Source of the DNA: Planctomycetota bacterium
Lineage (GTDB): Bacteria; Planctomycetota; Planctomycetia; Gemmatales; Gemmataceae
DNA: 64,000 bases
Reading direction: 5' to 3'
Assembly (NCBI GenBank): GCA_016191165.1
Contig: JACPPF010000023.1
Location: forward strand, 124,001 to 188,000
Shown: positions 1-64,000 of the stretch, one piece after another
Numbering within the stretch: position 1 is the first letter of the stretch
Layout of the letters: each line of letters starts with the position of its first letter
Translations under genes and position numbers: made by a program
The notes under the pieces: generated by a model
What the model saw: the letters and a program-made list of their open reading frames with translations, nothing else
Told to the model about the DNA's origin: nothing
Databases searched by the model: none

Positions 1-1475
1 AGGGCGATCATTTCGTTCTGTATCTTGTTGACCTTCGCCCGCGCCACCTTGAGTTTCTTCTCGCGAGCCGGACCGGGAGGATTCTTGTCAAGGTTCTCGG
101 CCAATTCCAGAAGTTCAAAACGCGCCTGCTTGAGTGCGGCCTTGGCCTGCTCGATGCGTTTGGCCGTCTTGGCATCCGGGCCGCTGCTGGCGCTGAGGCG
201 CAACAGGAGCGAGGTGTCGTAATAATCCAGGCCACCGCCGCCCATCTTGTTGCGCAGACCGGCGCACAGATCGCTCGAGTGAAAAATACCCGCCAGGGCG
301 TAGTAGTCGGTTGTCGGGATTGGATCAAACTTGTGATCGTGGCAGCGGGCACAACTGACGGTCAGCGCCAGCATGGAGCGCGTGAACGCGTCGATCTGCT
401 CGTCGATGTTGTCCATGACGAAGCGGACCTTGAAACGCTGATTGACATCGCGCACGCCCAGAGCCAGGAAGCCCGTTGCGATTAGGCGTTCGTCCTTGAG
501 CCTCTGAAGCTCCCCCTCAGCCCCGGCCCCTCTCCCTCCGGGAGAGGGGAGAGGCAACAGGTCGCCGGCGATTTGCTCACGAATGAATTGATCGTAGGGC
601 TTGTCACGATTGAAGGCGTCGATGACGTAATCGCGGTAGCGCCAGGCATGGGGGTAGGGGAGGTTGCGCGCCGACCCGGTCGATTCGCCATAGCGCGCCA
701 GGTCAAGCCAGTGCCGACCCCAACGCTCGCCAAAAGCGGGCGACGCCAGGAGCCGATCGACGACCTTCGCAAATGCCGCTTGCCGCTTCGCGTTCGGCGC
801 ATTCCCGTCCTTCACGAAACTTGCCACTTCCGCCGGCGTCGGCGGCAAACCCGTGAGATCGAACGTCACACGCCGAATCAGCGTCGCCGCATCGGCGTCG
901 CCAACGGGATTCAGGCCCTTCGATTCCAGTTTCGCGAGCAGAAAACGGTCGATGTCATCGCGCGACCAGGCCTTGTCCTTCACGGCGGGCGCCGGCACGA
1001 TGCGCAGCGGCTGAAACGCCCAGTGCTGCTTGCGAAGTTTTTCGTACTCGGGATTCGGCCGACCGAGCGACTTGGGCACGCGTGGCCCGGGCCAGGCGGC
1101 GCCATCCTTGATCCACTGCGTCAGATCCGCGATTTCCCTGGAGGACAACGGCTTCTTAGGCGGCATCTGCACTTTCTTGTGCGTTCGCTTCACCGCCTGG
1201 ATGAGCAGGCTTTTTTCAGGATGCCCCGGCACAATCGCCGGCCCGCGCCCGCCGCCGGTCAACAGACCGTTGCGATCATCCACGCGCAGCCCGGCGCGAG
1301 AATTGGTATCGGCGGAATGGCAGTTGTAACAGTGGTTCGCGAGCAGCGGGCGAATCTTCCGCTCGAAAAAATCGAGCTTCGCCTCCTCCTTGCTCGACGC
1401 CGACTGGGCATTCACCGGCCCCGTCAGGAACGGCACAAGCGACAACGACAACAGAACGCGTAGGCTCTTTGACAT
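1..1475 (-). CDS. Planctomycete cytochrome c / DUF1549 / DUF1553 protein (C-terminus outside window)
   Basis: Secreted multidomain protein of the planctomycete PSCyt1-PSCyt2-PSD1 type; its true role is unknown, though it is usually assumed to be surface or periplasmic redox or polysaccharide-related. From the ATG at 1475 there is a signal peptide ending near VNAQ, then a haem c motif CYNCH at about residue 52 followed by the family motif PPKKPLS. DUF1549 and the start of DUF1553 follow (FGERWGRHWLDLARY, YDQFIREQIAGDLLP, CARCHDHKFDPI). A second CxxCH occurs in CARCHDHKFDP. The reading frame is open to the left edge, so the gene is partial. Between IAGDLLP and ERLIATGFLALG, where homologs are normally short, an in-frame stretch PLPSPGGRGAGAEGEL is encoded by a palindromic repeat (511-555). 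The family call is firm; the physiological role is not known. Confidence 0.9.
   Translation of the reverse strand, partial: MSKSLRVLLSLSLVPFLTGPVNAQSASSKEEAKLDFFERKIRPLLANHCYNCHSADTNSRAGLRVDDRNGLLTGGGRGPAIVPGHPEKSLLIQAVKRTHKKVQMPPKKPLSSREIADLTQWIKDGAAWPGPRVPKSLGRPNPEYEKLRKQHWAFQPLRIVPAPAVKDKAWSRDDIDRFLLAKLESKGLNPVGDADAATLIRRVTFDLTGLPPTPAEVASFVKDGNAPNAKRQAAFAKVVDRLLASPAFGERWGRHWLDLARYGESTGSARNLPYPHAWRYRDYVIDAFNRDKPYDQFIREQIAGDLLPLPSPGGRGAGAEGELQRLKDERLIATGFLALGVRDVNQRFKVRFVMDNIDEQIDAFTRSMLALTVSCARCHDHKFDPIPTTDYYALAGIFHSSDLCAGLRNKMGGGGLDYYDTSLLLRLSASSGPDAKTAKRIEQAKAALKQARFELLELAENLDKNPPGPAREKKLKVARAKVNKIQNEMIA
511..555. repeat. Palindromic repeat inserted in frame in the DUF1553 gene
   Basis: GC-rich palindromic sequence with core CCTCTCCCTCCGGGAGAGG. 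It adds about 15 codons to the host gene without breaking the frame. A second member lies at 34748-34788 inside another gene, in the same orientation and the same reading frame relative to its host. Confidence 0.75.
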
Positions 1476-1630
1476 ACGTGCGCTTCCCTGATGACGAAAA
1501 CGACCGAGAAGCCTGGGCGGCTTCAGCTGGTGCATGAACTGCCTAATATACCCGAAGGTTTGCGAAAACGAAAGCAAAAAATGCGTCCGGCGATTTTCGA
1601 TCGCATCGAAGAAAGGGGAAGGCAAAAAAG

Positions 1631-1705
1631 GGTGGATGACCGGACTCGAACCGGCGACTTCGAGATCCACAATCTCGCGCTCTAACCAACTGAGCTACAC
1701 CCACC
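1631..1705 (-). tRNA. tRNA-His (anticodon GTG)
   Basis: On the minus strand a full cloverleaf can be drawn. The acceptor stem GTGGGTG pairs with CATCCAC (one G-T wobble). The D arm contains AGCTCAGTTGG. The anticodon stem CGAGA/TCTCG carries the loop TTGTGGA, giving anticodon GTG. The T arm has GGTTCGAGTCC. The extra G at position -1, opposite C73, is encoded, as expected for bacterial tRNA-His. CCA is not encoded. A short T run follows the 3' end. The matching synthetase hisS lies at 32481-33812. Confidence 0.96.
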
Positions 1706-1832
1706 ACGGGCACTTTCAGATGCCTTTATCTTAAACGATTCGTTCGCTTTGACAAGCGAGAATTCCACGTCACACGATGGCCACAAATTGAGCTGGCGAG
1801 GTTTCACCTCAGACCAAACGGCCCCCACCCAA

Positions 1833-1890
1833 GCCCGAAGCGTTAGCGAGGGAAATCTTCCGCATCCTCCCTCGCGTACGCTTCGGGCCT
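1833..1890. repeat. Palindromic repeat (GCCCGAAGC family)
   Basis: Imperfect inverted repeat with arms GCCCGAAGCGTTAGCGAGGG and CCCTCGCGTACGCTTCGGGC around a spacer of about 18 bases. It lies in the 360-base gap between tRNA-His and the antiporter gene. No coding sequence is visible in this gap. Confidence 0.7.
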
Positions 1891-1947
1891 GTATCGAAAC
1901 TTGACTCATGCGCTATTAGATTCTCGGATTAAGGAACCTGTTGCCTC

Positions 1948-2059
1948 GTCCAGACTGAATTTTGGCGTTGCTCCCGTAGTGTGGACTTTAGTCCACACGC
2001 CGCTCGCGTGGACTGAAGTCCACGCTACGACCGACCCAAGCCCAAAATTTTGTCTGGAC
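1948..2059. repeat. Nested inverted repeat, MITE-like
   Basis: Outer arms of about 18 bases (GTCCAGACTGAATTTTGG and CCAAAATTTTGTCTGGAC) flank an inner double hairpin made of GTGGACTTTAGTCCAC and GTGGACTGAAGTCCAC. The whole unit is about 112 bases and encodes nothing. It ends just after the antiporter stop codon and could also act as a transcript end structure. Confidence 0.65.
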
Positions 2060-2065
2060 AACGCA

Positions 2066-3391
2066 CTAGGCCATGAAAAACAAAAGCGTTGCCAGCCCGA
2101 ATACCGGGAGCAAGATCAGGGTCGAATAAAGTAAGTACCCGAAGAACGACGGCATGCGATAACCCATGTGCTCCGCCAGGCTTTTTACCATGAAATTCGG
2201 GCCGTTGCCAATGTACGTCATGGCGCCCATGAAAACGGCGCCGGCGCTGATGGCTTGCAGCAAGTGCGGTTTTTGCAACGACAGCTCGGCGTAATGCTTG
2301 CTGCCCGCGGCCAGGGTGGCGAAGGCGACGTAAGTCGGTGCGTTGTCAAGCCAGGACGACAGCGCGCCGGTAAGCCAAAAAAACTGCCACGGCTCGCTGA
2401 TCCCGAAATCGCCTCGATGGTGCATAAGCAGTGCGAGAGCCGGAATCATGGTGGCGAAAATGCCCGCGAAGAGGACCGCGACCTCGATGATTGGCCCCCA
2501 GGCGAAATTGTTGTGCTCGCGCACCGATCGGCGCGTACAAAGCAGGGACAGGATGCCCATTGCCAGCATGATGAAATTAGGCCAAGGACGAGTCAATTTG
2601 AATTCCCCTGCGATCACCTCCGATTGCAACAGCACTGCCGCCAGGATGCCCGCGAGAAAAATCAAATTGATCGGCCCGCCGATGACGAACGAGCCATGCC
2701 GCGGCGGGAATGCCGAGCGGTCCGGCTCACGCCAGTAGGCGACGACGTCCCATGCGAATGCGATCAAGATCACCAGGCCGTTGACCACGAGCCAGTGTTG
2801 CCACAGGTTCTCGAAGGTCCAGAAGAAATCAACGCCGCGCAGAAAACCCAGGAGCAGCGGCGGATCCCCCAGGGGCGTAAGGAGACCGCCGAGGTTGCTG
2901 ACGACGAAGATGAAGAAGATCGGCAGGTGGCTGCGATTCTTCCTGACGAGGTTGATGCGCAGCATCGGGCGGATCAACAGGATGCTCGCCCCGGTCGTGC
3001 CGATGAAGTTCGCCAGCACCGCTCCCAGGATCAGGACCCCGGTATTGATGAAGGGCGTGGGCCGAAATTGGCCCTGAACCGCGACCCCCCCCGCCACGCA
3101 AAAAAGCGCGCCGAGCAAGACGATAAAGTCAACATACTCCAGCGCCACATCGCCCAGCGTTTCCAGGGCGGCCTCCTGATGCTCGTATTCGTGCAGGTAC
3201 CAGACGTAGCCAATCACGGGCAACGCCAGCACCAACGTCACGAACGCCTTGTTTCGATTGTGATGCCACCACTTCTCGTGCGCCAACGGCAGCACGGCAA
3301 TGGCAAGGAGTAACAATACGAAGGGAATCACGGACCACGGCGATACCATCAAGACGGCGTCAGCGTTCGCGAAGAGCACCAGCAATTCCAT
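2066..3391 (-). CDS. Sodium:proton antiporter / CitMHS-like ion transporter
   Basis: Integral membrane transporter of the ArsB/NhaD-CitMHS superfamily, probably exchanging Na+ for H+; the substrate is inferred from the family only. About 11-12 hydrophobic segments are visible. Conserved patches are NFIGTTGASILLIRPMLR, SNLGGLLTPLGDPPLLLG, LDNAPTYVAFATLAAG and GNGPNFMVKSLAE, the re-entrant and ion-path motifs of this family. I start it at the ATG at 3391 (MELLVLFANAD), giving 441 residues. A longer reading from a TTG at 3475 would overlap ispH and run through a perfect palindrome at 3414-3457, so that extension is unlikely to be translated. The gene follows ispH on the same strand and may share its transcript. 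Confidence 0.82.
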   Translation of the reverse strand: MELLVLFANADAVLMVSPWSVIPFVLLLLAIAVLPLAHEKWWHHNRNKAFVTLVLALPVIGYVWYLHEYEHQEAALETLGDVALEYVDFIVLLGALFCVAGGVAVQGQFRPTPFINTGVLILGAVLANFIGTTGASILLIRPMLRINLVRKNRSHLPIFFIFVVSNLGGLLTPLGDPPLLLGFLRGVDFFWTFENLWQHWLVVNGLVILIAFAWDVVAYWREPDRSAFPPRHGSFVIGGPINLIFLAGILAAVLLQSEVIAGEFKLTRPWPNFIMLAMGILSLLCTRRSVREHNNFAWGPIIEVAVLFAGIFATMIPALALLMHHRGDFGISEPWQFFWLTGALSSWLDNAPTYVAFATLAAGSKHYAELSLQKPHLLQAISAGAVFMGAMTYIGNGPNFMVKSLAEHMGYRMPSFFGYLLYSTLILLPVFGLATLLFFMA

Positions 3392-3413
3392 TTTCTTGGT
3401 CCACACGTTCGCC

Positions 3414-3457
3414 GGAAGCGCAAGCGACGGATTGTCAGGTCCGTCGTTTGCGCTTCC
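3414..3457. repeat. Palindrome between ispH and the antiporter gene
   Basis: Inverted repeat with 18-base arms GGAAGCGCAAGCGACGGA and TCCGTCGTTTGCGCTTCC (one mismatch) around an 8-base loop. The GGAAGCG(C/T)AAGCGACGGA motif recurs inside the dehydrogenase gene at 28746-28794. It starts 11 bases past the ispH stop on the minus strand and could limit read-through to the antiporter. Confidence 0.8.
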
Positions 3458-3467
3458 GTCCAGCGAA

Positions 3468-4406
3468 TTAGCCAACCACCGTCAACGAACGCAACTCCCT
3501 GGGCAACTGAAAGCTCACGTCTTCCTCGCGGACCGTGTGCGTCTCGACGGTCGCCTGGTAGTTGCGCTTCAGATACTCGACACAGTCCTGCACCACGTCC
3601 TCCGGAGCGCTGGCGCCCGCGGTCACCAGGACGCAAGTCGCGTTCACGAACCAGCGCGGCTCAATCTCGCGCGCGCTGTCGATCAGGTAGGCCCGCTTGC
3701 CCAGGGTCGTCGCCAGTTCCGCGAGCCGCAGGCTGTTGGAGCTATTGCGGCTGCCGAGTACGAGTACGACATCGGCCTGGGGCACCAGTTCCTTGACCGC
3801 TTCCTGGCGGTTTTGCGTCGCGTAGCAGATGTCGTCCTTCTTCGGCCCGACGATATGCGGAAAGCGTTTGCGCAGGGCCGCGATGATGACCTCGGCGTCA
3901 TCCACGCTAAGCGTGGTTTGGGTCAGGTAAGCGACCTTGGCGTCCGCGGGCAGGTCGAGGGTCTCGACTTCTTTTTCGTCCTGGACCAGGCGTATATTTC
4001 CCGGGGCCTCGCCGACCGTGCCGACAACCTCGTCGTGCCCCTCGTGGCCTATCAGAAGAATCGTGTATCCTTCCCTGGCGAAACGAATCGCTTCGAGGTG
4101 GACCTTGGTCACGAGCGGGCAGGTGGCGTCGATGGCGTTGAGATTGCGCTCAGCCGACGCGGCGCGGATCGCCGGAGCGACGCCATGCGCACTGAAGAGG
4201 ACCACGGAGTTCGCGGGAATCTCGTCAATACCATCCACGAAAACGACACCCCGCTTTTTGAATCGCTCGACGACGTGTAGGTTGTGCACGATCTCGTGAT
4301 AAACAAAGAGCGGCGTGCCAAACAGTTCCAGCGCGCGCTCCAGGCTGTCAATCGCCATGTTGACGCCAGCGCAAAACCCGCGCGGGTTGGCGAGAATGAT
4401 CTTCAT
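3468..4406 (-). CDS. ispH: 4-hydroxy-3-methylbut-2-enyl diphosphate reductase
   Basis: Last enzyme of the MEP isoprenoid pathway: it reduces HMBPP to IPP and DMAPP with a [4Fe-4S] cluster in the cytoplasm. The 312-residue length is typical. The three cluster cysteines are in ANPRGFCAGV (Cys12), IDATCPLVTKVH and KKDDICYATQNRQ. Substrate-binding motifs HEIVHN, SAHGV, GHEGHDEV, YLTQTTLSVDD, GSRNSSNS and GASAPE are all present. The ATG at 4406 gives the standard N-terminus MKIILANPRGFC. The antiporter gene follows on the same strand. Nothing is missing, so the enzyme should be active. Confidence 0.97.
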   Translation of the reverse strand: MKIILANPRGFCAGVNMAIDSLERALELFGTPLFVYHEIVHNLHVVERFKKRGVVFVDGIDEIPANSVVLFSAHGVAPAIRAASAERNLNAIDATCPLVTKVHLEAIRFAREGYTILLIGHEGHDEVVGTVGEAPGNIRLVQDEKEVETLDLPADAKVAYLTQTTLSVDDAEVIIAALRKRFPHIVGPKKDDICYATQNRQEAVKELVPQADVVLVLGSRNSSNSLRLAELATTLGKRAYLIDSAREIEPRWFVNATCVLVTAGASAPEDVVQDCVEYLKRNYQATVETHTVREEDVSFQLPRELRSLTVVG

Positions 4407-4482
4407 GCGAGGCCTCCGTTGTTCTCAATCATCCTACCCAGGAACGCGCGGATGGCCAATCGTAAGCTGAACCCATGAAAAC

Positions 4483-4514
4483 AAAAAACCCCTGCGAAGG
4501 TCTCGGCAGGGGTT
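4483..4514 (-). terminator. Rho-independent terminator after the small secreted-protein gene
   Basis: On the minus strand the hairpin AACCCCTGCC / GCAGGGG is followed by TTTTTTG. It lies just downstream of the gene at 4537-4878. Confidence 0.8.
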
Positions 4515-4536
4515 CGATACGAGCGTCGTTTCGTGG

Positions 4537-4878
4537 TTATTCGTAAACCACGGTCTTGACACTGATGGTCAGTTTCTTCTTCTTCTCGGTCACGATCCCC
4601 GTGACGGTCCCATTCTTGGCCGCGGCGCAGATGCCGTCGTGATATTTCTTGTGCGATTCGGCGTCGAAGAAGTAGATGACATCCTTTTTCTTCTTGTTCT
4701 TGACCACAAGGACGGTTTCGCACACGGTCGATTTGTTCAGCTCGCACTTGTTGCAAGCGACCAAACCCTTGAGTACGACCGTTTTCTTCTCCTTTTTCTT
4801 GTCCTGAGCGAAGTTGGCGTCAACGGTCACCAGCAGACCGGCGCAAACAAAGGCGAAAATGGCCAGACAAACGCGCAT
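4537..4878 (-). CDS. Small secreted cysteine-containing protein, function unknown
   Basis: A 113-residue protein with an N-terminal signal peptide (LAIFAFVCAGLLVTVDANFA), then a Lys-rich stretch (DKKKEKK). A cysteine cluster CNKCELNKSTVC follows, then a basic loop NKKKKDV and the segment KYHDGICAAAKNGTVTGIV. The cysteines and the closing phrase resemble small planctomycete exported proteins (DUF6370-like), but I cannot assign the family firmly. It is probably a compact beta fold in the cell envelope, perhaps metal-binding or disulfide-bonded. The gene has its own terminator and is likely monocistronic. Confidence 0.65.
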   Translation of the reverse strand: MRVCLAIFAFVCAGLLVTVDANFAQDKKKEKKTVVLKGLVACNKCELNKSTVCETVLVVKNKKKKDVIYFFDAESHKKYHDGICAAAKNGTVTGIVTEKKKKLTISVKTVVYE

Positions 4879-5003
4879 GTTGAGTTCCCCTTGAAAAAAA
4901 GACAGTTAACCATCCGAAGGGCTATCCGACATCGTATGGCGTTCATCGGTCATTGCAAGAGAAATCTTGACGGGGGCCGAAAAGGTTGTGACGGGAGAAG
5001 AAC

Positions 5004-5048
5004 AACCCGAAGCCCGGACGAGAAGACGGCTCGCCGATACTCCGGGTT
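5004..5048. repeat. Imperfect inverted repeat upstream of the small secreted-protein gene
   Basis: Arms beginning AACCCGAAGCCCGG and ending CTCGCCGATACTCCGGGTT pair imperfectly. It lies in the 199-base gap between two minus-strand genes. No other feature is seen in this gap. Confidence 0.45.
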
Positions 5049-5077
5049 AGCGCGTGCTTCGATCCCGACAACTGGAG

Positions 5078-5437
5078 CTATTGTTTCGGGGTAAACGTCG
5101 TCGGCGACGCCGCCCGACCGGGGCGCATGCGCCGCTGGAAGTCGAGTTCCAACGCGCCGTAGTTGTTTTCCACCGTCTGCACGATATTTGACAGCAACCC
5201 CAGCAACCGCTTGGCGGTGTAGAAATTCATCACCACCCGGTGGGTCAACTTGACGGGTTCGCCGGGGTTGGGTTGCAACTGGGTGCTCAGTCCGAAATCA
5301 AGGACCAACTCTTCCGGGGTCATGCTGGCCCGGCAAAAATTCGTGTACACCGTCGAAACGTCGCTCGCATCCGCCTGCCATTGCTGGGCCTGAGCAGCCG
5401 GGGCGGCGCCTTCGGGGGAACGCAGTTCGTCAGCCAT
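5078..5437 (-). CDS. DUF3467 family protein
   Basis: Cytoplasmic protein of 119 residues matching DUF3467, a small family of unknown function widespread in bacteria. The diagnostic pattern is visible: NFCRASMTPEELVLDFG, then THRVVMNFYTAKRLLGLL, then a C-terminal helix ending NNYGALELD. I choose the ATG at 5437 (MADELRSPEG) because GGAG lies at the right distance before it; an ATG 12 bases upstream lacks a ribosome site. It is transcribed away from the RsbT-like gene at 5700, so the two share an intergenic region of about 260 bases. Confidence 0.85.
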   Translation of the reverse strand: MADELRSPEGAAPAAQAQQWQADASDVSTVYTNFCRASMTPEELVLDFGLSTQLQPNPGEPVKLTHRVVMNFYTAKRLLGLLSNIVQTVENNYGALELDFQRRMRPGRAASPTTFTPKQ

Positions 5438-5699
5438 GAGAAACTCCAATGCAAATAGATGTGGGTTCGGGGTAAATCCAGGTGTATCAACGAGCGCAGC
5501 CCCAGGCTGTTAGGCCCCGCCTTCACCCGCGGAATGGGCCTGCGCCGGGGTTATGATACGATTTCCTGTTTGGTATTTCACTGGTTTTGGCAATATTGCG
5601 GGCATGAAAATATTGATCTAGCCTAAAAAATGCGGTTTAGGTAAGATTTTCCGCGTGCCGGAGGCACCAGCCAAAACGATGGTCAAGGATGGACCAGCC

Positions 5700-6230
5700 A
5701 TGACGAGCACACCGTTTCTCACGTTGAACCTGCGTGGCAAGAAGGACGCCGTTCTCGCTCGGCAGCGCGCCCGCCGGGTTGCCAGTATCCTCAATTTCGA
5801 TTCCCGCGAACAAACCTGCATTGCCGCCGGGACTTTTGTTGTCGCCTGCCAGGCTTTGCTGTTGCTTGGCCGGGCGAAGCTTTGTTTTCAGCTGGAAAAT
5901 CAGCACCTCCAGGTTTTTGCCGAGGAGATCGAGAACAGACCGGAAGGTGCGCCGCCCCAGGCATCGCGGCGGCTGGCGGGTTATTTCCCGTCGTCGGATT
6001 CGACGCTGCTATTTCGACTCGCCAAGCCGCTGCCGGCGCGGGATTTGGCAGCTGACGAGCAGGAGTTGGGCTGGCTGGTGAATCAGGTGGAAACCACGGC
6101 GTGCCATGGCCTGTTCGATGAGATTGCGAAACAGAATCAGGAGGTGTTATCGCTCCTGGGTGAGTTACGGTTGTATCAACAGAATTCCGAAGTTGCCGAA
6201 GAAAAAATCGCCAAGCCAAATGCCGCCTGA
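5700..6230 (+). CDS. Degenerate RsbT-like (GHKL ATPase-fold) protein
   Basis: A 176-residue protein whose first 80 residues read like an RsbT/RsbW-type anti-sigma regulatory ATPase fold: LARQRARRVASILNFDSREQ, then a helix, then AKLCFQLENQHLQVFAEE. Active members have an N-box with a conserved Asn (ELARN); here the place reads FVVACQALLLLG, and no DxGxG ATP-lid motif follows. ATP binding is therefore probably lost. The C-terminal half (FDEIAKQNQEVLSLLGELRL) is helical and may be a coiled coil. The ATG at 5700 has AAGGATGG upstream. The next gene on the strand is a sigma-70 family factor, so a role as a non-catalytic sigma regulator is possible, but this is inference. Confidence 0.55.
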   Translation: MTSTPFLTLNLRGKKDAVLARQRARRVASILNFDSREQTCIAAGTFVVACQALLLLGRAKLCFQLENQHLQVFAEEIENRPEGAPPQASRRLAGYFPSSDSTLLFRLAKPLPARDLAADEQELGWLVNQVETTACHGLFDEIAKQNQEVLSLLGELRLYQQNSEVAEEKIAKPNAA

Positions 6231-6350
6231 TGGTGGAAGTGATAGAATTGTCAAGGTCGCTGATAGCTTGCCCGAAACGCCCCCACCTCCTCATCCTCCC
6301 TGGCCGATCGGCCGGGCGGGGACTATTTTCATTTTTTTTGCAAAAAATAC

Positions 6351-6379
6351 TTGTAATCCGAAAAAATCGCCTTTACAAT
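6351..6379 (+). promoter_or_regulatory. Sigma-70 type promoter of the sigma-factor gene
   Basis: TTGTAA (6351-6356), a 17-base spacer, then TACAAT (6374-6379). The expected start near 6386 leaves an untranslated leader of about 300 bases before the ATG at 6683. Confidence 0.6.
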
Positions 6380-6385
6380 GGTTCG

Positions 6386-6682
6386 TGAAATGAAGAACGA
6401 AGCAGGTTCCTCGCAGTTGTGGCGAGGAGGCGCCGCCTGAATTTGAGGGTTGCGCCGGATAGTCAAGGACGTGCGCCTCACGATTTTTCAGTTTCCCGCT
6501 CGACGGAGAATTGAAAAAACGCGAAGGCACGGAAGGTGACATCACCAAGGGAGGCCGTGGCCTATTCCCAACGGTGCCCTGTCGCTCGTGCGGTTCGCCG
6601 CTTTTCCTAGGGGCACGGAAAAGCGTCCTGGACTCACCCGCAACGTGGCTCGAAAACCTCTTTCTACAAGGGAAACACGGCA
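6386..6682 (+). promoter_or_regulatory. Long structured leader of the sigma-factor gene
   Basis: Leader of roughly 300 bases between the promoter and the sigma gene. It contains a possible 16-codon mini-ORF (6390-6440, MKNEAGSSQLWRGGAA). Within it is a hairpin CCTCGC/GCGAGG (6409-6427). Further on are an imperfect TTTTTCA/TGAAAAA stem near 6485-6520 and a perfect 9-bp stem CGCTTTTCC/GGAAAAGCG (6599-6625). No gene is seen. The arrangement could control translation of the sigma factor, as rpoH leaders do, but this is inference. Confidence 0.4.
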
Positions 6683-7705
6683 ATGAAGACGAAGGCAGCA
6701 CCCAAGCGCCGGGCGAAGGCGGCGCCCGTGGAAGCGATTGCGATCGACACCTCCCAGACGATTTTTTCGTCTGACCTGCTCACCCCCGATGAGGAACGCC
6801 AACTCCTCGCCGCATTCTGGGAATGCAAAAGTGAACTGGTCAGATTCCTGGTTCGCTACTTCCCCAAGCTTCGTTCGCACAAACCAGTCCATGAACCCTG
6901 GCCGATGGCGCAGTTCATCCGCGACTATTGCGACAACGACGCACGGGAAAACCAGAACATCCGCAAGGTCCACGACCGCTATATCCATTGCAAACACCGG
7001 CTCGCCTCGGCCAACATCCGACTGGCCGCCCATGTCGCCAAGCGCTTTCGGCATCACGCTCTGGGGTACTCGGATCTTTTGCAAGAAGCCGTCTGCGGTC
7101 TGATGCAAGCGATCGACCGGTTTGACGTCAGCCACGGAACCCGGCTCGCAACCTACGCGACCTGGTGGATCAGGCAAACGCTCCAGATTGCGGTTGCCCG
7201 GCAGAGCCATCTGGTCAGTCTGTCGCCGCACCACCTTCAGGAGTTGGGGCTTCTCCAGCAAGAATCCGAAGCTTTGGCTCACGGCGGACAACATCTGCCC
7301 AGTCCACAAGAGTTGGCTCACCGCACTGGTTCCAGCCTCGAACATCTGACTCACCTCCAGACCGCCACGCGTGCTCCCGTCTCCCTGAACGCCGTCCTCG
7401 ATGACGACAGCGATTTCAAGCTCACCGAGGCGATGCCCGATAACGAGAGCCAAACCCTCCGCACCAACAGCGAACGGCAGGAAGCTCTTGGTTTCCTCAT
7501 GGAAAACCTCAGGCCCCGCGAACGTAAGGTGCTCGATCTCCGCTTTGGCCTGACCGGTAACGGCACGCACAGCCTGCGTCAAATCGGCCATCTGCTCCGC
7601 ATCAGCAAGGAACGTGTTCGCCAAATTCAAAATCGCGCTCTCGAAAAACTTCGCGCCAGTGCCGAGCGCGTCGGCTGGGAGCCGAGTCTCCTCCTCGGGG
7701 GCTGA
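6683..7705 (+). CDS. RNA polymerase sigma factor, sigma-70 family (RpoD/RpoS-like)
   Basis: Promoter-recognition subunit of RNA polymerase, 340 residues: longer than an ECF factor and shorter than a full RpoD. The first 30 residues are basic/low complexity and lack region 1.1. Region 2 follows (ANIRLAAHVAKRF, YSDLLQEAVCGLMQAIDRFD, GTRLATYATWWIRQTLQIAV). Region 3 includes LPSPQELAHRTG. Region 4 has RPRERKVLDLRFGL and a helix-turn-helix SLRQIGHLLRISKERVRQIQ. The tryptophan pair of region 2.4 (ATWWIRQ) is intact. It has its own promoter, a long leader and a strong terminator. An alternative sigma of the group 2 kind is the likely role. Confidence 0.92.
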   Translation: MKTKAAPKRRAKAAPVEAIAIDTSQTIFSSDLLTPDEERQLLAAFWECKSELVRFLVRYFPKLRSHKPVHEPWPMAQFIRDYCDNDARENQNIRKVHDRYIHCKHRLASANIRLAAHVAKRFRHHALGYSDLLQEAVCGLMQAIDRFDVSHGTRLATYATWWIRQTLQIAVARQSHLVSLSPHHLQELGLLQQESEALAHGGQHLPSPQELAHRTGSSLEHLTHLQTATRAPVSLNAVLDDDSDFKLTEAMPDNESQTLRTNSERQEALGFLMENLRPRERKVLDLRFGLTGNGTHSLRQIGHLLRISKERVRQIQNRALEKLRASAERVGWEPSLLLGG

Positions 7706-7736
7706 GAAACGCTAGCGTCCTTTGAGCTTGACTGAG

Positions 7737-7771
7737 AAACAAACGGGCCGACAGACGGCCCGTTTGTTTTT
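7737..7771 (+). terminator. Rho-independent terminator of the sigma-factor gene
   Basis: Hairpin AAACGGGCCG / CGGCCCGTTT with a short loop ACAGA, followed by GTTTTTG. It lies 32 bases after the stop codon. Confidence 0.9.
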
Positions 7772-7830
7772 GCACTCGACCTTGCCTCATTTCCAGATTC
7801 TACCTGGACACGAAGCTTTGCTACGTATTT

Positions 7831-7915
7831 CGTAGGTCAGGCTTTCTAGCCTGACAGCGCAGCCCATGTTGATTGATAATTGGCGATTCGCGTCAGGCTG
7901 GAAAGCCTGACCTAC
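7831..7915. repeat. Palindromic repeat (GTCAGGCTTTCCAGCCTGAC family), copy 1
   Basis: Each end contains a small hairpin (GTCAGGCTTTCTAGCCTGAC and GTCAGGCTGGAAAGCCTGAC), and the two ends are inverted repeats of each other (CGTAGGTCAGGC / GCCTGACCTAC). A second copy is at 47101-47174. It occupies the gap between the sigma factor and the fadJ-like gene. Confidence 0.85.
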
Positions 7916-8044
7916 AATTGCGTAGGCAAGCCGGGAAACGAGGATGATTAGAATTCGGTGATGGTGTGGTGGAAAAAAGATCGGCTTCGCGATAAGGTGA
8001 AAAGGAAATGCGCACCCCGCACGCCTTGGTTCAAGGAGGCAGAC

Positions 8045-10198
8045 ATGTCCACCGGCGCCCTTCGGCTCGATTTCGTCCAGCCCGGTATCGCCAGGGTAAC
8101 CTTTGACCAGCCGGGCAGCCGCGCCAATACGCTCAATCAAAATATCCAGAGTGATTTTGAAGACGTGCTAGCGCAACTGGAGAAGACGCCGGACCTTCAG
8201 GGCGTACTTTTTTGCAGCGGCAAGCCCGGGATGTTTATCGCGGGCGCTGACTTGAAGGAGCTCGCCAGCGTCACCTCCTCAACGGGAGAACGGGGGAAAT
8301 TCGACGCTCGCACGTTGACGCTGCGTGGCCTGAACTTCATCGGACGTTTCGAGAAACTCCCCTGCCCCACGGTTGTCTTGATCGACGGCGCCTGCATGGG
8401 CGGCGGCACCGAGCTGGCGTTGGCGTTTGATTATCGCCTCGCGGGGTCGCATCCCAAGTGCGAGATTGGGCTGCCCGAAACCAAGATCGGCCTCATCCCC
8501 GGCTGGGGCGGGACGCAACGACTTCCCAGGCTCATCGGCCCCAGCCTCGCGGCTGAATTCATCTGCGGCGGCGAGCCGGTCAAGGCGGTCCGGGCCCGCG
8601 AACTGGGCATCGTCTGGGATGCCGTGCCGAGCGAGAAAATGCTCGACGAAGCCCTGCGCCTGCTGGCCTGGTCGCGCGAGTCGGGAGAATGGAAGTCGAT
8701 TCGCCTGAAGAAACAGCTACCCGTCGGCCTCTCACGCGATCAACTGGAATTCACCTTCGGCGTCATCAAGGCGCAGGTGCTGGCGAAGACCCGGGGGCAT
8801 TTCCCCGCTCCGCTCGCGGCGATCGACGCCATTGCCAAGGGCTGCAACCTGACGCTCGACGAAGGCTTGAAAGTCGAGACCGAACACTTCGTTCCACTCA
8901 TCGGCAGCACGATCTCGCGCAATCTGATCGCAATTTTCTTTATGACGCAGCGCCTTGCGAAAGACCCCGGCGTGGCCGATGCCTCCGTGCAGGCCCGGGC
9001 AATTGAGCGCGCGGGCGTCATCGGCGCGGGGATCATGGGCGCTGGCATCGCCGGCGCCCTCGTACGCAAGACCATTCCGACCACGATGGTTGATGTGACG
9101 CCCGACGCCCTGGCCAAGGGTGTCGCCAGCATCACCAAGGTGTTGCAAGGACGCATCGACATCGGCCGCGGAACCCAGGCCGACCTGATCTCCGCCCTCG
9201 CGTGCCTGAACCAGGCGACCAGCAACACGCAGCTCGCGGATCGCCAGATCGTCATCGAGGCGGTCGTCGAAAACGAGGACGTCAAGTCCGCGCTCTTTCG
9301 CGATTTGCAAACGATTCTGCCCCCCGAGGCGATACTGGCGTCGAACACTTCGACGATTTCGATCACGCGCATGGCCCAATCCGTGAAGAAGCCGGAGAAT
9401 TTCGCGGGGATGCATTTCTTCAATCCCGTCGATCGCATGAAACTCGTCGAAGTGATTCGCGGCGAGAAGACAAGCGACGAAACCGTGGTGACGCTGGTGG
9501 CGCTGGCGAAGCGCGTCGGCAAGACGCCGATCGTCGTGAAGGACTGCCCGGGTTTTCTCGTCAACCGCATCCTTTTCCCCTATCTCAACGAAGCGATGGT
9601 GTTACTGGAGGAAGGCGCCGAACCGCGCGTCCTGGACAAGGCCGCCACGGAATTCGGTATGCCCATGGGGCCGATCACGCTGAGCGACCTGGTCGGCCTG
9701 GACACTGCCCTTTATGCCGGCATGGTCGTCAACCGCGCCTTCAAGGATCGCGCCAAGGACAGCAAAATCCTCGCCGCCCTCGTGCAAGCCAGGCGCCTGG
9801 GCCAAAAGACCGGGGCCGGGTTCTACAGCTACGCCAAGAGTTCGCGTGGCAACGACGATCCGGCATTCGCGGCCATTCTCGAAACCTGTCGCACCGAAAA
9901 ACGTGCCATCAGCGGCGAGGAAATGCGCGATCGCCTGTTTCTGTCGATGCTTGTCGAGGCGAGCCTGGTCCTGAGCGAAGGCATCGTGCGCGATCCGGCC
10001 GACGTGGACATGGGCCTGATCCTGGGCATCGGCTTCCCACCCCAGCATGGCGGCATCTTGCGCTGGGCCGACACCCTCGGCATGAAGGAGGTCTTGGCCC
10101 GGTTGGCGAAATACGAAGCGCTCGGGAAACGCTTTCAGCCGACGGAGCAGATGAAGACCCTCGCGGCGGCGGGCAAGGGATTTTTTGCCGCCGTTTAG
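8045..10198 (+). CDS. fadJ: Bifunctional enoyl-CoA hydratase / 3-hydroxyacyl-CoA dehydrogenase (FadJ/FadB-like)
   Basis: Two middle steps of fatty-acid beta-oxidation on one 717-residue cytoplasmic chain. The N-terminal crotonase domain has FIAGADLKEL and GGGTELALAFDYRLA, with a catalytic Glu in each of GGGTELA and IGLPETKIG. The oxyanion-hole GACMGGG is intact. The NAD-binding domain starts near residue 320 (GVIGAGIMGAGIAGALV) with SNTSTISI, FAGMHFFNPVDRMKLVEVI and the dehydrogenase motif CPGFLVNRILFPYLNEA. Two C-terminal 3HCDH domains follow (GPITLSDLVGLDTALYAG; ILGIGFPPQHGGILRWAD). The ATG at 8045 is preceded by AAGGAGG; the longer reading from 7958 has no ribosome site. No thiolase (FadI/FadA) gene lies nearby. 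Its stop codon is supplied by the arm of a palindrome. Confidence 0.92.
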   Translation: MSTGALRLDFVQPGIARVTFDQPGSRANTLNQNIQSDFEDVLAQLEKTPDLQGVLFCSGKPGMFIAGADLKELASVTSSTGERGKFDARTLTLRGLNFIGRFEKLPCPTVVLIDGACMGGGTELALAFDYRLAGSHPKCEIGLPETKIGLIPGWGGTQRLPRLIGPSLAAEFICGGEPVKAVRARELGIVWDAVPSEKMLDEALRLLAWSRESGEWKSIRLKKQLPVGLSRDQLEFTFGVIKAQVLAKTRGHFPAPLAAIDAIAKGCNLTLDEGLKVETEHFVPLIGSTISRNLIAIFFMTQRLAKDPGVADASVQARAIERAGVIGAGIMGAGIAGALVRKTIPTTMVDVTPDALAKGVASITKVLQGRIDIGRGTQADLISALACLNQATSNTQLADRQIVIEAVVENEDVKSALFRDLQTILPPEAILASNTSTISITRMAQSVKKPENFAGMHFFNPVDRMKLVEVIRGEKTSDETVVTLVALAKRVGKTPIVVKDCPGFLVNRILFPYLNEAMVLLEEGAEPRVLDKAATEFGMPMGPITLSDLVGLDTALYAGMVVNRAFKDRAKDSKILAALVQARRLGQKTGAGFYSYAKSSRGNDDPAFAAILETCRTEKRAISGEEMRDRLFLSMLVEASLVLSEGIVRDPADVDMGLILGIGFPPQHGGILRWADTLGMKEVLARLAKYEALGKRFQPTEQMKTLAAAGKGFFAAV

Positions 10199-10259
10199 CC
10201 GCTCGCCTGTGGCGAGCGGGTCCGGGAGTCGTCCGCTCGCCAAGGGTGAGCGGCTAAAC
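10193..10259. repeat. Palindromic repeat (GTTTAGC family), copy 1
   Basis: Outer arms GTTTAGCCGCTCGCC and GGTGAGCGGCTAAAC, with an inner pairing CGCTCGCC/GGCGAGCG. The first arm contains the TAG stop codon of the fadJ-like gene (10196-10198). Related copies lie at 31098-31133, 33806-33843 and, degraded, 37917-37947. Confidence 0.8.
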
Positions 10260-10298
10260 GAACCAGAATGGGAACATCACGCTTCAGGGACGATAACC

Positions 10299-10997
10299 AT
10301 GGCCAGCTTCTTCGGCCACATCACAACCAGCGCAACACTCGGCGCCGCGGTCGGCGCGTTCGGCGTGTGGCAGTTCAACTACGATTGGGGCGTGGTTTTC
10401 CTCGCGGCCGGGCTTTGCGCGATTGGCGGGATGCTGCCCGATCTGGATTCCGATAGCGGCATCCCCGTACGCGAGATGTTCGGCCTCGCCGGCGTGCTCG
10501 TGCCGCTCCTTCTGGTCGGACGCCTGCGGCGTCTGGATCTCACGCCCGAGCAGATTCTCGTAATCATGGCAGGCGCGTATCTTCTGGTTCGCTATGGGTT
10601 GTCGGAGGTCTTCCGGCGCATCACGGTGCACCGCGGCATGTATCACAGCGTCCCCGCGATGCTCATCGCGGGGCTGGCGGTTTTTTTGATGCATCGGCCC
10701 GACGGCCCGATCGCGGGACAGGAATTGCAAAAGCGATTTTATTTCGCCGCGGCCGTCATGATCGGCTTTCTGTCGCATCTGGTTCTCGACGAACTCTTCG
10801 CCGTCGATCTGATGGGTGTGGTGCCCAAGTTGAACCAGTTTGCGGGCAGCGCGGTGAAGTTGTGGTCGCAATCGTGGCCCGCGACGCTGTTGACCTACGC
10901 GATCCTCTGCGCCCTGGGTTACATGGCCTGGGTATCCACCGGCTCGCCGACACTTGAACAAGCCTGGCGCCAGACTATCACGCCGCTACGAAAATGA
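10299..10997 (+). CDS. YdjM-like (DUF457) membrane-bound metal-dependent hydrolase
   Basis: Inner-membrane protein of 232 residues matching the YdjM/LexA-regulated hydrolase family, whose substrate is unknown. The family's metal-ligand motifs are all visible: MLPDLDSDSG near residue 47, HRGMYHSVPAML near 112 and SHLVLDELFAVD near 155. They lie between five or six hydrophobic segments. I use the ATG at 10299 (MASFFGHITTS); the longer reading from 10185 starts inside the palindrome and is implausible. The next gene, an APC permease, begins 3 bases after the stop, so the two are probably co-transcribed. Confidence 0.82.
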   Translation: MASFFGHITTSATLGAAVGAFGVWQFNYDWGVVFLAAGLCAIGGMLPDLDSDSGIPVREMFGLAGVLVPLLLVGRLRRLDLTPEQILVIMAGAYLLVRYGLSEVFRRITVHRGMYHSVPAMLIAGLAVFLMHRPDGPIAGQELQKRFYFAAAVMIGFLSHLVLDELFAVDLMGVVPKLNQFAGSAVKLWSQSWPATLLTYAILCALGYMAWVSTGSPTLEQAWRQTITPLRK

Positions 10998-11000
10998 CCC

Positions 11001-12512
11001 ATGCACAGCCGCACGGGCCCTCAAGAATGGGATTCCACCTCGATGGAAACCGCGAAACAAATGCCCCGCGTCCTCGGCTTCTGGATGGCGACCGCCATCG
11101 TCATCGGCACCGTGATCGGCTCCGGCGTGTTCAAAAAACCCCATGCGGTGGCCAAGGACATCAGCGAGTTCGGCCTCATCATGGCGGCCTGGATTCTGGT
11201 CGGGTTGCTTTGCTTCATCGGCTCGCTGATTCTTGCGGAAGTCGCGATCGTTCATCCCAAGGCCGGCGGTAACTACGTGTTCCTGCGCGAGGGCTACGGC
11301 CGCTGGGCCGGGTTTTTGTGGGGCTGGGTCGAGTTCTGGATCATCCGTTCGGGTTCAATCGCGGCGCTGGCAAGCGTTTTTGCCGAATCATTCCACGACG
11401 TCCTGCGTTATTTTCTTAATGACGCTGGTATCGGGGCAGATGTGTTTTCGTTCTGGCATTTGCAAGGAGTGACCGTCACCGTCATTGCGGTGCTTGCCAT
11501 CGTCAACGCGCTGGGCACGGCGATCGGTGGCGGCGTCCAACTCGCGATTACCACCGTCAAGGCGGCGTCCCTGCTTGGTATCGCCTTGCTTCCGTTCGTC
11601 TTGCTGGCCGTCACCCGGGATGCCGAGGTTTCCGCCGCACGCCTGGCGCCGGTCTGGCCGGAAGACTGGGCCGCGGTGAGCTGGAGTGGTTTCGGCAGCG
11701 CCCTGGTCGGCATCTTCTGGGCCTACCACGGGTGGATGAATCTGGCCCCGGTCGCCGAGGAAGTGAAGGAACCCAATCGCAATTTGCCGTTCGCCTTTTT
11801 GGCGGGAACCCTGGCGATCATTGTGCTGTATGTTTCCGTCAATGTCGCCTATCACCTCGTCGTGACGCGGACCGAAATGCGCATCGACGGCGGCAACAGC
11901 CCGGTGGCCACCCTGTTCGCCTTGCGCCTGCTCGGCCCGGTCGGTTTGCTGCTGGCATCGCTGGCGCTCATGACGTCGGTCTTCGGCGCGCTCAATGGCA
12001 ACCTGCTGGTTGGGCCTCGTCTCTTGTACGCAATGGGCAAGGACGGACTGGCGCCGGCCGCGCTGGGACGACTCCATGCGAATTTCGGCACGCCGGTGCT
12101 GGCCATCGCGGTCCTGGCGGGCTGGGCGGTCTTGCTGGTCGCAGGCGCGTCATTCCTGAAGTCAATGGGAATTCAAGAGGACAAGGCCTTATTCGACGTG
12201 CTGACCGATTACGTCATCTTCGGCGCCATCGTGTTCGAGACCCTTGGAGTCGCCTCGATTTTCATGCTCAGGCGACAGTACCCCGTGGACCGCGTTCAGT
12301 TGCCGTACCGCTGCTGGGGGTACCCCTGGCTGCCCGCGGTGTACGTGCTGGCGATGGCGGCGGTGCTGGCGAACATGTTTGTGACGCAGACGACGGAAGC
12401 GCTGATCGCCGTCGGCTTCATCGCCGTCGGCGCGGTGGTGTACGCGGTCATGTTCGGCGGTGTCGGCGCGAAACCGCAAGCAGTCACTTCGCCTGCGGAT
12501 CCGGCTGCATGA
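11001..12512 (+). CDS. APC family amino-acid permease
   Basis: Secondary transporter of about 500 residues with 12 predicted membrane segments, of the amino acid-polyamine-organocation superfamily. TM1 carries the substrate-binding unwound motif as IGTVIGSGVFKKP. TM6 reads SALVGIFWAYHGWMNLAPVAEEVKEP, a hallmark of the family. Substrate cannot be read from sequence. The start is uncertain: the ATG at 11001 has no clear ribosome site and METAKQ at 11043 is an alternative. It is preceded closely by the YdjM-like gene. Its 3' end overlaps the convergent VOC gene by 29 bases. Confidence 0.88.
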   Translation: MHSRTGPQEWDSTSMETAKQMPRVLGFWMATAIVIGTVIGSGVFKKPHAVAKDISEFGLIMAAWILVGLLCFIGSLILAEVAIVHPKAGGNYVFLREGYGRWAGFLWGWVEFWIIRSGSIAALASVFAESFHDVLRYFLNDAGIGADVFSFWHLQGVTVTVIAVLAIVNALGTAIGGGVQLAITTVKAASLLGIALLPFVLLAVTRDAEVSAARLAPVWPEDWAAVSWSGFGSALVGIFWAYHGWMNLAPVAEEVKEPNRNLPFAFLAGTLAIIVLYVSVNVAYHLVVTRTEMRIDGGNSPVATLFALRLLGPVGLLLASLALMTSVFGALNGNLLVGPRLLYAMGKDGLAPAALGRLHANFGTPVLAIAVLAGWAVLLVAGASFLKSMGIQEDKALFDVLTDYVIFGAIVFETLGVASIFMLRRQYPVDRVQLPYRCWGYPWLPAVYVLAMAAVLANMFVTQTTEALIAVGFIAVGAVVYAVMFGGVGAKPQAVTSPADPAA

Positions 12513-12873
12513 CGCCGACGATGTTGCCCTCGGTGTCCTTGATATACGCCAGCCAGCCGATACCGGGGATCGGCATCTTCGGCAGCGCAATGACAGCGCC
12601 GGCCGCGGTCGCCTTGGCTACCGTTTCGTCCAGCGCTGCAACCTGAATGGTGCAAGCGTAGGCGTTGACCGCCTGACCCTCGCTCGGCGCCGGACCCATG
12701 CGGCGAATCATGCCGCCGTTGATGCCTTTCTCACTGTCCGGCCCGGTGACGATCAACCAGTAATCCATTGGCCCTGCCCACTTCTGGAACTGCCAGCCGA
12801 CGACGCCCTGGTAGAACGCCAGCGCCCGCTCGGGGTCTTCGGCGTGAATCTCGAAATGTACGACGCGCGACAT
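12484..12873 (-). CDS. VOC (glyoxalase/bleomycin-resistance fold) family protein
   Basis: Cytoplasmic 129-residue protein of the vicinal oxygen chelate superfamily. It has paired beta-alpha-beta-beta-beta units: MSRVVHFEIHAEDPERALAF with FYQGVVGWQFQKW, then the second half VAALDETVAKATAAGAVI and IPGIGWLAYIKDTEGNIVGV. Metal-ligand positions fit His7 (HFEIHA) and the Glu in the closing DTEGN. Substrate is not predictable. The start at 12873 has GGAGA upstream. A 127-bp repetitive element ends 30 bases upstream of the ATG and may carry its promoter. The 3' end overlaps the permease gene tail to tail by 29 bases. Confidence 0.85.
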   Translation of the reverse strand: MSRVVHFEIHAEDPERALAFYQGVVGWQFQKWAGPMDYWLIVTGPDSEKGINGGMIRRMGPAPSEGQAVNAYACTIQVAALDETVAKATAAGAVIALPKMPIPGIGWLAYIKDTEGNIVGVMQPDPQAK

Positions 12874-12903
12874 GGACTTTTCTCCAAAGTCAAGATTTCG
12901 GCC

Positions 12904-13030
12904 TGGTTCATATTCATCGATTTTAGGGAAACAAACAATCAGCGAGCCGCCGGGCTTGTCCCGGCGGTGAACCAAACCGAATCGGGAAGCCCCGCCGGAA
13001 AAAGCCCGGCGGCTCGCTGTGACCTTCACC
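12904..13030. repeat. MITE-like 127-bp element, copy A
   Basis: A 91-base core (12940-13030) with long inverted arms (AGCGAGCCGCCGGGCTT / AAGCCCGGCGGCTCGCT) and a preceding TGGTTCA box exactly 36 bases from the core. The same layout and spacing recur at 24082-24208. Both copies lie just upstream of a minus-strand gene, in the same orientation. No coding capacity. Confidence 0.8.
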
Positions 13031-13245
13031 TGAACCAAGGCAGAAGGTCCCCGTGTAGGGTTTGCTTCATTATCCGAAGGCTCCGCCGACTCGGACGGAA
13101 AAAAATGGTCCAACAAACAACAAAATCCTTGCCTAATCAGCGTGAGTACACGAAAATTCCACGGCGGCCGCACACGCCAGGATGCGGCTTTTCGCGTTTC
13201 CATCCGCGTGCTGGCGAACGCAACCTCCGTTGCCAAGGAGCGAAC

Positions 13246-13515
13246 ATGCTGTTCGGCAGTCTTTTCCTTTTCGCCCAGCAACAGGCGACAAGTTGGGAGC
13301 ACATCGAAAAGCTGGGCGTGAATGCGCTGGCCACGATCGTTTTCGCGGCCATCGGCATTGTGCTGGCGATCGTCGGCTTCAAGTTGTTCGACAAGGTGAC
13401 GCCCGGCAAACTGGACGAGGAAATCCTTCAGAAGCAGAACATGGCAGCCGCGATCCTGGCTGGAGCGTTTATCCTGGGGATCTGCATCATCGTCGCCGCG
13501 GCGGTGCATGGCTGA
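13246..13515 (+). CDS. DUF350 membrane protein (YjfL-like)
   Basis: An 89-residue inner-membrane protein with two hydrophobic segments: LATIVFAAIGIVLAIVGFKLFD and the C-terminal AAAILAGAFILGICIIVAAAV. The connecting DKVTPGKLDEEILQKQNMA is diagnostic of DUF350. Function is unknown. The ATG at 13246 follows AAGGAG. It heads a three-gene run with a small lipoprotein-like protein and a glutathionylspermidine-synthase-like enzyme. E. coli has a similar trio, yjfL-yjfM-yjfC, which supports co-function in the envelope or in polyamine/thiol modification. Confidence 0.85.
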   Translation: MLFGSLFLFAQQQATSWEHIEKLGVNALATIVFAAIGIVLAIVGFKLFDKVTPGKLDEEILQKQNMAAAILAGAFILGICIIVAAAVHG

Positions 13516-13574
13516 GCCCGGTCCGCCTGATTAGGGTTCTGGAGGTCCCTGCGTCGTTTCACCCGAGGCTCCCG

Positions 13575-13859
13575 ATGACTCGCAAGACCAAGCACATCAC
13601 CCTGGGCATTCTCGCCGGTGTCGCGGCGCTGGGCGTCGCCGGCTGTTGCTGTATCAACTGGTTCGAGGATCGCGAACACCGGGCGGGCGGAGGTGGGGGC
13701 CACGCCGGGCGAGCTCATGCCTCGCGAGGCTGGATCCCCATTTTCTTCGGCGGCGGACGTTCCGGTCCCGCCACTCCAACGACCCACGGCGGATCCTCAA
13801 GCTCCTCGCGCGGCGGGTTCGGCGCAACTAGTTCCCGGGGCGGCGGCATTGGAGGCTGA
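13575..13859 (+). CDS. Small Gly/Ser-rich lipoprotein (YjfM/DUF1190-like position)
   Basis: A 94-residue protein with a basic N-terminus, a hydrophobic stretch LGILAGVAALGVAGCCC that looks like a lipobox (VAGC), and a low-complexity Gly/Ser/Arg-rich tail (GGSSSSSRGGFGATSSRGGG). It resembles the tail of DUF1190 proteins such as YgiB/YjfM, which sit next to the same synthetase in enterobacteria, but it is much shorter and I see no conserved domain. It begins 59 bases after the DUF350 gene and ends 2 bases before the synthetase. Likely an envelope lipoprotein; role unknown. Confidence 0.65.
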   Translation: MTRKTKHITLGILAGVAALGVAGCCCINWFEDREHRAGGGGGHAGRAHASRGWIPIFFGGGRSGPATPTTHGGSSSSSRGGFGATSSRGGGIGG

Positions 13860-13861
13860 GC

Positions 13862-15001
13862 ATGAAACGCATTCGTATCACCCCAAGGCCCGATTGGCAA
13901 CGAAAGGTTGAATCCGTCGGACTGACATTTCACACGACCGAGGAGGGACAGACCTACTGGGACGAATCGGCTTACTACACCTTCTCCCCGGCCGAGATCG
14001 ACCAGATTGAGCTGGCCACGCTTGAGCTGAACACCATTTGCTTGCAAGCCGTTGAACATATCCTTACGCACGAACTCTGGGAAGAGTTTCAAATCCCTGA
14101 CGCCTTCCAGGAGTTCATTCGCCAGAGCTGGGATCGAGACGAAATCAGCATTGTCGGCCGATTCGATCTGCTCTACGACGGCGTTAATCCGCCCAAGCTG
14201 GCTGAATACAATGCCGACACGCCTACCGCCCTTGTCGAGGCGTCCATCGCCCAGTGGTTCTGGCTTCAGGAACTGACGCCCGAGGTGGATCAATTCAATT
14301 CCATTCACGAACGTCTGCTGGAAGTCTGGCAACGCGTCAAGGCCGACATCGGCAAGCCGGTCACCTTCGTTTCGGTCGATGGACATCTTGAAGACTTCAT
14401 GACCGTCACTTACCTGCGCGACCTGGCTCAGCAGGCTGGGCTACTCAATCAGTATTTTCCCGTCGAGCAGATCGGCTGGAACGCGGCCCGGCGCGCGTTC
14501 GTCGATCTCAAGGAGCGGCCGCTTGATTGTGTCTTCAAGCTCTATCCCTGGGAATGGCTCATGGGGGAGAAATTCGGCCAATACCTTCCCGGCGCCGCCA
14601 CGCGCTGGTTGGAGCCGCCGTGGAAAGCCCTGCTTAGCAACAAGGCGATTCTGCCGTTGCTCTGGAAGTTGTTCCCGGAACATCCAAACTTGCTACCCGC
14701 GTCCTGGCGCTCGCTGCCTGGACGTTGTGTAAAAAAGCCCACCCTGGGCCGCGAGGGAGCGAACATCACGATCCTGGAATATGGCCAAAAGCTCGAAGCG
14801 ACCGAGGGCGACTACGGCGATGGGGCCTTCATCTATCAGCAGTTTCACGAGACGCCGAGCTTCGATGGCAATTCCGCGGTGCTGGGGAGCTGGCTGGTCA
14901 ACGGCCACGCGTGCGGCATGGGCATTCGCGAGGAAAGCGGCCTGATAACCACCAACACCAGCCGGTTCGTGCCGCATCGAATCGACGACCGCCAAGGCTA
15001 G
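13862..15001 (+). CDS. Glutathionylspermidine synthase family ATP-grasp ligase (YgiC/YjfC-like)
   Basis: A 379-residue ATP-grasp enzyme matching the synthetase domain of glutathionylspermidine synthase, without the N-terminal amidase. Visible motifs are YWDESAYYTFSPAEID, the substrate-loop region GRFDLLYDG, LAEYNADTPTALVEASI, then FKLYPWEWLMGEKFG, KPTLGREGANI and a C-terminal IYQQFHE. Homologs ligate a peptide or polyamine carboxylate using ATP; the true substrate of YgiC/YjfC is not settled. It is the third gene of the DUF350-lipoprotein-synthetase run and is separated from the lipoprotein gene by only 2 bases. This strongly suggests one transcript and one pathway. Confidence 0.87.
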   Translation: MKRIRITPRPDWQRKVESVGLTFHTTEEGQTYWDESAYYTFSPAEIDQIELATLELNTICLQAVEHILTHELWEEFQIPDAFQEFIRQSWDRDEISIVGRFDLLYDGVNPPKLAEYNADTPTALVEASIAQWFWLQELTPEVDQFNSIHERLLEVWQRVKADIGKPVTFVSVDGHLEDFMTVTYLRDLAQQAGLLNQYFPVEQIGWNAARRAFVDLKERPLDCVFKLYPWEWLMGEKFGQYLPGAATRWLEPPWKALLSNKAILPLLWKLFPEHPNLLPASWRSLPGRCVKKPTLGREGANITILEYGQKLEATEGDYGDGAFIYQQFHETPSFDGNSAVLGSWLVNGHACGMGIREESGLITTNTSRFVPHRIDDRQG

Positions 15002-15047
15002 TGCGTCACCCGCTCCTGTTCTTGGGGTAGCCGCACTCAACCGCAGG

Positions 15048-15401
15048 TCAAACCGTTGAAACCGGCGGCGCGCTCATCGACAATACCAGCGCATGAATCA
15101 ACAAGCCAAACAGGAAATTGACCCCCCAGATCATGATGACGAGGATACGGCACTCCCAAAAATCCTTCTGAAAGACGACCATCAGCCCGATCCACCACAC
15201 GATCAGGGACGCCAGGCCCCCATACGGCACGAACGTAACGACCAGCGAAACGACGCCGACGAGAATTGCCGACTTGAGCGCGAACGCGCTCAACACACCG
15301 AAATCGAACGGCTCAAACAGCAGGTTGTAGAGAATCAAGACCACGACCCAGAGCACGGCCGTGTAGAGGAAGACGATGGGCAGGAGGATGAGGTATTGCA
15401 T
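15048..15401 (-). CDS. Small hydrophobic membrane protein, unknown function
   Basis: A 117-residue very hydrophobic protein with about four membrane segments (LILLPIVFLYTAVLWVVVLI, LKSAILVGVVSLVVTFVPYG, ASLIVWWIGLMVVF, ILVIMIWGVNFLFGLLIHAL). No family recognised. I use the ATG at 15401; the longer open frame to 15563 is not hydrophobic and has no ribosome site. It is convergent with the synthetase gene (46-base gap) and lies about 100 bases downstream of the next minus-strand gene, with which it may form an operon. Confidence 0.6.
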   Translation of the reverse strand: MQYLILLPIVFLYTAVLWVVVLILYNLLFEPFDFGVLSAFALKSAILVGVVSLVVTFVPYGGLASLIVWWIGLMVVFQKDFWECRILVIMIWGVNFLFGLLIHALVLSMSAPPVSTV

Positions 15402-15504
15402 CGGGCGTCTCGAATGGCGGTTTTTTCTCGGCTCTCCGGCGCCCACGACGAAGGATTGGCGCATTCCTGCAACTTCTCGCACATCTCCATGAGGACGGAC
15501 AACC

Positions 15505-16041
15505 CTATTCGAGTCCGAGGTCCTCGGTGAAGCTCGTGGCTGGCGTGATCTCTGACGGATCAACCCCGGCAGCGTGTGCGACGACTCGGCGAACCTTCAA
15601 AAATATTTCGTTGCGTGTCAAACGGTATCCCGCTTCCCGGCATTCGTCGCATTTGGTTGTCGCCAGGACCGCGTCGCCTACGGTCAGCGATGGGTAGATC
15701 TCGCGGCTGAACCGGCGAAGGAGAATCTCCGCGACGAGCAAACCCAGGAGCAGTCCGCTCAGCAGAAATACGAACCAACCGCCCCGCCAAACGAGGCAAC
15801 CGCCCAGCATCCAGGCGAGCATCACAGCCAGGCACGAACCCAATTGGCCGATGGAAAGACTCAGCTCACCGATGTCGAGATTCTCGCGGCGAAGCGCCTC
15901 CCACACGCGCCGCCGTTCGGACGGCGGGATCAGGTTCGCCAGCTTCGCCGACGGCCGAACCGCCGCGCGCGGTAGGCCGAGCGTTTCCACCAGGACGCGA
16001 CGCAGGCGGCAGAAGTTGCGGATGATGGGGTTGTAATTCAT
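15505..16041 (-). CDS. Membrane protein with acyl-carrier-like end segments
   Basis: A 178-residue protein with two hydrophobic segments in the middle (LGSCLAVMLAWMLGGCLVW and WFVFLLSGLLLGLLVAEILL). The C-terminus, VRRVVAHAAGVDPSEITPAT then SFTEDLGLE, matches the first half of an acyl carrier protein but stops exactly where the phosphopantetheine motif DSL should be. The N-terminus (RRVLVETLGLPRAAVRPSAK) looks like a second such half. I recall similar planctomycete proteins, but function is unknown. The ATG at 16041 lies 6 bases past the stop of the Uma2 gene, so the two are probably translated from one message. Confidence 0.55.
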   Translation of the reverse strand: MNYNPIIRNFCRLRRVLVETLGLPRAAVRPSAKLANLIPPSERRRVWEALRRENLDIGELSLSIGQLGSCLAVMLAWMLGGCLVWRGGWFVFLLSGLLLGLLVAEILLRRFSREIYPSLTVGDAVLATTKCDECREAGYRLTRNEIFLKVRRVVAHAAGVDPSEITPATSFTEDLGLE

Positions 16042-16047
16042 GACGCC

Positions 16048-16779
16048 TCACGCCGGATCGGGCTCCACGCCCAGAGCCCGCAGTTTTTCCGCAAGTAGCG
16101 CGGCGCGTTGCTCGGCGCTCTCGGCGCGTTGCTCGGCGATTTTCGCACGCTCGATGCCGGTCGGAAGTACATGACCTGCCTGGTCGCAGAAACGCAACCA
16201 GCGGCAGGTCATGCCGTCGTATTCGCCGTCCCATTCCGTGACGCCGAGCTCAAGGTCTGGAAACCACGGCTCGCAGGGATCGTACTTTTTGCCCTTGAGC
16301 ACGAAGCAACTCAATGGTGTTTTGCTCAACAACAAGGCGGGATCCCAGACGACGTAGTAAGGAATCCCAATGTGGGCGTATTTCCCCTTTTTCTCCGTCA
16401 GTTCGCCGCCTTCCTGGTTGGAGACCACCTCGACCGTGAGGTCCGGACATTTGCCCATGAGCCAGGTGAAATAGGAACGGTTCTTTTTCCCCGTCCATTC
16501 CGACGGCGGGGCGACGCCCGTACTGAGCATGACGTCGGGAGCGATTGCCGGCTCATGGACGGAATAAAACAGGCCAACGTCCGTGGCGGCCAGATGCGGC
16601 TGGCCCTGCGGCGCCGACCACGAAGCGCAAAGCGCGTCGGTCAACAATCGCTGTTGACGTTCGCTATAGATACTGTCCACGGGCTTTTCGTCCTCCGTGA
16701 TGAAGCGATCATAGTCCGGTTCCAACTCGGCCGGCACGAACGGCGGGACGGATGCGGCTTGACTTTGTGCGATGGACAT
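16048..16779 (-). CDS. Uma2 family endonuclease (DUF820)
   Basis: A 243-residue protein of the Uma2/DUF820 family, a PD-(D/E)XK nuclease fold common in cyanobacteria and planctomycetes. The core is visible as APDVMLSTG near residue 100, then PDLTVEVVSNQEGGE (catalytic Asp and the E-x-V strand), a Lys-rich helix KKGKYAHIG, and IPYYVVWDP. The C-terminus is a short heptad-like coiled coil (AEQRAESAEQRAALLAEKL). Start at 16779 chosen for the GGGAGA site. Its cellular role is not established; many members are associated with mobile DNA. Confidence 0.82.
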   Translation of the reverse strand: MSIAQSQAASVPPFVPAELEPDYDRFITEDEKPVDSIYSERQQRLLTDALCASWSAPQGQPHLAATDVGLFYSVHEPAIAPDVMLSTGVAPPSEWTGKKNRSYFTWLMGKCPDLTVEVVSNQEGGELTEKKGKYAHIGIPYYVVWDPALLLSKTPLSCFVLKGKKYDPCEPWFPDLELGVTEWDGEYDGMTCRWLRFCDQAGHVLPTGIERAKIAEQRAESAEQRAALLAEKLRALGVEPDPA

Positions 16780-16849
16780 GGATCGTCTCCCTTGTTTTCT
16801 TCGATGATATCGGGAACGCTGACGGCTTGTCAAACGGATCTGCCGCGAT

Positions 16850-16880
16850 CCCAGGGGTTCGCATTCGCCCACCCCTGGGC
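16850..16880. repeat. Palindrome of the CCCAGGGGT...ACCCCTGGG family, copy 1
   Basis: CCCAGGGGTTCG and ACCCCTGGG arms around a short loop. Located between the Uma2 gene and rtcB. Family members also lie at 29415-29443, 59074-59102, 62009-62037 and 62053-62081. Confidence 0.8.
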
Positions 16881-16889
16881 TTCATTGCG

Positions 16890-18353
16890 TCACCCCTTGA
16901 TCACCCCAATTGGCCGCATCCGCGCCACCTTCTTGGACAATCCCGCCTGATGGACGACATCGACGACATCATCGACATCCTTGTACGCCTTCGGCTGTTC
17001 CTCTGCCAAGCCCTTATGGCTCTGAGCCCGCGCGATGATGCCCTTCGCCAAAAGTTCCTTGTCGATGCGGCGGCCGGCGGCGTGCTTGATCGCTGCCGTG
17101 CGGCTCATGGCGCGGCCGGCGCCGTGGCAGGTCGTGCCGAACGAGCGCTCCATGCTGCCTGGCTGGCCGACCAGCACCCAGCTCGCCCGGCCCATGTCGC
17201 CCGGGATGATGACCGGCTGACCGATCGCCCGGTACATCGCTGGCACCTCCGGATGGCCCGGCGGAAACGCTCGCGTCGCGCCCTTGCGGTGCACCCACAC
17301 CTTCTTCTTGACGCCGTTGACCGTGTGCTCCTCCAGCTTGGCGATGTTGTGGCACACGTCGTAAATGAGGTTCATCTGCAACTCTTGCCAGGTGCGGCCA
17401 AAGACGCGCGCGAACACCTCGCGCGCCTGCCACATCAAAAGCTGGCGATTGCACCACGCGAAGTTGGCGGCCGCCCTCATCGCGGCGATGTACTTCTGGC
17501 CTTCCGGGCTGTTGACCGGCGCGCACGCGAGCTGTTGGTCCGGCAAAGAAATGCCGTACTTCGCCGGCGCCTTGCGCAGCATGTGCAAGGCGTCATCGCA
17601 AACCTGGTAGCCCAGGCCGCGCGAGCCACTGTGGATCATGACGCAGATCATATCTTTTTCCAGGCCCATCACCTGAGCGGCATCGGCGTCGAGAATGGCG
17701 TCAACGACTTGCACTTCCATGAAGTGGTTGCCCGAACCGAGCGTGCCGCATTGCTGCTGGCCGCGCGTCTTGGCGTGTTCGCTGACCTCATCGGGATCGG
17801 CGCCCAGGAGAAAGCCATTCGCCTCGGTGTGATCGATGTCGCCTTGAGTAGCAAGGCCGCGCGAGATCAGGTAGCTCGAACCCTCGCCCAGCAGGCGCGT
17901 GAGCTCCTTGCCCTTAAACGAGTAATGCCCCGATCGCCCAACGCCGGTCGGCACATCGCGGAAAAGTTGATCGACAAGCTGCTGTAAATGCGGCTTGACT
18001 TCGCGGTAGTAGAGGTTAGTGCGCGCGAGGCGAACGCCGCAGTTGATGTCGTAGCCGACGCCTCCCGGCGAAATGACGCCGTCTTCGTCCGGATCGGTCG
18101 CGCACACGCCGCCGATGCAGAAGCCGTAGCCCCAGTGGATGTCCGGCATCGCCAGGCTGGCGCCCTGAATGCCCGGCAAAAACGCGACGTTGGCGACCTG
18201 CTCGGCCGCCTGATCGAGCTTGAGTTGTTCCAGAAGCTTTTCGTTCGCGAAGATGAGGCCGTCAACGCGCATGCCGGCCTTGTAGCTTTTCGGAATGCGG
18301 TAGCAGCACGCATCGACCCGTTCGAGCGGGCCGTGGAAGGTTTCCTTCGCCAT
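16890..18353 (-). CDS. rtcB: RNA-splicing ligase RtcB
   Basis: GTP- and Mn-dependent ligase that joins a 2',3'-cyclic phosphate (or 3'-phosphate) end to a 5'-OH end, used in RNA repair. Length 487 residues, typical. The metal/GTP site is complete: VGYDINCGVRLAR (metal Cys), GTLGSGNHFMEVQ (Asn, His), MIHSGSRGLGYQV (His) and CHGAGRAMSRTAA (the guanylylated His). The closing KKVARMRPIGVIKG is the usual C-terminus. The start is the ATG at 18353 (MAKETFHGPLE); the longer frame runs through a palindrome. No archease or RtcR-like regulator is adjacent. Confidence 0.95.
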   Translation of the reverse strand: MAKETFHGPLERVDACCYRIPKSYKAGMRVDGLIFANEKLLEQLKLDQAAEQVANVAFLPGIQGASLAMPDIHWGYGFCIGGVCATDPDEDGVISPGGVGYDINCGVRLARTNLYYREVKPHLQQLVDQLFRDVPTGVGRSGHYSFKGKELTRLLGEGSSYLISRGLATQGDIDHTEANGFLLGADPDEVSEHAKTRGQQQCGTLGSGNHFMEVQVVDAILDADAAQVMGLEKDMICVMIHSGSRGLGYQVCDDALHMLRKAPAKYGISLPDQQLACAPVNSPEGQKYIAAMRAAANFAWCNRQLLMWQAREVFARVFGRTWQELQMNLIYDVCHNIAKLEEHTVNGVKKKVWVHRKGATRAFPPGHPEVPAMYRAIGQPVIIPGDMGRASWVLVGQPGSMERSFGTTCHGAGRAMSRTAAIKHAAGRRIDKELLAKGIIARAQSHKGLAEEQPKAYKDVDDVVDVVHQAGLSKKVARMRPIGVIKG

Positions 18354-18374
18354 GATGGTGTTCCAATCGTGATT

Positions 18375-18435
18375 GTCCGAGCCTGAAGCGTGAGCGAAGG
18401 TTTTTCCAATCCTTCGCTGGCGCTCAGGCTCGGAC
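18375..18435. repeat. Palindrome upstream of rtcB
   Basis: Inverted arms GTCCGAGCCTGAAGCGTGAG and CGCTCAGGCTCGGAC, with an inner CGAAGG/CCTTCG pair. It lies 22 bases upstream of the rtcB start codon and could affect its translation or expression. Confidence 0.75.
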
Positions 18436-18577
18436 GGACAACGCAAGGTCATGCCAGCGAAAATCGCCGCACGACGTTAGATTGACACCGGAAGGCGCGG
18501 GATGTTCGCGGAAATTACAATTCGGGACGTTGTAGAATTCGGCCAAACATCGTCTTTTTGGCCTGAACTGCGAATCT

Positions 18578-20251
18578 TTAATGCGTCAGCTTCTTATATC
18601 GAATCCGATGCGGCTGATCCGCCTCGGCGCCGAGACGAAGCTTGCGTTGTTCCTCGTAGGTTTGGTAGTTGCCCTCGTGCCAGACCGTTTTGCTGTCGCC
18701 CTCGAATGCGAGGATGTGCGTCGCGATGCGGTCGAGGAACCAGCGGTCGTGGCTGATGACAACGGCGCAACCGCCGAAGTTCAGCAAGGCGTCTTCGAGA
18801 GAGCGAAGTGTTTCGACATCGAGGTCATTGGTCGGTTCATCCAGCAGCAGCAGGTTGCCCCCCGTGCGTAACAGCTTCGCCAGATGAACGCGATTGCGTT
18901 CGCCGCCGGAGCATTCAGAGACCTTGCGCTGCTGATCGGGCCCCTTGAAGTTGAACCAGCTGACATAGGCGCGCGAGTTGACCTTGGTCTTGCCGAGCAT
19001 CTGGTACTCGGCGCCGCCGGAGATTTCGTCGAAGATGCTCTTGGCTCCGTCGAGCGTATCCCGACTCTGGTCGACGTAGGAGGGAACCACGGTATCACCG
19101 ACGCGCAGGTTGCCGTCGTCCGGTTTTTCCGTGCCCATGATCATGCGGAAGAGCGTGGTCTTGCCCGCGCCGTTGGGTCCGATGATGCCAACGATGCCGC
19201 CGCGGGGCAGATCGAAGTTGAGATCCTCCATCAGAAGATTGTCGCCGTAGCCCTTCTTGACATTCTCGGCCCGGACCACCAGGTCGCCGAGGTGTGGCCC
19301 GGGCGGAATCTGCATGCGCAATTCGCTTGATTCCTCTTGCACCTCCTGGGCGGCAAGCCGTTCATACGCAGCCAGGCGGGCCTTGCTCTTGGCGACGCGG
19401 GCGCGCGGGGCCATGCGGGCCCATTCGAGTTCGCGTTCAAGCGCCTTCCTGCGGGCGTTTTCGGTGCGCTCTTCCTTTTCGAGCCGCGCCTTCTTTTGTT
19501 CGAGCCAGGACGAGTAGTTGCCCTTCCACGGAATGCCCTCGCCGCGATCGAGTTCGAGAATCCACTGGGCAACGTTGTCGAGGAAGTAGCGATCGTGGGT
19601 CACGCTCACCACCGTGCCCGGATACTCCCGCAAATGCCGTTCGAGCCAGGCGACCGAATCGGCATCGAGATGGTTCGTCGGCTCATCGAGCAGCAACAGG
19701 TCGGGTTTTTGCAGGAGGACCTTGCACAGCGCGACGCGCCGTCGTTCCCCGCCCGAAAGCGTGTTCGCCTGCGCGTCCGGTGGGGGCAGACGCATCGCGT
19801 CCATCGCGATCTCGAGCTGGCGATCGAGCTCCCACGCATTGACGGCGTCGATCTTCTCTTGCAGGTTGCCCATCTCATCGAGGAGTTTCTGCATCACGTC
19901 GTCGTCCAGGGGTTCGCCGAGCTTTGTGCTGATTTCCTCGAAGCGCGTGAGCATCGCCCGCGTGGACGCCACCGCCTCCTCGACGTTGCCGCGGACGTCC
20001 TTGTCTTCAGTAAGCCGCGGTTCTTGCGGGACATGCCCGATGGTGAAGCCGGGGGTCAAGCGAGCGGTGCCGAGGAAGTCCTTGTCCTCAAGAGCCATGA
20101 TGCGCAAGAGCGAGCTCTTGCCCGCGCCGTTGGAGCCGATGACGCCGATCTTGGCCCCGGGGTAAAAAGCGAGCCAGATGTTCTTGAGGACTTCGCGTTT
20201 GCCATACGCCTTGCTGAGCCGTTCGATGGTGAAGATATACTGTTCGCTCAT
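18578..20251 (-). CDS. ettA: Energy-dependent translational throttle protein EttA (ABC-F)
   Basis: Soluble tandem ABC ATPase that binds the ribosomal E site and gates the first peptide bond according to ADP/ATP level. The 557-residue length and layout match EttA. NBD1 has GSNGAGKSSLLRI, LSGGERRRVALCKVL and LLLLDEPTNHLD. The P-site tRNA interaction linker follows (WLEQKKARLEKEERTENARR). NBD2 has GPNGAGKTTLFRM, CSGGERNRVHLAKLL and LLLLDEPTNDLD. The ATG at 20251 gives MSEQYIFTIERLSKAYG. Upstream in the same orientation lies an Rpn-type pseudogene fragment. The gene is distinct from the other ABC-F at 41359. Confidence 0.95.
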   Translation of the reverse strand: MSEQYIFTIERLSKAYGKREVLKNIWLAFYPGAKIGVIGSNGAGKSSLLRIMALEDKDFLGTARLTPGFTIGHVPQEPRLTEDKDVRGNVEEAVASTRAMLTRFEEISTKLGEPLDDDVMQKLLDEMGNLQEKIDAVNAWELDRQLEIAMDAMRLPPPDAQANTLSGGERRRVALCKVLLQKPDLLLLDEPTNHLDADSVAWLERHLREYPGTVVSVTHDRYFLDNVAQWILELDRGEGIPWKGNYSSWLEQKKARLEKEERTENARRKALERELEWARMAPRARVAKSKARLAAYERLAAQEVQEESSELRMQIPPGPHLGDLVVRAENVKKGYGDNLLMEDLNFDLPRGGIVGIIGPNGAGKTTLFRMIMGTEKPDDGNLRVGDTVVPSYVDQSRDTLDGAKSIFDEISGGAEYQMLGKTKVNSRAYVSWFNFKGPDQQRKVSECSGGERNRVHLAKLLRTGGNLLLLDEPTNDLDVETLRSLEDALLNFGGCAVVISHDRWFLDRIATHILAFEGDSKTVWHEGNYQTYEEQRKLRLGAEADQPHRIRYKKLTH

Positions 20252-20289
20252 TTGCGGTTTCCAAATGGATTGATGTAATGGGGATATTC

Positions 20290-20562
20290 TATGGCAAAAC
20301 GTGGCGCACGCAGCCGTGGCCGACGCGTGAAGCACGAGCGACGCGAACTTTTTCGTTTCAATGTTGTAGTATTGGCCAATTTCGCCGCGCGTCTTGAGGT
20401 CGATGACAACGAGGTTGTCGTCCAGGGCGGCTTTTTCCCGGAACGGATTGAGCAACTGCAAACCGACGATCGGCCTTGCCGGTCTGAGCACGGCATTTTC
20501 GACTCGGCGCCGACAACGTTTTTGAAGGCGTAATCCACGCGTGGGTCGATGCCCAGGATCAT
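20290..20562 (-). pseudogene. Remnant of Rpn family recombination-promoting nuclease/putative transposase
   Basis: Two reading frames join to give a recognisable N-terminal third of the PD-(D/E)XK Rpn/transposase family. The first frame gives MILGIDPRVDYAFKNVVGAE. After a frameshift and loss of about ten codons the second gives RPARPIVGLQLLNPFREKAA, LDDNLVVIDLKTRGEIGQYY and NIE. Intact genes are about 300 codons; here nothing recognisable follows. The remnant sits directly upstream of ettA, so its former promoter may now serve that gene. Confidence 0.75.
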
Positions 20563-20631
20563 GACGATTGGCCCCGTGCCTGGCACGGCAATCCGATCCG
20601 AGCCGTCGGGCCAAGGGTGACGAAATGCTGG

Positions 20632-20665
20632 CGCAAACAACGACCCCGGCTCAGCGCCGGGGTCG
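20632..20665 (-). terminator. Rho-independent terminator after the Hsp20 pair
   Basis: On the minus strand CGACCCCGGC, loop GCTGA, GCCGGGGTCG, then TTGTTTG. It lies 40 bases after the stop codon of the second Hsp20 gene. Confidence 0.8.
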
Positions 20666-20704
20666 GCGAGACTCGCTCGGCAAAAGCGAGTAGGTCAACG
20701 CGAA

Positions 20705-21106
20705 TTACGCCTGCGCCTTGATCGCGACCTGCTTCGGCTTGACGGCTTCCTGCTTCGGCAGGCGCACGGTCAGGACGCCATTCTTGTGCTCGGCCTCGAT
20801 CTTGCTTGCGTCGATGGTTTCATGCACCTGGAAGACGCGATAGAAGTCGCCGACCTCGAACTCGCCGAAGACGACGTGCCCCTTTGGCGAGCCGGGCTGC
20901 ACCTTGCCGCGCAGGATCAGTTCGCCTTTCTCATAACGCAGGTCGATGTCGCCGGCATGTACGCCGGGCATGTCCGCATAGAGCCAAAGAGCGTCCTCGG
21001 TTTCGATGATATCGACGCGAGGCGTGAAAAAGGCGCCGCTGCGGGTCTCTTCCGCACGCGCATTGGCGCCATTGGGATTGACGGTCGCGAGGGTGTTTTC
21101 AGTCAT
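20705..21106 (-). CDS. Hsp20/alpha-crystallin small heat-shock protein (second of pair)
   Basis: ATP-independent holdase of 133 residues. The alpha-crystallin domain spans about residues 28-125: TPRVDIIETEDALWLYADMP, GVHAGDIDLRYEKGELILRG, then FYRVFQVHETIDASKIEAEH and KNGVLTVRLPK. The I-x-I-type C-terminal anchor appears as VAIKAQA. The N-terminal arm is short. GGAG precedes the ATG at 21106. It is 58 bases downstream of the other Hsp20 and shares its terminator, so the two form an operon. The paralogs differ in the N-terminal arm and may assemble as hetero-oligomers, by analogy with other paired sHsps. Confidence 0.9.
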   Translation of the reverse strand: MTENTLATVNPNGANARAEETRSGAFFTPRVDIIETEDALWLYADMPGVHAGDIDLRYEKGELILRGKVQPGSPKGHVVFGEFEVGDFYRVFQVHETIDASKIEAEHKNGVLTVRLPKQEAVKPKQVAIKAQA

Positions 21107-21164
21107 GGTTTTTCTCCAGATGGAAATCGGACTTCTTTCGGGTTTCGACATTCGGATTTCGGGT

Positions 21165-21599
21165 TTAGCCCTTGATGGCGATCTTGCGCGGCTTGGCGGC
21201 CTCGTGCTTGGGCAGGCGGATCTTGAGGACGCCGTCCTCGAAACGTGCTTCGACCGCGCTGTCATCGACCGCGAAAGGCAGCGTCAACGTGCGCGTGAAC
21301 TTGCCGTACGCGCGCTCCTGGCGATGCTGGAGGCCTTTTTCGACGACCGGCGGTTTGCGTTCGCCCTTGAGAGTCAGCTGCGTGTTGCCGGTGACGTAGA
21401 TTTCCAGATCTTCCAGGGCCAGCCCCGGCAGTTCGGCTTCCAGGTGAAGGGCGTCGTCGTCTTCGCGAAGGTTGACGAGTGGAAACTCGCCGATGCCGAA
21501 GGGATGCTGCCCCCAGCGATCGAAAATGCGGTTCACCTCGTGCTGCACGTCACCGAGGGAACGCCAGACGGGGTTCGTGGACCAACGTGTGAAAAACAT
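21165..21599 (-). CDS. Hsp20/alpha-crystallin small heat-shock protein (first of pair)
   Basis: A 144-residue small heat-shock protein. The N-terminal arm MFFTRWSTNPVWRSLGDVQH is followed by the alpha-crystallin domain (FPLVNLREDDDALHLEAELP, GLALEDLEIYVTGNTQLTLK, AYGKFTRTLTLPFAVDDSAV, EDGVLKIRLPKHE). The C-terminal tail RKIAIKG has the I-x-I anchor. A strong AAGGAGGT ribosome site precedes the ATG at 21599. I looked for a CIRCE element upstream and did not see one. Confidence 0.92.
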   Translation of the reverse strand: MFFTRWSTNPVWRSLGDVQHEVNRIFDRWGQHPFGIGEFPLVNLREDDDALHLEAELPGLALEDLEIYVTGNTQLTLKGERKPPVVEKGLQHRQERAYGKFTRTLTLPFAVDDSAVEARFEDGVLKIRLPKHEAAKPRKIAIKG

Positions 21600-21877
21600 G
21601 CGAGGACCTCCTTCGAAAATGGGGGTTGAAGATCGCATCATGCGCGCACCTTCTTCGTGGCGCGAATGACTGTTTTTGGACCTTTGGCCGATTTCCTTGC
21701 GGCAGCCTGAAAATGACTGCTGCCGATTCAACTTTTCGTGCAAGCCGCGTGCCAAACGACGGGACGTGTGCCCACTCAGGGCATTGGACTTCGCAAGCGA
21801 TTGGTATTGATCAGGTTATGAAAAGCGCTCACCGACGAGCCGGGGGCGCAAAGCAGAATTCCAATGTGCGAAATGCG

Positions 21878-22813
21878 TCAAAGTGACAGCGGCGGGCTGT
21901 CATCTTCGGGAATGTCCTCGTCCCCGCGCAGGCGTTCGACGACCTCCGCGAACTCCGGCGGCGGGCGGACGATCAGGTCGTCGCCGTTCGTTTCGATCGT
22001 GAAGACATGCCAGATGCCGCCACGTACCCAGAACACCTCCGGACTTATCGGGTAGGGCATCTCCTGAAACATCTTGAACGCGATTGCGCGCAGCCAGGCC
22101 GCGGCCATCAGCGTTTGCTCGTTGATTGGCACGAACAGCAGCTGATCCCGGCCAGGCACGATCACGTAGAATCCATTCTCCTCGTGGCCCGGCATCAGCG
22201 CATCGAGGACCAGAGCCCGCGACGAATCGTACGCATCGCCAACATGCGCCTGTAGCAAGCCCGCTTCTTCATGCACCAGCTCAATACATTCAGGCGGGCT
22301 TAGCGCCTGCAAATTGGCCAGCGCTCGCTCAAACCACATGGCTCCATCCTCGCCCGACTCGGCGACCTGCTTTTCCGTCACGTACGACATGCTGTTGGGA
22401 TAGTCGACCACCAGGCTAACCCAAAGATGATCTTCGACGATCTCCCGTGACCAGACGGCAGCATCGGGATTTTCCGGCACCACCGGCACGCCAAAGCGAA
22501 CCAGCAGGCGATCCGCCACCTCGTGCAGGTCCTTTGGTTGATCAGCCGCGTCCGCGGGAACGCTGCCAAGGATGCTTTTCAATAGTCCAGGCCAACTCGC
22601 TCTCGGCTCGCGCCGCAATCGGCGATACAGGTTCTCCAGGCCGATTTCCTGTTCCAGGCCGTGCGCATCCACGCACACGACCGACGAATGCTTCCAGGCT
22701 CTGGCCTCGATTGCCAACCCCGCCAGAGCCTCACGGAGCGCAAGGAGAAACGTCCCCGGATAGCGAGGACCGGCCAAGCCTTGAGCGGGATTCGTGCGGT
22801 CAAACCGGTCCAT
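21878..22813 (-). CDS. DUF1444-like protein, unknown function
   Basis: A soluble 311-residue protein. The middle resembles DUF1444: SLVVDYPNSMSYVTEKQVAE, then ALANLQALS, and later GFYVIVPGRDQLLFVPINEQ. The family's function is unknown. The C-terminus has a short beta segment (WVRGGIWHVFTIET) and an acidic end (GDEDIPEDDSPP). The start at 22813 is the first ATG with a purine-rich site (AGGAAA). The gap of about 300 bases to pdxH holds the pdxH promoter and leader on the opposite strand. Confidence 0.6.
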   Translation of the reverse strand: MDRFDRTNPAQGLAGPRYPGTFLLALREALAGLAIEARAWKHSSVVCVDAHGLEQEIGLENLYRRLRREPRASWPGLLKSILGSVPADAADQPKDLHEVADRLLVRFGVPVVPENPDAAVWSREIVEDHLWVSLVVDYPNSMSYVTEKQVAESGEDGAMWFERALANLQALSPPECIELVHEEAGLLQAHVGDAYDSSRALVLDALMPGHEENGFYVIVPGRDQLLFVPINEQTLMAAAWLRAIAFKMFQEMPYPISPEVFWVRGGIWHVFTIETNGDDLIVRPPPEFAEVVERLRGDEDIPEDDSPPLSL

Positions 22814-22988
22814 GCGCGTTTCCTCGGCAGGCGGAGCGTCTGGGAGAAGCTTAGCCGGGGTAGGCCGAAACGGCGAAAAAAGAAATCGGCTTGTGCCAAC
22901 TTGAAGGTATCCGTTTGGTTTTGCCAATCGTTGGGACCACGGACGGGAAAACGGGGGGGAAATATTTGATATTTTTTTTACAAAACGC

Positions 22989-23016
22989 TTGCAACCCAGG
23001 TTCAAGCGTATATAGT
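22989..23016 (+). promoter_or_regulatory. Sigma-70 type promoter of pdxH
   Basis: TTGCAA (22989-22994), a 16-base spacer, TATAGT (23011-23016). The predicted start near 23023 falls exactly at the base of the downstream hairpin. Confidence 0.55.
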
Positions 23017-23021
23017 AATAT

Positions 23022-23088
23022 TGTCCCGCTGATTGATGGCTTCGGTGACTGGGCGACGCCGAGGTGATTGACAGTGGGACATTTTTTT
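23022..23088 (+). terminator. Terminator-like hairpin and T run in the pdxH leader (attenuator or small RNA)
   Basis: Arms TGTCCCGCTG (23022-23031) and CAGTGGGACA (23072-23081), one mismatch, with an inner CTTCGG/CCGAGG stem. Seven T's follow (23082-23088). It begins at the predicted transcription start and ends 31 bases before the pdxH ATG. A terminator placed between promoter and gene implies either attenuation of pdxH or a short independent RNA of about 65 bases. It is only directional to the plus strand. Confidence 0.5.
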
Positions 23089-23119
23089 GCGCTCGCATCA
23101 CAATTTAGCAAATCCTGCC

Positions 23120-23737
23120 ATGCCTTCCGATACCTTGTCGTTGCTTGAGGCGAATGCCCCGCCCAACCCGCTGGAATTGTTTGCGCAATGGTATTTGGCA
23201 GCCCAGGCCGCTCAGATTCTCGAGCCGTCAGCCATGACTCTGGCAACCGCAACTGCCGACGGACAGCCGTCCGCGCGCATGGTGTTGATGCGCGGCTTCG
23301 ACGAGCGTGGCTTCACGTTTTACACAAACTACCTGAGCCGCAAGGCCGGGGAGCTGGCGCAAAACCCACGGGTCGCCCTGGTTTTCCACTGGCCGCAGCT
23401 GGAACGGCAGGTGCGCATCGAAGGCGGAGTCGAAAAAGTGAGCGTGGCCGAGTCGGATGCCTATTTTCGCTCCCGACCGTTTGGCCACAAGCTCGGAGCG
23501 CACGCCTCGGATCAAAGCGAAGTAATCGCCAGCCGGCAGGTGCTAGAGGATCGCCTGAACGAGTTGCTGAAACGGTTCCACGAAAACGACGACGTGCCAC
23601 GCCCGGAGCACTGGGGAGGGTACCGCGTATTGCCACGCACGATCGAATTCTGGCAAGGGCAGGCCAACCGACTGCATGATCGCCTGCGCTATCAAAGAAT
23701 TGACGGCGGCTGGAAATTGGATCGGCTCGGACCATGA
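23120..23737 (+). CDS. pdxH: Pyridoxamine/pyridoxine 5'-phosphate oxidase
   Basis: FMN-dependent oxidase that makes pyridoxal 5'-phosphate from PNP or PMP; cytoplasmic homodimer. At 205 residues it is slightly short of E. coli PdxH (218), mainly at the N-terminus. Motifs: MTLATATADGQPSARMVLMR, GFTFYTNYLSRKAGEL, VALVFHWPQLERQVRIEG, YFRSRPFGHKLGAHAS, and the C-terminal signature EFWQGQANRLHDRLRY. FMN- and PLP-contacting Arg and Lys residues in these are intact. Its promoter and a terminator-like hairpin lie directly upstream. The 3' end overlaps the convergent MoaD-like gene by 46 bases. Confidence 0.95.
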   Translation: MPSDTLSLLEANAPPNPLELFAQWYLAAQAAQILEPSAMTLATATADGQPSARMVLMRGFDERGFTFYTNYLSRKAGELAQNPRVALVFHWPQLERQVRIEGGVEKVSVAESDAYFRSRPFGHKLGAHASDQSEVIASRQVLEDRLNELLKRFHENDDVPRPEHWGGYRVLPRTIEFWQGQANRLHDRLRYQRIDGGWKLDRLGP

Positions 23738-24018
23738 GCTCCTTGCGATCCGCCCGCCATAGGCGCCAGGATCGTCACCTCATCGCCGTCCGTCAGCTGA
23801 CGAGACAAGTCAGCAAGCTCTTCGCCGACGAAAAAAAGCAGCGACCTTCGCGGCTCCTCTGCGTCATCTAGCAGCATCGTTCGAAAAGTAGGATCGTGCT
23901 GATCAGCGAGCAATTTGAGGAATCCCCGCAAGCTACAGCCGACGTTGGTTTCGACCGTCTCCGAGCCACAACCGGCGGCCCGTTTGATCTGAGCCAGGTA
24001 ATGAACGGTCACGCGCAT
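23692..24018 (-). CDS. MoaD/ThiS family ubiquitin-like sulfur carrier with C-terminal extension
   Basis: A 108-residue protein with the beta-grasp fold of MoaD/ThiS: MRVTVHYLAQIKRAAGCGSE, SLRGFLKLLADQ, LLFFVGEELADLSRQLTDGD, EVTILAPMAGG. Canonical sulfur carriers end in Gly-Gly, which is thiocarboxylated. Here 16 more residues (SQGAHGPSRSNFQPPS...) follow the GG, and they are read antisense to the end of pdxH. Either processing by a protease exposes the Gly-Gly, or the protein is not a carrier. The start at 24018 matches the family N-terminus but has only a weak ribosome site. The MITE-like element lies 64 bases upstream. Confidence 0.78.
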   Translation of the reverse strand: MRVTVHYLAQIKRAAGCGSETVETNVGCSLRGFLKLLADQHDPTFRTMLLDDAEEPRRSLLFFVGEELADLSRQLTDGDEVTILAPMAGGSQGAHGPSRSNFQPPSIL

Positions 24019-24081
24019 GAAGTCTTTGTAAAGCCAATTCACACGATCGGAAGCATTTGGTGCGACGCCTATTTTTTGCCC

Positions 24082-24208
24082 TGGTTCAAATCCATTAATT
24101 CTCGGGTAATCACCAAGCAGCGAGCCGCCGGGCTTGTCCCGGCGGTTAACCAAGCCGGATCGGGCTGCACCGCCGGGACAAGCCCGGCGGCTCGCTGTGA
24201 CCTTCACC
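24082..24208. repeat. MITE-like 127-bp element, copy B
   Basis: The same architecture as copy A at 12904-13030: a TGGTTCA box, 36 bases to a 91-base core, long arms AGCGAGCCGCCGGGCTT / AAGCCCGGCGGCTCGCT, closing with TGTGACCTTCACC. It sits between the PQQ-propeller gene and the MoaD-like gene. Confidence 0.8.
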
Positions 24209-24218
24209 GGTACGAGGC

Positions 24219-27200
24219 CTATTTTTTGTTCTCCGCCACCAACTCGATGCCACAAATCACCGGCGTGAATTCGGAATTGGCGGCAATCAAACGAACTCGA
24301 AGGACATCGAGCGCGGTAACGCCCGTGAATTCCTTGACCAGCGACCGCGCCGGACCGCCGGCTTCCTTCGCGATATCGAAGTCGGTCAGCACGCGCCGGC
24401 CTTCGACCTCGACATGAAAACGGCGTTTGCCCGCGGGCATCCCGTCCGGCTCGGCGAAATACAGCTTGACGGTGTAAGCCTGCGGCCTGGTCATCTTGCC
24501 GAGGCTGATGCAGATCTCGCCCGCGCCTTTCATGCCGGAAGAAGTCACCCAGGCGTAGGCGCCGTCGATGGCGGAGGAGTGGCGGCGGAAGAAGGCGGGC
24601 TTGGCGGGGGTCGTCGTCACCTTGATGGCGGGCGAAATCCCGCCGACGCTGGGATATTCCAGCCAGAGCGTGCCATTGTCAACCTTGCGATCGCCGGCGG
24701 CGCCGAGGTTCAACCCCAGGCGCCGGATCGATCCCTTGACGTCCTTGCTGCCGAACGAAGTCCACATCTCGGCGTCGGGCATATGAATGAGGCCAATGGA
24801 CGATTGGTTTTGATAGGCGCAGGTGCAGGTGCGCGTGTATTCAGGCGCGGTCAGGACGCCGCCGGCGACGATCAGGTTGTTGGTGCAGCTGGAGCGAAAT
24901 CCGCCGAAGTTACCCGTGCCGCTGTCGTTGCACAAATCGAAATACCCCGCAGCCCCGGAGCGAAAGGTCATCAGATGTTCGGAGGCGGCCGGCGTGTTGC
25001 ACCCATAGTTGCGCGTCCATTTCCAGGGCACCGCTTCCCCGGTCAGCGGGTCCTTGCGCATCTTGAGCGCTCCGGTGAGCAGGTCGCAAGCGCCCTGGCC
25101 TTGCAGCACGGTATCGCCGTGAATCATGCCAGGCCCCGTGTAGGATTTGTTGAACCAGATCTCACCGCCATCGCGTGCCCGATAGGCGCGCATTCCCTTC
25201 GGTTCGTCAAATAGCGAATCGCGCGCAACCCGGCCGGCCTCGATCAGCACGTCATGCTTTTCCGAATAGCTCAGCCAGGTGCCAAACACATCGGCATCGG
25301 TGGTCCAAAGTTGCTTGCCGGTCTTGAGATCAAAGGCCGTCAGATGGGCAGCTGGCACTTCATCATCTTCTTTTTTCAGGCGCGCGATTTGATGCCCGGA
25401 GAGCCGATCGATGGCATAGAGTCTACCGCCCCCGACGCAGATCGCGTTGTGGCGGAAGGAATGCTTGGCCGTCGCGGTCCACAACACCTTGCCGGTGCGA
25501 CGATCCAGAACGACCAGGCGCCGACTGCCTGACATGTTGTCGCTGTTGCCCTTGAAGGCCTTGAGGAGCTTGGAGATTGCCGATTCCTTCGCGGCCTTTT
25601 TGTCGGATGTCTTGTCGTCCTTGTTTTTGTCCTTGGGATCTTCATCGTCGCCGGTAAAACCTTTCTTCAAGGCCGGCGGCGCGAATTTCGGATCGAAGAG
25701 CGGGTCGGCGCCGCCGATCAAGTAATCGCCGACCACGTTGAGATAGCCCCACGGCGTCGGCTCCTTGGTATTGGGGAGCGTGTAGAAAGCAATCTTTTTG
25801 CCCGTCTCCGGATCGAGACGAACGCACTGGCTTTGGTACGCGACGTAGATGCCTTCGGGCGTCGAGACGAAATTCGTCCCCGCGGCATTGGCGCCGGGTT
25901 GATGCGCGACGTTGTTGTAGAAGCGCCCCACCCCGGGCAGCTTTGTTTCCCAGAGGAGCCGGCCCGTGTAGATATCGATCGCGCGCATCAGATCAACGCC
26001 CTCGATAATCATCCGGCCATCGACGACCTGCGGTTGGGGGCCATGCCCGTGACGCGGCAAGATAACGTCGTGAGAAGGTCCGCCGAACCAGAGGACGCCC
26101 ATCGGCGCCTTGACGCGCACGTCGCGCGAGACGCGCGTGTTGGCGGCATCGGCGTGCTCGTGGGTCCAGTTGGCGGACCCAGGCAGCGCGCCGGTGCGAA
26201 CGAGAACCACCGATTTCTCATACTCGCCCACGCGCGCGCTGGTCAACTTGCTGTCGGCAAGGCGGGTCAACATCTTGACGGTGCGATCCGGCGCATCGAG
26301 AAAATGCGCGGACCCGCCAAAGGGGCGCAGGCTTTGATAGGCCTTGACCAGCGACTTTTCCTCCACGGCGTCCGCCTCCGGAAAGATCATCACGCTGGCA
26401 AAGTAGGGAGGAAGTTGTACTAGCTCCGCCGTGCCGGGCACGATGGCGATGCGCGGACCATAAAGACCGGTGGCGGTCCACCGACTTCGGAACGATTGCA
26501 CTTTCTTGGCGTCCGCCTCGACGACGATGACGTGCAGATCGCTCTGGCGGGCCAGGGCCTCGACGAGCTGGCCATCCCCCACGCCCCAGACGACCGCATA
26601 GCCTGCCCGTGTCTTGGCAGCCGTGAGGATATCTTCGACGCGCGATTTCACGGCCGGAGCAATTTGCGAGAACGGTATTTTGGGCAATGCGTTGACCATC
26701 GGCGTCTTGCGCTCGCCGCCGAAGCAATAGATACCGCCTTCGCGTGTCACGGCAAACAAGCGATCATCCGCGGCAATCAGGCGTGCCACCGTGCCCGGGA
26801 CATCGAGTTCGCCGGCCTGAGTGAACTGCTTCGCGCCCGCATCCCAATCAAGCATCGTGACGCGGTTGGGCGCGCCGAGGTAGAGCCGATTGCCGGCCAG
26901 CATCATCGTTTCGACGTCCACGCCCTTGGCAACCGCGAGTTCCGGCATGGTCCAGCGCGTGACTTTGGTTTTCTTGCCCTTGGCGTCCTTGGCGAAGCCT
27001 TTTTGGATCTCGGCATTTTCCAGATCGAGCGCGCGGCACGCGCCTTTGTCGCACGTGAAGACGGTATGCTCGGTCAACACGAATTGCGTGCCGATGCTGT
27101 TGAGGAATTTTTCGGCTTCCAGATCGAAGACGGCGCCGCCGTTGAAGAAGGCGGTGCCGATGGCGGCGACTTCCGAGCCGCCGCCGCGTTTGCCATTCTC

Positions 27201-28007
27201 GGCCAGTTGATAGCGCAGCATCTTGCCCGTTTTGCGGTCGAAGCAGGCGGGAATCGAGCGTCCACCCGGGATCAACAGTCGATCCCCAATGGCGACGAGC
27301 GGTCCTTGCGGCGCGACGCCGGCGAACGAATCGCTGTTGTGTGGTTGCTTCATGTACACCGAGCCGTCGCCGTCGTTGGTCCAGACCGCCTTGCCGGTGT
27401 CGGCATCGACCGCATGAATGAAGATGCCCATGAACGGCCAGATGCTGGCCGCGAAATAAACGTTGCCGTCGGCGAGCACTGGCGCCCCGCGCGCCGGCCA
27501 GGTGGAAATCAGACGATCATTGCCCAGGATCTTGCGATCGCCCGGTCCGCCGCGGAATCGCCATAGCAGCTTGCCGGTCTCGGCCTTCAGACAATAGAGA
27601 TAACCATCGTCGGAGACGAAATAGAGCCTGTCCTTGCCCAGTGCCGGCGCGAAGCGGATTGGACCGTCGGCGAAGAAGGTCCATTTTTCGTCACCGGTGC
27701 GGGTGTCCAGCGCTCGCACCGCGTCATAGCGCGATGAATTGAAATAGATGGTCTGGCCGCCGACCACGGGCTCGCGCGCGATGTCAAATTGCATCTTCGC
27801 CTGATCGGGCCAGGCCGTCGCCGTTGAGCGATATTGCCGGCTCCATTGCAAATGGAGCTTCTTCGGCAACGTGTGCGGACTGGCGCCGCTGCGGTTGGCG
27901 TCATGGCGCCACATCGGCCAATCCGCGGCGTCGACGGTACCGCTCAGTCCGGTTAGAACGATCAGTGAAAAGCTGACGGTCAGGCGGAATTGCATGGAGA
28001 AAGCCAT
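24219..28007 (-). CDS. Secreted PQQ-type beta-propeller protein with internal methyltransferase-like and C-terminal malectin-like domains
   Basis: A 1262-residue exported protein. The signal peptide ends at TVDAADW. Residues about 30-450 hold PQQ/WD-like propeller blades (GDEKWTFFADGPIRFAPALG, TGKLLWRFRGG, DADTGKAVWTNDGD). About 455-590 reads like a Rossmann methyltransferase (YAVVWGVGDGQLVEALARQS, then LHVIVVEADAKKVQSFRSRW). A second propeller follows (YTGRLLWETKLPG, LDRRTGKVLWTATAKHSF, FDLKTGKQLWTTDADVFG), interrupted by a Lys/Asp linker (DEDPKDKNKDDKTSDKKAAK). The last 150 residues resemble a malectin-like carbohydrate module (YTVKLYFAEPDGM, RRFHVEVEGRRVLTDFDIA). Function is unknown; surface carbohydrate binding is plausible. 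Monocistronic by layout. Confidence 0.8.
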   Translation of the reverse strand: MAFSMQFRLTVSFSLIVLTGLSGTVDAADWPMWRHDANRSGASPHTLPKKLHLQWSRQYRSTATAWPDQAKMQFDIAREPVVGGQTIYFNSSRYDAVRALDTRTGDEKWTFFADGPIRFAPALGKDRLYFVSDDGYLYCLKAETGKLLWRFRGGPGDRKILGNDRLISTWPARGAPVLADGNVYFAASIWPFMGIFIHAVDADTGKAVWTNDGDGSVYMKQPHNSDSFAGVAPQGPLVAIGDRLLIPGGRSIPACFDRKTGKMLRYQLAENGKRGGGSEVAAIGTAFFNGGAVFDLEAEKFLNSIGTQFVLTEHTVFTCDKGACRALDLENAEIQKGFAKDAKGKKTKVTRWTMPELAVAKGVDVETMMLAGNRLYLGAPNRVTMLDWDAGAKQFTQAGELDVPGTVARLIAADDRLFAVTREGGIYCFGGERKTPMVNALPKIPFSQIAPAVKSRVEDILTAAKTRAGYAVVWGVGDGQLVEALARQSDLHVIVVEADAKKVQSFRSRWTATGLYGPRIAIVPGTAELVQLPPYFASVMIFPEADAVEEKSLVKAYQSLRPFGGSAHFLDAPDRTVKMLTRLADSKLTSARVGEYEKSVVLVRTGALPGSANWTHEHADAANTRVSRDVRVKAPMGVLWFGGPSHDVILPRHGHGPQPQVVDGRMIIEGVDLMRAIDIYTGRLLWETKLPGVGRFYNNVAHQPGANAAGTNFVSTPEGIYVAYQSQCVRLDPETGKKIAFYTLPNTKEPTPWGYLNVVGDYLIGGADPLFDPKFAPPALKKGFTGDDEDPKDKNKDDKTSDKKAAKESAISKLLKAFKGNSDNMSGSRRLVVLDRRTGKVLWTATAKHSFRHNAICVGGGRLYAIDRLSGHQIARLKKEDDEVPAAHLTAFDLKTGKQLWTTDADVFGTWLSYSEKHDVLIEAGRVARDSLFDEPKGMRAYRARDGGEIWFNKSYTGPGMIHGDTVLQGQGACDLLTGALKMRKDPLTGEAVPWKWTRNYGCNTPAASEHLMTFRSGAAGYFDLCNDSGTGNFGGFRSSCTNNLIVAGGVLTAPEYTRTCTCAYQNQSSIGLIHMPDAEMWTSFGSKDVKGSIRRLGLNLGAAGDRKVDNGTLWLEYPSVGGISPAIKVTTTPAKPAFFRRHSSAIDGAYAWVTSSGMKGAGEICISLGKMTRPQAYTVKLYFAEPDGMPAGKRRFHVEVEGRRVLTDFDIAKEAGGPARSLVKEFTGVTALDVLRVRLIAANSEFTPVICGIELVAENKK

Positions 28008-28322
28008 CGGAAGGAGGAAATTTGCGAAGTCGCTACAGGCAGGTATCGTAATATTAGGTTAATCGGGCTGGTTCGATATTGCAATGAAATCTTTGCGAAG
28101 TTTTTCACATTACTTGCGCCCCAACTCCGAGCACGTAAACGTTTGCCAAGAACATTGGCCAACTTTGGGACGCGCGATGTTTTTTTTGCGTGCCCCTGGG
28201 TCTCGGTTCACAGGAAGCCTCAATCCCGGCGTTGCCGGTCCTCAGCAGGCGTTGACGCAACCTGTTCGTAAAGAAGGAGTTGCCCCCTTTCCCGGGAGAG
28301 GAGATAACCTACCGTTGCGAAA
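28008..28322. other. Intergenic region, 315 bases, no gene seen
   Basis: AT-richer than its surroundings. Two direct copies of TTTGCGAAGT (28020s and 28090s) and a small hairpin CAGGCGTTGACGCAACCTG near 28244-28262 are visible. A promoter for the propeller gene (minus strand) is expected here, but none is clear. Confidence 0.4.
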
Positions 28323-29354
28323 TTAACACCACATCCGTTTGTCCACCACGTTCAACAATGGTTCACCGGCCACGAAGCGGCGCAGGTTGTCGAGCAGCGT
28401 TTGCAGGTGCCGTTCCGGCACGCGCGGCGACGCGGCGGCGCAGTGCGGCGTGATGATCACGTTCTCCATGCGCCAGAGCGGATGCCCGCCGGGCAACGGC
28501 TCGATCTCGAATACATCCAATCCCGCGCCGGCGATTTCACCCGCTTGCAACGCGGCGGTCAGGTCGGCCAGATCGACGATCACGCCGCGGCCCACGTTGA
28601 TGAGGTATGCGGACTTTTTCATTTGCCGAATGCGCGCGCGATTGAAAAGCTTGTACGTCTCCGGCGTATGCGGAGCGGCGATAACGACGAAGTCGGCCTG
28701 GGCCAAAACGTCAGCGAGCTGGTCGGGGCCAAAAGTTGCAATTGGCAACGACGACGCGCCTCCGTCGCTTACGCTTCCGGCTCGTAGGTCGTTGCCGCGC
28801 GGGTCAACGCCAAGCACGCGCATGCCGAAGGCGAGGCCGCGTCGTGCCGTCTCGGCGCCGATGCCGCCCAGGCCGATGACGGCGAGGGTGCAGTCGGCGA
28901 GCGTGATGGCGGCACAATCGGACGGATGCACCTCGCCCGGACCGCCGTAGCCCGGCAGCTCCCCGGGCGGCCGACCCAGCATGTGCCATACGCCTTGCGT
29001 CTGTTGCCTCAGATAGATGTGGAAGTTCTTCGCGAAACATAGGATAAACCCGAACACGTGATCCGCGATGACATCGCTGAAAATGCCGCGCATGTTGGTG
29101 ACGATGACCGGCGACGCGGTCAGCTCGGGGAAGAGATACTTCTCCATGCTCGCCGTCGGCGATTGAGCCCAGCGCAACCGCGTGGCCGCCTTCAGCAAGG
29201 CGGGCGTGAGATAGCCGAAGAGGGCGTCGGCATCCACGATCTCGGCGGCGGCGTGTTGTTCATCGCGGGTGTTGACGACCTGCATCGGCGCCGCGGCGGC
29301 GACGACCTTCGTCAAGCGTTCAACGGAAACAGGCGGGGAAAGTACGAGTTTCAT
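28323..29354 (-). CDS. D-2-hydroxyacid dehydrogenase (NAD-dependent)
   Basis: A 343-residue enzyme of the D-isomer specific 2-hydroxyacid dehydrogenase family, which reduces 2-keto acids with NAD(P)H. The Rossmann motif is GLGGIGAETARRGLAFGMRV. The catalytic Arg/Glu/His set is visible in INVGRGVIVD (Arg), DVFEIEPLPGGHPLW (Glu) and VIITPHCAAAS (His). The N-terminal catalytic segment includes MRGIFSDVIADHVFGFILCF. Substrate is not predictable. Between the dinucleotide-binding Asp (VDPRG) and SSLPIATFGP an extra stretch NDLRAGSVSDGGA is encoded by an in-frame palindrome (28746-28794). The insert lies next to the NAD site and may sit in a loop. Confidence 0.88.
   Translation of the reverse strand: MKLVLSPPVSVERLTKVVAAAAPMQVVNTRDEQHAAAEIVDADALFGYLTPALLKAATRLRWAQSPTASMEKYLFPELTASPVIVTNMRGIFSDVIADHVFGFILCFAKNFHIYLRQQTQGVWHMLGRPPGELPGYGGPGEVHPSDCAAITLADCTLAVIGLGGIGAETARRGLAFGMRVLGVDPRGNDLRAGSVSDGGASSLPIATFGPDQLADVLAQADFVVIAAPHTPETYKLFNRARIRQMKKSAYLINVGRGVIVDLADLTAALQAGEIAGAGLDVFEIEPLPGGHPLWRMENVIITPHCAAASPRVPERHLQTLLDNLRRFVAGEPLLNVVDKRMWC
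28746..28794. repeat. Palindromic repeat inserted in frame in the dehydrogenase gene
   Basis: Outer arms CAACGAC/GTCGTTG with an inner TCCGTCGCTTACGCTTCCGG segment, the same family as the palindrome at 3414-3457. It lengthens the protein by about 13 codons and does not break the frame. Confidence 0.7.
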
Positions 29355-29414
29355 GGATGTTCCTGAAGCCCGGTGGCGAGCGGAGCGAGCCTCCGGGATA
29401 GTGTCCGGTTTAAT

Positions 29415-29443
29415 CCCAGGGATTCGCTTGGCTCACCCCTGGG
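29415..29443. repeat. Palindrome of the CCCAGGGGT family, copy 2
   Basis: CCCAGGGATTCGCTTGGC and CACCCCTGGG arms. It sits between the divergent dehydrogenase and cyclase genes, 15 bases upstream of the cyclase start. Confidence 0.75.
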
Positions 29444-29457
29444 CGTGCGTTGCCCCC

Positions 29458-31092
29458 ATGCAGAAGCCCAACGCCAGTTATGTGGTCAGCCCGCGCGACG
29501 CGTCGCGTTCGGGTGCGCGCGCCGTGTTCGCCGCGCTGGCGAAGCGTTTTCCAATCCTCGGACTTTTCGGCGCGATCTTCCTTTCCAATATTGCGGGCAG
29601 CTTCTTCAACTTTAACTACAACAAGTTACTCATTGTCAGCAACCTTCACGAAAACCAGCAAGACGCCTTCTGGCTTATCGCCGCGCCGATTTACAACGTG
29701 CTGGCCTATGGGCTGTGCCTGTGTTTGATGTTGTATTTGATCTGGCCCATACGTCCCTGCCTGCGCAACCTTCGCACAGGCAAGACGGTTGATCCAAATC
29801 TCCTGAGGTTCTGCCAGCGCCGGCTCATCAACCTGCCGATCATTCAGCTGATCGTCAACACGCTCGGCTGGGCGCCCGGGGCCGTCTTTTTCCCGTGGAT
29901 CGTGCTGGGTTTCGGGGGCCCGGATTCGCCGAAGTCGGCGCAGTGGATCTGGTCGCAATTCGCGGTTTCGTTTCTGGTCTCGACGGTGTTCACCACGGTG
30001 CAGACGTTTTTCATCCTGCAATCGTTCCTGACGGCGTACCTGTACCCGGAGTTTTTCAAGGACACTCGCCCCGAGGACGTGCCGGGGGCAATCTCGGTCC
30101 CGTTCACGGCGCGCCTGTTGATGATGTGGTTTGCCGTCGCGGTGATGCCGTTGATCGCGCTGCTGGCCGTGACGTTGAACTTCATGTCCGATACGCAGTG
30201 GTTCGCGATCGGCCTGGTTGCGATCAGCGCCGTGTCGGGCGGGGGCATTTTTCGGCTCGTGGGCCGCGATCTATGGCGCTGGATGCACTTACAAACCGTG
30301 GCGACGGGTGCGATTGCCGGGGGGGATTTCGCGATCCGCATCGACGACCCGCGCCCGGACGAATGGGGCCGACTGACCAACCACTTCAACGACATGGCCA
30401 GTTCGCTCAGCCAGGCCTGGGAATCGCACGAGACGCTGGGCCAACTCGTCAGTCCCGAGGTGCGCGACCAGATTTTGCGCCAGATGACGGGCTTCGAGGT
30501 TCGCTTGCAAGAGATCACGGTTGTGTTTGTCGATATCCGGGGCTTCACGCCGCGCTGCGCCGGCGCCGCACCGGAACGCATCGGCGCGCTGCTCAACCGC
30601 TTCTTGACCCTGACGCTGCAATCGATCGAGGGAAAAGGCGGGTACGTCAACAAATTTCTGGGCGATGGCGTCATGGCCCTCTTCGGCGCCACCCACCAAC
30701 AGGACGATCACGCCGACCTGGCCCTGGCCTCGGCACGCGAACTTCTGACAAGACTCTGCGCTCTTAACGCCGACCTCGCGCTGCAAGGCGAAGCGCCGCT
30801 CATTGTCGGCATCGGCATCCACACCGGGCCGGCCCTGGTTGGCTGCTTTGGCGCGACCGTGCAAGGCACGAACGGCAAGCCGCTCATGCGCCGCGAGTTC
30901 ACCGCCATCGGCGAAACCGTCAATCTGGGGCAACGCATCGAGCAACTGACGAAAAAATGCGGCGGGCCAATCCTGCTGACCGAAGGCACGCGGGCCCGCA
31001 TGTCAGCCGAATGGGTTCTCGATTGCCTGGGACCGCAGGATTTGCCAGGCGCGCCAGAGCCGATAGTCGTCTACAAGGCGGCGGCGGGATAG
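29458..31092 (+). CDS. Membrane-bound class III adenylate/guanylate cyclase with HAMP-like linker
   Basis: A 544-residue signalling enzyme. The N-terminal half has about six membrane segments (FPILGLFGAIFLSNIAGSFF; YNVLAYGLCLCLMLYLI; LLMMWFAVAVMPLIALLAVT; IGLVAISAVSGGGIFRLV). A HAMP-like helix RPDEWGRLTNHFNDMASSLS follows, then the cyclase catalytic domain. Metal-binding Asp residues are in VVFVDIRGFTPR and FLGDGVMALFG. The purine-binding Lys is in YVNKFLGDG. The transition-state Asn and Arg are in IGETVNLGQRIEQL. Where many cyclases have GD before VN, this has GE. It resembles CHASE/MASE-type planctomycete cyclases producing cAMP. The start at 29458 is the first ATG after the palindrome; the ribosome site is weak. 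Confidence 0.88.
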   Translation: MQKPNASYVVSPRDASRSGARAVFAALAKRFPILGLFGAIFLSNIAGSFFNFNYNKLLIVSNLHENQQDAFWLIAAPIYNVLAYGLCLCLMLYLIWPIRPCLRNLRTGKTVDPNLLRFCQRRLINLPIIQLIVNTLGWAPGAVFFPWIVLGFGGPDSPKSAQWIWSQFAVSFLVSTVFTTVQTFFILQSFLTAYLYPEFFKDTRPEDVPGAISVPFTARLLMMWFAVAVMPLIALLAVTLNFMSDTQWFAIGLVAISAVSGGGIFRLVGRDLWRWMHLQTVATGAIAGGDFAIRIDDPRPDEWGRLTNHFNDMASSLSQAWESHETLGQLVSPEVRDQILRQMTGFEVRLQEITVVFVDIRGFTPRCAGAAPERIGALLNRFLTLTLQSIEGKGGYVNKFLGDGVMALFGATHQQDDHADLALASARELLTRLCALNADLALQGEAPLIVGIGIHTGPALVGCFGATVQGTNGKPLMRREFTAIGETVNLGQRIEQLTKKCGGPILLTEGTRARMSAEWVLDCLGPQDLPGAPEPIVVYKAAAG

Positions 31093-31097
31093 AATTC

Positions 31098-31133
31098 GTT
31101 TAGCGCCCGCAAGCCGTCGCGCGGGCGCTAAAC
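31098..31133. repeat. Palindromic repeat (GTTTAGC family), copy 2
   Basis: GTTTAGCGCCCGC and GCGGGCGCTAAAC arms form a near-perfect 13-bp stem. It lies between the cyclase gene and mtaB, 5 bases past the cyclase stop. Confidence 0.85.
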
Positions 31134-31151
31134 GAGGAAAGGGACGTACCC

Positions 31152-32459
31152 ATGCCAACCTGCCGGCTGGTCACGCTTGGCTGCAAGGTGAATCAGTACG
31201 AAACCCAGTACGTCAAGGAAGCGCTCGAGATCAACGGCTATCGCGAGGCAGCGGACGGGGAACGCGCGGACCTGTGCATTGTCAACACTTGCACCGTCAC
31301 CGGCGAAGGGGACGCCAAGAGCCGAACTGCCGTGCGCCGTCTGAATCAGCACAATCCCGACGCCCGAATTGTCGTGATGGGCTGCTATGCGACGCGCGAT
31401 CCGGCTGCCGTCGCGAATCTCCCGGGCGTCGTGCGCGTTGTCACCGACAAAGCCAGTCTCGCTGACGATTTGCGCGACTTTGGCGTCGAGACGCTGCCCG
31501 CCGGGATCACACGCTTCGACGATCATCAGCGCGCCTTTGTCAAGGTGCAGGATGGTTGCTTGCTCAACTGTACCTATTGCATCATCCCCTCCGTGCGGCC
31601 GAGTTTGCGAAGCCGATCCATCGACGCCATCAGCGCGGAAGTGTCCGACCTGGTGGCATCCGGGTATCACGAAATCGTCTTGACCGGCGTGCATCTTGGT
31701 CATTACGGCCTCGACGCGAGCAAGGGGAAACCCAAGGCCGAGTGGCGCCGGCTGTGGCATCTGCTTGACGGGCTGGACCGGTTGCCCGGCGATTTCCGCG
31801 TGCGTCTGAGTAGCCTCGAGGCAGCCGAGGCACGCGACGATCTCGTGCGTGCCATGAGCAGGTCGCATCGAGTCGTGCCGCACCTTCACCTGTGCCTGCA
31901 AAGCGGCTCGGACCGTATCCTGCTTGCCATGAAACGGCGGTACACCTCCGGCAGTTTCTTGCGACGCGTGGAGCGTTTGAAGCAAGCGCTCGACGCGCCA
32001 GCGTTCACCACCGACGTGATCGTCGGCTTCCCGGGGGAGACCGATGCCGACTTCGAGGCCACGTTGAACATTTCCCGCGAGGTAGGTTTCGCCAAGATCC
32101 ATATTTTTTCTTATAGCCCGCGCGCTGGCACGCCGGCCGCCCGATTGCCTGGTGCGGTCCCGCCTGCAATCATGAAGGAGCGCTGCGAACGTTTGCGCGC
32201 CGTTGAAAGGGCGACTGCAACGGCATACCGTGAAAGCATGCTTGGCCGGAATTTGGACGTGCTCGTCGAGGGCGCCGACCCGCGTCGGGCCGACCATGCG
32301 CAGGGTACGTCGTGCCGTTACGTGCCGGTGTCCTTTCGGGGGCACGCTCCCGCATTGATGCGAACGCTCGTCACGGTCCGCGCAACGCGCGTTGAAGGCG
32401 ACCTGATCCTGGGCGAGCCGGTCGCGGACGTTTTGAACACGCGAGTTTCGCTTTTGTGA
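31152..32459 (+). CDS. mtaB: tRNA (t6A37) C2-methylthiotransferase MtaB-like
   Basis: Radical-SAM enzyme of the MiaB/MtaB family that adds a methylthio group to t6A at position 37 of ANN-decoding tRNAs. At 435 residues it has the N-terminal MTTase domain with the auxiliary-cluster Cys residues (LGCKVNQYE, VNTCTVTGEGD, VMGCYATRD). The SAM [4Fe-4S] motif is CxxxCxxC in GCLLNCTYCIIPSVRP. TDVIVGFPGETDADFEAT and the C-terminal TRAM-like segment complete it. The KVNQYE phrase points to MtaB rather than MiaB or RimO. It is followed 21 bases later by hisS, so two tRNA-function genes may share a transcript. Confidence 0.9.
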   Translation: MPTCRLVTLGCKVNQYETQYVKEALEINGYREAADGERADLCIVNTCTVTGEGDAKSRTAVRRLNQHNPDARIVVMGCYATRDPAAVANLPGVVRVVTDKASLADDLRDFGVETLPAGITRFDDHQRAFVKVQDGCLLNCTYCIIPSVRPSLRSRSIDAISAEVSDLVASGYHEIVLTGVHLGHYGLDASKGKPKAEWRRLWHLLDGLDRLPGDFRVRLSSLEAAEARDDLVRAMSRSHRVVPHLHLCLQSGSDRILLAMKRRYTSGSFLRRVERLKQALDAPAFTTDVIVGFPGETDADFEATLNISREVGFAKIHIFSYSPRAGTPAARLPGAVPPAIMKERCERLRAVERATATAYRESMLGRNLDVLVEGADPRRADHAQGTSCRYVPVSFRGHAPALMRTLVTVRATRVEGDLILGEPVADVLNTRVSLL

Positions 32460-32480
32460 AAAAACCCGACGAGCCCCATT

Positions 32481-33812
32481 ATGAGCAACCTGATCGAGCC
32501 ACGAACGTTGAAGGGCTTCCGCGACTACTTGCCGGAATTGATGATCCCGCGCGAATGGATGCTCGAACAGGCACGGCGCGTCTATCGCGGCTACGGATTC
32601 GCGCCGATCGATACGCCGGCCCTGGAGTACGCAGAAATCCTCCTGGGCAAAGGCGGCGAGGAATCGGACAAACAGCTTTACCGATTCCTGCACGATCGCC
32701 ATGACGTCGCCCTGCGTTTCGATCTCACCGTGCCGTTCGCGCGGTTTGCGGCCCAGCACATCAACCTCCTCGGAACTCCCTTCAAACGCTATCACATGGG
32801 CCCGGTCTGGCGCGGCGAGAATACCCAGAAGGGCCGCTACCGCGAGTTCTGGCAGTGCGATTTCGACACCATCGGCACCACCTCCAACGCGGCCGACATC
32901 GAGGCGGCGCTCGTCATTCACGACCTCATGCGCGGGTTGAACCTCGATCGCTTTGTCATCCACGTCAACAATCGGCTCGTCCTCAACGGCTTGCTCGAAG
33001 AACTCGGCCTGGCGGGACAAACCGCGCTGGTGCTACGCTGTCTCGACAAGCTCGGCAAAGTGCCCCGGGAGAATGTGCAAAGGGAGATGGCCGAGCGCGC
33101 GGGCGCGACGATGGCGCAAACGGACCGGCTGCTCGATTTCGTGCAAACGACCGGATCGAAAGCGGACGTCCTCGGTCGCTTGAAGGCGGAGTTCGGCACC
33201 AACGCGAAGGCGGCCGACGGCATCCAGCGCCTCGAAGAGTTGCTGACCGCGGCAACGACCGCCGGCATCCCCGACGGCATGATCGTGCTCGATCTCTCCA
33301 TCGCGCGCGGGCTGGATTACTACACCGGCACCGTATACGAAACTTTTCTTACTGACCTGCCCAAAATCGGCAGCGTCTGCTCCGGCGGGCGCTACGACAA
33401 CCTCGCGGGGCTTTACACGAAGCAAGCGCTGCCCGGCGTCGGCGCCTCGCTGGGTCTCGACCGATTGCTCGCCGCCCTGGAGGAGTTGAAACTGCTCAAC
33501 AGCAGTGCGACGCCGGCCCCGGTGTTCATCGTGCAATTCACGGCCGAACGCATCGGCGACTATCAGCGTATGGCACGCGCACTTCGAGCCGTCGGCATCG
33601 GAGCGGAGGTTTTCCCGGACGCCAAGAAACTAGGCCAGCAGTTTCAATATGCGGAGAAACGCGGGCACAAGATCGCCCTCATCGCCGGCCCGGACGATTT
33701 CACCGCGGGGACATGGAACGTCAAGGATCTGGCAAAACGCGCGGAACGCAAGGGCGTACCGGAAGGGGACGTGGCGGCGCTGGTGCGCGAAATGCTCGTC
33801 GGCCCCGTTTAG
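32481..33812 (+). CDS. hisS: Histidyl-tRNA synthetase
   Basis: Class II aminoacyl-tRNA synthetase that charges tRNA-His, 443 residues. Motif 1 region is LKGFRDYLPELM. Motif 2 is YHMGPVWRGENTQKGRYREF. The histidine-specific loops are RGLDYYTGTVYE and GGRYDNLAG. Motif 3 is GVGASLGLDRLLAAL. The anticodon-binding domain occupies the last 100 residues (PVFIVQFTAE..., YAEKRGHKIALIAGPDDFTA). The stop codon is TAG inside the arm of a palindrome. The cognate tRNA is at 1631-1705, about 31 kb away, not linked as an operon. Confidence 0.95.
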   Translation: MSNLIEPRTLKGFRDYLPELMIPREWMLEQARRVYRGYGFAPIDTPALEYAEILLGKGGEESDKQLYRFLHDRHDVALRFDLTVPFARFAAQHINLLGTPFKRYHMGPVWRGENTQKGRYREFWQCDFDTIGTTSNAADIEAALVIHDLMRGLNLDRFVIHVNNRLVLNGLLEELGLAGQTALVLRCLDKLGKVPRENVQREMAERAGATMAQTDRLLDFVQTTGSKADVLGRLKAEFGTNAKAADGIQRLEELLTAATTAGIPDGMIVLDLSIARGLDYYTGTVYETFLTDLPKIGSVCSGGRYDNLAGLYTKQALPGVGASLGLDRLLAALEELKLLNSSATPAPVFIVQFTAERIGDYQRMARALRAVGIGAEVFPDAKKLGQQFQYAEKRGHKIALIAGPDDFTAGTWNVKDLAKRAERKGVPEGDVAALVREMLVGPV

Positions 33813-33843
33813 CGCCCGCATGGCGCCACGCGAGCGCTAAACG
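33806..33843. repeat. Palindromic repeat (GTTTAGC family), copy 3
   Basis: CGTTTAGCGCCCGC and GCGAGCGCTAAACG arms. The first arm provides the TAG stop codon of hisS (33810-33812), as copy 1 does for the fadJ-like gene. Confidence 0.85.
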
Positions 33844-33865
33844 TAAAGACAACACCCGAATTCCA

Positions 33866-34564
33866 ATGGACCGCAGCAACCCCTACGAAGCCGCTTTCGA
33901 GACCTTCCTGCGCGAGCAGGGGCTGTGCTATGTCGCCGTCGATGAGGCACGCCGGGCGGTCCTCGGCGATGTTCCGGTCAAGAATCTCGACTTCATCATC
34001 CTGGGTCCGACCGGCGCCAAGCTGCTTGTCGATGTCAAGGGCCGGCAGTTTCCCGGCGGCCCGGCCAGCAGACCTCGCTACGTCTGGGAGAGTTGGGCGA
34101 CGCAAGAAGACGTCAACGGCCTGACTCACTGGCAGGGGCTCTTCGGCAACGACTACCTGCCGCTCTTCGTCTTCATGTATCGCGTGTTGCCGATTGTGTC
34201 CCTTGACGATTCACCCGACATCTGGCGTCATCAAGGTGAAACCTACCTTTTCCGCGGCGTCAGGCTCGATGAATATCGCAAACATATGCGAGTGCGCAGC
34301 CCGAAGTGGGGCACGGTGGGACTGCCCAAGGGAAAGTTCGAGGAGATCGCCCGGCCGTTTCGCTACTATAGTCATGAGTGCCCCGTGATTGCATCAACCG
34401 AGGAAAACGATGGGCCGGATCAAGCTCGGCATTTGTCAGAAGTCACTCGGGCTGCCCTTCAGGCGTTCGTTGCCCCCGGCGCGCCAGCTTGGCGTGGACG
34501 GTCTCGAACTGGAGGCGGCGGGGGAACTGCTGCCCCAGAACCTGACAGCGACGGGCCGCCGTGA
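33866..34564 (+). CDS. HYExAFE-type protein (PD-(D/E)XK-like fold), reading into the next gene
   Basis: A 232-residue protein of a family I recall from planctomycetes, defined by the N-terminal motif; here it reads NPYEAAFETFLREQGLCYVA with DEARRA after it. A nuclease-like core follows: LDFIILGP, then KLLVDVKGRQFPGG (Asp and Asp-x-Lys of PD-(D/E)XK enzymes). WESWATQEDVNGLTHWQ is also conserved-looking. The last 50 residues or so (from TEENDGPDQ onward) overlap the start of the isomerase gene in another frame and look like shadow translation. A frame change near 34385 may have removed the natural stop. Function unknown. Confidence 0.72.
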   Translation: MDRSNPYEAAFETFLREQGLCYVAVDEARRAVLGDVPVKNLDFIILGPTGAKLLVDVKGRQFPGGPASRPRYVWESWATQEDVNGLTHWQGLFGNDYLPLFVFMYRVLPIVSLDDSPDIWRHQGETYLFRGVRLDEYRKHMRVRSPKWGTVGLPKGKFEEIARPFRYYSHECPVIASTEENDGPDQARHLSEVTRAALQAFVAPGAPAWRGRSRTGGGGGTAAPEPDSDGPP

Positions 34565-35279
34565 AATCACGCACCTGTTGCGCTCCCATGACCTCGCCGT
34601 AACGGCGCTCACCTGTCCAATCCGCCGCGGCCTCGATCAACCCCAGGACCTGGAACCCCGGCTCGAACAAATCCGCCTGACGATGGCCCTGGCCCACGAC
34701 CTCGGCCCGCGCCTGGTGATAATCCAGGCAGGGCAAATCCCTGATTTTCTCCCCTCTCCCTCTGAGAGAGGGGCCGGGGGTGAGGGTGCGATGCCGGAAA
34801 TCATCACCGGTATTAAGCTCGCCCCGGAGGATGTGCGCGCCGCCCTGATGAAGGAAAGCCTCGACGCCCTCGGCAAACACGGCGACCGCATCGGCGTCAT
34901 CGTCGCGCTGGACACGGGCGTGGACGCGCCGGAAACCGTTGCCGCCTATCTCGACCGCTTCGACACCGGCAGCCTGGCCGTCAGCTACAACCCCGCCAAC
35001 CTGGTCATCAGCGGTCACAACCCGCACGATGCCGTCAGAACGTTGCGGCACCGGATCGTGCATGTTCATGCCGAGGATGCGCGGCGCATCAGCCCGAACC
35101 GCATGGCCACGGTCCCGCTGGGCCACGGCGACCTCGACTGGCTGACGTTGCTCGCCGACCTCGACGAGATCGCCTACCGCGGCTTCTCCACGATCAAGGC
35201 CGACGATGGCGCCAACCTCGCCGCCGGCGTGGCGTTCCTGCGGCGGGTGATGGGGGGTAGTACGCCAAACCAGAAATGA
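34410..35279 (+). CDS. Sugar phosphate isomerase/epimerase (xylose isomerase-like TIM barrel)
   Basis: A 289-residue TIM-barrel protein of the AP endonuclease 2/xylose isomerase-like family. Visible segments: IKLGICQKSLGLPFRRSLPP, LGVDGLELEA, VIVALDTGVDAPETVAAYLD, VSYNPANLVISGHNPHDAV, IVHVHAEDARRIS and the barrel end GHGDLDWLTLLADL. Metal-ligand candidates are the Asn/His of NPANL and HVHAED. Start at 34410 for the GAGG site; it overlaps the upstream gene by 155 bases. An in-frame insert FLPSPSERGAGGEGAM comes from a palindrome (34748-34788). Substrate unknown. The oxidoreductase at 36775 may have been its operon partner before the IS element inserted between them. Confidence 0.8.
   Translation: MGRIKLGICQKSLGLPFRRSLPPARQLGVDGLELEAAGELLPQNLTATGRREITHLLRSHDLAVTALTCPIRRGLDQPQDLEPRLEQIRLTMALAHDLGPRLVIIQAGQIPDFLPSPSERGAGGEGAMPEIITGIKLAPEDVRAALMKESLDALGKHGDRIGVIVALDTGVDAPETVAAYLDRFDTGSLAVSYNPANLVISGHNPHDAVRTLRHRIVHVHAEDARRISPNRMATVPLGHGDLDWLTLLADLDEIAYRGFSTIKADDGANLAAGVAFLRRVMGGSTPNQK
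34748..34788. repeat. Palindromic repeat inserted in frame in the isomerase gene
   Basis: Same family as 511-555, with core CTCCCTCTGAGAGAGGGG. It encodes LPSPSERGAGGEG, which matches LPSPGGRGAGAEG from the DUF1553 gene in frame and in orientation. Confidence 0.75.
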
Positions 35280-35321
35280 GCTGCCGCACCAGATTACCGC
35301 GACCGGGAAAAGGCGTCAGGA

Positions 35322-36732
35322 CCGAATGGCACTGTCCACCGTTTCGCCGTGGGGTTTGTACTGCCGGCACGGTCCTTTTGCGCCGGCACGGTTGCGTGCT
35401 TGAAAAAATGCGCTGGCCACGCGGCCGCGGCGATTTTGCTCTTGCCGTGGAGACCTTCCTTGGCGTAAGATCGCCCGACCGTGGAGACCTTCCTTGGGTG
35501 CGTGCATGCACTTTTGACCAAGGAAGGTCTCATGCTTTTTACCAACTTTGCTTTTATCAGGCGATCCTTTTTGCAGCACAGCGGCTTGCCCTTTGCCGAA
35601 TGCTTGTCCGAAGAAACGATCGCACAAATCCATCGAGACGCCCACATGCCCACGCCCGTTGAGCAGGCGGAGCGGGGGACGATCTACACGACGCCGGTAA
35701 CCCTGTGGGCGTTTCTGTCGCAGGTGTTGCATAAGGCAGAGCATCGCTCCTGCGCGGCGGCGGTGGCGCGCGTCGTGGTGCTGTGCGTCGCTCTGGGACG
35801 CGAACCCTGCTCCGACGACACCGGCGCCTACTGCCGCGCGCGTGCGCGGCTGCCGCTCGCGCTGATCCAGCGGGCGACGCTTCATGTCGCCGACGCGGCC
35901 CAAACGCCCGGACTGGATGGATCAAGACACATACGATAGTATACCTACATCCCTCCAAGTGCGTGAAGTTCACGTGCAAGTCAATCAACCCGGCTTCCGC
36001 GTCCAGTCGTTCATCGTCGCCACCACGTTGACCGATGCCGACGCCTTTACGAGCGACGACATCGCCGAACTGTATCACCAGCGTTGGTTGGTGGAACTCG
36101 ACATCCGCGCCATCAAAATCACTCTGGGCATGGATGTGCTCCGCTGCAAAACGCCCGACATGGTGGTTAAAGAAATCTGGACCTGCTTGCTTGCCTACAA
36201 CCTGATTCGGCAACGCATCCTGCAAGCGGCGTTGTCAGCCAAGCGTTCGCCGCGGCAAATCAGTTTCACCGCAACCATGCGGAAGGTGGCCGCATCGTGG
36301 CAAGTGATCCTGAAGTGCGACGACGAAATGGCACCCCTGCTGATCGAAGTCCACTTGCGCGACCTGGCGAAACACCTCATCGGCGATCGCCCGAATCGGG
36401 TCGAGCCACGCGCCATCAAACGCCGCCCCAAGCCGCACCGCTTGTTGACCAAGCCGCGCGCTCAAGCCCAGGCGGACCTGAAGAACGGAACGCCGGTGGC
36501 ATAAAAGGAGCACAGCGCCCACGCCGAAAGGAGGCGAGCCGGGTCAATCACTTTCCAATGTGCCACTCCATCCCTACCTCAACCCCAGGGCTAGGAGTCC
36601 CGGACCGGTGCGCGCCGCGCCGCGGCAGCCAAGCGCTCAGCCCCAAAACCAAACGCCGCCCGTTGCCCGACAATCGTTCATTCGGGATGAATCGCCCTAA
36701 CCCCAAACCAGGCAAAGGACAGTGCCATTCGG
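35322..36732. mobile_element. IS4-type insertion sequence, internally deleted, with intact terminal repeats
   Basis: Perfect 16-base terminal inverted repeats, CCGAATGGCACTGTCC at 35322-35337 and its complement at 36717-36732, enclose the two halves of a transposase. No clear target duplication is visible. Near the left end, the motif GAGACCTTCCTTGG occurs twice in direct orientation (35450s and 35485s) and once inverted (35517-35531), just before the transposase ATG. At 1.4 kb it is shorter than a full copy because the middle of the transposase is missing. It could still be moved in trans. Confidence 0.8.
35532..36504 (+). pseudogene. IS4 family transposase, central catalytic part deleted
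   Basis: The N-terminal part (MLFTNFAFIRRSFLQHSGLP, TPVTLWAFLSQVLHK, SDDTGAYCRARARLP) runs to about 35905. The frame then changes and the C-terminal part follows (RPKRPDWMDQDTYD, IAELYHQRWLVELDIRAIKI, LGMDVLRCKTPDMVVKEIWT, LLAYNLIRQRILQAAL). The Y-(2)-R-(3)-E-(6)-K signature of IS4 transposases is seen in YHQRWLVELDIRAIK. About 100-130 codons between the halves, which should carry the first two catalytic Asp residues, are gone, so it is inactive. Confidence 0.82.
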
Positions 36733-36774
36733 GTTCTTCAATTACACGTCCATTCACCGGAAGGAGCATTCACC

Positions 36775-37902
36775 GTGGCCAAACAGAAAGTCAACGTCGC
36801 CATCATCGGCCTGGGTTTCGGGGCCGAGTTTATTCCGATTTATCAGCACCACCCCAATGCCAACATGTACGCCATCTGCCAGCGGACCGAGAAGAAACTG
36901 CACGAGGTCGGCGATGCGTTCAAGGTGGCCAAGCGGTATACGAAGTACGAGGAGGTGCTCGCGGACAAGGACGTCGATTTCGTCCACATCAATTCGCCGA
37001 TTCCCGATCATGCGCCGCAATCGATCGCCGCGCTCAAGGCGGGCAAGCATGTCATGTGCACGGTCCCGATGGCTACGAGCGTTGCGGATTGTCAGCAGAT
37101 CGTGGAACTTGTCAAGAAGACGGGCCTGAAGTACATGATGGCCGAGACCGTCGTTTACGCGCGCGAGTTCCTGTTCGTTCGAGAGCTTTACCAGAAAGGC
37201 GAACTCGGAAAGCTACAGTACATCCAGGCCAGCCATCAGCAGGATATGGACGGTTGGCCGAACTACTGGCCTGGGCTACCGCCGATGCACTATGCGACGC
37301 ATTGCGTTGGCCCGTGCCTGGGTTTGACGAAGGCGGAGGCGGAATACGTCTCTTGTTTCGGCTCCGGCACGATCCGTGAGGAGTTGATACCCAAATACAA
37401 CTCGCCGTTCGCGGTGGAGACGTGCCATGTCAAGTTTCGCAACAGCGACGTCAGCGCCCGGATTATCCGTTCGCTATTCGATGTCGCCCGGCAATATCGC
37501 GAAAGCATCGACGTATATGGATCGAAGAAGTCGTTCGAGTGGCCGCTGATCGAAGGCGAGGAACCGGTGATCCACACGGCCAAGAAGCCGGAGCCTGAGA
37601 TTCCTGAGCGCGTGAAGACGCCGGATTACGCACATTTATTACCGGAGCCGATTCGCCGCTTCACCACCAAGGGCGTCTACGACGCAGGTGACCACGCGCA
37701 CCTGTCGTTCGTACAAGGCGGCGGGCATGGCGGGTCGCATCCGCACCTCGTCCACGAGTTCGTGGACGCCCTGGTGAAGGAGCGTGATCCATTCCCCAAT
37801 GCGGTGCAATCCGCCAACTGGACGTGCGTCGGCATTTTGGCGCACGAGTCAGCGATGAGGGGCGGCGAGATCATCAAACTACCGGCGTTCACGTTGTCGT
37901 AG
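36775..37902 (+). CDS. Gfo/Idh/MocA family oxidoreductase
   Basis: A 375-residue NAD(P)-dependent oxidoreductase of the glucose-fructose oxidoreductase family, acting on sugars or inositols. Rossmann fold: VNVAIIGLGFGAEFIPIY. The nucleotide/substrate loop is SPIPDHAPQSIAALKAGKHV, where the common EKP motif reads VMCTVPM, an unusual replacement of the catalytic-area EKP. The C-terminal domain has VETCHVKF and a histidine-rich GGGHGGSHPHLVHEFVDAL that probably binds metal or substrate. The start is GTG at 36775 with AAGGAG upstream. The right end of the IS element lies 42 bases upstream and may influence expression. Confidence 0.9.
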   Translation: MAKQKVNVAIIGLGFGAEFIPIYQHHPNANMYAICQRTEKKLHEVGDAFKVAKRYTKYEEVLADKDVDFVHINSPIPDHAPQSIAALKAGKHVMCTVPMATSVADCQQIVELVKKTGLKYMMAETVVYAREFLFVRELYQKGELGKLQYIQASHQQDMDGWPNYWPGLPPMHYATHCVGPCLGLTKAEAEYVSCFGSGTIREELIPKYNSPFAVETCHVKFRNSDVSARIIRSLFDVARQYRESIDVYGSKKSFEWPLIEGEEPVIHTAKKPEPEIPERVKTPDYAHLLPEPIRRFTTKGVYDAGDHAHLSFVQGGGHGGSHPHLVHEFVDALVKERDPFPNAVQSANWTCVGILAHESAMRGGEIIKLPAFTLS

Positions 37903-37916
37903 CGATTTCTCGTCCG

Positions 37917-37947
37917 GCGCTCGCGCGGCGCCCGGCGGGCGCTAAAC
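37917..37947. repeat. Degraded palindrome of the GTTTAGC family
   Basis: GGCGCTCGCGCGGCGCC followed by GCGGGCGCTAAAC. Only the right arm keeps the family sequence. Located just after the oxidoreductase gene. Confidence 0.5.
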
Positions 37948-38040
37948 TGCAAGTGGAGCCGAAGAATTAGCTGGCGTTTCACAAGCCAGGTGAAGTAGAA
38001 TAACCGGCACGATCCTGCCAACCCAAATCGGAGGTAGCCC

Positions 38041-39222
38041 ATGCGCCTTGTTTGCCCAGCTTGCAACGTTGGCTTGAAAGTTTCCGATACCTTTCAGCGC
38101 GGGAAATGCCCCAAGTGCAAGGGGGACATCTCCTCCGCCGACCGAAGACCGGAGCATGGGAATTCCACCTACCTTTGGGCCCTGGGCGGCGGCACGGCTG
38201 GGTGCTTCTTGTTGTTGCTCGCCGGCCTGGTCGTCTGGTTCGGTGTCACCGGCGCCAGGAAATCGGCTCCGGATGCGGTACTGGCAGCGAATGAGCCCAA
38301 GGCCAAGCCCGACGAAAACAGCAAACGCGAAAGCGCGCGAGGCCAAACGAAAAAACCAGACGATGAATCAGGACGCCGCGTTGCCGTCCGGGATGACGAT
38401 GAAGACGAGACCGATCCGCGCGTGCCGCTGGACAGCCTGTTGAAGCGGCGACCGATGGGTCCGATGGACTCCGAACCGGCGCCGCGGATCGACTTGATTC
38501 AGCCGATTGATCCCGGCAAGGGAACCCCCAGCCCGGAGCCCAAGAAAGAACCTGAGCCGACCCAGACGCCCGAGGTGAGCAAGGTTCCCGATCCGAAACC
38601 GAAGGTCGAACCGCCGCGTGTCGATCAGGCTCAATTTCTGGGCGCGCGTGCCAAGGGAAAACGATTTTGCATAATCGCGGACTGCTCAGGCAGCATGTCA
38701 GGCAACGCGATCGTTGAGCTTCGCGCGGAGACGTGCAAGACGTTGCTTGGGCTCGATCCGAGCCGCGAGTTCTACGTCATCTTCTATCACACCGTCAAGA
38801 TTCCCATGCCCTATCCGACCTGGCTGCCGGCCACCAAGGCGAACCTGAACCAAATCCTGCCGTTCGTGCAAAATATTCGCCCGCAGGGAGGTACGCAACC
38901 GGGCCCGGCGTTTGTACACGCATTCAATCTATTTCCGCGGCCGGATGCGATCTTTTTCATGACCGACGGTCTGATTCCCGCCAATGTCCCGGCCCAGGTG
39001 GCCCAACTCAATTCGCGCGGGACCAGGGTTCCGATTCATACCATCATGTTCACGCGCGATTGGACCACCGGCGGTTTCGGACCCAAGTTCAAGGGCAACA
39101 AAAGTATCAATCCCCAGCGCGCCCAGCAGATGTTGCAAATGTTCCGGACTCGGGGCGAGCCGCCTCTCCGCGCGATCGCGATGCAATCCGGCGGAACCTT
39201 CCGGCACGTCACGGGAAGATAA
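38041..39222 (+). CDS. Membrane-anchored vWA domain protein with N-terminal zinc ribbon
   Basis: A 393-residue protein. Residues 1-30 form a zinc ribbon (CPACNVGL...GKCPKCKGD, two CxxC knuckles). One membrane segment follows (CFLLLLAGLVVWFGV). A long low-complexity linker rich in Lys, Asp, Pro and Glu runs to about residue 200. The C-terminal von Willebrand factor A domain has a complete MIDAS site (DCSGSMSGNAI, the Thr in GGTQPG, and FMTDG). The zinc ribbon should face the cytoplasm and the vWA domain the outside. A role in adhesion or complex assembly is inferred. The layout is common in planctomycetes; function is not known. Confidence 0.82.
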   Translation: MRLVCPACNVGLKVSDTFQRGKCPKCKGDISSADRRPEHGNSTYLWALGGGTAGCFLLLLAGLVVWFGVTGARKSAPDAVLAANEPKAKPDENSKRESARGQTKKPDDESGRRVAVRDDDEDETDPRVPLDSLLKRRPMGPMDSEPAPRIDLIQPIDPGKGTPSPEPKKEPEPTQTPEVSKVPDPKPKVEPPRVDQAQFLGARAKGKRFCIIADCSGSMSGNAIVELRAETCKTLLGLDPSREFYVIFYHTVKIPMPYPTWLPATKANLNQILPFVQNIRPQGGTQPGPAFVHAFNLFPRPDAIFFMTDGLIPANVPAQVAQLNSRGTRVPIHTIMFTRDWTTGGFGPKFKGNKSINPQRAQQMLQMFRTRGEPPLRAIAMQSGGTFRHVTGR

Positions 39223-39270
39223 GGACAAACCGCGCCGGGCGGAATGCCAGGCGCCGCGAGGGCAACCACC

Positions 39271-40320
39271 ATGACACGGACACGTTTCCTTTTCGCAACG
39301 CTGCTCGGTCTGACGCTTGCGAGCGATGCGTCGGCCCAGTTCTTCGCGCCGATCATCGGCCTGCCGGTGATCGCCCGCGACGGCATTGCCTTTCATATCG
39401 GCGGCCGGCGTTTGCGCATCGACGGCTTCCTCGGCTTCGGTCCGCCTTATCCCGCCGTCGTGCCGGTCACGCCAACGCCATTCGGGTTTCGCCAGGTTGC
39501 TCCCGCGTATCTCCCCTACTCCTATTACGGATATGGCTACGGGTACAGCTATGGATTCCCGTTTCCGGGCTACGGTTCGATCAATCAAAATTACTCGCTG
39601 ACGATCATCACGCCTCCCGCGCTGGTTCGGCCGCGCCTTTCGCTCGTGCAGGATCGGGAGGTTGAAGACCTCTCCGGCATCGATCTGGATGTCGAATCGC
39701 CCACGAAAATCTGGGGCAACAAGCGCGGACTGGCTAAGGGCCGCCCGGGCGCCAACAAGGACGAACTGGTCAAGGCGCCGAAGGGTGAGGACGAGAAAAA
39801 GAACGAACTGGCCGCCAATCAAGTCAAGCCTCCCGCCGCACTGCCGCCAAAGGTTGACAGGCGCTCGGAAGGCGAACAGCTCATCGACGAAGGCATCGCT
39901 TCTTTCCGCAAACGCGAGTTCGGCCTCGCGCTGTTGCGTTTTCGGCAAGCGGGCGAGGCCGATCCTCCCGGTCCACGGGCGGGGTTTTATCAGGCGCAGG
40001 CGAACCTCGCCATCGGCAAATACGCCCAGGCCGCTGACCTTCTCAAGGATGCGTTGCGAAAAAACCCCGACTGGCCTGCCAGCAATTTCCGTCCGAAGAA
40101 GGATTTGTACGGCGACCCCGCGGACCTGATGAATCTGCGCAAACGCCTTGAACAAGCCCAGGCCGCTGACCCCAATGACGCGGACCTGCTGTTTTTGCTG
40201 GGCTATTTGTCGTGGTTCGACGGGCAGCGCGATGAAGCCGTCGCCTTATTCAATCGCTCGCGCGTCCGGGCCGGCGACACACAATGGTGCGATCTGTTCT
40301 TGAAGGTAGCGAAGAAGTAG
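39271..40320 (+). CDS. Secreted tetratricopeptide-like protein with Tyr/Gly-rich segment
   Basis: A 349-residue exported protein. The signal peptide ends near ASDASAQFF. Next is a low-complexity aromatic stretch (YSYYGYGYGYSYGFPFPGYG), then a charged linker (KGEDEKKNELAANQ). TPR-like helices occupy residues about 215-345 (EGEQLIDEGIASFRKREFGL, ALLRFRQAGEADP, AGFYQAQANLAIGKYAQAAD, LFLLGYLSWFDGQRDEAVAL). The tyrosine-glycine motif suggests surface exposure. It begins 48 bases after the vWA gene and may be co-expressed with it. Function unknown. Confidence 0.75.
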   Translation: MTRTRFLFATLLGLTLASDASAQFFAPIIGLPVIARDGIAFHIGGRRLRIDGFLGFGPPYPAVVPVTPTPFGFRQVAPAYLPYSYYGYGYGYSYGFPFPGYGSINQNYSLTIITPPALVRPRLSLVQDREVEDLSGIDLDVESPTKIWGNKRGLAKGRPGANKDELVKAPKGEDEKKNELAANQVKPPAALPPKVDRRSEGEQLIDEGIASFRKREFGLALLRFRQAGEADPPGPRAGFYQAQANLAIGKYAQAADLLKDALRKNPDWPASNFRPKKDLYGDPADLMNLRKRLEQAQAADPNDADLLFLLGYLSWFDGQRDEAVALFNRSRVRAGDTQWCDLFLKVAKK

Positions 40321-40337
40321 GTCGCGGAGACACATTG

Positions 40338-40928
40338 ATGGCAAATCTGACCGTAGCGCCATACGGCTGGGAAAGGACGGCTCGCGCGGTGGAAAAGGTC
40401 AAGGATCGCCTGAAGCGAGCCGTGTCCGCCTTGCGGGACGCCAACGTGCCCTACGCCGTGGTTGGCGGCAACGCGGTCGCCGAATGGGTCGGCCGCGCCG
40501 ATGAGGCCGCTGTCCGCAACACACGCGATGTCGATATTCTCCTTCGTCGTGCCGATTTCGAGCCGGCGAAAGCGGCGCTTGTGGCGGCTGGATTCATCCA
40601 TTGCAAGATCATGGAAGTGGACATGTTCCTCGACGGCGAGGCCGGGCGGGCCAAAGACGGAGTTCACGTGGTCTTCGCCGGCGAACGGCTCGATCCCAAC
40701 AATATTACACCTGCTCCCGACGTGGCCGAGTCTGAACCGGCCGTTGAGTTTCAGGTCATCGCATTGCCCGCGTTGGTGCGGATGAAGCTCAACGCATTTC
40801 GGCTGAAGGACCGCGTTCACCTCGTGGACATGATCGACGTCGGTCTCGTGGACCAGACCTGGCCGGCGAACCTACCGCCGGAGTTGGGCAAACGGTTACA
40901 GGAACTGTTAGATAATCCCAATGGTTAG
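40338..40928 (+). CDS. Nucleotidyltransferase-fold protein
   Basis: A 196-residue protein with a nucleotidyltransferase-like core: VPYAVVGGNAVAEWVG (glycine-rich turn) and NTRDVDILLRRADFE (paired acidic DxD). Near the end is a helical part, MKLNAFRLKDRVHLVDMIDV, that matches related proteins of the AbiEii-like group. Family members transfer nucleotides to proteins or RNA, and some act as toxins. I see no partner antitoxin gene here. It starts 18 bases after the TPR gene. Substrate unknown. Confidence 0.65.
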   Translation: MANLTVAPYGWERTARAVEKVKDRLKRAVSALRDANVPYAVVGGNAVAEWVGRADEAAVRNTRDVDILLRRADFEPAKAALVAAGFIHCKIMEVDMFLDGEAGRAKDGVHVVFAGERLDPNNITPAPDVAESEPAVEFQVIALPALVRMKLNAFRLKDRVHLVDMIDVGLVDQTWPANLPPELGKRLQELLDNPNG

Positions 40929-40963
40929 CAGTTGCGCACCAGAGCAAGGGCTTCACCGCGGGC

Positions 40964-41299
40964 ATGATCAAGCAAGGCGGGAACCTGGACAGGTTTTTAG
41001 TCGTTGCGATGGCTGCCGCATTATGTTGGTGGTGGCCCCGCGAACCGGATTTGACGCATTACTATGCCCGAATCAATGGAAAAATGACGCTCGATCACGT
41101 GCGCCACCTCATCGGATTTGATGAAGACCATCCCGACGGACGAAAAACGGATTCGGGCGCATTCGAACGGGCGTGGTCGTTCCTCGATGGCGCATGCATT
41201 ACCGGTGTTTTTGACCCAAATGGTTTCTGTTATTACAAGGAAATCGCGCCCCAGTTCTGTGGGGCCACGCCTCTAATGGCCGACTATATCGATCGGTAG
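40964..41299 (+). CDS. Small membrane-anchored protein, BamE/SmpA-like pattern
   Basis: A 111-residue protein with an N-terminal hydrophobic segment (FLVVAMAAALCWWW), probably an anchor, and a soluble part. The pattern INGKMTLDHVRHLIG, then a loop, then ITGVFDPNGFCYYKEI resembles the repeat shared by BamE/SmpA-like lipoproteins and many planctomycete small proteins. No lipobox is visible. This is a structural resemblance only; the function is unknown. The start codon at 40964 has a weak ribosome site. Confidence 0.5.
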   Translation: MIKQGGNLDRFLVVAMAAALCWWWPREPDLTHYYARINGKMTLDHVRHLIGFDEDHPDGRKTDSGAFERAWSFLDGACITGVFDPNGFCYYKEIAPQFCGATPLMADYIDR

Positions 41300-41321
41300 A
41301 AAAGTCCCCGCTCAACTCCGC

Positions 41322-41351
41322 TTGTCCGTTCCTCGCCGCTCCTTTTACAAT
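41322..41351 (+). promoter_or_regulatory. Promoter of the ABC-F gene, possible leaderless start
   Basis: TTGTCC (41322-41327), an 18-base spacer, then TACAAT (41346-41351). Only 7 bases separate TACAAT from the ATG at 41359 and no Shine-Dalgarno is present, so the transcript may begin at or next to the start codon. Confidence 0.5.
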
Positions 41352-41358
41352 ACTCCTC

Positions 41359-43272
41359 ATGTTGCTTTTGAGTTGCAGCCAACTATCGCGTGGCTTCGAT
41401 GCGGAGCCGCTCTTTGACGATTTGGCTTTCGAGCTTTTCTCCGGCCAGCGTGTCGGCCTCGTCGGGCCCAATGGCGTCGGCAAGACGACGCTCCTGCGCA
41501 TTCTCGCGGGACTGGACCGGGCCGACACCGGTGAGGTGCGACTCCACGCCGGCGCGCGCGTGGCGCTCCTGCGCCAGCAGCCGGATTTCGCGCCGGGGCG
41601 AACGCTTTTTCAAGAAGCACGTACCGCCCTACAGGAACTCGTCGCGGCCCACGACGAACTCGTCACGACAGCCGAGGCGCTGGCGAGTGCGACCGCCCGT
41701 TCCCAGGCGGAGCCTGGGAACGAGGTAAAGGTGCTGGCCGAGCGCTATGACCGCCTCAACGAAATGCTGCGCTTTCACGACGCCTACAACGTCGATCATC
41801 AAGTCGAATCGGTCCTCGATGGCCTGGGCTTTCGCGAGGAAGACTACGATCGCGCGGTCGATACCTTCTCCGGCGGCCAGCAGAGCCGCTTGATGCTCGC
41901 GAAACTCCTGCTGTCGGCGCCCGACGTGATGCTTCTCGATGAGCCGAGCAATCACCTCGACATCGGCGCGACGCGCTGGCTTGAAGACTACCTGGTCAGG
42001 CAACCCGAGGCGATGCTGATTGTGAGCCACGATCGCTATTTCCTCAACCGCGTCGTGACCAAGGTTTTCGAGATGCACTCCAGGCGCATTCAGGGTTATC
42101 CGGGCAACTTCGAGGCCTACTGGCGCCTGCGCCGCGAACGCCACGAACAACTTGTAAAGGCCTGGGAGGCCCAGCAGGATTACCTCGAGAAACAGGAAGA
42201 GTACATTCGCCGCGTCCACTACGGGCAGCTGCACAAGCAGGCGGCGTCACGACAAAAGCAGATCGACCGCATCGAAAGGCTCGAACGCCCCGTCTGGATC
42301 GACACGCCGCGCATGCACTTCGGCGAGGTCCGCCGCACCGGCGATATCGTCCTTCAGGTCGATGGTTTGAGCAAGGCGTACGATCGACCCCTGTTCGCGG
42401 ACCTGACTTTCACCCTCAAACGCGGCCAGCGCCTCGGCATCATGGGCCCCAACGGCTGTGGCAAGACCACGTTGTTGAAGATTCTCCTTGGCCAGGAAAC
42501 CGCCGACCGGGGTTCGGTACAGCATGGCCACCTCGTCGAATTTGGCTATTACGATCAGCATTTGAAAGCGCTCGACGGCACGAAGACGGTCATCCGCGCG
42601 GTCTGGCCCCACGACGACGCTGACGCCAGCGAACAGGCGATGCGCAATCTCCTGGGCCGCTTCGGGCTGACCGGCGATCAAGTCTATCAAACGGTGGACA
42701 AACTCTCCGGCGGCGAGCGCAGTCGGGCGGCGCTGGCAAAACTTGTCGCTGACGGCGTCAACGTCCTGATTCTGGACGAACCGACCAACCATCTGGACCT
42801 GTGGGCTTGCGACGCTCTCGAACAGGCTCTGCTCGATTTCGACGGCACCGCCATGGTTGTGAGCCATGATCGCTACTTCCTCAATCGCGTCGTCGATGTC
42901 CTGCTGGTGTTTGAAGGGGAAGGCAAGGTTCAAATCATTTATGGCAATTACGACATGTACGAACGCATGCGCCTCCTCCAAGAACCCAAAGAATCGCCTC
43001 GCCCGACGAACGTCGAGACGAAAGAGGATGCACGTCCCAATAAGCCAGCGAAACGAAAAAGACAATATCCCTATCGAAAAGTCGAGGACCTGGAGGCCGA
43101 GATTGCCGCTGAGGAAGCCCGCCTGCGGCAACTGGAAGAGGCGCTTGCGTCCCCGGACCTCTATCGCGAAGGCGGCAAAGTTCTGGATACGACGCAAGCC
43201 TTCGAGGCGGTCAAGATTCGCCTGAAAAAGTTGTACGACCACTGGGAGGAAGCCGTGGAACTGAACGGGTAA
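41359..43272 (+). CDS. ABC-F family ATPase (Uup/YheS-like)
   Basis: A 637-residue soluble tandem ABC ATPase that acts on the ribosome. NBD1: GPNGVGKTTLLRI, FSGGQQSRLMLAKLL, VMLLDEPSNHLD. NBD2: GPNGCGKTTLLKI, LSGGERSRAALAKLV, LILDEPTNHLD. The interdomain linker is a long helical hairpin (QEEYIRRVHYGQLHKQAASR). The C-terminal extension is a coiled coil (VEDLEAEIAAEEARLRQLEE). These features fit Uup or YheS rather than EttA. An in-frame palindrome (41698-41722) adds residues in ATARSQAEPGNEV within NBD1, before the helix KVLAERYDRLNEML. It has its own promoter. Confidence 0.9.
   Translation: MLLLSCSQLSRGFDAEPLFDDLAFELFSGQRVGLVGPNGVGKTTLLRILAGLDRADTGEVRLHAGARVALLRQQPDFAPGRTLFQEARTALQELVAAHDELVTTAEALASATARSQAEPGNEVKVLAERYDRLNEMLRFHDAYNVDHQVESVLDGLGFREEDYDRAVDTFSGGQQSRLMLAKLLLSAPDVMLLDEPSNHLDIGATRWLEDYLVRQPEAMLIVSHDRYFLNRVVTKVFEMHSRRIQGYPGNFEAYWRLRRERHEQLVKAWEAQQDYLEKQEEYIRRVHYGQLHKQAASRQKQIDRIERLERPVWIDTPRMHFGEVRRTGDIVLQVDGLSKAYDRPLFADLTFTLKRGQRLGIMGPNGCGKTTLLKILLGQETADRGSVQHGHLVEFGYYDQHLKALDGTKTVIRAVWPHDDADASEQAMRNLLGRFGLTGDQVYQTVDKLSGGERSRAALAKLVADGVNVLILDEPTNHLDLWACDALEQALLDFDGTAMVVSHDRYFLNRVVDVLLVFEGEGKVQIIYGNYDMYERMRLLQEPKESPRPTNVETKEDARPNKPAKRKRQYPYRKVEDLEAEIAAEEARLRQLEEALASPDLYREGGKVLDTTQAFEAVKIRLKKLYDHWEEAVELNG
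41698..41722. repeat. Palindrome inserted in frame in the ABC-F gene
   Basis: Perfect inverted repeat with 11-base arms CGTTCCCAGGC and GCCTGGGAACG around GGA. The frame is kept through it. Confidence 0.75.
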
Positions 43273-43512
43273 ACTGTCTCGTTCGGCAAGATTTTGGGCT
43301 GGACTTTTACCGCGCGTAATCGTTAGATTTTCCCAGGGGTTACGAAAACATTAGCGGCCGGAAAAATCACCCGGAAAAGCCCCGTGAAATGCTTGACAAC
43401 CGAAAAGAACTTTACTACCTAATGACTACGATTTAGCCAGGATAGGGTCATTTACGAATCGTCGGCGGCAAGCCGCGCCGGTGGAGCTTTTTTCCAGAAG
43501 TGAGGAATTGGA

Positions 43513-43935
43513 ATGTACGTTGGGAACATCCAGATGCCGCTGCACGCCGACGCGGAAAACGACGCCCTCTGGTGGTTGGCCGCTCAGGACGAACTCGCCA
43601 CGTATGCCGGTCGCCGCAAGAAGGCCGAGGAAGATGCCGGGGAAGAGGAGGAGGACGACGACGACGACAAGGAAGAGGCGGACGACGAGGGCGATGACGA
43701 ATTGGACGACGATGACCTCGACGACGACGATCTCGATGACGATGACCTCGACGACGACGATCTCGATGACGATGACCTCGACGACGAGGACTTCGATGAC
43801 GAGGACTTCGACGACGAGGATCTCGATGACGACCTCGACGACGACGATCTCGATGACGACGAATTCGACGACGACGACGAGGATGATGACGACGACGACG
43901 ACGAAGACGATGACGATGAGGAAGACGCGGAATAA
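43513..43935 (+). CDS. Poly-aspartate repeat protein of unknown function
   Basis: A 140-residue protein. The first 40 residues are ordinary (MYVGNIQMPLHADAENDALW, then WLAAQDELATYAGRRKKAEE). The rest is almost wholly Asp/Glu with a five-residue repeat DDDDL/DDDDF, about 13 units. The DNA is a 15/30-base tandem array (GACGAC/GATCTC), prone to slippage. The protein would carry an extreme negative charge and may bind Ca2+, Mg2+ or basic proteins. TTGACA (43393-43398) lies upstream, but the -10 is weak. The repeat array is open in several frames, so only the non-repetitive N-terminus supports this frame. Confidence 0.6.
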   Translation: MYVGNIQMPLHADAENDALWWLAAQDELATYAGRRKKAEEDAGEEEEDDDDDKEEADDEGDDELDDDDLDDDDLDDDDLDDDDLDDDDLDDEDFDDEDFDDEDLDDDLDDDDLDDDEFDDDDEDDDDDDDEDDDDEEDAE

Positions 43936-44047
43936 TCGGCGGCACGACACGTCCTGCCGTGGGGATGGGTCAGGCGTCTTTCCGCGCCGAGGAAAATCGG
44001 CCTCGCGCTTTTGAAAAAATATGCGTGCCAAATCTACAAACTGACGG

Positions 44048-44076
44048 TTGCGTGCGCCGCGCCCCTCCGTTATACT
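44048..44076 (+). promoter_or_regulatory. Promoter of the TPR gene / CoA-transferase operon
   Basis: TTGCGT (44048-44053), a 17-base spacer, TATACT (44071-44076). Located 54 bases upstream of the ATG at 44130. Confidence 0.5.
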
Positions 44077-44129
44077 GCCGATAGATCATCCGGATTTCAT
44101 CCAATTTTCATTCCGCAAGGGAGCGTGCC

Positions 44130-44558
44130 ATGTCCAGCCAGGGGAAGCCGTTCGGCAAGGAAACAACCACGAAGACATCCACCGCCCAGTCGACTCGGAA
44201 CCAAAGCCAGCTTGACTTTGAACTCGAATTCTTTGAAGGCGTCCTCGACCGCAACCCCGAATATCTGGATGTGCTGCGGGTGCATGGCAGCAACCTGACA
44301 CTCAAGTGCCGCTATGAGGAAGGCCTGACCATCGATCGTCGTCTGGTCCAGCTACGCCCAACCGACGCGCTGGCGCATTATAATCTGGCATGCAGCTATT
44401 CACTTCTGAACAAAACCGGGTACGCGCTCCGGGCGTTGCGAAAAGCCCTCGAACTGGGCTACCGCGATTTTCGCTATCTGCGCCAGGATCGCGACCTCGC
44501 CGCCGTGCGCCGCGATTCCCGCTTTCGCAAGCTGTTGCGCGAGTTTGAAAACCGCTAG
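44130..44558 (+). CDS. TPR-repeat protein
   Basis: A 142-residue soluble protein. Residues about 30-110 form TPR-like helix pairs (EFFEGVLDRNPEYLDVLRVH; LVQLRPTDALAHYNLACSYS; LLNKTGYALRALRKALELGY), and the tail reads LRQDRDLAAVRRDSRFRKLL. This closing phrase is typical of a TPR protein whose last helix stacks on itself. It lies 4 bases before the CoA-transferase subunit A gene, so the two are almost certainly co-transcribed. It may scaffold the enzyme, but this is inference. Confidence 0.75.
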   Translation: MSSQGKPFGKETTTKTSTAQSTRNQSQLDFELEFFEGVLDRNPEYLDVLRVHGSNLTLKCRYEEGLTIDRRLVQLRPTDALAHYNLACSYSLLNKTGYALRALRKALELGYRDFRYLRQDRDLAAVRRDSRFRKLLREFENR

Positions 44559-44562
44559 CACC

Positions 44563-45552
44563 ATGACCGTACCCCTCTACGCCGATCCGTCGGCCAATCG
44601 CGCTCGCGAATTCTTTCGCACCAAGCCGCGCGCCCTCGTTGACAAGGTCGCCTCGGTCAAGGATGCCGTCACGAACCTCGTGAGTGACGGCGATTACCTG
44701 GCCGTCGGCGGGTTCGGCGCCGATCGTCTGCCAAGCGCAATCTGTCACGAGATCGTCCGGCAGAACAAGCAGAATCTCACGCTCGCCGGCCACACCGCCA
44801 CGCACGACTTTCAGATTCTTGCCGCGGGCAACCTGACGGGCCGGGGCAAATTGATCGCGCGCGTCGATAGCGCCTACATCGTCGGCCTGGAGGCGCGCGG
44901 CCTGTCGCCCCATGCGCGCCGAGTCATGGAATCCGGCGAGGTGGAAAGTACCGAATGGAGCAACTACTCCCTGGCCGTCCGTTTCAAGGCGGCAGCGATG
45001 GGCCTGCCGTTTCTCCCGATGCGTTCGATGCTCGGCACCGACACGCTCAAGAGAAGCCCCGCCAAGGAGATCGTCTGCCCGTTCACCGGCGAGAAGTTGC
45101 TCGCGGTCCCTGCCTGCTATCCCGACGTCGGTGTCATTCACGTTCATGAATCCGACCGCTACGGGAATTGCCGTATTCGTGGCACCAGCGTCGCCGACAT
45201 CGATCTGGCCCGGGCGTCGAAGAAACTGATCGTCACGTGCGAGCGGTTGATTCCCAGCGACGAGATTCGCAGCGACCCCACGCGCACGGTCGTGCCCTTC
45301 TACTGCGTCGATGCCGTGTGCGAGGTTCCGTTCGGCAGCTACCCGGGCAACATGCCGTACGAATATTTTTCCGACGAAGTTCACATCCGGCACTGGCTGG
45401 AAATCGAGGCCGATGAGGCGAAGTATAAGAAATTTATTGATACGTACATTCATGGTGTTCGCGATTTTGCGGAGTATTTGCAGCTATGCGGCGGGCTGCC
45501 GCGTTTGCAGGAGTTGCGGCAGGAGGAGTTTTTGCTGAATCGGGGAAAGTGA
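44563..45552 (+). CDS. CoA-transferase subunit A (glutaconate CoA-transferase/IpdA-like)
   Basis: The larger subunit of a family I CoA transferase, 329 residues. Visible: VTNLVSDGDYLAVGGFGADR, CHEIVRQNKQNLTLAGHTAT, then AAMGLPFLPMRSMLGTD and VIHVHESDRYGNCRIRG, all typical of the alpha subunit. The substrate acyl group is not evident; glutaconate-type and IpdAB-type (steroid ring degradation) enzymes share these motifs. The catalytic Glu is on the other subunit (46311-47087). Unusually, two small genes lie between the subunits. Confidence 0.85.
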   Translation: MTVPLYADPSANRAREFFRTKPRALVDKVASVKDAVTNLVSDGDYLAVGGFGADRLPSAICHEIVRQNKQNLTLAGHTATHDFQILAAGNLTGRGKLIARVDSAYIVGLEARGLSPHARRVMESGEVESTEWSNYSLAVRFKAAAMGLPFLPMRSMLGTDTLKRSPAKEIVCPFTGEKLLAVPACYPDVGVIHVHESDRYGNCRIRGTSVADIDLARASKKLIVTCERLIPSDEIRSDPTRTVVPFYCVDAVCEVPFGSYPGNMPYEYFSDEVHIRHWLEIEADEAKYKKFIDTYIHGVRDFAEYLQLCGGLPRLQELRQEEFLLNRGK

Positions 45553-45631
45553 GTTAGGATTCCAATCCTGTCAGAAACCCGCATAATGACACCAACAGAA
45601 CCCTTTCGCACGAACCCAAACGAGGTCCATA

Positions 45632-45994
45632 ATGGGCGCTACTCATGTCACCGTTACCTTGCGGGATTCCAAGAAAAGCCGGAAAAAATACGAGGCGTTG
45701 TTCTTGGTGGACACCGGCGCGACCGATAGCTTCGCACCCGCGGGTCAGTTGAGGAAAGCCGGCATTGATCCGGTCGGCAAGATGACCTATGAATTAGCCG
45801 ACGGGTCGCCAGTCGAATACCCTTTTGGCCTGGCGGTTATCGAATTCATGGGCGAAATCACCGCGGGCCGCGTGATTTTTGGCCCCGATGACGTGGAACC
45901 TTTGCTCGGTGTGACCGCATTGGAGTCGGTCGGCATCGTCGTCGATCCTGCGAATCAGAAGTTGAAGCGGTTGCCGGCGATCCCTTTGAAATGA
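45632..45994 (+). CDS. Clan AA aspartic protease (retropepsin-like)
   Basis: A 120-residue single-domain aspartic protease. The active-site motif is FLVDTGATDSFAP (Asp-Thr-Gly). The C-terminal loop LLGVTALESVGIVVD matches the bacterial retroviral-like protease family. It must act as a homodimer. No signal peptide is seen, so it is cytoplasmic. It lies between the two CoA-transferase subunit genes and has its own GAGG ribosome site. Such genes are often horizontally mobile; a role in this operon is not evident. Confidence 0.85.
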   Translation: MGATHVTVTLRDSKKSRKKYEALFLVDTGATDSFAPAGQLRKAGIDPVGKMTYELADGSPVEYPFGLAVIEFMGEITAGRVIFGPDDVEPLLGVTALESVGIVVDPANQKLKRLPAIPLK

Positions 45995-46006
45995 CCGGGG
46001 GTTGCC

Positions 46007-46306
46007 ATGGACAATGACAGCCTGATCGGCCTTGCCTTCGGATTCGTGTGCGGCATCGCAATCCTGTTTGCGATTTCCGCGCTGGTGGTCGGCACGATTT
46101 TCAAAATGCCCTTCGGCGTCAACCTCAGCGCCGCCCACTGTGCCGAGTGCGAAGAACCGGCGCCCACGGTGCGCGCCCCGAAAGATAGGTACGAAATGAT
46201 GTGGGGCGGCTGGACCTGCCAGGAGTGCGGTTGCAAGAACGACAAATGGGGCCGGGCACGGCAAGGCAAGCGTCGCCGCCGCCAACGATCCCGGGAAGAA
46301 GAGTAG
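46007..46306 (+). CDS. Small membrane protein with zinc ribbon
   Basis: A 99-residue protein: one N-terminal membrane segment (IGLAFGFVCGIAILFAISALV), then two CxxC-type knuckles (HCAECEEPAP, WTCQECGCKNDKW) that could form a zinc ribbon, and a very basic tail (RARQGKRRRRQRSREEE). It begins 12 bases after the protease gene and ends 4 bases before CoA-transferase subunit B. No family recognised. The basic tail and zinc ribbon would allow nucleic-acid or membrane-surface contacts. Confidence 0.6.
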   Translation: MDNDSLIGLAFGFVCGIAILFAISALVVGTIFKMPFGVNLSAAHCAECEEPAPTVRAPKDRYEMMWGGWTCQECGCKNDKWGRARQGKRRRRQRSREEE

Positions 46307-46310
46307 TGCC

Positions 46311-47087
46311 ATGCCCGACCCTTACAACCCCATGGAACTCATGATCTGCTGCGCCGCCCGCCTTCTGGAGAACGGGCGCACCGTCGCCGTCGGTACCGGC
46401 GCCCCCTGCGCGGCGGCGATGCTGGCGCAGCGCACGACCGCGCCGGACCTCGTCGTCTTCTTCGAATCCGGCGGCGTCGGGCCGCTCCTGCCCACCATGC
46501 CCATCTCCGTTGGCGATTCACGTACCTTCTACCGCGGCATCATGGCCACCAGCATGGCCGACGTCATGGAAACCTGCCAGCGCGGCATGATGGATTACAC
46601 TTTCCTCGGCGGCGCGCAAATCGACGCCTTCGGCAATCTCAACTCCACCATGATCGGCAAGGATTACGCCAGGCCCAAGGTTCGCCTGCCCGGAAGCGGT
46701 GGAGCGAATGACCTCGCGTCGTTTTGCTGGCGCATCCTCGTGGTGACCAATCACGACCAACGCCGTTTTGTCGAGAAGCTCGATTTTTTAACAACGCCTG
46801 GCTACCTCACTGGGCCAGGCGCCCGCGAGGGCGCGGGACTGCCGCCGGGGACGGGCCCCTATCGCGTCATCACCGACCTGGCCATCATGGGCTATCACGA
46901 GGAGACGAAACGCATGGAGGTGCTGAGCCTGCACCCCGGAATCACGATGGAACAGGTACAAGCGCATACCGGCTTTGCGATCAGCCCCAAGGAGCCTCTG
47001 CTGACGACCGCGCCTCCAAGTGAGAAAGAGCTGCACATCCTGCGCGACGAGGTCGATCCGTTTCGCTACATCATCGGACGGGCGTGA
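46311..47087 (+). CDS. CoA-transferase subunit B (catalytic)
   Basis: The smaller subunit of the family I CoA transferase, 258 residues. The catalytic Glu is in VVFFESGGVGPLLPTMPISV, an ESG motif typical of the beta subunit. Other segments: GRTVAVGTGAPCAAAMLAQR, YTFLGGAQIDAFGNLNSTMI and LPGSGGANDLASFCWRILVV. It completes the enzyme whose subunit A is at 44563-45552, separated by the protease and the zinc-ribbon gene. Assembly of both subunits is required for activity in this family. Confidence 0.86.
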   Translation: MPDPYNPMELMICCAARLLENGRTVAVGTGAPCAAAMLAQRTTAPDLVVFFESGGVGPLLPTMPISVGDSRTFYRGIMATSMADVMETCQRGMMDYTFLGGAQIDAFGNLNSTMIGKDYARPKVRLPGSGGANDLASFCWRILVVTNHDQRRFVEKLDFLTTPGYLTGPGAREGAGLPPGTGPYRVITDLAIMGYHEETKRMEVLSLHPGITMEQVQAHTGFAISPKEPLLTTAPPSEKELHILRDEVDPFRYIIGRA

Positions 47088-47100
47088 GCCGTTCCCCCCT

Positions 47101-47174
47101 CACTCGTAGGTCAGGCTTTCCAGCCTGACATGGTTGGTTCTCAGTGTCAGGCTGGAAAGCCTGACCTTCGAGTG
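47101..47174. repeat. Palindromic repeat (GTCAGGCTTTCCAGCCTGAC family), copy 2
   Basis: CACTCGTAGGTCAGGC and GCCTGACCTTCGAGTG arms with inner GGCTTTCCAGCC and GGCTGGAAAGCC hairpins. It is 14 bases past the CoA-transferase stop codon and could act as its terminator. Confidence 0.85.
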
Positions 47175-47253
47175 AGGGGAGTAATATGGACACCATCGGC
47201 AATCTAGCGTATAAGGGAATTGCACCCTTTTCGTCCCGATGGAGTGGAACCCC

Positions 47254-48288
47254 ATGAAATTTCTCGTCAGCGCTGTCGCCATCATCGCGCTGGGATTGGG
47301 CATCATGTTTTGGATCAGCCGTGAGGAGCTTCCGACTCTCCCTTCCAGCGACAACGAGCCCGACATCAACGCCAACGAAATCCAGGACGGGCAGTTCGGC
47401 ATCGATCGCGTCGGCAAGGGCGCCGACTTTAAGCCAGTCCCCTTCGACGGCAAACGCGCGGTGGGTTATCTCGAAAAAATCTGCGCCCTCGGCCCACGCA
47501 TCAGCGGTTCCAAAGGCATGAGGCAGCAGCAAGAAATCATCAAGAAGCACTTCGAAGACCTCGGCGCCACGGTGACGTACCAGACCTTCAAGGCCAAGCA
47601 AAACAGCGTCCGCGGGGAAGTCGAGATGACCAACATCATCGTCTCGTTTCAACCGGAAAAGAAACGCCGGGTAATCCTCTGCTCGCATTACGATACCCGC
47701 CCCATCGCCGATCAGGAGCCGGACCCACGCAACTGGCGCAAGCCATTCGTCAGCGCCAACGACGGCGGCTCTGGCGTCGCGCTGCTCATGGAAATGGGCA
47801 ACCACATGAAGAATCTCAAGACCAACGTCGGCGTCGATTTCGTCATCTTCGACGGTGAGGAATATGTCTTCGTCACCGAAGGAGGCCGCCGCGATCGCTA
47901 CTTCATCGGCTCCGAGCATTTCGCCCGCACCTGGCGGCAGACGAAAAACCGCTGCGATTACTCCGCGGCCATCCTCCTCGACATGATTGCCGGGCATGAC
48001 CCGAAGTTCCCCGTCGAGGTCAATTCTTATCGCTTTGGCCAAAAACTGTGCGAGGAAATTTATGGGATCGCGCGTGATCTGAAGATCAAGTCTTTTCAAT
48101 GGCGGCGCGGGCATGAGGTGCAAGACGATCACCTCGCCCTGCAGCGCGTCGGCATCGATGCCATCGACATCATCGATTTCGATTATCCTCACTGGCACCG
48201 CCTGACCGATACGCCTGCCAACTGCTCGGCAGCCAGCTTCATTCAGGTCGCCAACGTGCTCAGCGTCTGGCTGCAACGCACGAAATAG
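47254..48288 (+). CDS. M28-family zinc peptidase / glutaminyl-peptide cyclotransferase-like protein
   Basis: A 344-residue envelope protein with an N-terminal anchor (LVSAVAIIALGLGIMFWI). The catalytic domain resembles glutaminyl cyclases and M28 peptidases: SHYDTRP (His), SANDGGSGVALLMEMGN (bridging Asp), FDGEEY (catalytic/ligand Glu), EVQDDHLAL and DYPHWHRLTDTP (C-terminal His). The last two phrases match QC better than ordinary M28 aminopeptidases. Likely reactions are N-terminal pyroglutamate formation or peptide hydrolysis. I start it at the ATG at 47254 because GGAG precedes it; 47239 is an alternative. Confidence 0.85.
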   Translation: MKFLVSAVAIIALGLGIMFWISREELPTLPSSDNEPDINANEIQDGQFGIDRVGKGADFKPVPFDGKRAVGYLEKICALGPRISGSKGMRQQQEIIKKHFEDLGATVTYQTFKAKQNSVRGEVEMTNIIVSFQPEKKRRVILCSHYDTRPIADQEPDPRNWRKPFVSANDGGSGVALLMEMGNHMKNLKTNVGVDFVIFDGEEYVFVTEGGRRDRYFIGSEHFARTWRQTKNRCDYSAAILLDMIAGHDPKFPVEVNSYRFGQKLCEEIYGIARDLKIKSFQWRRGHEVQDDHLALQRVGIDAIDIIDFDYPHWHRLTDTPANCSAASFIQVANVLSVWLQRTK

Positions 48289-48302
48289 TTTGGAGGTTTC
48301 CC

Positions 48303-48788
48303 GTGACCACGATTGAGACGATCGTCTGTATCATCATGGCAATCGTCCTCGTCGGCATGGCCCTTTACTTCGGCTGGCGGCAACGCGCCGCCCAGCAAGC
48401 GATGGCCTTCAATACCAATGTCTCCCGCGAACAGCGGCTCTATGTCCTTCGCCAAACCCAACGCCGGTTTTTCGGATCCGCTCTCCTGATGGTTCTTGCC
48501 GGGCTTTTGATCGGTTCGCTTTTTCTCGATTACGACGTGCTCCGGCGACCCATCAACGAAGTGCCGCTCGCCGAGCAAGAAGCCGCCAAGGAGATCGTGC
48601 GTCTTGTCAGCTTCTATTGGATGTCATTTCTGCTTCTCCTGATGGCATTGTTGGCTCTCGCCGTGATCGACCTATGGGCCACTGCCCGGCATGGCGTCCA
48701 GATGCAGAAGAAACTCTTTCAGGAACACCAGGAAATGCTCAAGGCGGATCTGGCCGAGCATCGGCAGCGCCGCGCCGAGATGAACTAG
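48303..48788 (+). CDS. Membrane protein of unknown function
   Basis: A 161-residue protein with about three membrane segments (TIVCIIMAIVLVGMALYFGW; ALLMVLAGLLIGSLFL; MSFLLLLMALLALAVIDLWA) and an amphipathic, Gln/Glu/Arg-rich C-terminal helix (FQEHQEMLKADLAEHRQRRA), perhaps a coiled coil. No family recognised. The start is GTG at 48303, 14 bases after the M28 gene, with GGAGG upstream, so the two probably share a transcript. The 205-base gap after it holds no gene. Confidence 0.6.
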   Translation: MTTIETIVCIIMAIVLVGMALYFGWRQRAAQQAMAFNTNVSREQRLYVLRQTQRRFFGSALLMVLAGLLIGSLFLDYDVLRRPINEVPLAEQEAAKEIVRLVSFYWMSFLLLLMALLALAVIDLWATARHGVQMQKKLFQEHQEMLKADLAEHRQRRAEMN

Positions 48789-48993
48789 CCCGCGGCGAGG
48801 ATTTTTTGCCCTGGCACCTGGACATTTACCCCCACGCCATGTCACAATAGCAACGCCGGTCGAATCGCGGAGATTGAAACACCTCGCGTTTTCCTCGGGC
48901 AGTTCCCGTGGTTGGCCCTCTGTGGGGGTGGCGAGACGTGTCGATTTTTGAGCAATCCGTTAAGCATCTCCATTCGTCTAGTTTGGTGAAGGC

Positions 48994-49560
48994 ATGAGCA
49001 AGCTGGCGGTCAGCACGCTTGAAGAGCGAACGCCGAAGTCCGACGGAGCCCACATGGACACCGAGGAAGACTTCGTCTGCGCCTTCAACAGCATGCGGAC
49101 CGAGTTGATGAGCACGCTGTTTTTCGTCCTGGGCAACCACGACGACGCCCAGGATGTCGCCCAGGAAGTATTCATCAAATGCTGGCGAACTCGCGACGGC
49201 CTGACCGATGTCAAGAATCTGCGGGCCTGGATTTTTCGCGTCGGCATCAACGCGGCCAAGGACTTGCAGCGAAACGCCTGGCGCCGCAAGGCCAGGCCGT
49301 TGGGCGATGCGAGCCCACCGGAAATCCCCGGCAAGGCCCTGACGCCAGGGGAGTCGCTGGAAAACAAGGAAACGCTGGAGCGCGTCCGCACGGCGCTCAT
49401 GGAGTTGAGGCCCGAGGAGAAGGAAGTATTCCTACTGCGCCAAAACGGGGATTTGACCTACGAGGAGATCGCCAGTCTGCGACGTACGCCGATCGGAACC
49501 GTGAAGACCCAGATGCGTTCGGCCCTGCAAAAGCTGCGACGCGTTTTGAAGGAACCGTGA
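48994..49560 (+). CDS. ECF sigma factor
   Basis: A 188-residue extracytoplasmic-function sigma factor. Region 2 has GNHDDAQDVAQEVFIKCWRT and NLRAWIFRVGINAAKDLQRN. Region 4 has RPEEKEVFLLRQNGDLTYEE and IASLRRTPIGTVKTQMRSAL, the helix-turn-helix. The region 2-4 linker is short. The next gene, 6 bases on, starts with a zinc-finger anti-sigma motif, so the pair is a classical sigma/anti-sigma unit. The ATG at 48994 has GAAGG upstream; an ATG at 49054 is an alternative start. Confidence 0.93.
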   Translation: MSKLAVSTLEERTPKSDGAHMDTEEDFVCAFNSMRTELMSTLFFVLGNHDDAQDVAQEVFIKCWRTRDGLTDVKNLRAWIFRVGINAAKDLQRNAWRRKARPLGDASPPEIPGKALTPGESLENKETLERVRTALMELRPEEKEVFLLRQNGDLTYEEIASLRRTPIGTVKTQMRSALQKLRRVLKEP

Positions 49561-49566
49561 TCTGAA

Positions 49567-52500
49567 ATGACCACCTGCGACTTTTGTCGAGATCGACTTT
49601 TGGATTTCGCCTATGGCCTCCTGGAGGAAGGCGAACATCAGGAGTTGACCGAGCACCTGAACTTCTGCGCGGACTGCCAGGCCGGCCTGGAAAGGGTGCG
49701 CGCCGAACAGCGGATGCTGGCGCAGGCCACGCACGCGATTGCGGAGGTTCCGGAATTCACGCTCCCCGCTTCGGAGCCGGCGCCCGTGCCCACGCCAAAT
49801 CCGGCGACGATGCCGATGAGCGCGCCGCCACCGACGGCACGCGCGGTTTGGCGGCGTGCCTGGGTGGCGTGGAGTGCCGCCGCGGCGGTTTTGATTTTGG
49901 TCATGGGGTCGCTTTCGTATTACCGGCACACGGTTCATGGCTTGCAGACTGAATTGGCGGCGCGACGCGACGAATACAAACAGGCGGCAGCACAATTCGC
50001 CGCCCTTCCGGTCAAATACGCCAAACTCCATCAACACGCCATCGCCGATTTTTCGAAGCAAAAGCCGCCCTACGTTCACGTCACGGGCCCCACCACCTTG
50101 ACACTCGGGGCCAAAGCCAAGTTGCACCTCACCGCCAGGCACATTGAGACCGATGCAAAAGGCCCCGACACTCGGATCGGGCTCCGCATCGATCTTTTCG
50201 ACGAACCGGGTCAAAAGGTGATGCCAACCCTGAAGGCAACCTGCGATAACCAGGGCCACGCTACGGTGGAGTTGGATGCCAGGAATCTCAAACCGGACAC
50301 CCGGTTGAACCTGGTCGTCGAGGCCGATTCGATTCGCGGCAAGACGAAAATTGAACAGCCGCTGCGCACGACATCGCGAACGTTCGTGACGCGGATCGAT
50401 ACCAACAAGATCGTCTATCAACACCGCGACGTACTGTTTTTCCGCGTTCTGATTCTGGACCGCTTTTCGATGCAACCGCCGGTCGATCCGATTCCGTTAC
50501 GAATCGAATTGGTGAATACGGCCGGTCGGCCCGTACGGTCGCTCAATCTGTCGACCGCCGCTGGCGGCGTGTTGGCGAACGAGTTCGCGATCGATGACCA
50601 AATGGAGCCGGGCGCCTACACGTTAATGGTTCGACCTGCCGATGCTGCTCGCAAGGACATTCAGCCAGTATCACAACGACTCGATCTGGTTCGCGAACTG
50701 GCGTTACCCGATCTCGTGTTGGATCGCCTCCATTATCGGCCTGGCGAAAAAGTGGGCGGCGTCTACCTTGGTCATGGGATGCTGGCGAAGGAGGCGATGA
50801 TCGGCGCGCAATCGGTGCCGCTGATGACGCAGCCTCAGCCGGGCGCCATTCCGGCGCCGCCCGCCGGGTTTGGCGGGAAAGGCGCGGCGCCGATGGTTCG
50901 CGTCGTGCCTGGCGTGGCCCAGCGATTCTGGGCGGCGATTCCACGTAATCTTCCCGCCGGCGCCAACCGCGTGGCCATCACCTTCAAGATCGGCGAGGGC
51001 AAACAGGCGCGCGAAATCCGCCGCCATATCCACCTTGCAGCGACCGATTTCGCGCTCGACCTGTTCCCGGAAGGCGGCGATCTGGTCGCCGGCGTGCCCA
51101 ATCGCGTTTTCTATCGCGTCCGAACGCAAAACGGGGAACCAATCCAGGGCGACGGCACGGTCAGTCTTTTGGCGGGAAAGACGGAGCCGATCATTTCCAG
51201 CCATCGCCTTGGCATGGGGTACTTCGATTTCGTGCCCGCAGCCAAGGAAAGCTATTCCGTCCGAATCAACACGGCGGGGAGGACGCAAACCGTCCTCAAT
51301 CCGTTTGCCCAGCCTGGCATTCGTGCCACGGGCGTTGTCCTGCATGTTCCCAACGCCGTCGTCAAGCCGGGTGAGCCGATTACCGTTACCCTTCGCCAGC
51401 GTGGCCCGAAAGCGCGATTGCTCATCCTGGCGAAGTGTCGGGGGCAGATTGTCGATCAAAGCTGGGTGGAAGCACGCCCAGGAGGAAACCAGGTGACGCT
51501 CCATCCGCCCGCGGACACGGTGGGCATGATCCGCGTCACGGCCTACGAATTGCTCGACAACGTCGCGCCAGGCGACCTGGCCGCAGCGATCGTCGGCGTT
51601 GCCACCCCCGGTGAGGCGCTGACGGGCAAATCGCTGACGCCGGTCGCTGAACGTCTGGTCTTTCGTCAGCCCTCACAGAAGCTAGAACTCGGCCTCATGC
51701 TAAGTCCTCGCCCCGTCTCGCCCGGTGGGAAGTTGACGGGCGCCATCTCCGCTCGCGATGAGAAGGGCGACCCCGCGTCTGCCTGGCTGCTTGCCAGCGT
51801 CATCGACGAACGTTTTCAAGCCAGGCCGCAAAGTCTGTCGGCTTATTTCCTGCTGTCAAACGAAATCCACTCCGGCGCCGACCTGGACGATGCCCAGGTG
51901 ATCCTGCGCGACGGTCCGGAATCGACGGCGATCCTCGAACGATTTCTCGGCACCCACGGCTGGCGGCGCTTCGCCCGGTCGCAGGAGCCTTCGCTGGGCG
52001 TGCTGACGAACGCGGCGAGGCGACCCGCTCAGCTGCTCATCTTTAGCCGGGAAAGCCAGCCGCTGGAGGGCTTACGCCAGCGGCACGAAAATCAGCTGGC
52101 GGACGCGTTGATGCCGATCCATGTCGCCGGCTTCCGGGACGAAGATCATCTGAAAAGCCGCGTAGCCAGCTTGATGGTGGCCGTGAACGTGGCGGCTGAA
52201 AACCTGCATCGCTTCGAGGAGCGCGTACAACTTGGCATTCGCCTGAGCCTCGGGATTTTCGTGCTGGTCATGCTGTTGATCACTCTCGTCCTGATGGCGG
52301 TCGGCGTGTACCGCATCCTGCGCGGGCATCGGGTGGCGACGCCCTGTTTCGGCTCGGCGTTTGCTTGCCTGACCTTGTGCCTGATCGTCTACTTCTCGAG
52401 CGGTTTTTTGGGTGGGCTCCAGGTCTTTCTCCCTGCGACGACTGATCGCGTCGAGCAGGCGTCGTTCGAGATTCGCCGCCAGCTGGGCGAGCAGTTCGCG

Positions 52501-53109
52501 CAGCTGCCAAAGCACGACAACGGGGGCGAGCGGTCCCCCACCGGCGATTTCTTCGTGCGAATTCCGTCCCTCGACGCAAAGCCGACGACAGCGCAATCCG
52601 CGCGTGCCCAGAAAAGCGACCCGATTGACGCCGGCCGGGCTGACCCCGTGCAACGACTCCAACAACGTCTGGCCGACACGCTTTCCCGGCGCGGTAACGG
52701 CATGCACCTGGCGAAGGCCGACCGCAAATCAAACGACAAGGCCGGTGGCGGGGGACCCGGCGCGATGAGCAAGCGTTTCGTAAAAAGCCAGCATGTCGGC
52801 AAGGCCGGGAACGCGGGTGGCGTGGCGCAGCCCATGGCGGTTGACCAGGCCAAGTCAAAAAAGGCTGTTGCCGTGGCGCCGGCCATGGCCCCGCCCGGGC
52901 CGATGCGTGAGTTCGCCTATCAATTCACGCCCTTTCTCCCGGCCGACACGCTGCTTTGGCATCCGAACCACCGGGTTACCAACGGCCAGGCGACCGTCCG
53001 TTTTGACGTGCCTGCCAACCCGACGAACTACCGCGTGCTACTGCTGGTCCATGACTCGGCCGGGCGCTTTGGCTACTTGGAAACTCACGTCACCATTCCG
53101 GCTCAATGA
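49567..53109 (+). CDS. Zinc-finger anti-sigma factor fused to a large macroglobulin-like exoplasmic region
   Basis: A 1180-residue protein. Residues 1-40 form a zf-HC2 anti-sigma zinc finger (C4, C7; H30xxxC34xxC37), which should bind the ECF sigma encoded 6 bases upstream. One membrane segment is at about residues 96-117. A very long outer part follows, with MG2/macroglobulin-like beta domains (HRDVLFFRVLILDRF, RPGEKVGGVYLGHGM, then AVVKPGEPITVTLRQRG). Two more hydrophobic segments are near residues 898-918 and 934-955. The distal part is Gln/Arg/Lys-rich (VQRLQQRLADTLSRRGNG) and ends in a beta domain (VRFDVPANPTNYRVLLLVHD). Release of the sigma on sensing a periplasmic cue is inferred from the architecture. 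Confidence 0.8.
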   Translation: MTTCDFCRDRLLDFAYGLLEEGEHQELTEHLNFCADCQAGLERVRAEQRMLAQATHAIAEVPEFTLPASEPAPVPTPNPATMPMSAPPPTARAVWRRAWVAWSAAAAVLILVMGSLSYYRHTVHGLQTELAARRDEYKQAAAQFAALPVKYAKLHQHAIADFSKQKPPYVHVTGPTTLTLGAKAKLHLTARHIETDAKGPDTRIGLRIDLFDEPGQKVMPTLKATCDNQGHATVELDARNLKPDTRLNLVVEADSIRGKTKIEQPLRTTSRTFVTRIDTNKIVYQHRDVLFFRVLILDRFSMQPPVDPIPLRIELVNTAGRPVRSLNLSTAAGGVLANEFAIDDQMEPGAYTLMVRPADAARKDIQPVSQRLDLVRELALPDLVLDRLHYRPGEKVGGVYLGHGMLAKEAMIGAQSVPLMTQPQPGAIPAPPAGFGGKGAAPMVRVVPGVAQRFWAAIPRNLPAGANRVAITFKIGEGKQAREIRRHIHLAATDFALDLFPEGGDLVAGVPNRVFYRVRTQNGEPIQGDGTVSLLAGKTEPIISSHRLGMGYFDFVPAAKESYSVRINTAGRTQTVLNPFAQPGIRATGVVLHVPNAVVKPGEPITVTLRQRGPKARLLILAKCRGQIVDQSWVEARPGGNQVTLHPPADTVGMIRVTAYELLDNVAPGDLAAAIVGVATPGEALTGKSLTPVAERLVFRQPSQKLELGLMLSPRPVSPGGKLTGAISARDEKGDPASAWLLASVIDERFQARPQSLSAYFLLSNEIHSGADLDDAQVILRDGPESTAILERFLGTHGWRRFARSQEPSLGVLTNAARRPAQLLIFSRESQPLEGLRQRHENQLADALMPIHVAGFRDEDHLKSRVASLMVAVNVAAENLHRFEERVQLGIRLSLGIFVLVMLLITLVLMAVGVYRILRGHRVATPCFGSAFACLTLCLIVYFSSGFLGGLQVFLPATTDRVEQASFEIRRQLGEQFAQLPKHDNGGERSPTGDFFVRIPSLDAKPTTAQSARAQKSDPIDAGRADPVQRLQQRLADTLSRRGNGMHLAKADRKSNDKAGGGGPGAMSKRFVKSQHVGKAGNAGGVAQPMAVDQAKSKKAVAVAPAMAPPGPMREFAYQFTPFLPADTLLWHPNHRVTNGQATVRFDVPANPTNYRVLLLVHDSAGRFGYLETHVTIPAQ

Positions 53110-53307
53110 AAGTCGAGGCCGCCTTCTTTTTTGGTTGCTGGCGAACGACTTCCGATTGGCCATCCCGGCCAAACAAGTGGGCCGTTGTAATTTGGCTGGA
53201 TCGTGGGTCAAGGGCCCCGTTTTATCGCTCGAACTCTTGCAATTGGCAAGGTCCATCCAGGCTGCCCAGGCGCAATTAAAAATTTTCCGATTGTGTAAAG
53301 TTATTCG

Positions 53308-53336
53308 TTGACAGTGACCTTGTGGGCCGTTAACCT
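53308..53336 (+). promoter_or_regulatory. Possible promoter of the BON-domain gene
   Basis: TTGACA (53308-53313), a 17-base spacer and a weak -10 TAACCT (53331-53336). It is followed by the two hairpins and a leader of about 250 bases. Confidence 0.4.
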
Positions 53337-53357
53337 AAACCAAGATAATAAGTTGAA

Positions 53358-53395
53358 GGGCGCTGGAAGCGCCCGGTTCAGCCTTTGAGCTGAAC
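53358..53395 (+). promoter_or_regulatory. Tandem hairpins in the leader of the BON-domain gene
   Basis: Two perfect stems back to back: GGGCGC, loop TGGAA, GCGCCC (53358-53374), then GTTCAGC, loop CTTTGA, GCTGAAC (53376-53395). No T run follows. They sit about 200 bases upstream of the ATG at 53592 and may form a structured RNA element. The rest of the 480-base gap 53110-53591 holds no gene. Confidence 0.4.
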
Positions 53396-53591
53396 GGGAC
53401 CAAACCACGGACGGCAAGGTTTCTCCTTCCACTCCGTTGGACGGAAATCGTGGAAGAGGCGTGGACGCGGTGAGCGTCCTCTGCATCCTTGGCCAGTCCG
53501 CAACACCAGCGCTTTCTTCAGGAATTGAGTTTCAACCTCCCATCACGGTTGGTGGGTGGGTGTATTTTCTCTCCTAAGAGCAGGTGGTTTC

Positions 53592-53825
53592 ATGAGCACC
53601 AAGGCACTCGCATCAAGCATGGTCCTGACGGAAGAAGAAAGGCTGGAGAGCATCCTGCTCCGCCGGCTGGGTAATCGCATTCGCGATCTGCGAGTGATTT
53701 ACCTGCCCGCTGGCGTGATCCTGCAAGGGAAGACCGCAACCTACCATGCCAAGCAGGTGGCCCAGCACGTCGCGATGGAAGTTGCCGAGTTTCCCATCGT
53801 CGCCAACGAAATTGAAGTGTCCTAG
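53592..53825 (+). CDS. BON domain protein
   Basis: A 77-residue cytoplasmic protein. It contains the single BON-domain fold pattern: RLGNRIRDLRVIYLPAGVIL, QGKTATYHAKQVAQHVAMEV and EFPIVANEIEV, with the conserved Gly of LPAGVILQG. BON domains bind phospholipid membranes or lie in osmotically induced proteins. The ATG at 53592 follows CAGGTGG. It is downstream of the long anti-sigma gene but appears to have its own promoter. A GCAA-tetraloop hairpin (53884-53903) is near its 3' end. Confidence 0.8.
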   Translation: MSTKALASSMVLTEEERLESILLRRLGNRIRDLRVIYLPAGVILQGKTATYHAKQVAQHVAMEVAEFPIVANEIEVS

Positions 53826-53883
53826 ATCCGCGGATCGGCTTCCCGGTTAATGGTTCGCGCCAACAAGCAAATGGCGCACTTTT

Positions 53884-53903
53884 CCCCACGCGCAAGCGTG
53901 GGG
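53884..53903. repeat. Short perfect hairpin, CCCCACGC-GCAA-GCGTGGGG
   Basis: An 8-bp stem with a GCAA tetraloop. It lies 59 bases after the BON gene in a 388-base gap (53826-54213) and could be a weak transcription end signal. No T run follows. Confidence 0.55.
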
Positions 53904-54024
53904 TTCGCGTTTCAGGGACAAGCATTTTGCGGAGAATTCGACGGTGGGCCAATCCCGATTTTGATTTCAATCGCTACGATGTACGCATTCGGAAAGCCAA
54001 CTCAGGAATCCACGCCGGCTTGCG

Positions 54025-54054
54025 TTGAAGCCCTATTGCAAAGCGCACGATAAT
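54025..54054 (+). promoter_or_regulatory. Possible promoter of the membrane-tethered HTH gene
   Basis: TTGAAG (54025-54030), an 18-base spacer, GATAAT (54049-54054); an overlapping pair TTGCAA/TAGAAT with a 15-base spacer is an alternative. It lies about 160 bases before the ATG at 54214. Confidence 0.35.
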
Positions 54055-54213
54055 GATAGAATGGAAAAGATATGGAAGATGTTTTTCTCCTGCCGATTTT
54101 CCTTGTCGCCCAAACGGTTGGATGCCGAGCAGGTACGCAGGCAGAGCCTGGGGATTAGTAGGTAATTTTACTCATTTGCCGGATACAGAAGGTTCTCCCA
54201 AGAGGAATCTGCC

Positions 54214-56412
54214 ATGGCCCAGGGTTATTATACGCTGAAGGAAGCAGCGCAGTTTTTGAATATTCACGTGGATGAATTGAAGCAGATGGCGCAGAAGGGG
54301 AAGATCCGCTCTTTCCAGGACCGAGGCACGCTCCGTTTTCGCGTTCAGGACATTCAGGAGCTGGCGCGCGTTCGCGGGTCGACGAGCGATCCGGATCAGG
54401 TGCTTGGGGACGCCTCGCTGCCGCCGCCACGGTCCGCCGCCACGCCCCCGTCAGGGTCGAAAAAATCGCCGCGCTCGCCAAAGAGTCCCGTCAAACAGGA
54501 AGCCGCGCCCGAAGTATTTGACTTTGCCTTTGACGGGGACAACGTGGACGTCGGCGCGGATGTGATGGGCCCGTCCAGCGGTCCCAAGAGCAAGGCGCCT
54601 GGCTCCAAGGGAAAGAAGGTTCCAAGTCCGTCGCCGCTGACCACGGGCAGCGACAGCGATGTACGTCTTGTTCCCGACGGCAGTGACGTGACCTTTTCGA
54701 TTCCCAAGCAAGCCGACCTGAAGCCAGCCGACAGCGACGTGAGGATTTCACCCGACCCGGTCAAACCCAAAGCCGGCGTTCACACGCCGCCGCCCGGTTC
54801 CAGTCCGAAGCGCCCCTCGCAGCTGGCGATTGGATCCGGTGCCAAGCCAAAATCGAAGCTCGGCGCCGCGTCTGACGCCATCGCCGCGTCGCCCCGGCCA
54901 GCCGGTACACCCCAGCCGATGGACAGCGGCGTGCGCTTGGTGCCGATGGACTCGGACAGCGACGTGAAACTGCTGGGCTCCGGTGACGAGGTGCCGCTCG
55001 GTGAACCCGGTGGCCCGGTCGCCTCCGATAGCAATGTGCGCCTGGAAAAAGTCTCGCTGCCCCCGGCCGATTCGGGCGAAGGGGGCATGCTGCTGACCGA
55101 GGAAATCAATCTCGACGAGGAAATCCTCAAACAACAATCAAGGGAAATCGATCAGCCGTCCACCAAGGTCAAGGCCAAGTCGGCGCTGAAGCTGCCGACC
55201 TCGTCTCCTTTTGAGCTTTCCGATTCGGACCTGGAATTGCCGGCGGAACTCAAGGATGCCGGACCCAAGACCCCCGTCAAATCCGCGACCGGGCAGGACA
55301 GCAGTGACTTTGAACTGACCGCGCAAGGCGCCGGGTCCGAGGACGGCAGCAGCGATTTCGACCTGGTCCCCGCCGCCGACGGCAGCATTCTCCTGGAGGG
55401 CGAAAGCAAGGATTTCAGCCTCGAAGCCAGCGACGAAAACGACGAAGTCCTGAATGAAGAGCGCGCCGAGTTGACGAGCAGCTCCAGCGGTATTTCGCTC
55501 GACAACCCGGCCGACGCCGGGATTTCTCTCGAAGAGGGCAGCGACGATTTCGATCTGAGCCTTGAAGTCGAGGACACCCCCAAGCCTGCTCGCTCCCAGC
55601 CAGCCGAAGATTCCGACAGTGAATTCGAACTCCTCGGCGAGAAAACTCCCACCCCCGTGAAGTCGCGACCGGCCGACGCCTCGGACAGCGAGTTTGAATT
55701 GGGCGCCGACTCCGACGCACCCGCGACTGCCGAGGACAGCGAATTCGAACTGAACCTCGACGGCAGCGGCGAAGGCGCCGGCGGCGATTCCGACAGCGAG
55801 TTCGAGTTGACCCTGGACGACAGCGGCAACCTCGAGATTCTCGACGACGACGCACCCCAGGTCAAATCCAAACCCAAGAAAACCTCCGTTTCCAGCGAAC
55901 AGGATATCTTTGATACCGATTTCGAGGTTCCCGCGCTCGATAGCGCCGATGCGGCCGCGGCTGACTCCGAACTGGAAAGCTCCGATTTCGACCTGGCATT
56001 GGACGACTCGGACCTGGCCAACGAGGAAGAAAGCGGCAGCCAGGTCGTGGCGCTCGATGAGGACGACGCCGAAACGGTCGCTGACGATGACGCGGTTGTC
56101 GATGACATCGAGGTCGAAGAGGAGAGTAGTGAATTCACCGATCTCGATGAGGACGTTCAGGTTGAGGAAGACGCGGACGAAGAGACGGAGACCACGGGCC
56201 GGACCGTGACGAAGGAAAAGCTGCTGCCCGCGGCGCCGTGGGGCGTCATGCCTGTCATCTTCATGTTGCCATGCGTCATCATCATGTTCCTGGTGGGCAT
56301 CCTCGGATTTGAACTGGTGCAGACCAGCGCCGGCCTCAGACCGCCCGGTCCCCTGACGAAGGCCATCGCCACGCAAATCCTTGACCAGCCCGTGTCGATC
56401 GTGAAAAAGTAA
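54214..56412 (+). CDS. MerR/excisionase-type HTH protein with long acidic repeat region and C-terminal membrane anchor
   Basis: A 732-residue protein. Residues 1-55 form a winged helix-turn-helix (YYTLKEAAQFLNIHVDELKQ, MAQKGKIRSFQDRGTLRFRV). A low-complexity region of about 600 residues follows, built from two repeat types: SDV(R/K)L-type units near residues 145-280 (DSDVRLVP, DSDVRISP, DSDVKLLG, DSNVRLEK) and S(D/E)FEL-type units (SDSEFELLG, SDSEFELGA, EDSEFELNL, SDSEFELTL, SSDFDL). One membrane segment (VMPVIFMLPCVIIMFLVGIL) is near residue 677. The head should be cytoplasmic. It may tether a DNA region to the membrane or act as a transcription regulator; this is inference. Confidence 0.7.
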   Translation: MAQGYYTLKEAAQFLNIHVDELKQMAQKGKIRSFQDRGTLRFRVQDIQELARVRGSTSDPDQVLGDASLPPPRSAATPPSGSKKSPRSPKSPVKQEAAPEVFDFAFDGDNVDVGADVMGPSSGPKSKAPGSKGKKVPSPSPLTTGSDSDVRLVPDGSDVTFSIPKQADLKPADSDVRISPDPVKPKAGVHTPPPGSSPKRPSQLAIGSGAKPKSKLGAASDAIAASPRPAGTPQPMDSGVRLVPMDSDSDVKLLGSGDEVPLGEPGGPVASDSNVRLEKVSLPPADSGEGGMLLTEEINLDEEILKQQSREIDQPSTKVKAKSALKLPTSSPFELSDSDLELPAELKDAGPKTPVKSATGQDSSDFELTAQGAGSEDGSSDFDLVPAADGSILLEGESKDFSLEASDENDEVLNEERAELTSSSSGISLDNPADAGISLEEGSDDFDLSLEVEDTPKPARSQPAEDSDSEFELLGEKTPTPVKSRPADASDSEFELGADSDAPATAEDSEFELNLDGSGEGAGGDSDSEFELTLDDSGNLEILDDDAPQVKSKPKKTSVSSEQDIFDTDFEVPALDSADAAAADSELESSDFDLALDDSDLANEEESGSQVVALDEDDAETVADDDAVVDDIEVEEESSEFTDLDEDVQVEEDADEETETTGRTVTKEKLLPAAPWGVMPVIFMLPCVIIMFLVGILGFELVQTSAGLRPPGPLTKAIATQILDQPVSIVKK

Positions 56413-56422
56413 TCGAATTTGG

Positions 56423-56461
56423 CCATTCAAATCCTTCGCGGCTTGCGGAGGATTTGAATGG
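56423..56461. repeat. 17-bp inverted repeat between convergent genes
   Basis: CCATTCAAATCCTTCGC and GCGGAGGATTTGAATGG form a near-perfect stem with a 5-base loop. It lies between the HTH-protein gene and the convergent NYN gene and may stop transcription from both sides. Confidence 0.7.
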
Positions 56462-56468
56462 TCGGACG

Positions 56469-57023
56469 CTATTCTTCATCAAATCGATTGTAATCAAAGA
56501 ACTCCTTCAAATCCGGATCTTGCTCCAGGTCGCTGAATTCCTTGAGCCATTGTTCCTTTTCCTCGGCCGATTGTAGACGAGTGCGATCGTCCGCCGGCGG
56601 CGCGGCGGAATCCGAAGGCTTGGGCAGCTTTTCCAGGTAATCCAGAAGCGTCTGATCGGACCACGCCTCCGCCTTGCGCCGCCGGGCGGCATCCACCAGG
56701 CGTGCATCGTTGGAGACGACGACCAGCTTGGCGGGATCCTGGTTGGCCGCGATGAGGGCTTCGATCCAGTCGTCGGCGCTTTGCCCCTTGGGCGCGAAGT
56801 GCACGTGCAGGCCGCGAAAGCGTTGCTGGCGGGCAATGCGGGGCGGGGCCTGCTTGGCGTCGAAGACGACGGTGACGCGCTCGGCCGCGTCGGCGAAACC
56901 TTGCGCGAGCAAATCGAGAAGTCGCCGTCGCGATGCCTGGAGACCGCCGGGCGCCAATTGTTTCTGGATCATTCCCAGGGCATGGATGAGATTGTAGCCA
57001 TCGATGACGAAGGTGTCGGGCAT
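56469..57023 (-). CDS. NYN domain protein (YacP-like RNase fold)
   Basis: A 184-residue cytoplasmic protein of the NYN/PIN-like ribonuclease superfamily (YacP/Rae1-type). The acidic residues are in FVIDGYNLIHALG (Asp), VTVVFDAKQAPP (Asp), SADDWIEALIAANQ (Asp/Asp) and VVVSNDARLVDAA (Asp). These fit a metal-dependent RNase site. Related proteins cut mRNA on the ribosome. The C-terminal part is acidic (AEEKEQWLKEFSDLEQDPDL). It follows the YacG and FmdB-like genes on the strand, separated by 70 bases. Confidence 0.83.
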   Translation of the reverse strand: MPDTFVIDGYNLIHALGMIQKQLAPGGLQASRRRLLDLLAQGFADAAERVTVVFDAKQAPPRIARQQRFRGLHVHFAPKGQSADDWIEALIAANQDPAKLVVVSNDARLVDAARRRKAEAWSDQTLLDYLEKLPKPSDSAAPPADDRTRLQSAEEKEQWLKEFSDLEQDPDLKEFFDYNRFDEE

Positions 57024-57093
57024 GGGTACGATCCCGTGGTTTCAGCGCGCTCAGGTCTGGGCTCACGGCGCAAAAAAAGAGAGGCGCAGTTGC

Positions 57094-57333
57094 CTACGCC
57101 TCCTCTCTATGGGGATCGGCCGAAGGAGCGGCCGGTTCGGGAGAATGGGCCAATTCTTCGAAGTCGTCGAGGTCCTCCTGTGAAACGGGGGTTTCGATGC
57201 GGTAGTTACCGCCCAGCCAGCGACCGAGATCGACCATTTTGTAGCGGTGGCAGCAGAAGGGCCAATCCGGCCATTCCTTCGGCCCCTGGGAATCCATTGC
57301 CTTTTCGCAGATTGGGCAACGTACCTTTTTCAT
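57094..57333 (-). CDS. yacG: DNA gyrase inhibitor YacG-like zinc protein
   Basis: A 79-residue protein. E. coli YacG binds GyrB and blocks its DNA binding. The motif is seen as KVRCPICEKAMDSQGPKEWP, DWPFCCHRYKMVDLGRWLGG. The first CxxC is present. In the second knuckle the usual CxxxC (FCSxRC) reads FCCHRY, so the last zinc Cys is Tyr while a Cys and a His are adjacent. Zinc binding through alternative ligands or loss of the site are both possible. The C-terminal tail is acidic. It is 15 bases before the FmdB-like gene on the strand. Confidence 0.8.
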   Translation of the reverse strand: MKKVRCPICEKAMDSQGPKEWPDWPFCCHRYKMVDLGRWLGGNYRIETPVSQEDLDDFEELAHSPEPAAPSADPHREEA

Positions 57334-57347
57334 CGGGAGTTTCCCCC

Positions 57348-57686
57348 TCAGGATTTGGTTTTTTTTGCCGACGTTTTGGTCGCTTCGGCCTTGGGTGGTT
57401 CGGTCGTAGTCTTGGTATCGGCACTGGCCTTTGGCGCGTCTGCGCCGGTTTTTTCAGATGTTGCCGCCGGGGCATCGGCCTTGGCGGCCGACTTGTAGGA
57501 GTCGCTGCGATAATCGGTCTGGTAGAACCCCGACCCCTTGAAAAGGATGGCCGCGCCGGCACCGATGAGGCGTTCAAGCTTTTTCTTCTTGCAAGCGGGA
57601 CATTTCTTCAACGGCGCCTCGCTGAAGGATTGCAGCTCGTCAAAGTGATGCCCACAGGCATTGCAGCGGTATTCGTAAGTTGGCAT
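57348..57686 (-). CDS. FmdB-type zinc ribbon protein
   Basis: A 112-residue protein. The zinc ribbon MPTYEYRCNACGHHFDELQS...KKCPACKK with two CxxC pairs matches the FmdB regulatory-protein family (putative transcription or zinc-binding regulator). After IGAGAAILFKGSGFYQTDYR, typical of the family, the tail is a low-complexity Ala/Lys/Thr-rich stretch (TEPPKAEATKTSAKKTKS). The ATG at 57686 is the family start. It is transcribed with YacG 14 bases downstream. Confidence 0.85.
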   Translation of the reverse strand: MPTYEYRCNACGHHFDELQSFSEAPLKKCPACKKKKLERLIGAGAAILFKGSGFYQTDYRSDSYKSAAKADAPAATSEKTGADAPKASADTKTTTEPPKAEATKTSAKKTKS

Positions 57687-57703
57687 TCGGAAAACTCCCG
57701 AGG

Positions 57704-57772
57704 TCAAGGAAGATAGAGACGGCCGGCGCCACGCACGCGGTCGATGTCGAGGAGGTAATCGTAAAGCCTTTT
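57704..57772 (-). other. In-frame conserved tail of the PIN-like gene beyond its TAA stop
   Basis: Translating on through the TAA gives KRLYDYLLDIDRVRGAGRLY, LP, then TGA at 57704-57706. The segment aligns with the family end (…LVEIVLDLDNYRGIGRIYIP), so it was part of the ancestral gene. Confidence 0.65.
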
Positions 57773-58111
57773 TTACACACGGTCCGCATACGCCTTGTTT
57801 TTCTGGAATCGAGCGAGGTTACCGATCGTAAACACCGGGAGGGAAGTTGGCGTGTTCAGAGTGCGGATTGCGGTTTCGAGGGAATCCGTCGAATCTTCAT
57901 TGCGGTTATTTGTGATCAAAACCACCTGTTCGGCCTGGCACCGTAGCCAAATTTCCGTGTCGACCGAGGTCGGCGTCAAGCCGACGTCGTCGAAGTGATA
58001 CAGAATCATGCCCAAAAAGTCCCAGTATTCCGTCCAGGGCTCTTTCTGCATTGCGCTAACCAGCTTTTCGATATCGCCTGCCAGATGCACGTCAGCCAGA
58101 ATGCCCTTCAC
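57773..58111 (-). CDS. PIN-like (DUF5615/Mut7-C-type) protein truncated by an in-frame stop
   Basis: A 112-residue open frame related to a PIN-like nuclease family, often mislabelled ACP S-malonyltransferase. Visible motifs are MKGILADVHLAGDIEKLV, VGLTPTSVDTEIWLRCQAEQ, VVLITNNRNEDSTDSLETAI and LNTPTSLPVFTIGNL. The reading frame ends with YADRV then TAA (57773-57775). After the TAA the same frame continues as KRLYDYLLDIDRVRGAGRLY then LP and stops at 57704. That is the conserved C-terminus of the family. The gene is therefore interrupted by one nonsense codon, or read through. It overlaps the upstream DUF433 gene by 20 bases. The pair resembles a toxin-antitoxin module. Confidence 0.75.
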   Translation of the reverse strand: MKGILADVHLAGDIEKLVSAMQKEPWTEYWDFLGMILYHFDDVGLTPTSVDTEIWLRCQAEQVVLITNNRNEDSTDSLETAIRTLNTPTSLPVFTIGNLARFQKNKAYADRV

Positions 58112-58469
58112 CGTTTTTCTCCGCTTTGCGTCGCATTACCTTCTCCCGTAATCGAGCCACCCATTCTTCGTGGGTCATATTTTCATCCGGGGGCGCAAAA
58201 ATGCCGCCGCGCGCCTGCTGCTCCGCGATCCGTTTTTCCTGAATCTCCTCCACACGGCGATCTCGTTGGGCGAGTTCGTCCTGGTGTTTGTTGATGTAAT
58301 CGGCGATCACGTCGAGTTCCGCACGCGATAGCGCCGGCATGAGTTGGAGAATCTCGTCCCAGGCATAGCCGCGGTGAGACCAATAGAACACGTCCATAAC
58401 CGTGATGCGCGAAGTTGAAAGTTGCAATCCGCGACCACGATTTACGAGTTCGACCGTTTCGGTTTTCAT
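58092..58469 (-). CDS. DUF433 family protein
   Basis: A 125-residue protein. DUF433 is seen as RGLQLSTSRITVMDVFYWSH then RGYAWDEILQLMPALSRAEL, a helix-turn-helix-like fold found in antitoxins of PIN-like toxins. The C-terminus (EEWVARLREKVMRRKAEKNG) is basic and helical. The stop overlaps the PIN-like gene by 20 bases, a common arrangement for translation-coupled toxin-antitoxin pairs. The start at 58469 is chosen by its purine-rich leader; MDMETP further up lacks a ribosome site. Confidence 0.75.
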   Translation of the reverse strand: MKTETVELVNRGRGLQLSTSRITVMDVFYWSHRGYAWDEILQLMPALSRAELDVIADYINKHQDELAQRDRRVEEIQEKRIAEQQARGGIFAPPDENMTHEEWVARLREKVMRRKAEKNGEGHSG

Positions 58470-58539
58470 GGGAGTTTCCATGTCCATAGGCGTAAAGGCA
58501 TCATACCACCTGAAAGGCGCCGCGCGAGCGCCAAACGGA

Positions 58540-59058
58540 TCACCCCCTGGTCGACACAATGACCTTCGCTGGCCGCAACACGCGGTCCTGGTTCATGAAA
58601 CCTTGCTCCACCACCTGCAAAACGAGGTTTGGCTCGACACTCTCCACGGGTTGCTGCATGACGGCTTCATGCACGTTCGGATCGAACGGCTTGTCGTGGG
58701 CGTCGATGCGCGTGATGCCGTGCCGTTTGAGAAGCTCAAGGAACTGCGTTTGCACCATGGCGACGCCCTGGACCAGCGCGCTCTCGTCACCGGCCTTGCG
58801 CGCGGCCGCAACGGCGCGATCGAGGTTGTCGAGGATCGGTAGAAGGTCGAGCGCCAGCGGGCCGAAGGCGTATTTGCGATCCATCTCGCGCTCGCGCTGG
58901 CTGCGCTTTTGGTAGTTGACAAACTCGGCCTGCGTGCGTTTTACGAGATCTTCAAATTGATCGCGCTCGGCCGCCAGCTTTTGGAGTTTTGCCAACTCCT
59001 CCGGCACGAAAACCCGCGGCGGGGCGACATCGGCGTTGACGTCGGCTTCGTCGCTCAT
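58540..59058 (-). CDS. grpE: Nucleotide exchange factor GrpE
   Basis: Exchanges ADP for ATP on DnaK. The 172-residue protein has a short acidic N-terminus, the long coiled-coil helix (VPEELAKLQKLAAERDQFED, LVKRTQAEFVNYQKRSQRER), a four-helix bundle (LALDLLPILDNLDRAVAAAR), and the beta domain HGITRIDAHDKPFDPNVHEA, VLQVVEQGFMNQDRVLRPAK, VIVSTRG. It lies 33 bases after dnaJ on the strand with the CCCCTGG palindrome between. DnaK itself is not in the window. Confidence 0.95.
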   Translation of the reverse strand: MSDEADVNADVAPPRVFVPEELAKLQKLAAERDQFEDLVKRTQAEFVNYQKRSQREREMDRKYAFGPLALDLLPILDNLDRAVAAARKAGDESALVQGVAMVQTQFLELLKRHGITRIDAHDKPFDPNVHEAVMQQPVESVEPNLVLQVVEQGFMNQDRVLRPAKVIVSTRG

Positions 59059-59073
59059 GTTCAGGTCTCCAAA

Positions 59074-59102
59074 CCCCTGGATTCGCTGCGCTCATCCAGG
59101 GG
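59074..59102. repeat. Palindrome of the CCCAGGGGT family, copy 3, at the dnaJ stop
   Basis: CCCCTGGATTCGCTGCGCTC / CATCCAGGGG. The dnaJ stop codon (TGA at 59092-59094) and its last codons lie in this repeat, so the protein's C-terminal residues (PEAPG) derive from it. Confidence 0.75.
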
Positions 59103-60234
59103 CTTCTGGGTCTTCCTTCTTATCCGGGCCCGTGAAAAGTTCACGCACCTTCTCGAAAAAGCTCTTGCGATGCGGCGATACATTCTTGTGGTCCAACTCC
59201 GCCAGTTCGCGTAGCAACTCTTCCTGACGCGGCGACAAGTTGCGCGGGGTCTCGACAACGACAATCACATGGAGGTCGCCACGGCGGCCGCCGGCGCCGA
59301 GGATTGGCATCCCCTTGCCGGATATGCGAATGACATCGCCCGATTGCACGCCGGCCTTGATCGTATGTTTCAGTGGAGCGTCAAGGCTGGGAACCTCGAT
59401 CTCCGCGCCAAGGGCCGCCTGGCTGAAGGTAACAGGCACCTGGCAGACGAGGTCGTCGTTCTTGCGGCGGAACATCTCGTGCTCGCGCACATGAACTTCG
59501 CAGATGAAGTTGCCGCGGGGGGCGCCCGCTTCGCCGGCCTCGCCTTCCCCGCGAAGGGTCATGCGTTGCCCGGACTGAATGCCCGGTGGGACCGACAACT
59601 CCAGGGTGCGCGTGACCTTGATTCGCCCGCGGCCTCGGCAGGCGGTGCAGGGGTCGGTGATGACCTCGCCGGCGCCGCTGCACGCAGTGCAGGTGGAGCT
59701 CATCTGAAAGGGGCCCATGCGGACGGCGGTTTCGCCGCGCCCGCCGCACTGCCGACATTTCGCGGGTCGGCTGCCGCGCCGTGCGCCGCTGCCGGAGCAT
59801 TCAACGCACAGTTCCTGCCGGGGGACCTCGATGGTTTTCTTGCACCCGCGATAGGCCTCGACCAGGTCGATTTCCAGAGCGTAGGCCAGGTGGTTTCCCG
59901 CCTGCGGCCCGCGCCGGCCTCCGCCGAAGATGCTGCCGAGAATATCGCCCAGGCCCCCCATGCCCTGGAAGATTGAATCCAGGTTGCTGAAATCCGGGGG
60001 GCCGGCGCCCTGTAATCCCTCGTGGCCGTAACGGTCATAGAGTTGCCGTTTTTCGCCATCACTGAGGATTGCATAGGCCTCCGCCGCTTCCTTGAACCTG
60101 GTCTCGGCGTCCTGGTCGCCGGGGTTCCGGTCGGGATGATACTTCATCGCCAGGCCGCGGTACGCCTTCTTGAGTTCATCGTCGGAGGCGGTTCGGGCAA
60201 CGCCCAGCACTTCGTAGTAATCCCGCTTGCTCAT
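59092..60234 (-). CDS. dnaJ: Chaperone DnaJ
   Basis: Hsp40 co-chaperone, 380 residues. J domain with [34 protein letters not shown] Gly/Phe-rich region follows ([20 protein letters not shown]). All four CxxCxGxG zinc repeats are present ([32 protein letters not shown]). The C-terminal substrate domain has [20 protein letters not shown] and a [13 protein letters not shown] end. Its ATG follows GGAG. Upstream on the strand is groEL1, separated by a 29-base inverted repeat. Confidence 0.95.
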
Positions 60235-60247
60235 TGGTGCTCCGCAG

Positions 60248-60334
60248 GGAAAAAGTCAAAAGGAAAAAGGAAAAAGGGAAGAAAACTCCCTCTTTCCTTT
60301 TATCACTTTTTCCTTTTTCCTTTTGACTTTTTCC
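60248..60334. repeat. Perfect 29-bp polypurine/polypyrimidine inverted repeat between groEL1 and dnaJ
   Basis: Two 29-base perfect arms, GGAAAAAGTCAAAAGGAAAA... at 60248-60276 and its complement at 60306-60334, flank a 29-base loop. The arms are A/G-rich on one strand. The stem could work as a transcription terminator or attenuator between groEL1 and dnaJ, or affect mRNA stability. Confidence 0.75.
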
Positions 60335-60338
60335 TTGA

Positions 60339-61979
60339 TTACCGAATCGCCCCCGCGACCTTGTTGCGCGGCTCGTCGGCGTCGATGCGGGTAATCATGA
60401 CTTCGGTCGTCAGCATCAAGCCGGCGATGCTGGCGGCGTTTTGCAGGGCGGAGCGCGTGACCTTGGTCGGGTCGATGACGCCGGCCTTGATCATGTCCTC
60501 GTATTCGCCGGTCAACGCGTTGAAGCCGATGTTGAAGCCTTTTTCGCCGCGCATGCGAACTTCATCGGCGACGACGGCGCCGTCCTGTCCGGAGTTCTCG
60601 GCAAGGATGCGGACCGGTTTCTCGAGGGCGCGGGCGACGATTTCGGCCCCGGCCTTTTCATCGCCGTGCAGCTTCTTGACGGTGTCGCGGACCGCGCCGA
60701 TGGCGCGAATCAATGCCACCCCGCCGCCCGGCAAAATGCCTTCCGCCACGGCGGCGCGGGTCGCGTGCAGAGCGTCTTCGACCCGGCCCTTTTTCTGCTT
60801 CATGTCGGCCTCGGTCGCCGCGCCGACGCGGATGATGGCCACGCCGCCGGTGAGCTTCGCCAGCCGTTCGCTGAATTTTTCCTTGTCGTATTCGCTTTCG
60901 GTCTGATTCATTTGAGCGCGAATCTGATCGATGCGAGCCATGATCGCGTCCTTCTTGCCGGCGCCGGACACGATCGTACAGCCTTCCTTCTCGACGATGA
61001 CCTGTTTGGCCTTGCCGAGCTGGGTCAACTCGATGTTTTCCAGCTTCAGTCCCAGATCCTCGCTGATGAACTGCCCGCCGGTCAGCGTGGCGATGTCGCC
61101 CAGCAGAGCCTTGCGACGATCGCCAAAGCCCGGGGCCTTGACCGCGCAAACTTGGAGACCGCTGCGAAGACGGTTGACGACCAGGGCCGCCAGGGCTTCG
61201 CTTTCGACGTCGTCGGCGACAATCAGAAGCGGCTTGCCCGAGTTGTAAATCTTCTCGAGCAGCGGAATCATGTCGCGCACGCTGGAGAGTTTCTTTTCAA
61301 AGATTAGGATGTAGCAATCTTCGAGGACCGCCTTCATCTCGGTCGCATCGGTGATGAAGTACGGGGAGATATAGCCCTTGTCGAATTGCATGCCCTCGAC
61401 GAAATCGAGCGTCGTCTCGGAGGTCTTGCCTTCCTCGACGGTGATGACGCCGTCCTGGCCGACCTTTTCAAACGCCTGGGCCATCATCTTGCCGATGACC
61501 TGATCATTGTTGGCGCTGATGGACGCGACGTGGGTGAGCATGGCCTCGCCGCCCTTGTCCCAGGCGGGGATGCGTTTGGAGCTTTCTTCGAGGAAGGCAA
61601 CAACTGCGTCCACGGCCTTGTCGATGCCGCGTTTGACGGACATCGGATTGGCGCCGGCAGTAATGTTGCGAAGGCCTTCCTGGTAAATGGACAGCGCCAG
61701 GATGGTGGCGGTGGTGGTGCCATCGCCAGCGATGTCGCTGGTTTTTTGGGCGACGGCGTTGACGAGTTTCGCGCCCATGTTTTCAAACGGATCGGGGAGG
61801 TCGATCTCCTTGGAAACGGTGACGCCGTCCTTCGTGACGGTCGGACCACCGAACGATTTTTCGATGATGACGTTGCGCCCGGTCGGTCCGAGCGTGCTGC
61901 CGACGGCCTTGGCGAGCTGGTCGGCGCCGGCGAGGAGTTTCTTGCGGGCTTCGTCGGTGTAGAGTAGTTGCTTGGCCAT
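60339..61979 (-). CDS. groEL: Chaperonin GroEL (copy 1, next to groES), without GGM tail
   Basis: 60-kDa chaperonin subunit, 546 residues. The ATPase site is intact: [41 protein letters not shown]. The hinge and apical regions follow ([60 protein letters not shown]). The C-terminus ends [14 protein letters not shown] and lacks the Gly-Gly-Met repeats present in copy 2. The start at 61979 has GGAG. groES is 113 bases upstream with two palindromes between. Two chaperonin types in one operon suggest specialised substrates. Confidence 0.95.
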
Positions 61980-62008
61980 ATGGGAAAACTCCGATGATTT
62001 TCGACAAG

Positions 62009-62081
62009 CCCAGGGGTGAGCGCAGCGAACCACTGGGATGGGTTATGTCAAGCCCAGGGGTTCTCTGCGCTCACCCCTGGG
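62009..62081. repeat. Tandem pair of CCCAGGGGT palindromes between groES and groEL1
   Basis: Two copies in opposite phase (62009-62037 and 62053-62081), for example CCCAGGGGTTCTCTGCGCTC and CACCCCTGGG. They lie in the gap between groES and groEL1 and may affect their relative expression. Confidence 0.85.
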
Positions 62082-62092
62082 TCTACGAGGTT

Positions 62093-62398
62093 TTACTTCA
62101 CGATTTTGGCGAGGATGTCGCTTTCGCGCAGAATCTTGACTTCCTTGGAGCCGACCTTGACGTCGTTGCCCGCGTATTTGCCGTAGAGGACTTCATCCCC
62201 CTTGGCGACGGCCACGACGGCGCGATTGCCGTTGTCAAGCAATTTGCCTGGCCCAACTGCGATGACGGTGCCGCGCTGCGGCTTCTGCTTTGCACTGTCG
62301 GGCAGCAGGATGCCGCCGGCGGTTTTCTCCTCCGCTTCGAGCGGTTCGACAACGATGCGATCATCCAGAGGACGAATGGTGTTTTTTTCTTTGCTCAT
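62093..62398 (-). CDS. groES: Co-chaperonin GroES
   Basis: 10-kDa co-chaperonin that caps GroEL, 101 residues. Signature: IRPLDDRIVVEPLEAEEKTA, GGILLPDSAKQKPQRGTVIA (mobile loop), VGPGK, KGDEVLYGKYAGNDVKVG, then IL-type ending ESDILAKIV. The start at 62398 is preceded by GAGGAACC. Located 30 bases after the ParE-like toxin gene, with no room for a separate strong promoter, so transcription probably comes from upstream. Confidence 0.96.
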   Translation of the reverse strand: MSKEKNTIRPLDDRIVVEPLEAEEKTAGGILLPDSAKQKPQRGTVIAVGPGKLLDNGNRAVVAVAKGDEVLYGKYAGNDVKVGSKEVKILRESDILAKIVK

Positions 62399-62428
62399 TG
62401 TTGGTTCCTCGGTATGGGTCCTTTCCAA

Positions 62429-62725
62429 TCACGCCCGCCGTTGCCACACAGCCGGATCGCGTGAAGTATGAAACACGGCGATGACCATCACGTGATCGTC
62501 ATGCACCTGATAATAGAGGCAGTAGGGCCAATTGCTTACCAGCGCCTCGCGAATACCGGGCCAAGTTTCAGGATAGCGGTCGGGGCGCTCGCCAATGGCT
62601 TCCAATGTTGCATCGATTTCCGAGGCAAAACGCAGGCCGAGCCCGCTCCGACGTTCTTCATACCATGCCACGGCTTCTTCATACTCGGCCCGAGCCATTC
62701 GCCGTAGCCGGACCTCGACGCTCAT
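62429..62725 (-). CDS. RelE/ParE family toxin
   Basis: A 98-residue toxin. VRLRRMARAEYEEAVAWYEE, RRSGLGLRFASEIDATLEAI, RYPETWPGIREALVSNWPYC and LYYQVHDDHVMVIAVFHTSR match the RelE/ParE fold. ParE poisons gyrase and RelE cuts mRNA on the ribosome; which applies is not clear. The start codon lies 4 bases inside the antitoxin gene (62722-62725), an ATGA-type overlap that couples their translation. The pair sits inside the chaperone operon, between groEL2 and groES. Confidence 0.87.
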   Translation of the reverse strand: MSVEVRLRRMARAEYEEAVAWYEERRSGLGLRFASEIDATLEAIGERPDRYPETWPGIREALVSNWPYCLYYQVHDDHVMVIAVFHTSRDPAVWQRRA

Positions 62726-62955
62726 TTCGAAAACCTCTTGAGCGTGTCGGCCAAGACATCCTTCCACTTCACATAGTCATCTGGCGTTGCTTCCGCCTCG
62801 GCAATTCGGCGACGCAATTCGGCTCGCTGCTCGTCGTCTAAAAACGAGCCCGGCTGCTTGGCGACGAGCACGCTGTCCCAGAGTTGGCCTGCGAGGGCCA
62901 ATTTTTCGTCGGGGCTAAGGCGATCAAGCCCAAGCGATTCCATTGTTGCAGCCAT
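62722..62955 (-). CDS. Antitoxin of the addiction-module (PF09720-type) family
   Basis: A 77-residue protein. LDRLSPDEKLALAGQLWDSV matches the LSPxEKLxLxxxLWDSL pattern of small addiction-module antitoxins. The rest (DDEQRAELRRRIAEAEATPD, DYVKWKDVLADTLKRF) is helical, with the toxin-wrapping segment at the end. It lies 12 bases after groEL2 and overlaps the toxin gene by 4 bases. It should be labile and repress its own promoter or just neutralise the toxin; no operator is visible because the unit is inside an operon. Confidence 0.85.
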   Translation of the reverse strand: MAATMESLGLDRLSPDEKLALAGQLWDSVLVAKQPGSFLDDEQRAELRRRIAEAEATPDDYVKWKDVLADTLKRFSK

Positions 62956-62967
62956 TGGATCCTCCGC

Positions 62968-64000
62968 TTACATCATGCCACCCATGCCGCCCATTCCCCC
63001 CATGCCACCCATACCCATTCCTCCCATGCCACCCATACCTCCCATGCCACCGTCATGGCCGTGGTGATCGTGGTGATCGTCGGGTTTTTCCTTGGACGGG
63101 ATGTCGGCGATGAGCGATTCGGTGGTGAGCAGCAGGCAGGCAACGGAAGCGGCGTTTTGCAACGCGCTGCGCGTGACCTTGACGGGATCGACGACGCCGG
63201 CCTTACGCATGTCGCCGTACTCGCCAGTGAGGGCGTTGTATCCGTAGTTCTTTTCCTTGTTGCGCCGAATGTTATTGACGACCACGGAGCCATCGACGCC
63301 CGCGTTCTCCGCGATGAGCCGACAGGGCATGTCAAGGACATTGGCCAGCACGCGAATGCCGAGCGCCTCGTCGGGGTTGTCATTCTGGAGCTTGTCGAGG
63401 CATTTGCGCGATTGCAAGAGGGCAACACCTCCGCCGGCGACAATGCCCTCGGCAATTGCCGCGCGCGTCGCATGGAGGGCGTCTTCATAGAGGGCCTTGC
63501 GTTCCTTCATTTCCGTTTCGGTGGCGGCGCCAACCTTCAGCTGGGCCACGCCACCCGCGAGTTTCGCGAGCCGCTCTTGAAGTTTTTCTTGATCGTATTC
63601 GCTGTCGGTCTTTTCGATTTCCTTGCGGATCATCTCGACACGGCCATCGATCGCTTTTTGGTCGCCGGCGCCTTCGGTGACGGTCGTGTTCTCGGCATCG
63701 ACCTTGACCTTCTTGGCCCGGCCGAGGTCGGTCAGCTTGATGTTTTCGAGCTGAATGCCGAGATCTTTGAAAATCGCCTTGCCCCCCGTCAGCGTGGCCA
63801 GGTCTTCGAGCATCGCCTTGCGGCGGTCGCCGTATCCAGGCGCCTTGACCGCGCACACCTTCAGGATGCCCTTGAGCTTGTTGACAACAAGCGTGGCCAG
63901 GGCTTCGCCTTCGATGTCCTCGGCGATAATGAACAGCGGCTTGTTTTCCTTGGACAAGGTTTCAAGAAGGGGAATGAGGCTCTTGACGTTGGAGATTTTT
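62968..64000 (-). CDS. groEL: Chaperonin GroEL (copy 2, GGM-tailed), 5' part outside window
   Basis: The C-terminal 343 or so residues of a second GroEL; the frame is open to the right edge, so the gene starts beyond it. Visible: [69 protein letters not shown], then a His/Asp run ([12 protein letters not shown]) and the GGM tail [19 protein letters not shown]. The tail is the classical substrate-contact region of GroEL and is missing from copy 1. The His-rich stretch before it could bind metal. Confidence 0.95.

Follow-up and report, generated by a model that had tools for sequence, protein, structure and literature searches.

The locus in front of pdxH

The sequence examined here is a window of 64,000 nucleotides (positions 124001-188000 of contig C135 of genome G000), from a bacterium presumably belonging to the family Gemmataceae, order Gemmatales. 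In this window pdxH, the gene for pyridoxamine 5'-phosphate oxidase, is preceded on the same strand by a putative promoter, a long hairpin and a run of T's, upstream of which lies a divergent gene. These features are given below; the copies mentioned are those of the same element found in other genomes, and R2 is one of two covariance models built on them.

21878-22813, minus strand: divergent upstream gene, with no Pfam match
22989-22994, plus strand: putative -35 box, TTGCAA (counted from the start of the hairpin, positions -35 to -32 are most often T, T, G and C in 112 copies)
23011-23016, plus strand: putative -10 box, TATAGT (among 112 copies, the frequency of T is 0.71 at -12, that of A 0.73 at -11 and that of T 0.77 at -7)
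23023-23088, plus strand: predicted small RNA, some 66 nt long, made up of a single hairpin and a U-tract (76.7 bits with R2, which matches at each of the 66 positions; no Rfam match)
23023-23032, plus strand: 5' arm of the lower stem (partner 23071-23080; two-sided changes in 10 of 10 pairs, 99 copies)
23040-23047, plus strand: 5' arm of the upper stem (partner 23057-23064; two-sided changes in 7 of 8 pairs, 99 copies)
23048-23056, plus strand: apical loop ACTGGGCGA, whose TGGGCGA part is 23050-23056
23057-23064, plus strand: 3' arm of the upper stem (covariation; R2 match)
23071-23080, plus strand: 3' arm of the lower stem (covariation; R2 match)
23082-23088, plus strand: T-run of seven T's, the putative terminator tail (at least five T in the 11 tail bases scored, 100 of 112 copies)
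23089-23092, plus strand: GCGC right after the T-run (41 of 112 copies have it shortly after the hairpin; shuffles give a mean of 12 and a maximum of 24)
23120-23737, plus strand: pdxH, the downstream neighbour (Pfam PNPOx_N and PNP_phzG_C)

The first-pass annotation of this DNA had predicted, from the arrangement TTGCAA-16-TATAGT, a transcription start at about 23023 that would coincide with the base of a hairpin followed by seven T's, 31 bases before an ATG. The window sequence bears this out: the hairpin (GTCCC...GGGAC) spans 23023-23080, with 23023 as its first base, and the pdxH ATG at 23120 lies 31 bases past the last T of the T-run. The fold of 23010-23120 has a free energy of -39.4 kcal/mol (z -3.5), which none of 200 shuffled sequences equalled. 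Taken singly, the promoter match in the window is weak evidence, as the region 21500-24500 holds one such site and shuffled sequences hold 0.6 on average. A simple terminator scan of the window did not include the hairpin at 23023 among its sites, probably because the scan takes loops of 3-8 bases and the loop here has 9. What places the unit far above chance is its recurrence across the order with compensatory changes in the stem, together with the fixed position of the promoter boxes in 112 copies.

Two other features of the window were observed. Inverted pairs of GCCGCCGGGCTTGTCCCGGCGG are found at 12946-13013 and 24124-24191 (four matches at three or fewer mismatches, none expected); they represent a separate REP-like palindromic repeat, which also occurs elsewhere in the same genome, and a similar element is present in L153. 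In addition, two adjacent open reading frames at 20705-21755 on the minus strand resemble, by eye, Hsp20-type small heat-shock proteins.

Distribution and anatomy of the hairpin family

When 95 genomes of the family were searched at the DNA level, the element turned up in 39. A covariance model, R1, built on 41 copies aligned with MAFFT, then gave matches in 82 of the 95; the one in G008, a plain hairpin that lacks the loop, was removed, which leaves 81 genomes, all of them read by eye except G076 and G084. The second model, R2, built on 99 copies and run with looser filters, added G042, G075, G078, G079, G094 and, with a weak promoter, G032. With the matches of the two models taken together, a unit of promoter, hairpin and terminator is accepted in 87 of the 95 genomes, while no accepted copy was found in the other eight (G008, G013, G020, G047, G061, G067, G069 and G074), G074 having a single weak R2 match without a promoter that was left uncounted. 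In the other family of the order, four of seven genomes (G096, G099, G100 and G101) hold a copy with promoter, loop and T-rich tail; these came with R2, R1 having returned zero copies in that family.

Beyond the order, no convincing copy was found among 392 genomes of the phylum and 39 of the class. The phylum search, carried out with stricter filters and with 13 candidates scored per genome, matched the genome of the window and three genomes of one other family; two of these three matches are plain hairpins without the loop, and the third (G116) is likewise a match of 33 bases. Ten of the 39 class genomes belong to the same family, and the other 29 gave five weak matches (E 0.001-0.05). Among viral contigs, of which 137 of 141 stretches were scored with R2, there is one genuine copy of the small RNA element, in a contig of a viral collection (L281, 6036-6098, minus strand; IMGVR_UViG_3300049217_000176). 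It is flanked by a gene for an HtrA-like protease and by genes resembling those for phage portal, protease and capsid proteins; judged by eye, this contig is a prophage that lies beside a copy or carries one.

The number of copies per genome ranges from one to about a dozen. The genome of the window has five (R2 E-values from 5.6e-17 to 2.3e-8), after which the next R1 candidates stand at E 6.5 and above, and G017 and G018 have 12 matches each, the weakest of them unread by eye. Copies inside one genome share the loop and differ in the sequence of the stem. As in multicopy small RNA families, several homologous intergenic copies are found in a single genome.

Two observations on the arrangement of copies can be added. 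In L095 (1506-1640) and L168 (1501-1630), two copies stand back to back, either in direct contact or with a few bases in between, and the second copy of each pair has hardly any promoter. A second class of stems, mostly GACCGG...CCGGTC with the same loop, is present in G012 and in genomes G015-G018 and G021 of genus g7, where it stands beside the first class in the same genomes (loci L175-L177, L179, L191, L202, L203, L208-L211, L213, L238 and L240).

The anatomy of the element was studied in 112 copies, drawn from 75 genomes and aligned solely by the first base of the hairpin; these copies are non-independent, since related genomes share orthologous ones. They exhibit a standard promoter at a fixed place, with a T also at -1 besides those at -12 and -7 and the A at -11. 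At least 8 of 12 promoter consensus bases are in place in 73 of the 112, against a mean of 2 and a maximum of 6 in shuffles. With the boxes fixed in this way, transcription should begin with the hairpin's own first base and stop in the U-tract, so that the whole RNA would be one terminator hairpin. Members of the family hence carry both a promoter and a terminator of their own.

The stem is conserved in its pairing. In the 41-copy MAFFT alignment 95.8% of the cells pair and 13 of 18 pairs show two-sided changes, a result equalled by none of 500 shuffles, and sliding the alignment cuts pairing to 34-58%. The 99 copies show changes on both sides in 17 of 18 pairs, in an alignment which, having been fitted to the model, is biased in its favour, and from which two antisense shadow matches were excluded by a tighter cut-off. 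The loop, on the other hand, is constant: TGGGCGA is found in 112 of 112 copies, a constancy that is partly by construction because the models include the loop, and the copies of the sister family keep the same loop on quite different stems. In the predicted folds, UGGGC is unpaired in 111 of the 112 copies and all seven loop bases are unpaired in 62.

The probable small RNA and its possible partners

Read as a whole, the hairpin unit is probably a stand-alone multicopy family of small RNAs. A promoter of the housekeeping type would start transcription at the G at 23023, and the RNA would fold into one long hairpin, whose base, together with the U-tract, would also terminate transcription. The transcription and the stability of this RNA are predictions from its DNA: the paired 5' end should make the molecule stable and should expose mainly the apical loop. 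Since the stems drift and still keep pairing while UGGGCGA stays, the loop is likely to be the working part of the RNA. It offers the constant, exposed stretch expected of a candidate seed, with the constancy being partly by construction, and may pair in trans with one or a few RNAs carrying UCGCCCA. To our reading, the chances that the RNA acts in trans by such pairing between loop and target are about even.

Pairing of this kind would have to proceed without Hfq, a protein that was detected in none of 31 family genomes and in 5 of 14 control genomes. In 800 kb of G017, the complement of the loop, TCGCCCA, shows no enrichment around the starts of the 552 genes called there (5 occurrences against 5.5 expected). 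Near the copies it is not enriched either: of 210 permutations of its letters, 47 occur more often. This lack of enrichment makes a global blocker of ribosome-binding sites unlikely and leaves either a small number of target RNAs or a partner that is a protein.

The second of these is a serious contender, somewhat less probable than pairing: a small RNA built in the same way, with a loop that binds a protein, either a dedicated RNA-binding protein or one for which the RNA serves as a sponge. Seven loop bases that stay constant while the stem sequences drift would fit such binding, the lack of enrichment of the loop complement at start codons and near the copies is consistent with it, and several copies per genome would suit a sponge. 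Nevertheless, the sole candidate protein searched for, Hfq, was not found in the 31 family genomes, and an exposed, invariant, G-rich loop equally resembles a pairing seed.

Neighbouring genes, probable read-through into pdxH and known systems

The gene neighbourhoods of the copies bear on whether the hairpin serves the gene behind it. They were counted for 105 copies (the 112 minus seven on short stretches) with gene calls based on codons, a rough procedure that missed pdxH behind the copy of G006 (L084). None of the 105 overlaps a called gene. The next gene lies on the same strand in 58 cases and is convergent in 31, and none was called in 16. Recurrent upstream neighbours are a metallophosphoesterase gene resembling that for UDP-diacylglucosamine diphosphatase (21) and a FabZ-like gene (10), both named by eye, and the recurrent downstream neighbours are a long gene without identity (21) and pdxH (12), while 64 neighbour proteins occur once. 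The recurrent neighbours vary by lineage and look functionally unrelated, all names except pdxH having been judged by eye.

The conservation upstream of pdxH that the first-pass annotation asked about was found in the closest relatives, the element preceding pdxH in 7 of 7 genomes of the genus of the window. In many other genera the element is on another contig or far from pdxH. Overall, it stands before pdxH on the same strand in 12 of 30 pdxH loci, which with G093 makes 13 genomes; a bare loop 7-mer 366 nt upstream of pdxH in G014 was not scored as linked, and pdxH genomes outside the locus and context sets were compared with the copies by listed places only. In the 12 genomes measured, the start codon of pdxH lies 5-51 nt behind the element match. 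A PdxH tree of 31 rows places all linked genomes, 13 in number, together on one side of a branch with support 86/71, and the linkage requires one change in 88% of the bootstrap trees, a number as low as which was reached by none of 500 shuffles. According to the tree, the arrangement would have arisen once and been kept in 13 genomes of 7 genera.

Read-through into pdxH is likely in this clade, given the 31 bases that separate terminator and start codon in the window and the scan of 21500-24500, in which no promoter-like site besides TTGCAA-16-TATAGT was found. In the window clade, where pdxH stands directly behind the terminator, the gene is probably expressed via read-through, which would tie it to the promoter of the small RNA. 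The earlier reasoning, that a terminator between promoter and pdxH would stop most transcripts, stands in part for the pdxH-linked clade, in which the gap of 5-51 nt probably makes read-through necessary.

These data can also be read as those of an attenuator or leader acting in cis, which would control read-through into the downstream gene (here pdxH), perhaps by sensing a B6 vitamer. The short distance to the pdxH start in the 12 genomes measured, the single origin and persistence of the arrangement on the tree, and the 58 same-strand next genes all favour such a role. However, the convergent next genes of 31 copies argue against a general role as a leader, the neighbours are functionally unrelated, the loop is identical whatever the neighbour, and no leader would exist ahead of the hairpin if the +1 is its first base. 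As a general explanation, control in cis is therefore improbable. Attenuation specific for pdxH was rejected as the main role, with the element before only 12 of 30 pdxH loci (plus G093) and many copies elsewhere. Even so, the 58 same-strand against 31 convergent neighbours and the pdxH arrangement across 7 genera leave room for some cis role. The first-pass annotation had proposed either attenuation, perhaps with B6 sensing, or a separate small RNA. Of these, the small RNA is well supported, on account of the conserved promoter and terminator of its own, the many copies away from pdxH and the convergent next genes; attenuation by B6 sensing is unsupported, as the same loop is found by unrelated genes, linkage to pdxH was seen in one clade only (13 of the 31 genomes of the PdxH tree) and the hairpin would have no leader before it.

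Still less probable, to the point of being very hard to sustain, is that the element is a dispersed repeat or an ordinary terminator hairpin and yields no RNA itself. In favour of this are the multiple copies in a genome, with tandem ones in L095 and L168, the T-runs of the hairpins and another palindromic repeat in the genome. Against it, the promoter boxes are fixed relative to the hairpin, copies of the same genome differ in stem sequence and covary, and a BLASTN search of the genome of the window gave no further place longer than 27 bases. The stand-alone small RNA shares with intrinsic terminators a GC-rich stem followed by a T-run, and differs from them in having a promoter of its own, a +1 predicted on the stem's first base and a constant loop.

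The family does not correspond to a known one in the collections searched. At gathering scores, Rfam 15 gave for the whole window only a tRNA elsewhere, and for 10 further loci also only a tRNA; for 22980-23120 at a lax threshold, the best match was a viral element (E 2.8, 14 bits against the 47 needed). No described small RNA family for Gemmata or Gemmataceae was found in an open-licence full-text library, and a table in one review lists 8 for the entire PVC group (PMC9029176). Likenesses of the hairpin to a K-turn, a CsrA site or a T-box, and similarity to stretches of 16S rRNA in the loop or in the bases 5' of it, had been judged by eye only and were dropped. 6S RNA, which is about 180 nt long and has a central bubble, was rejected as well, the hairpin RNA being 66 nt long with a constant end loop and no Rfam match.

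Among the systems compared, the closest in kind is FopS of Bacteroides thetaiotaomicron (PMC11697453). FopS comprises 14 paralogous small RNAs and is likewise a multicopy family with ordinary promoters, scattered genes and a common conserved stretch, for whose spread phages have been suggested as helpers. Its seed, in contrast, is in the 5' part of the RNA, and it binds RbpB (PMC11697453). The hairpin family, compared by description, belongs to another phylum, its whole RNA is predicted to be one terminator hairpin and its constant part is the loop. The LhrC family of Listeria monocytogenes is alike in having several homologous small RNA genes in one genome, and it belongs to another phylum (PMC4132741, PMC5880928). 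The Rhodopirellula-1 motif is a candidate RNA of Planctomycetes, listed without an Rfam number in a table whose description sets it apart as probably cis-regulatory and as present in Proteobacteria plus Planctomycetes (PMC2864571). No convincing copy of the hairpin family was found outside its order, though the two may still be identical.

Little is known so far about the small RNAs of planctomycetes. The RNA family described here has exact ends that can be predicted and a single constant loop; most genomes of the bacterial family carry it, with no detectable Hfq. The locus before pdxH is a clear case of a small RNA terminator placed between a promoter and a vitamin gene. It is possible, as a tentative proposal, that these hairpins constitute an order-wide system in which a regulator consisting of one terminator hairpin is encoded at up to about a dozen loci and, where Hfq is undetected, offers an identical loop of seven bases to a single conserved partner, be it an RNA or a protein dedicated to this task. 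In one clade the terminator might further have turned into a gatekeeper for pdxH, with the level of B6 salvage set by how much transcription leaks through it.
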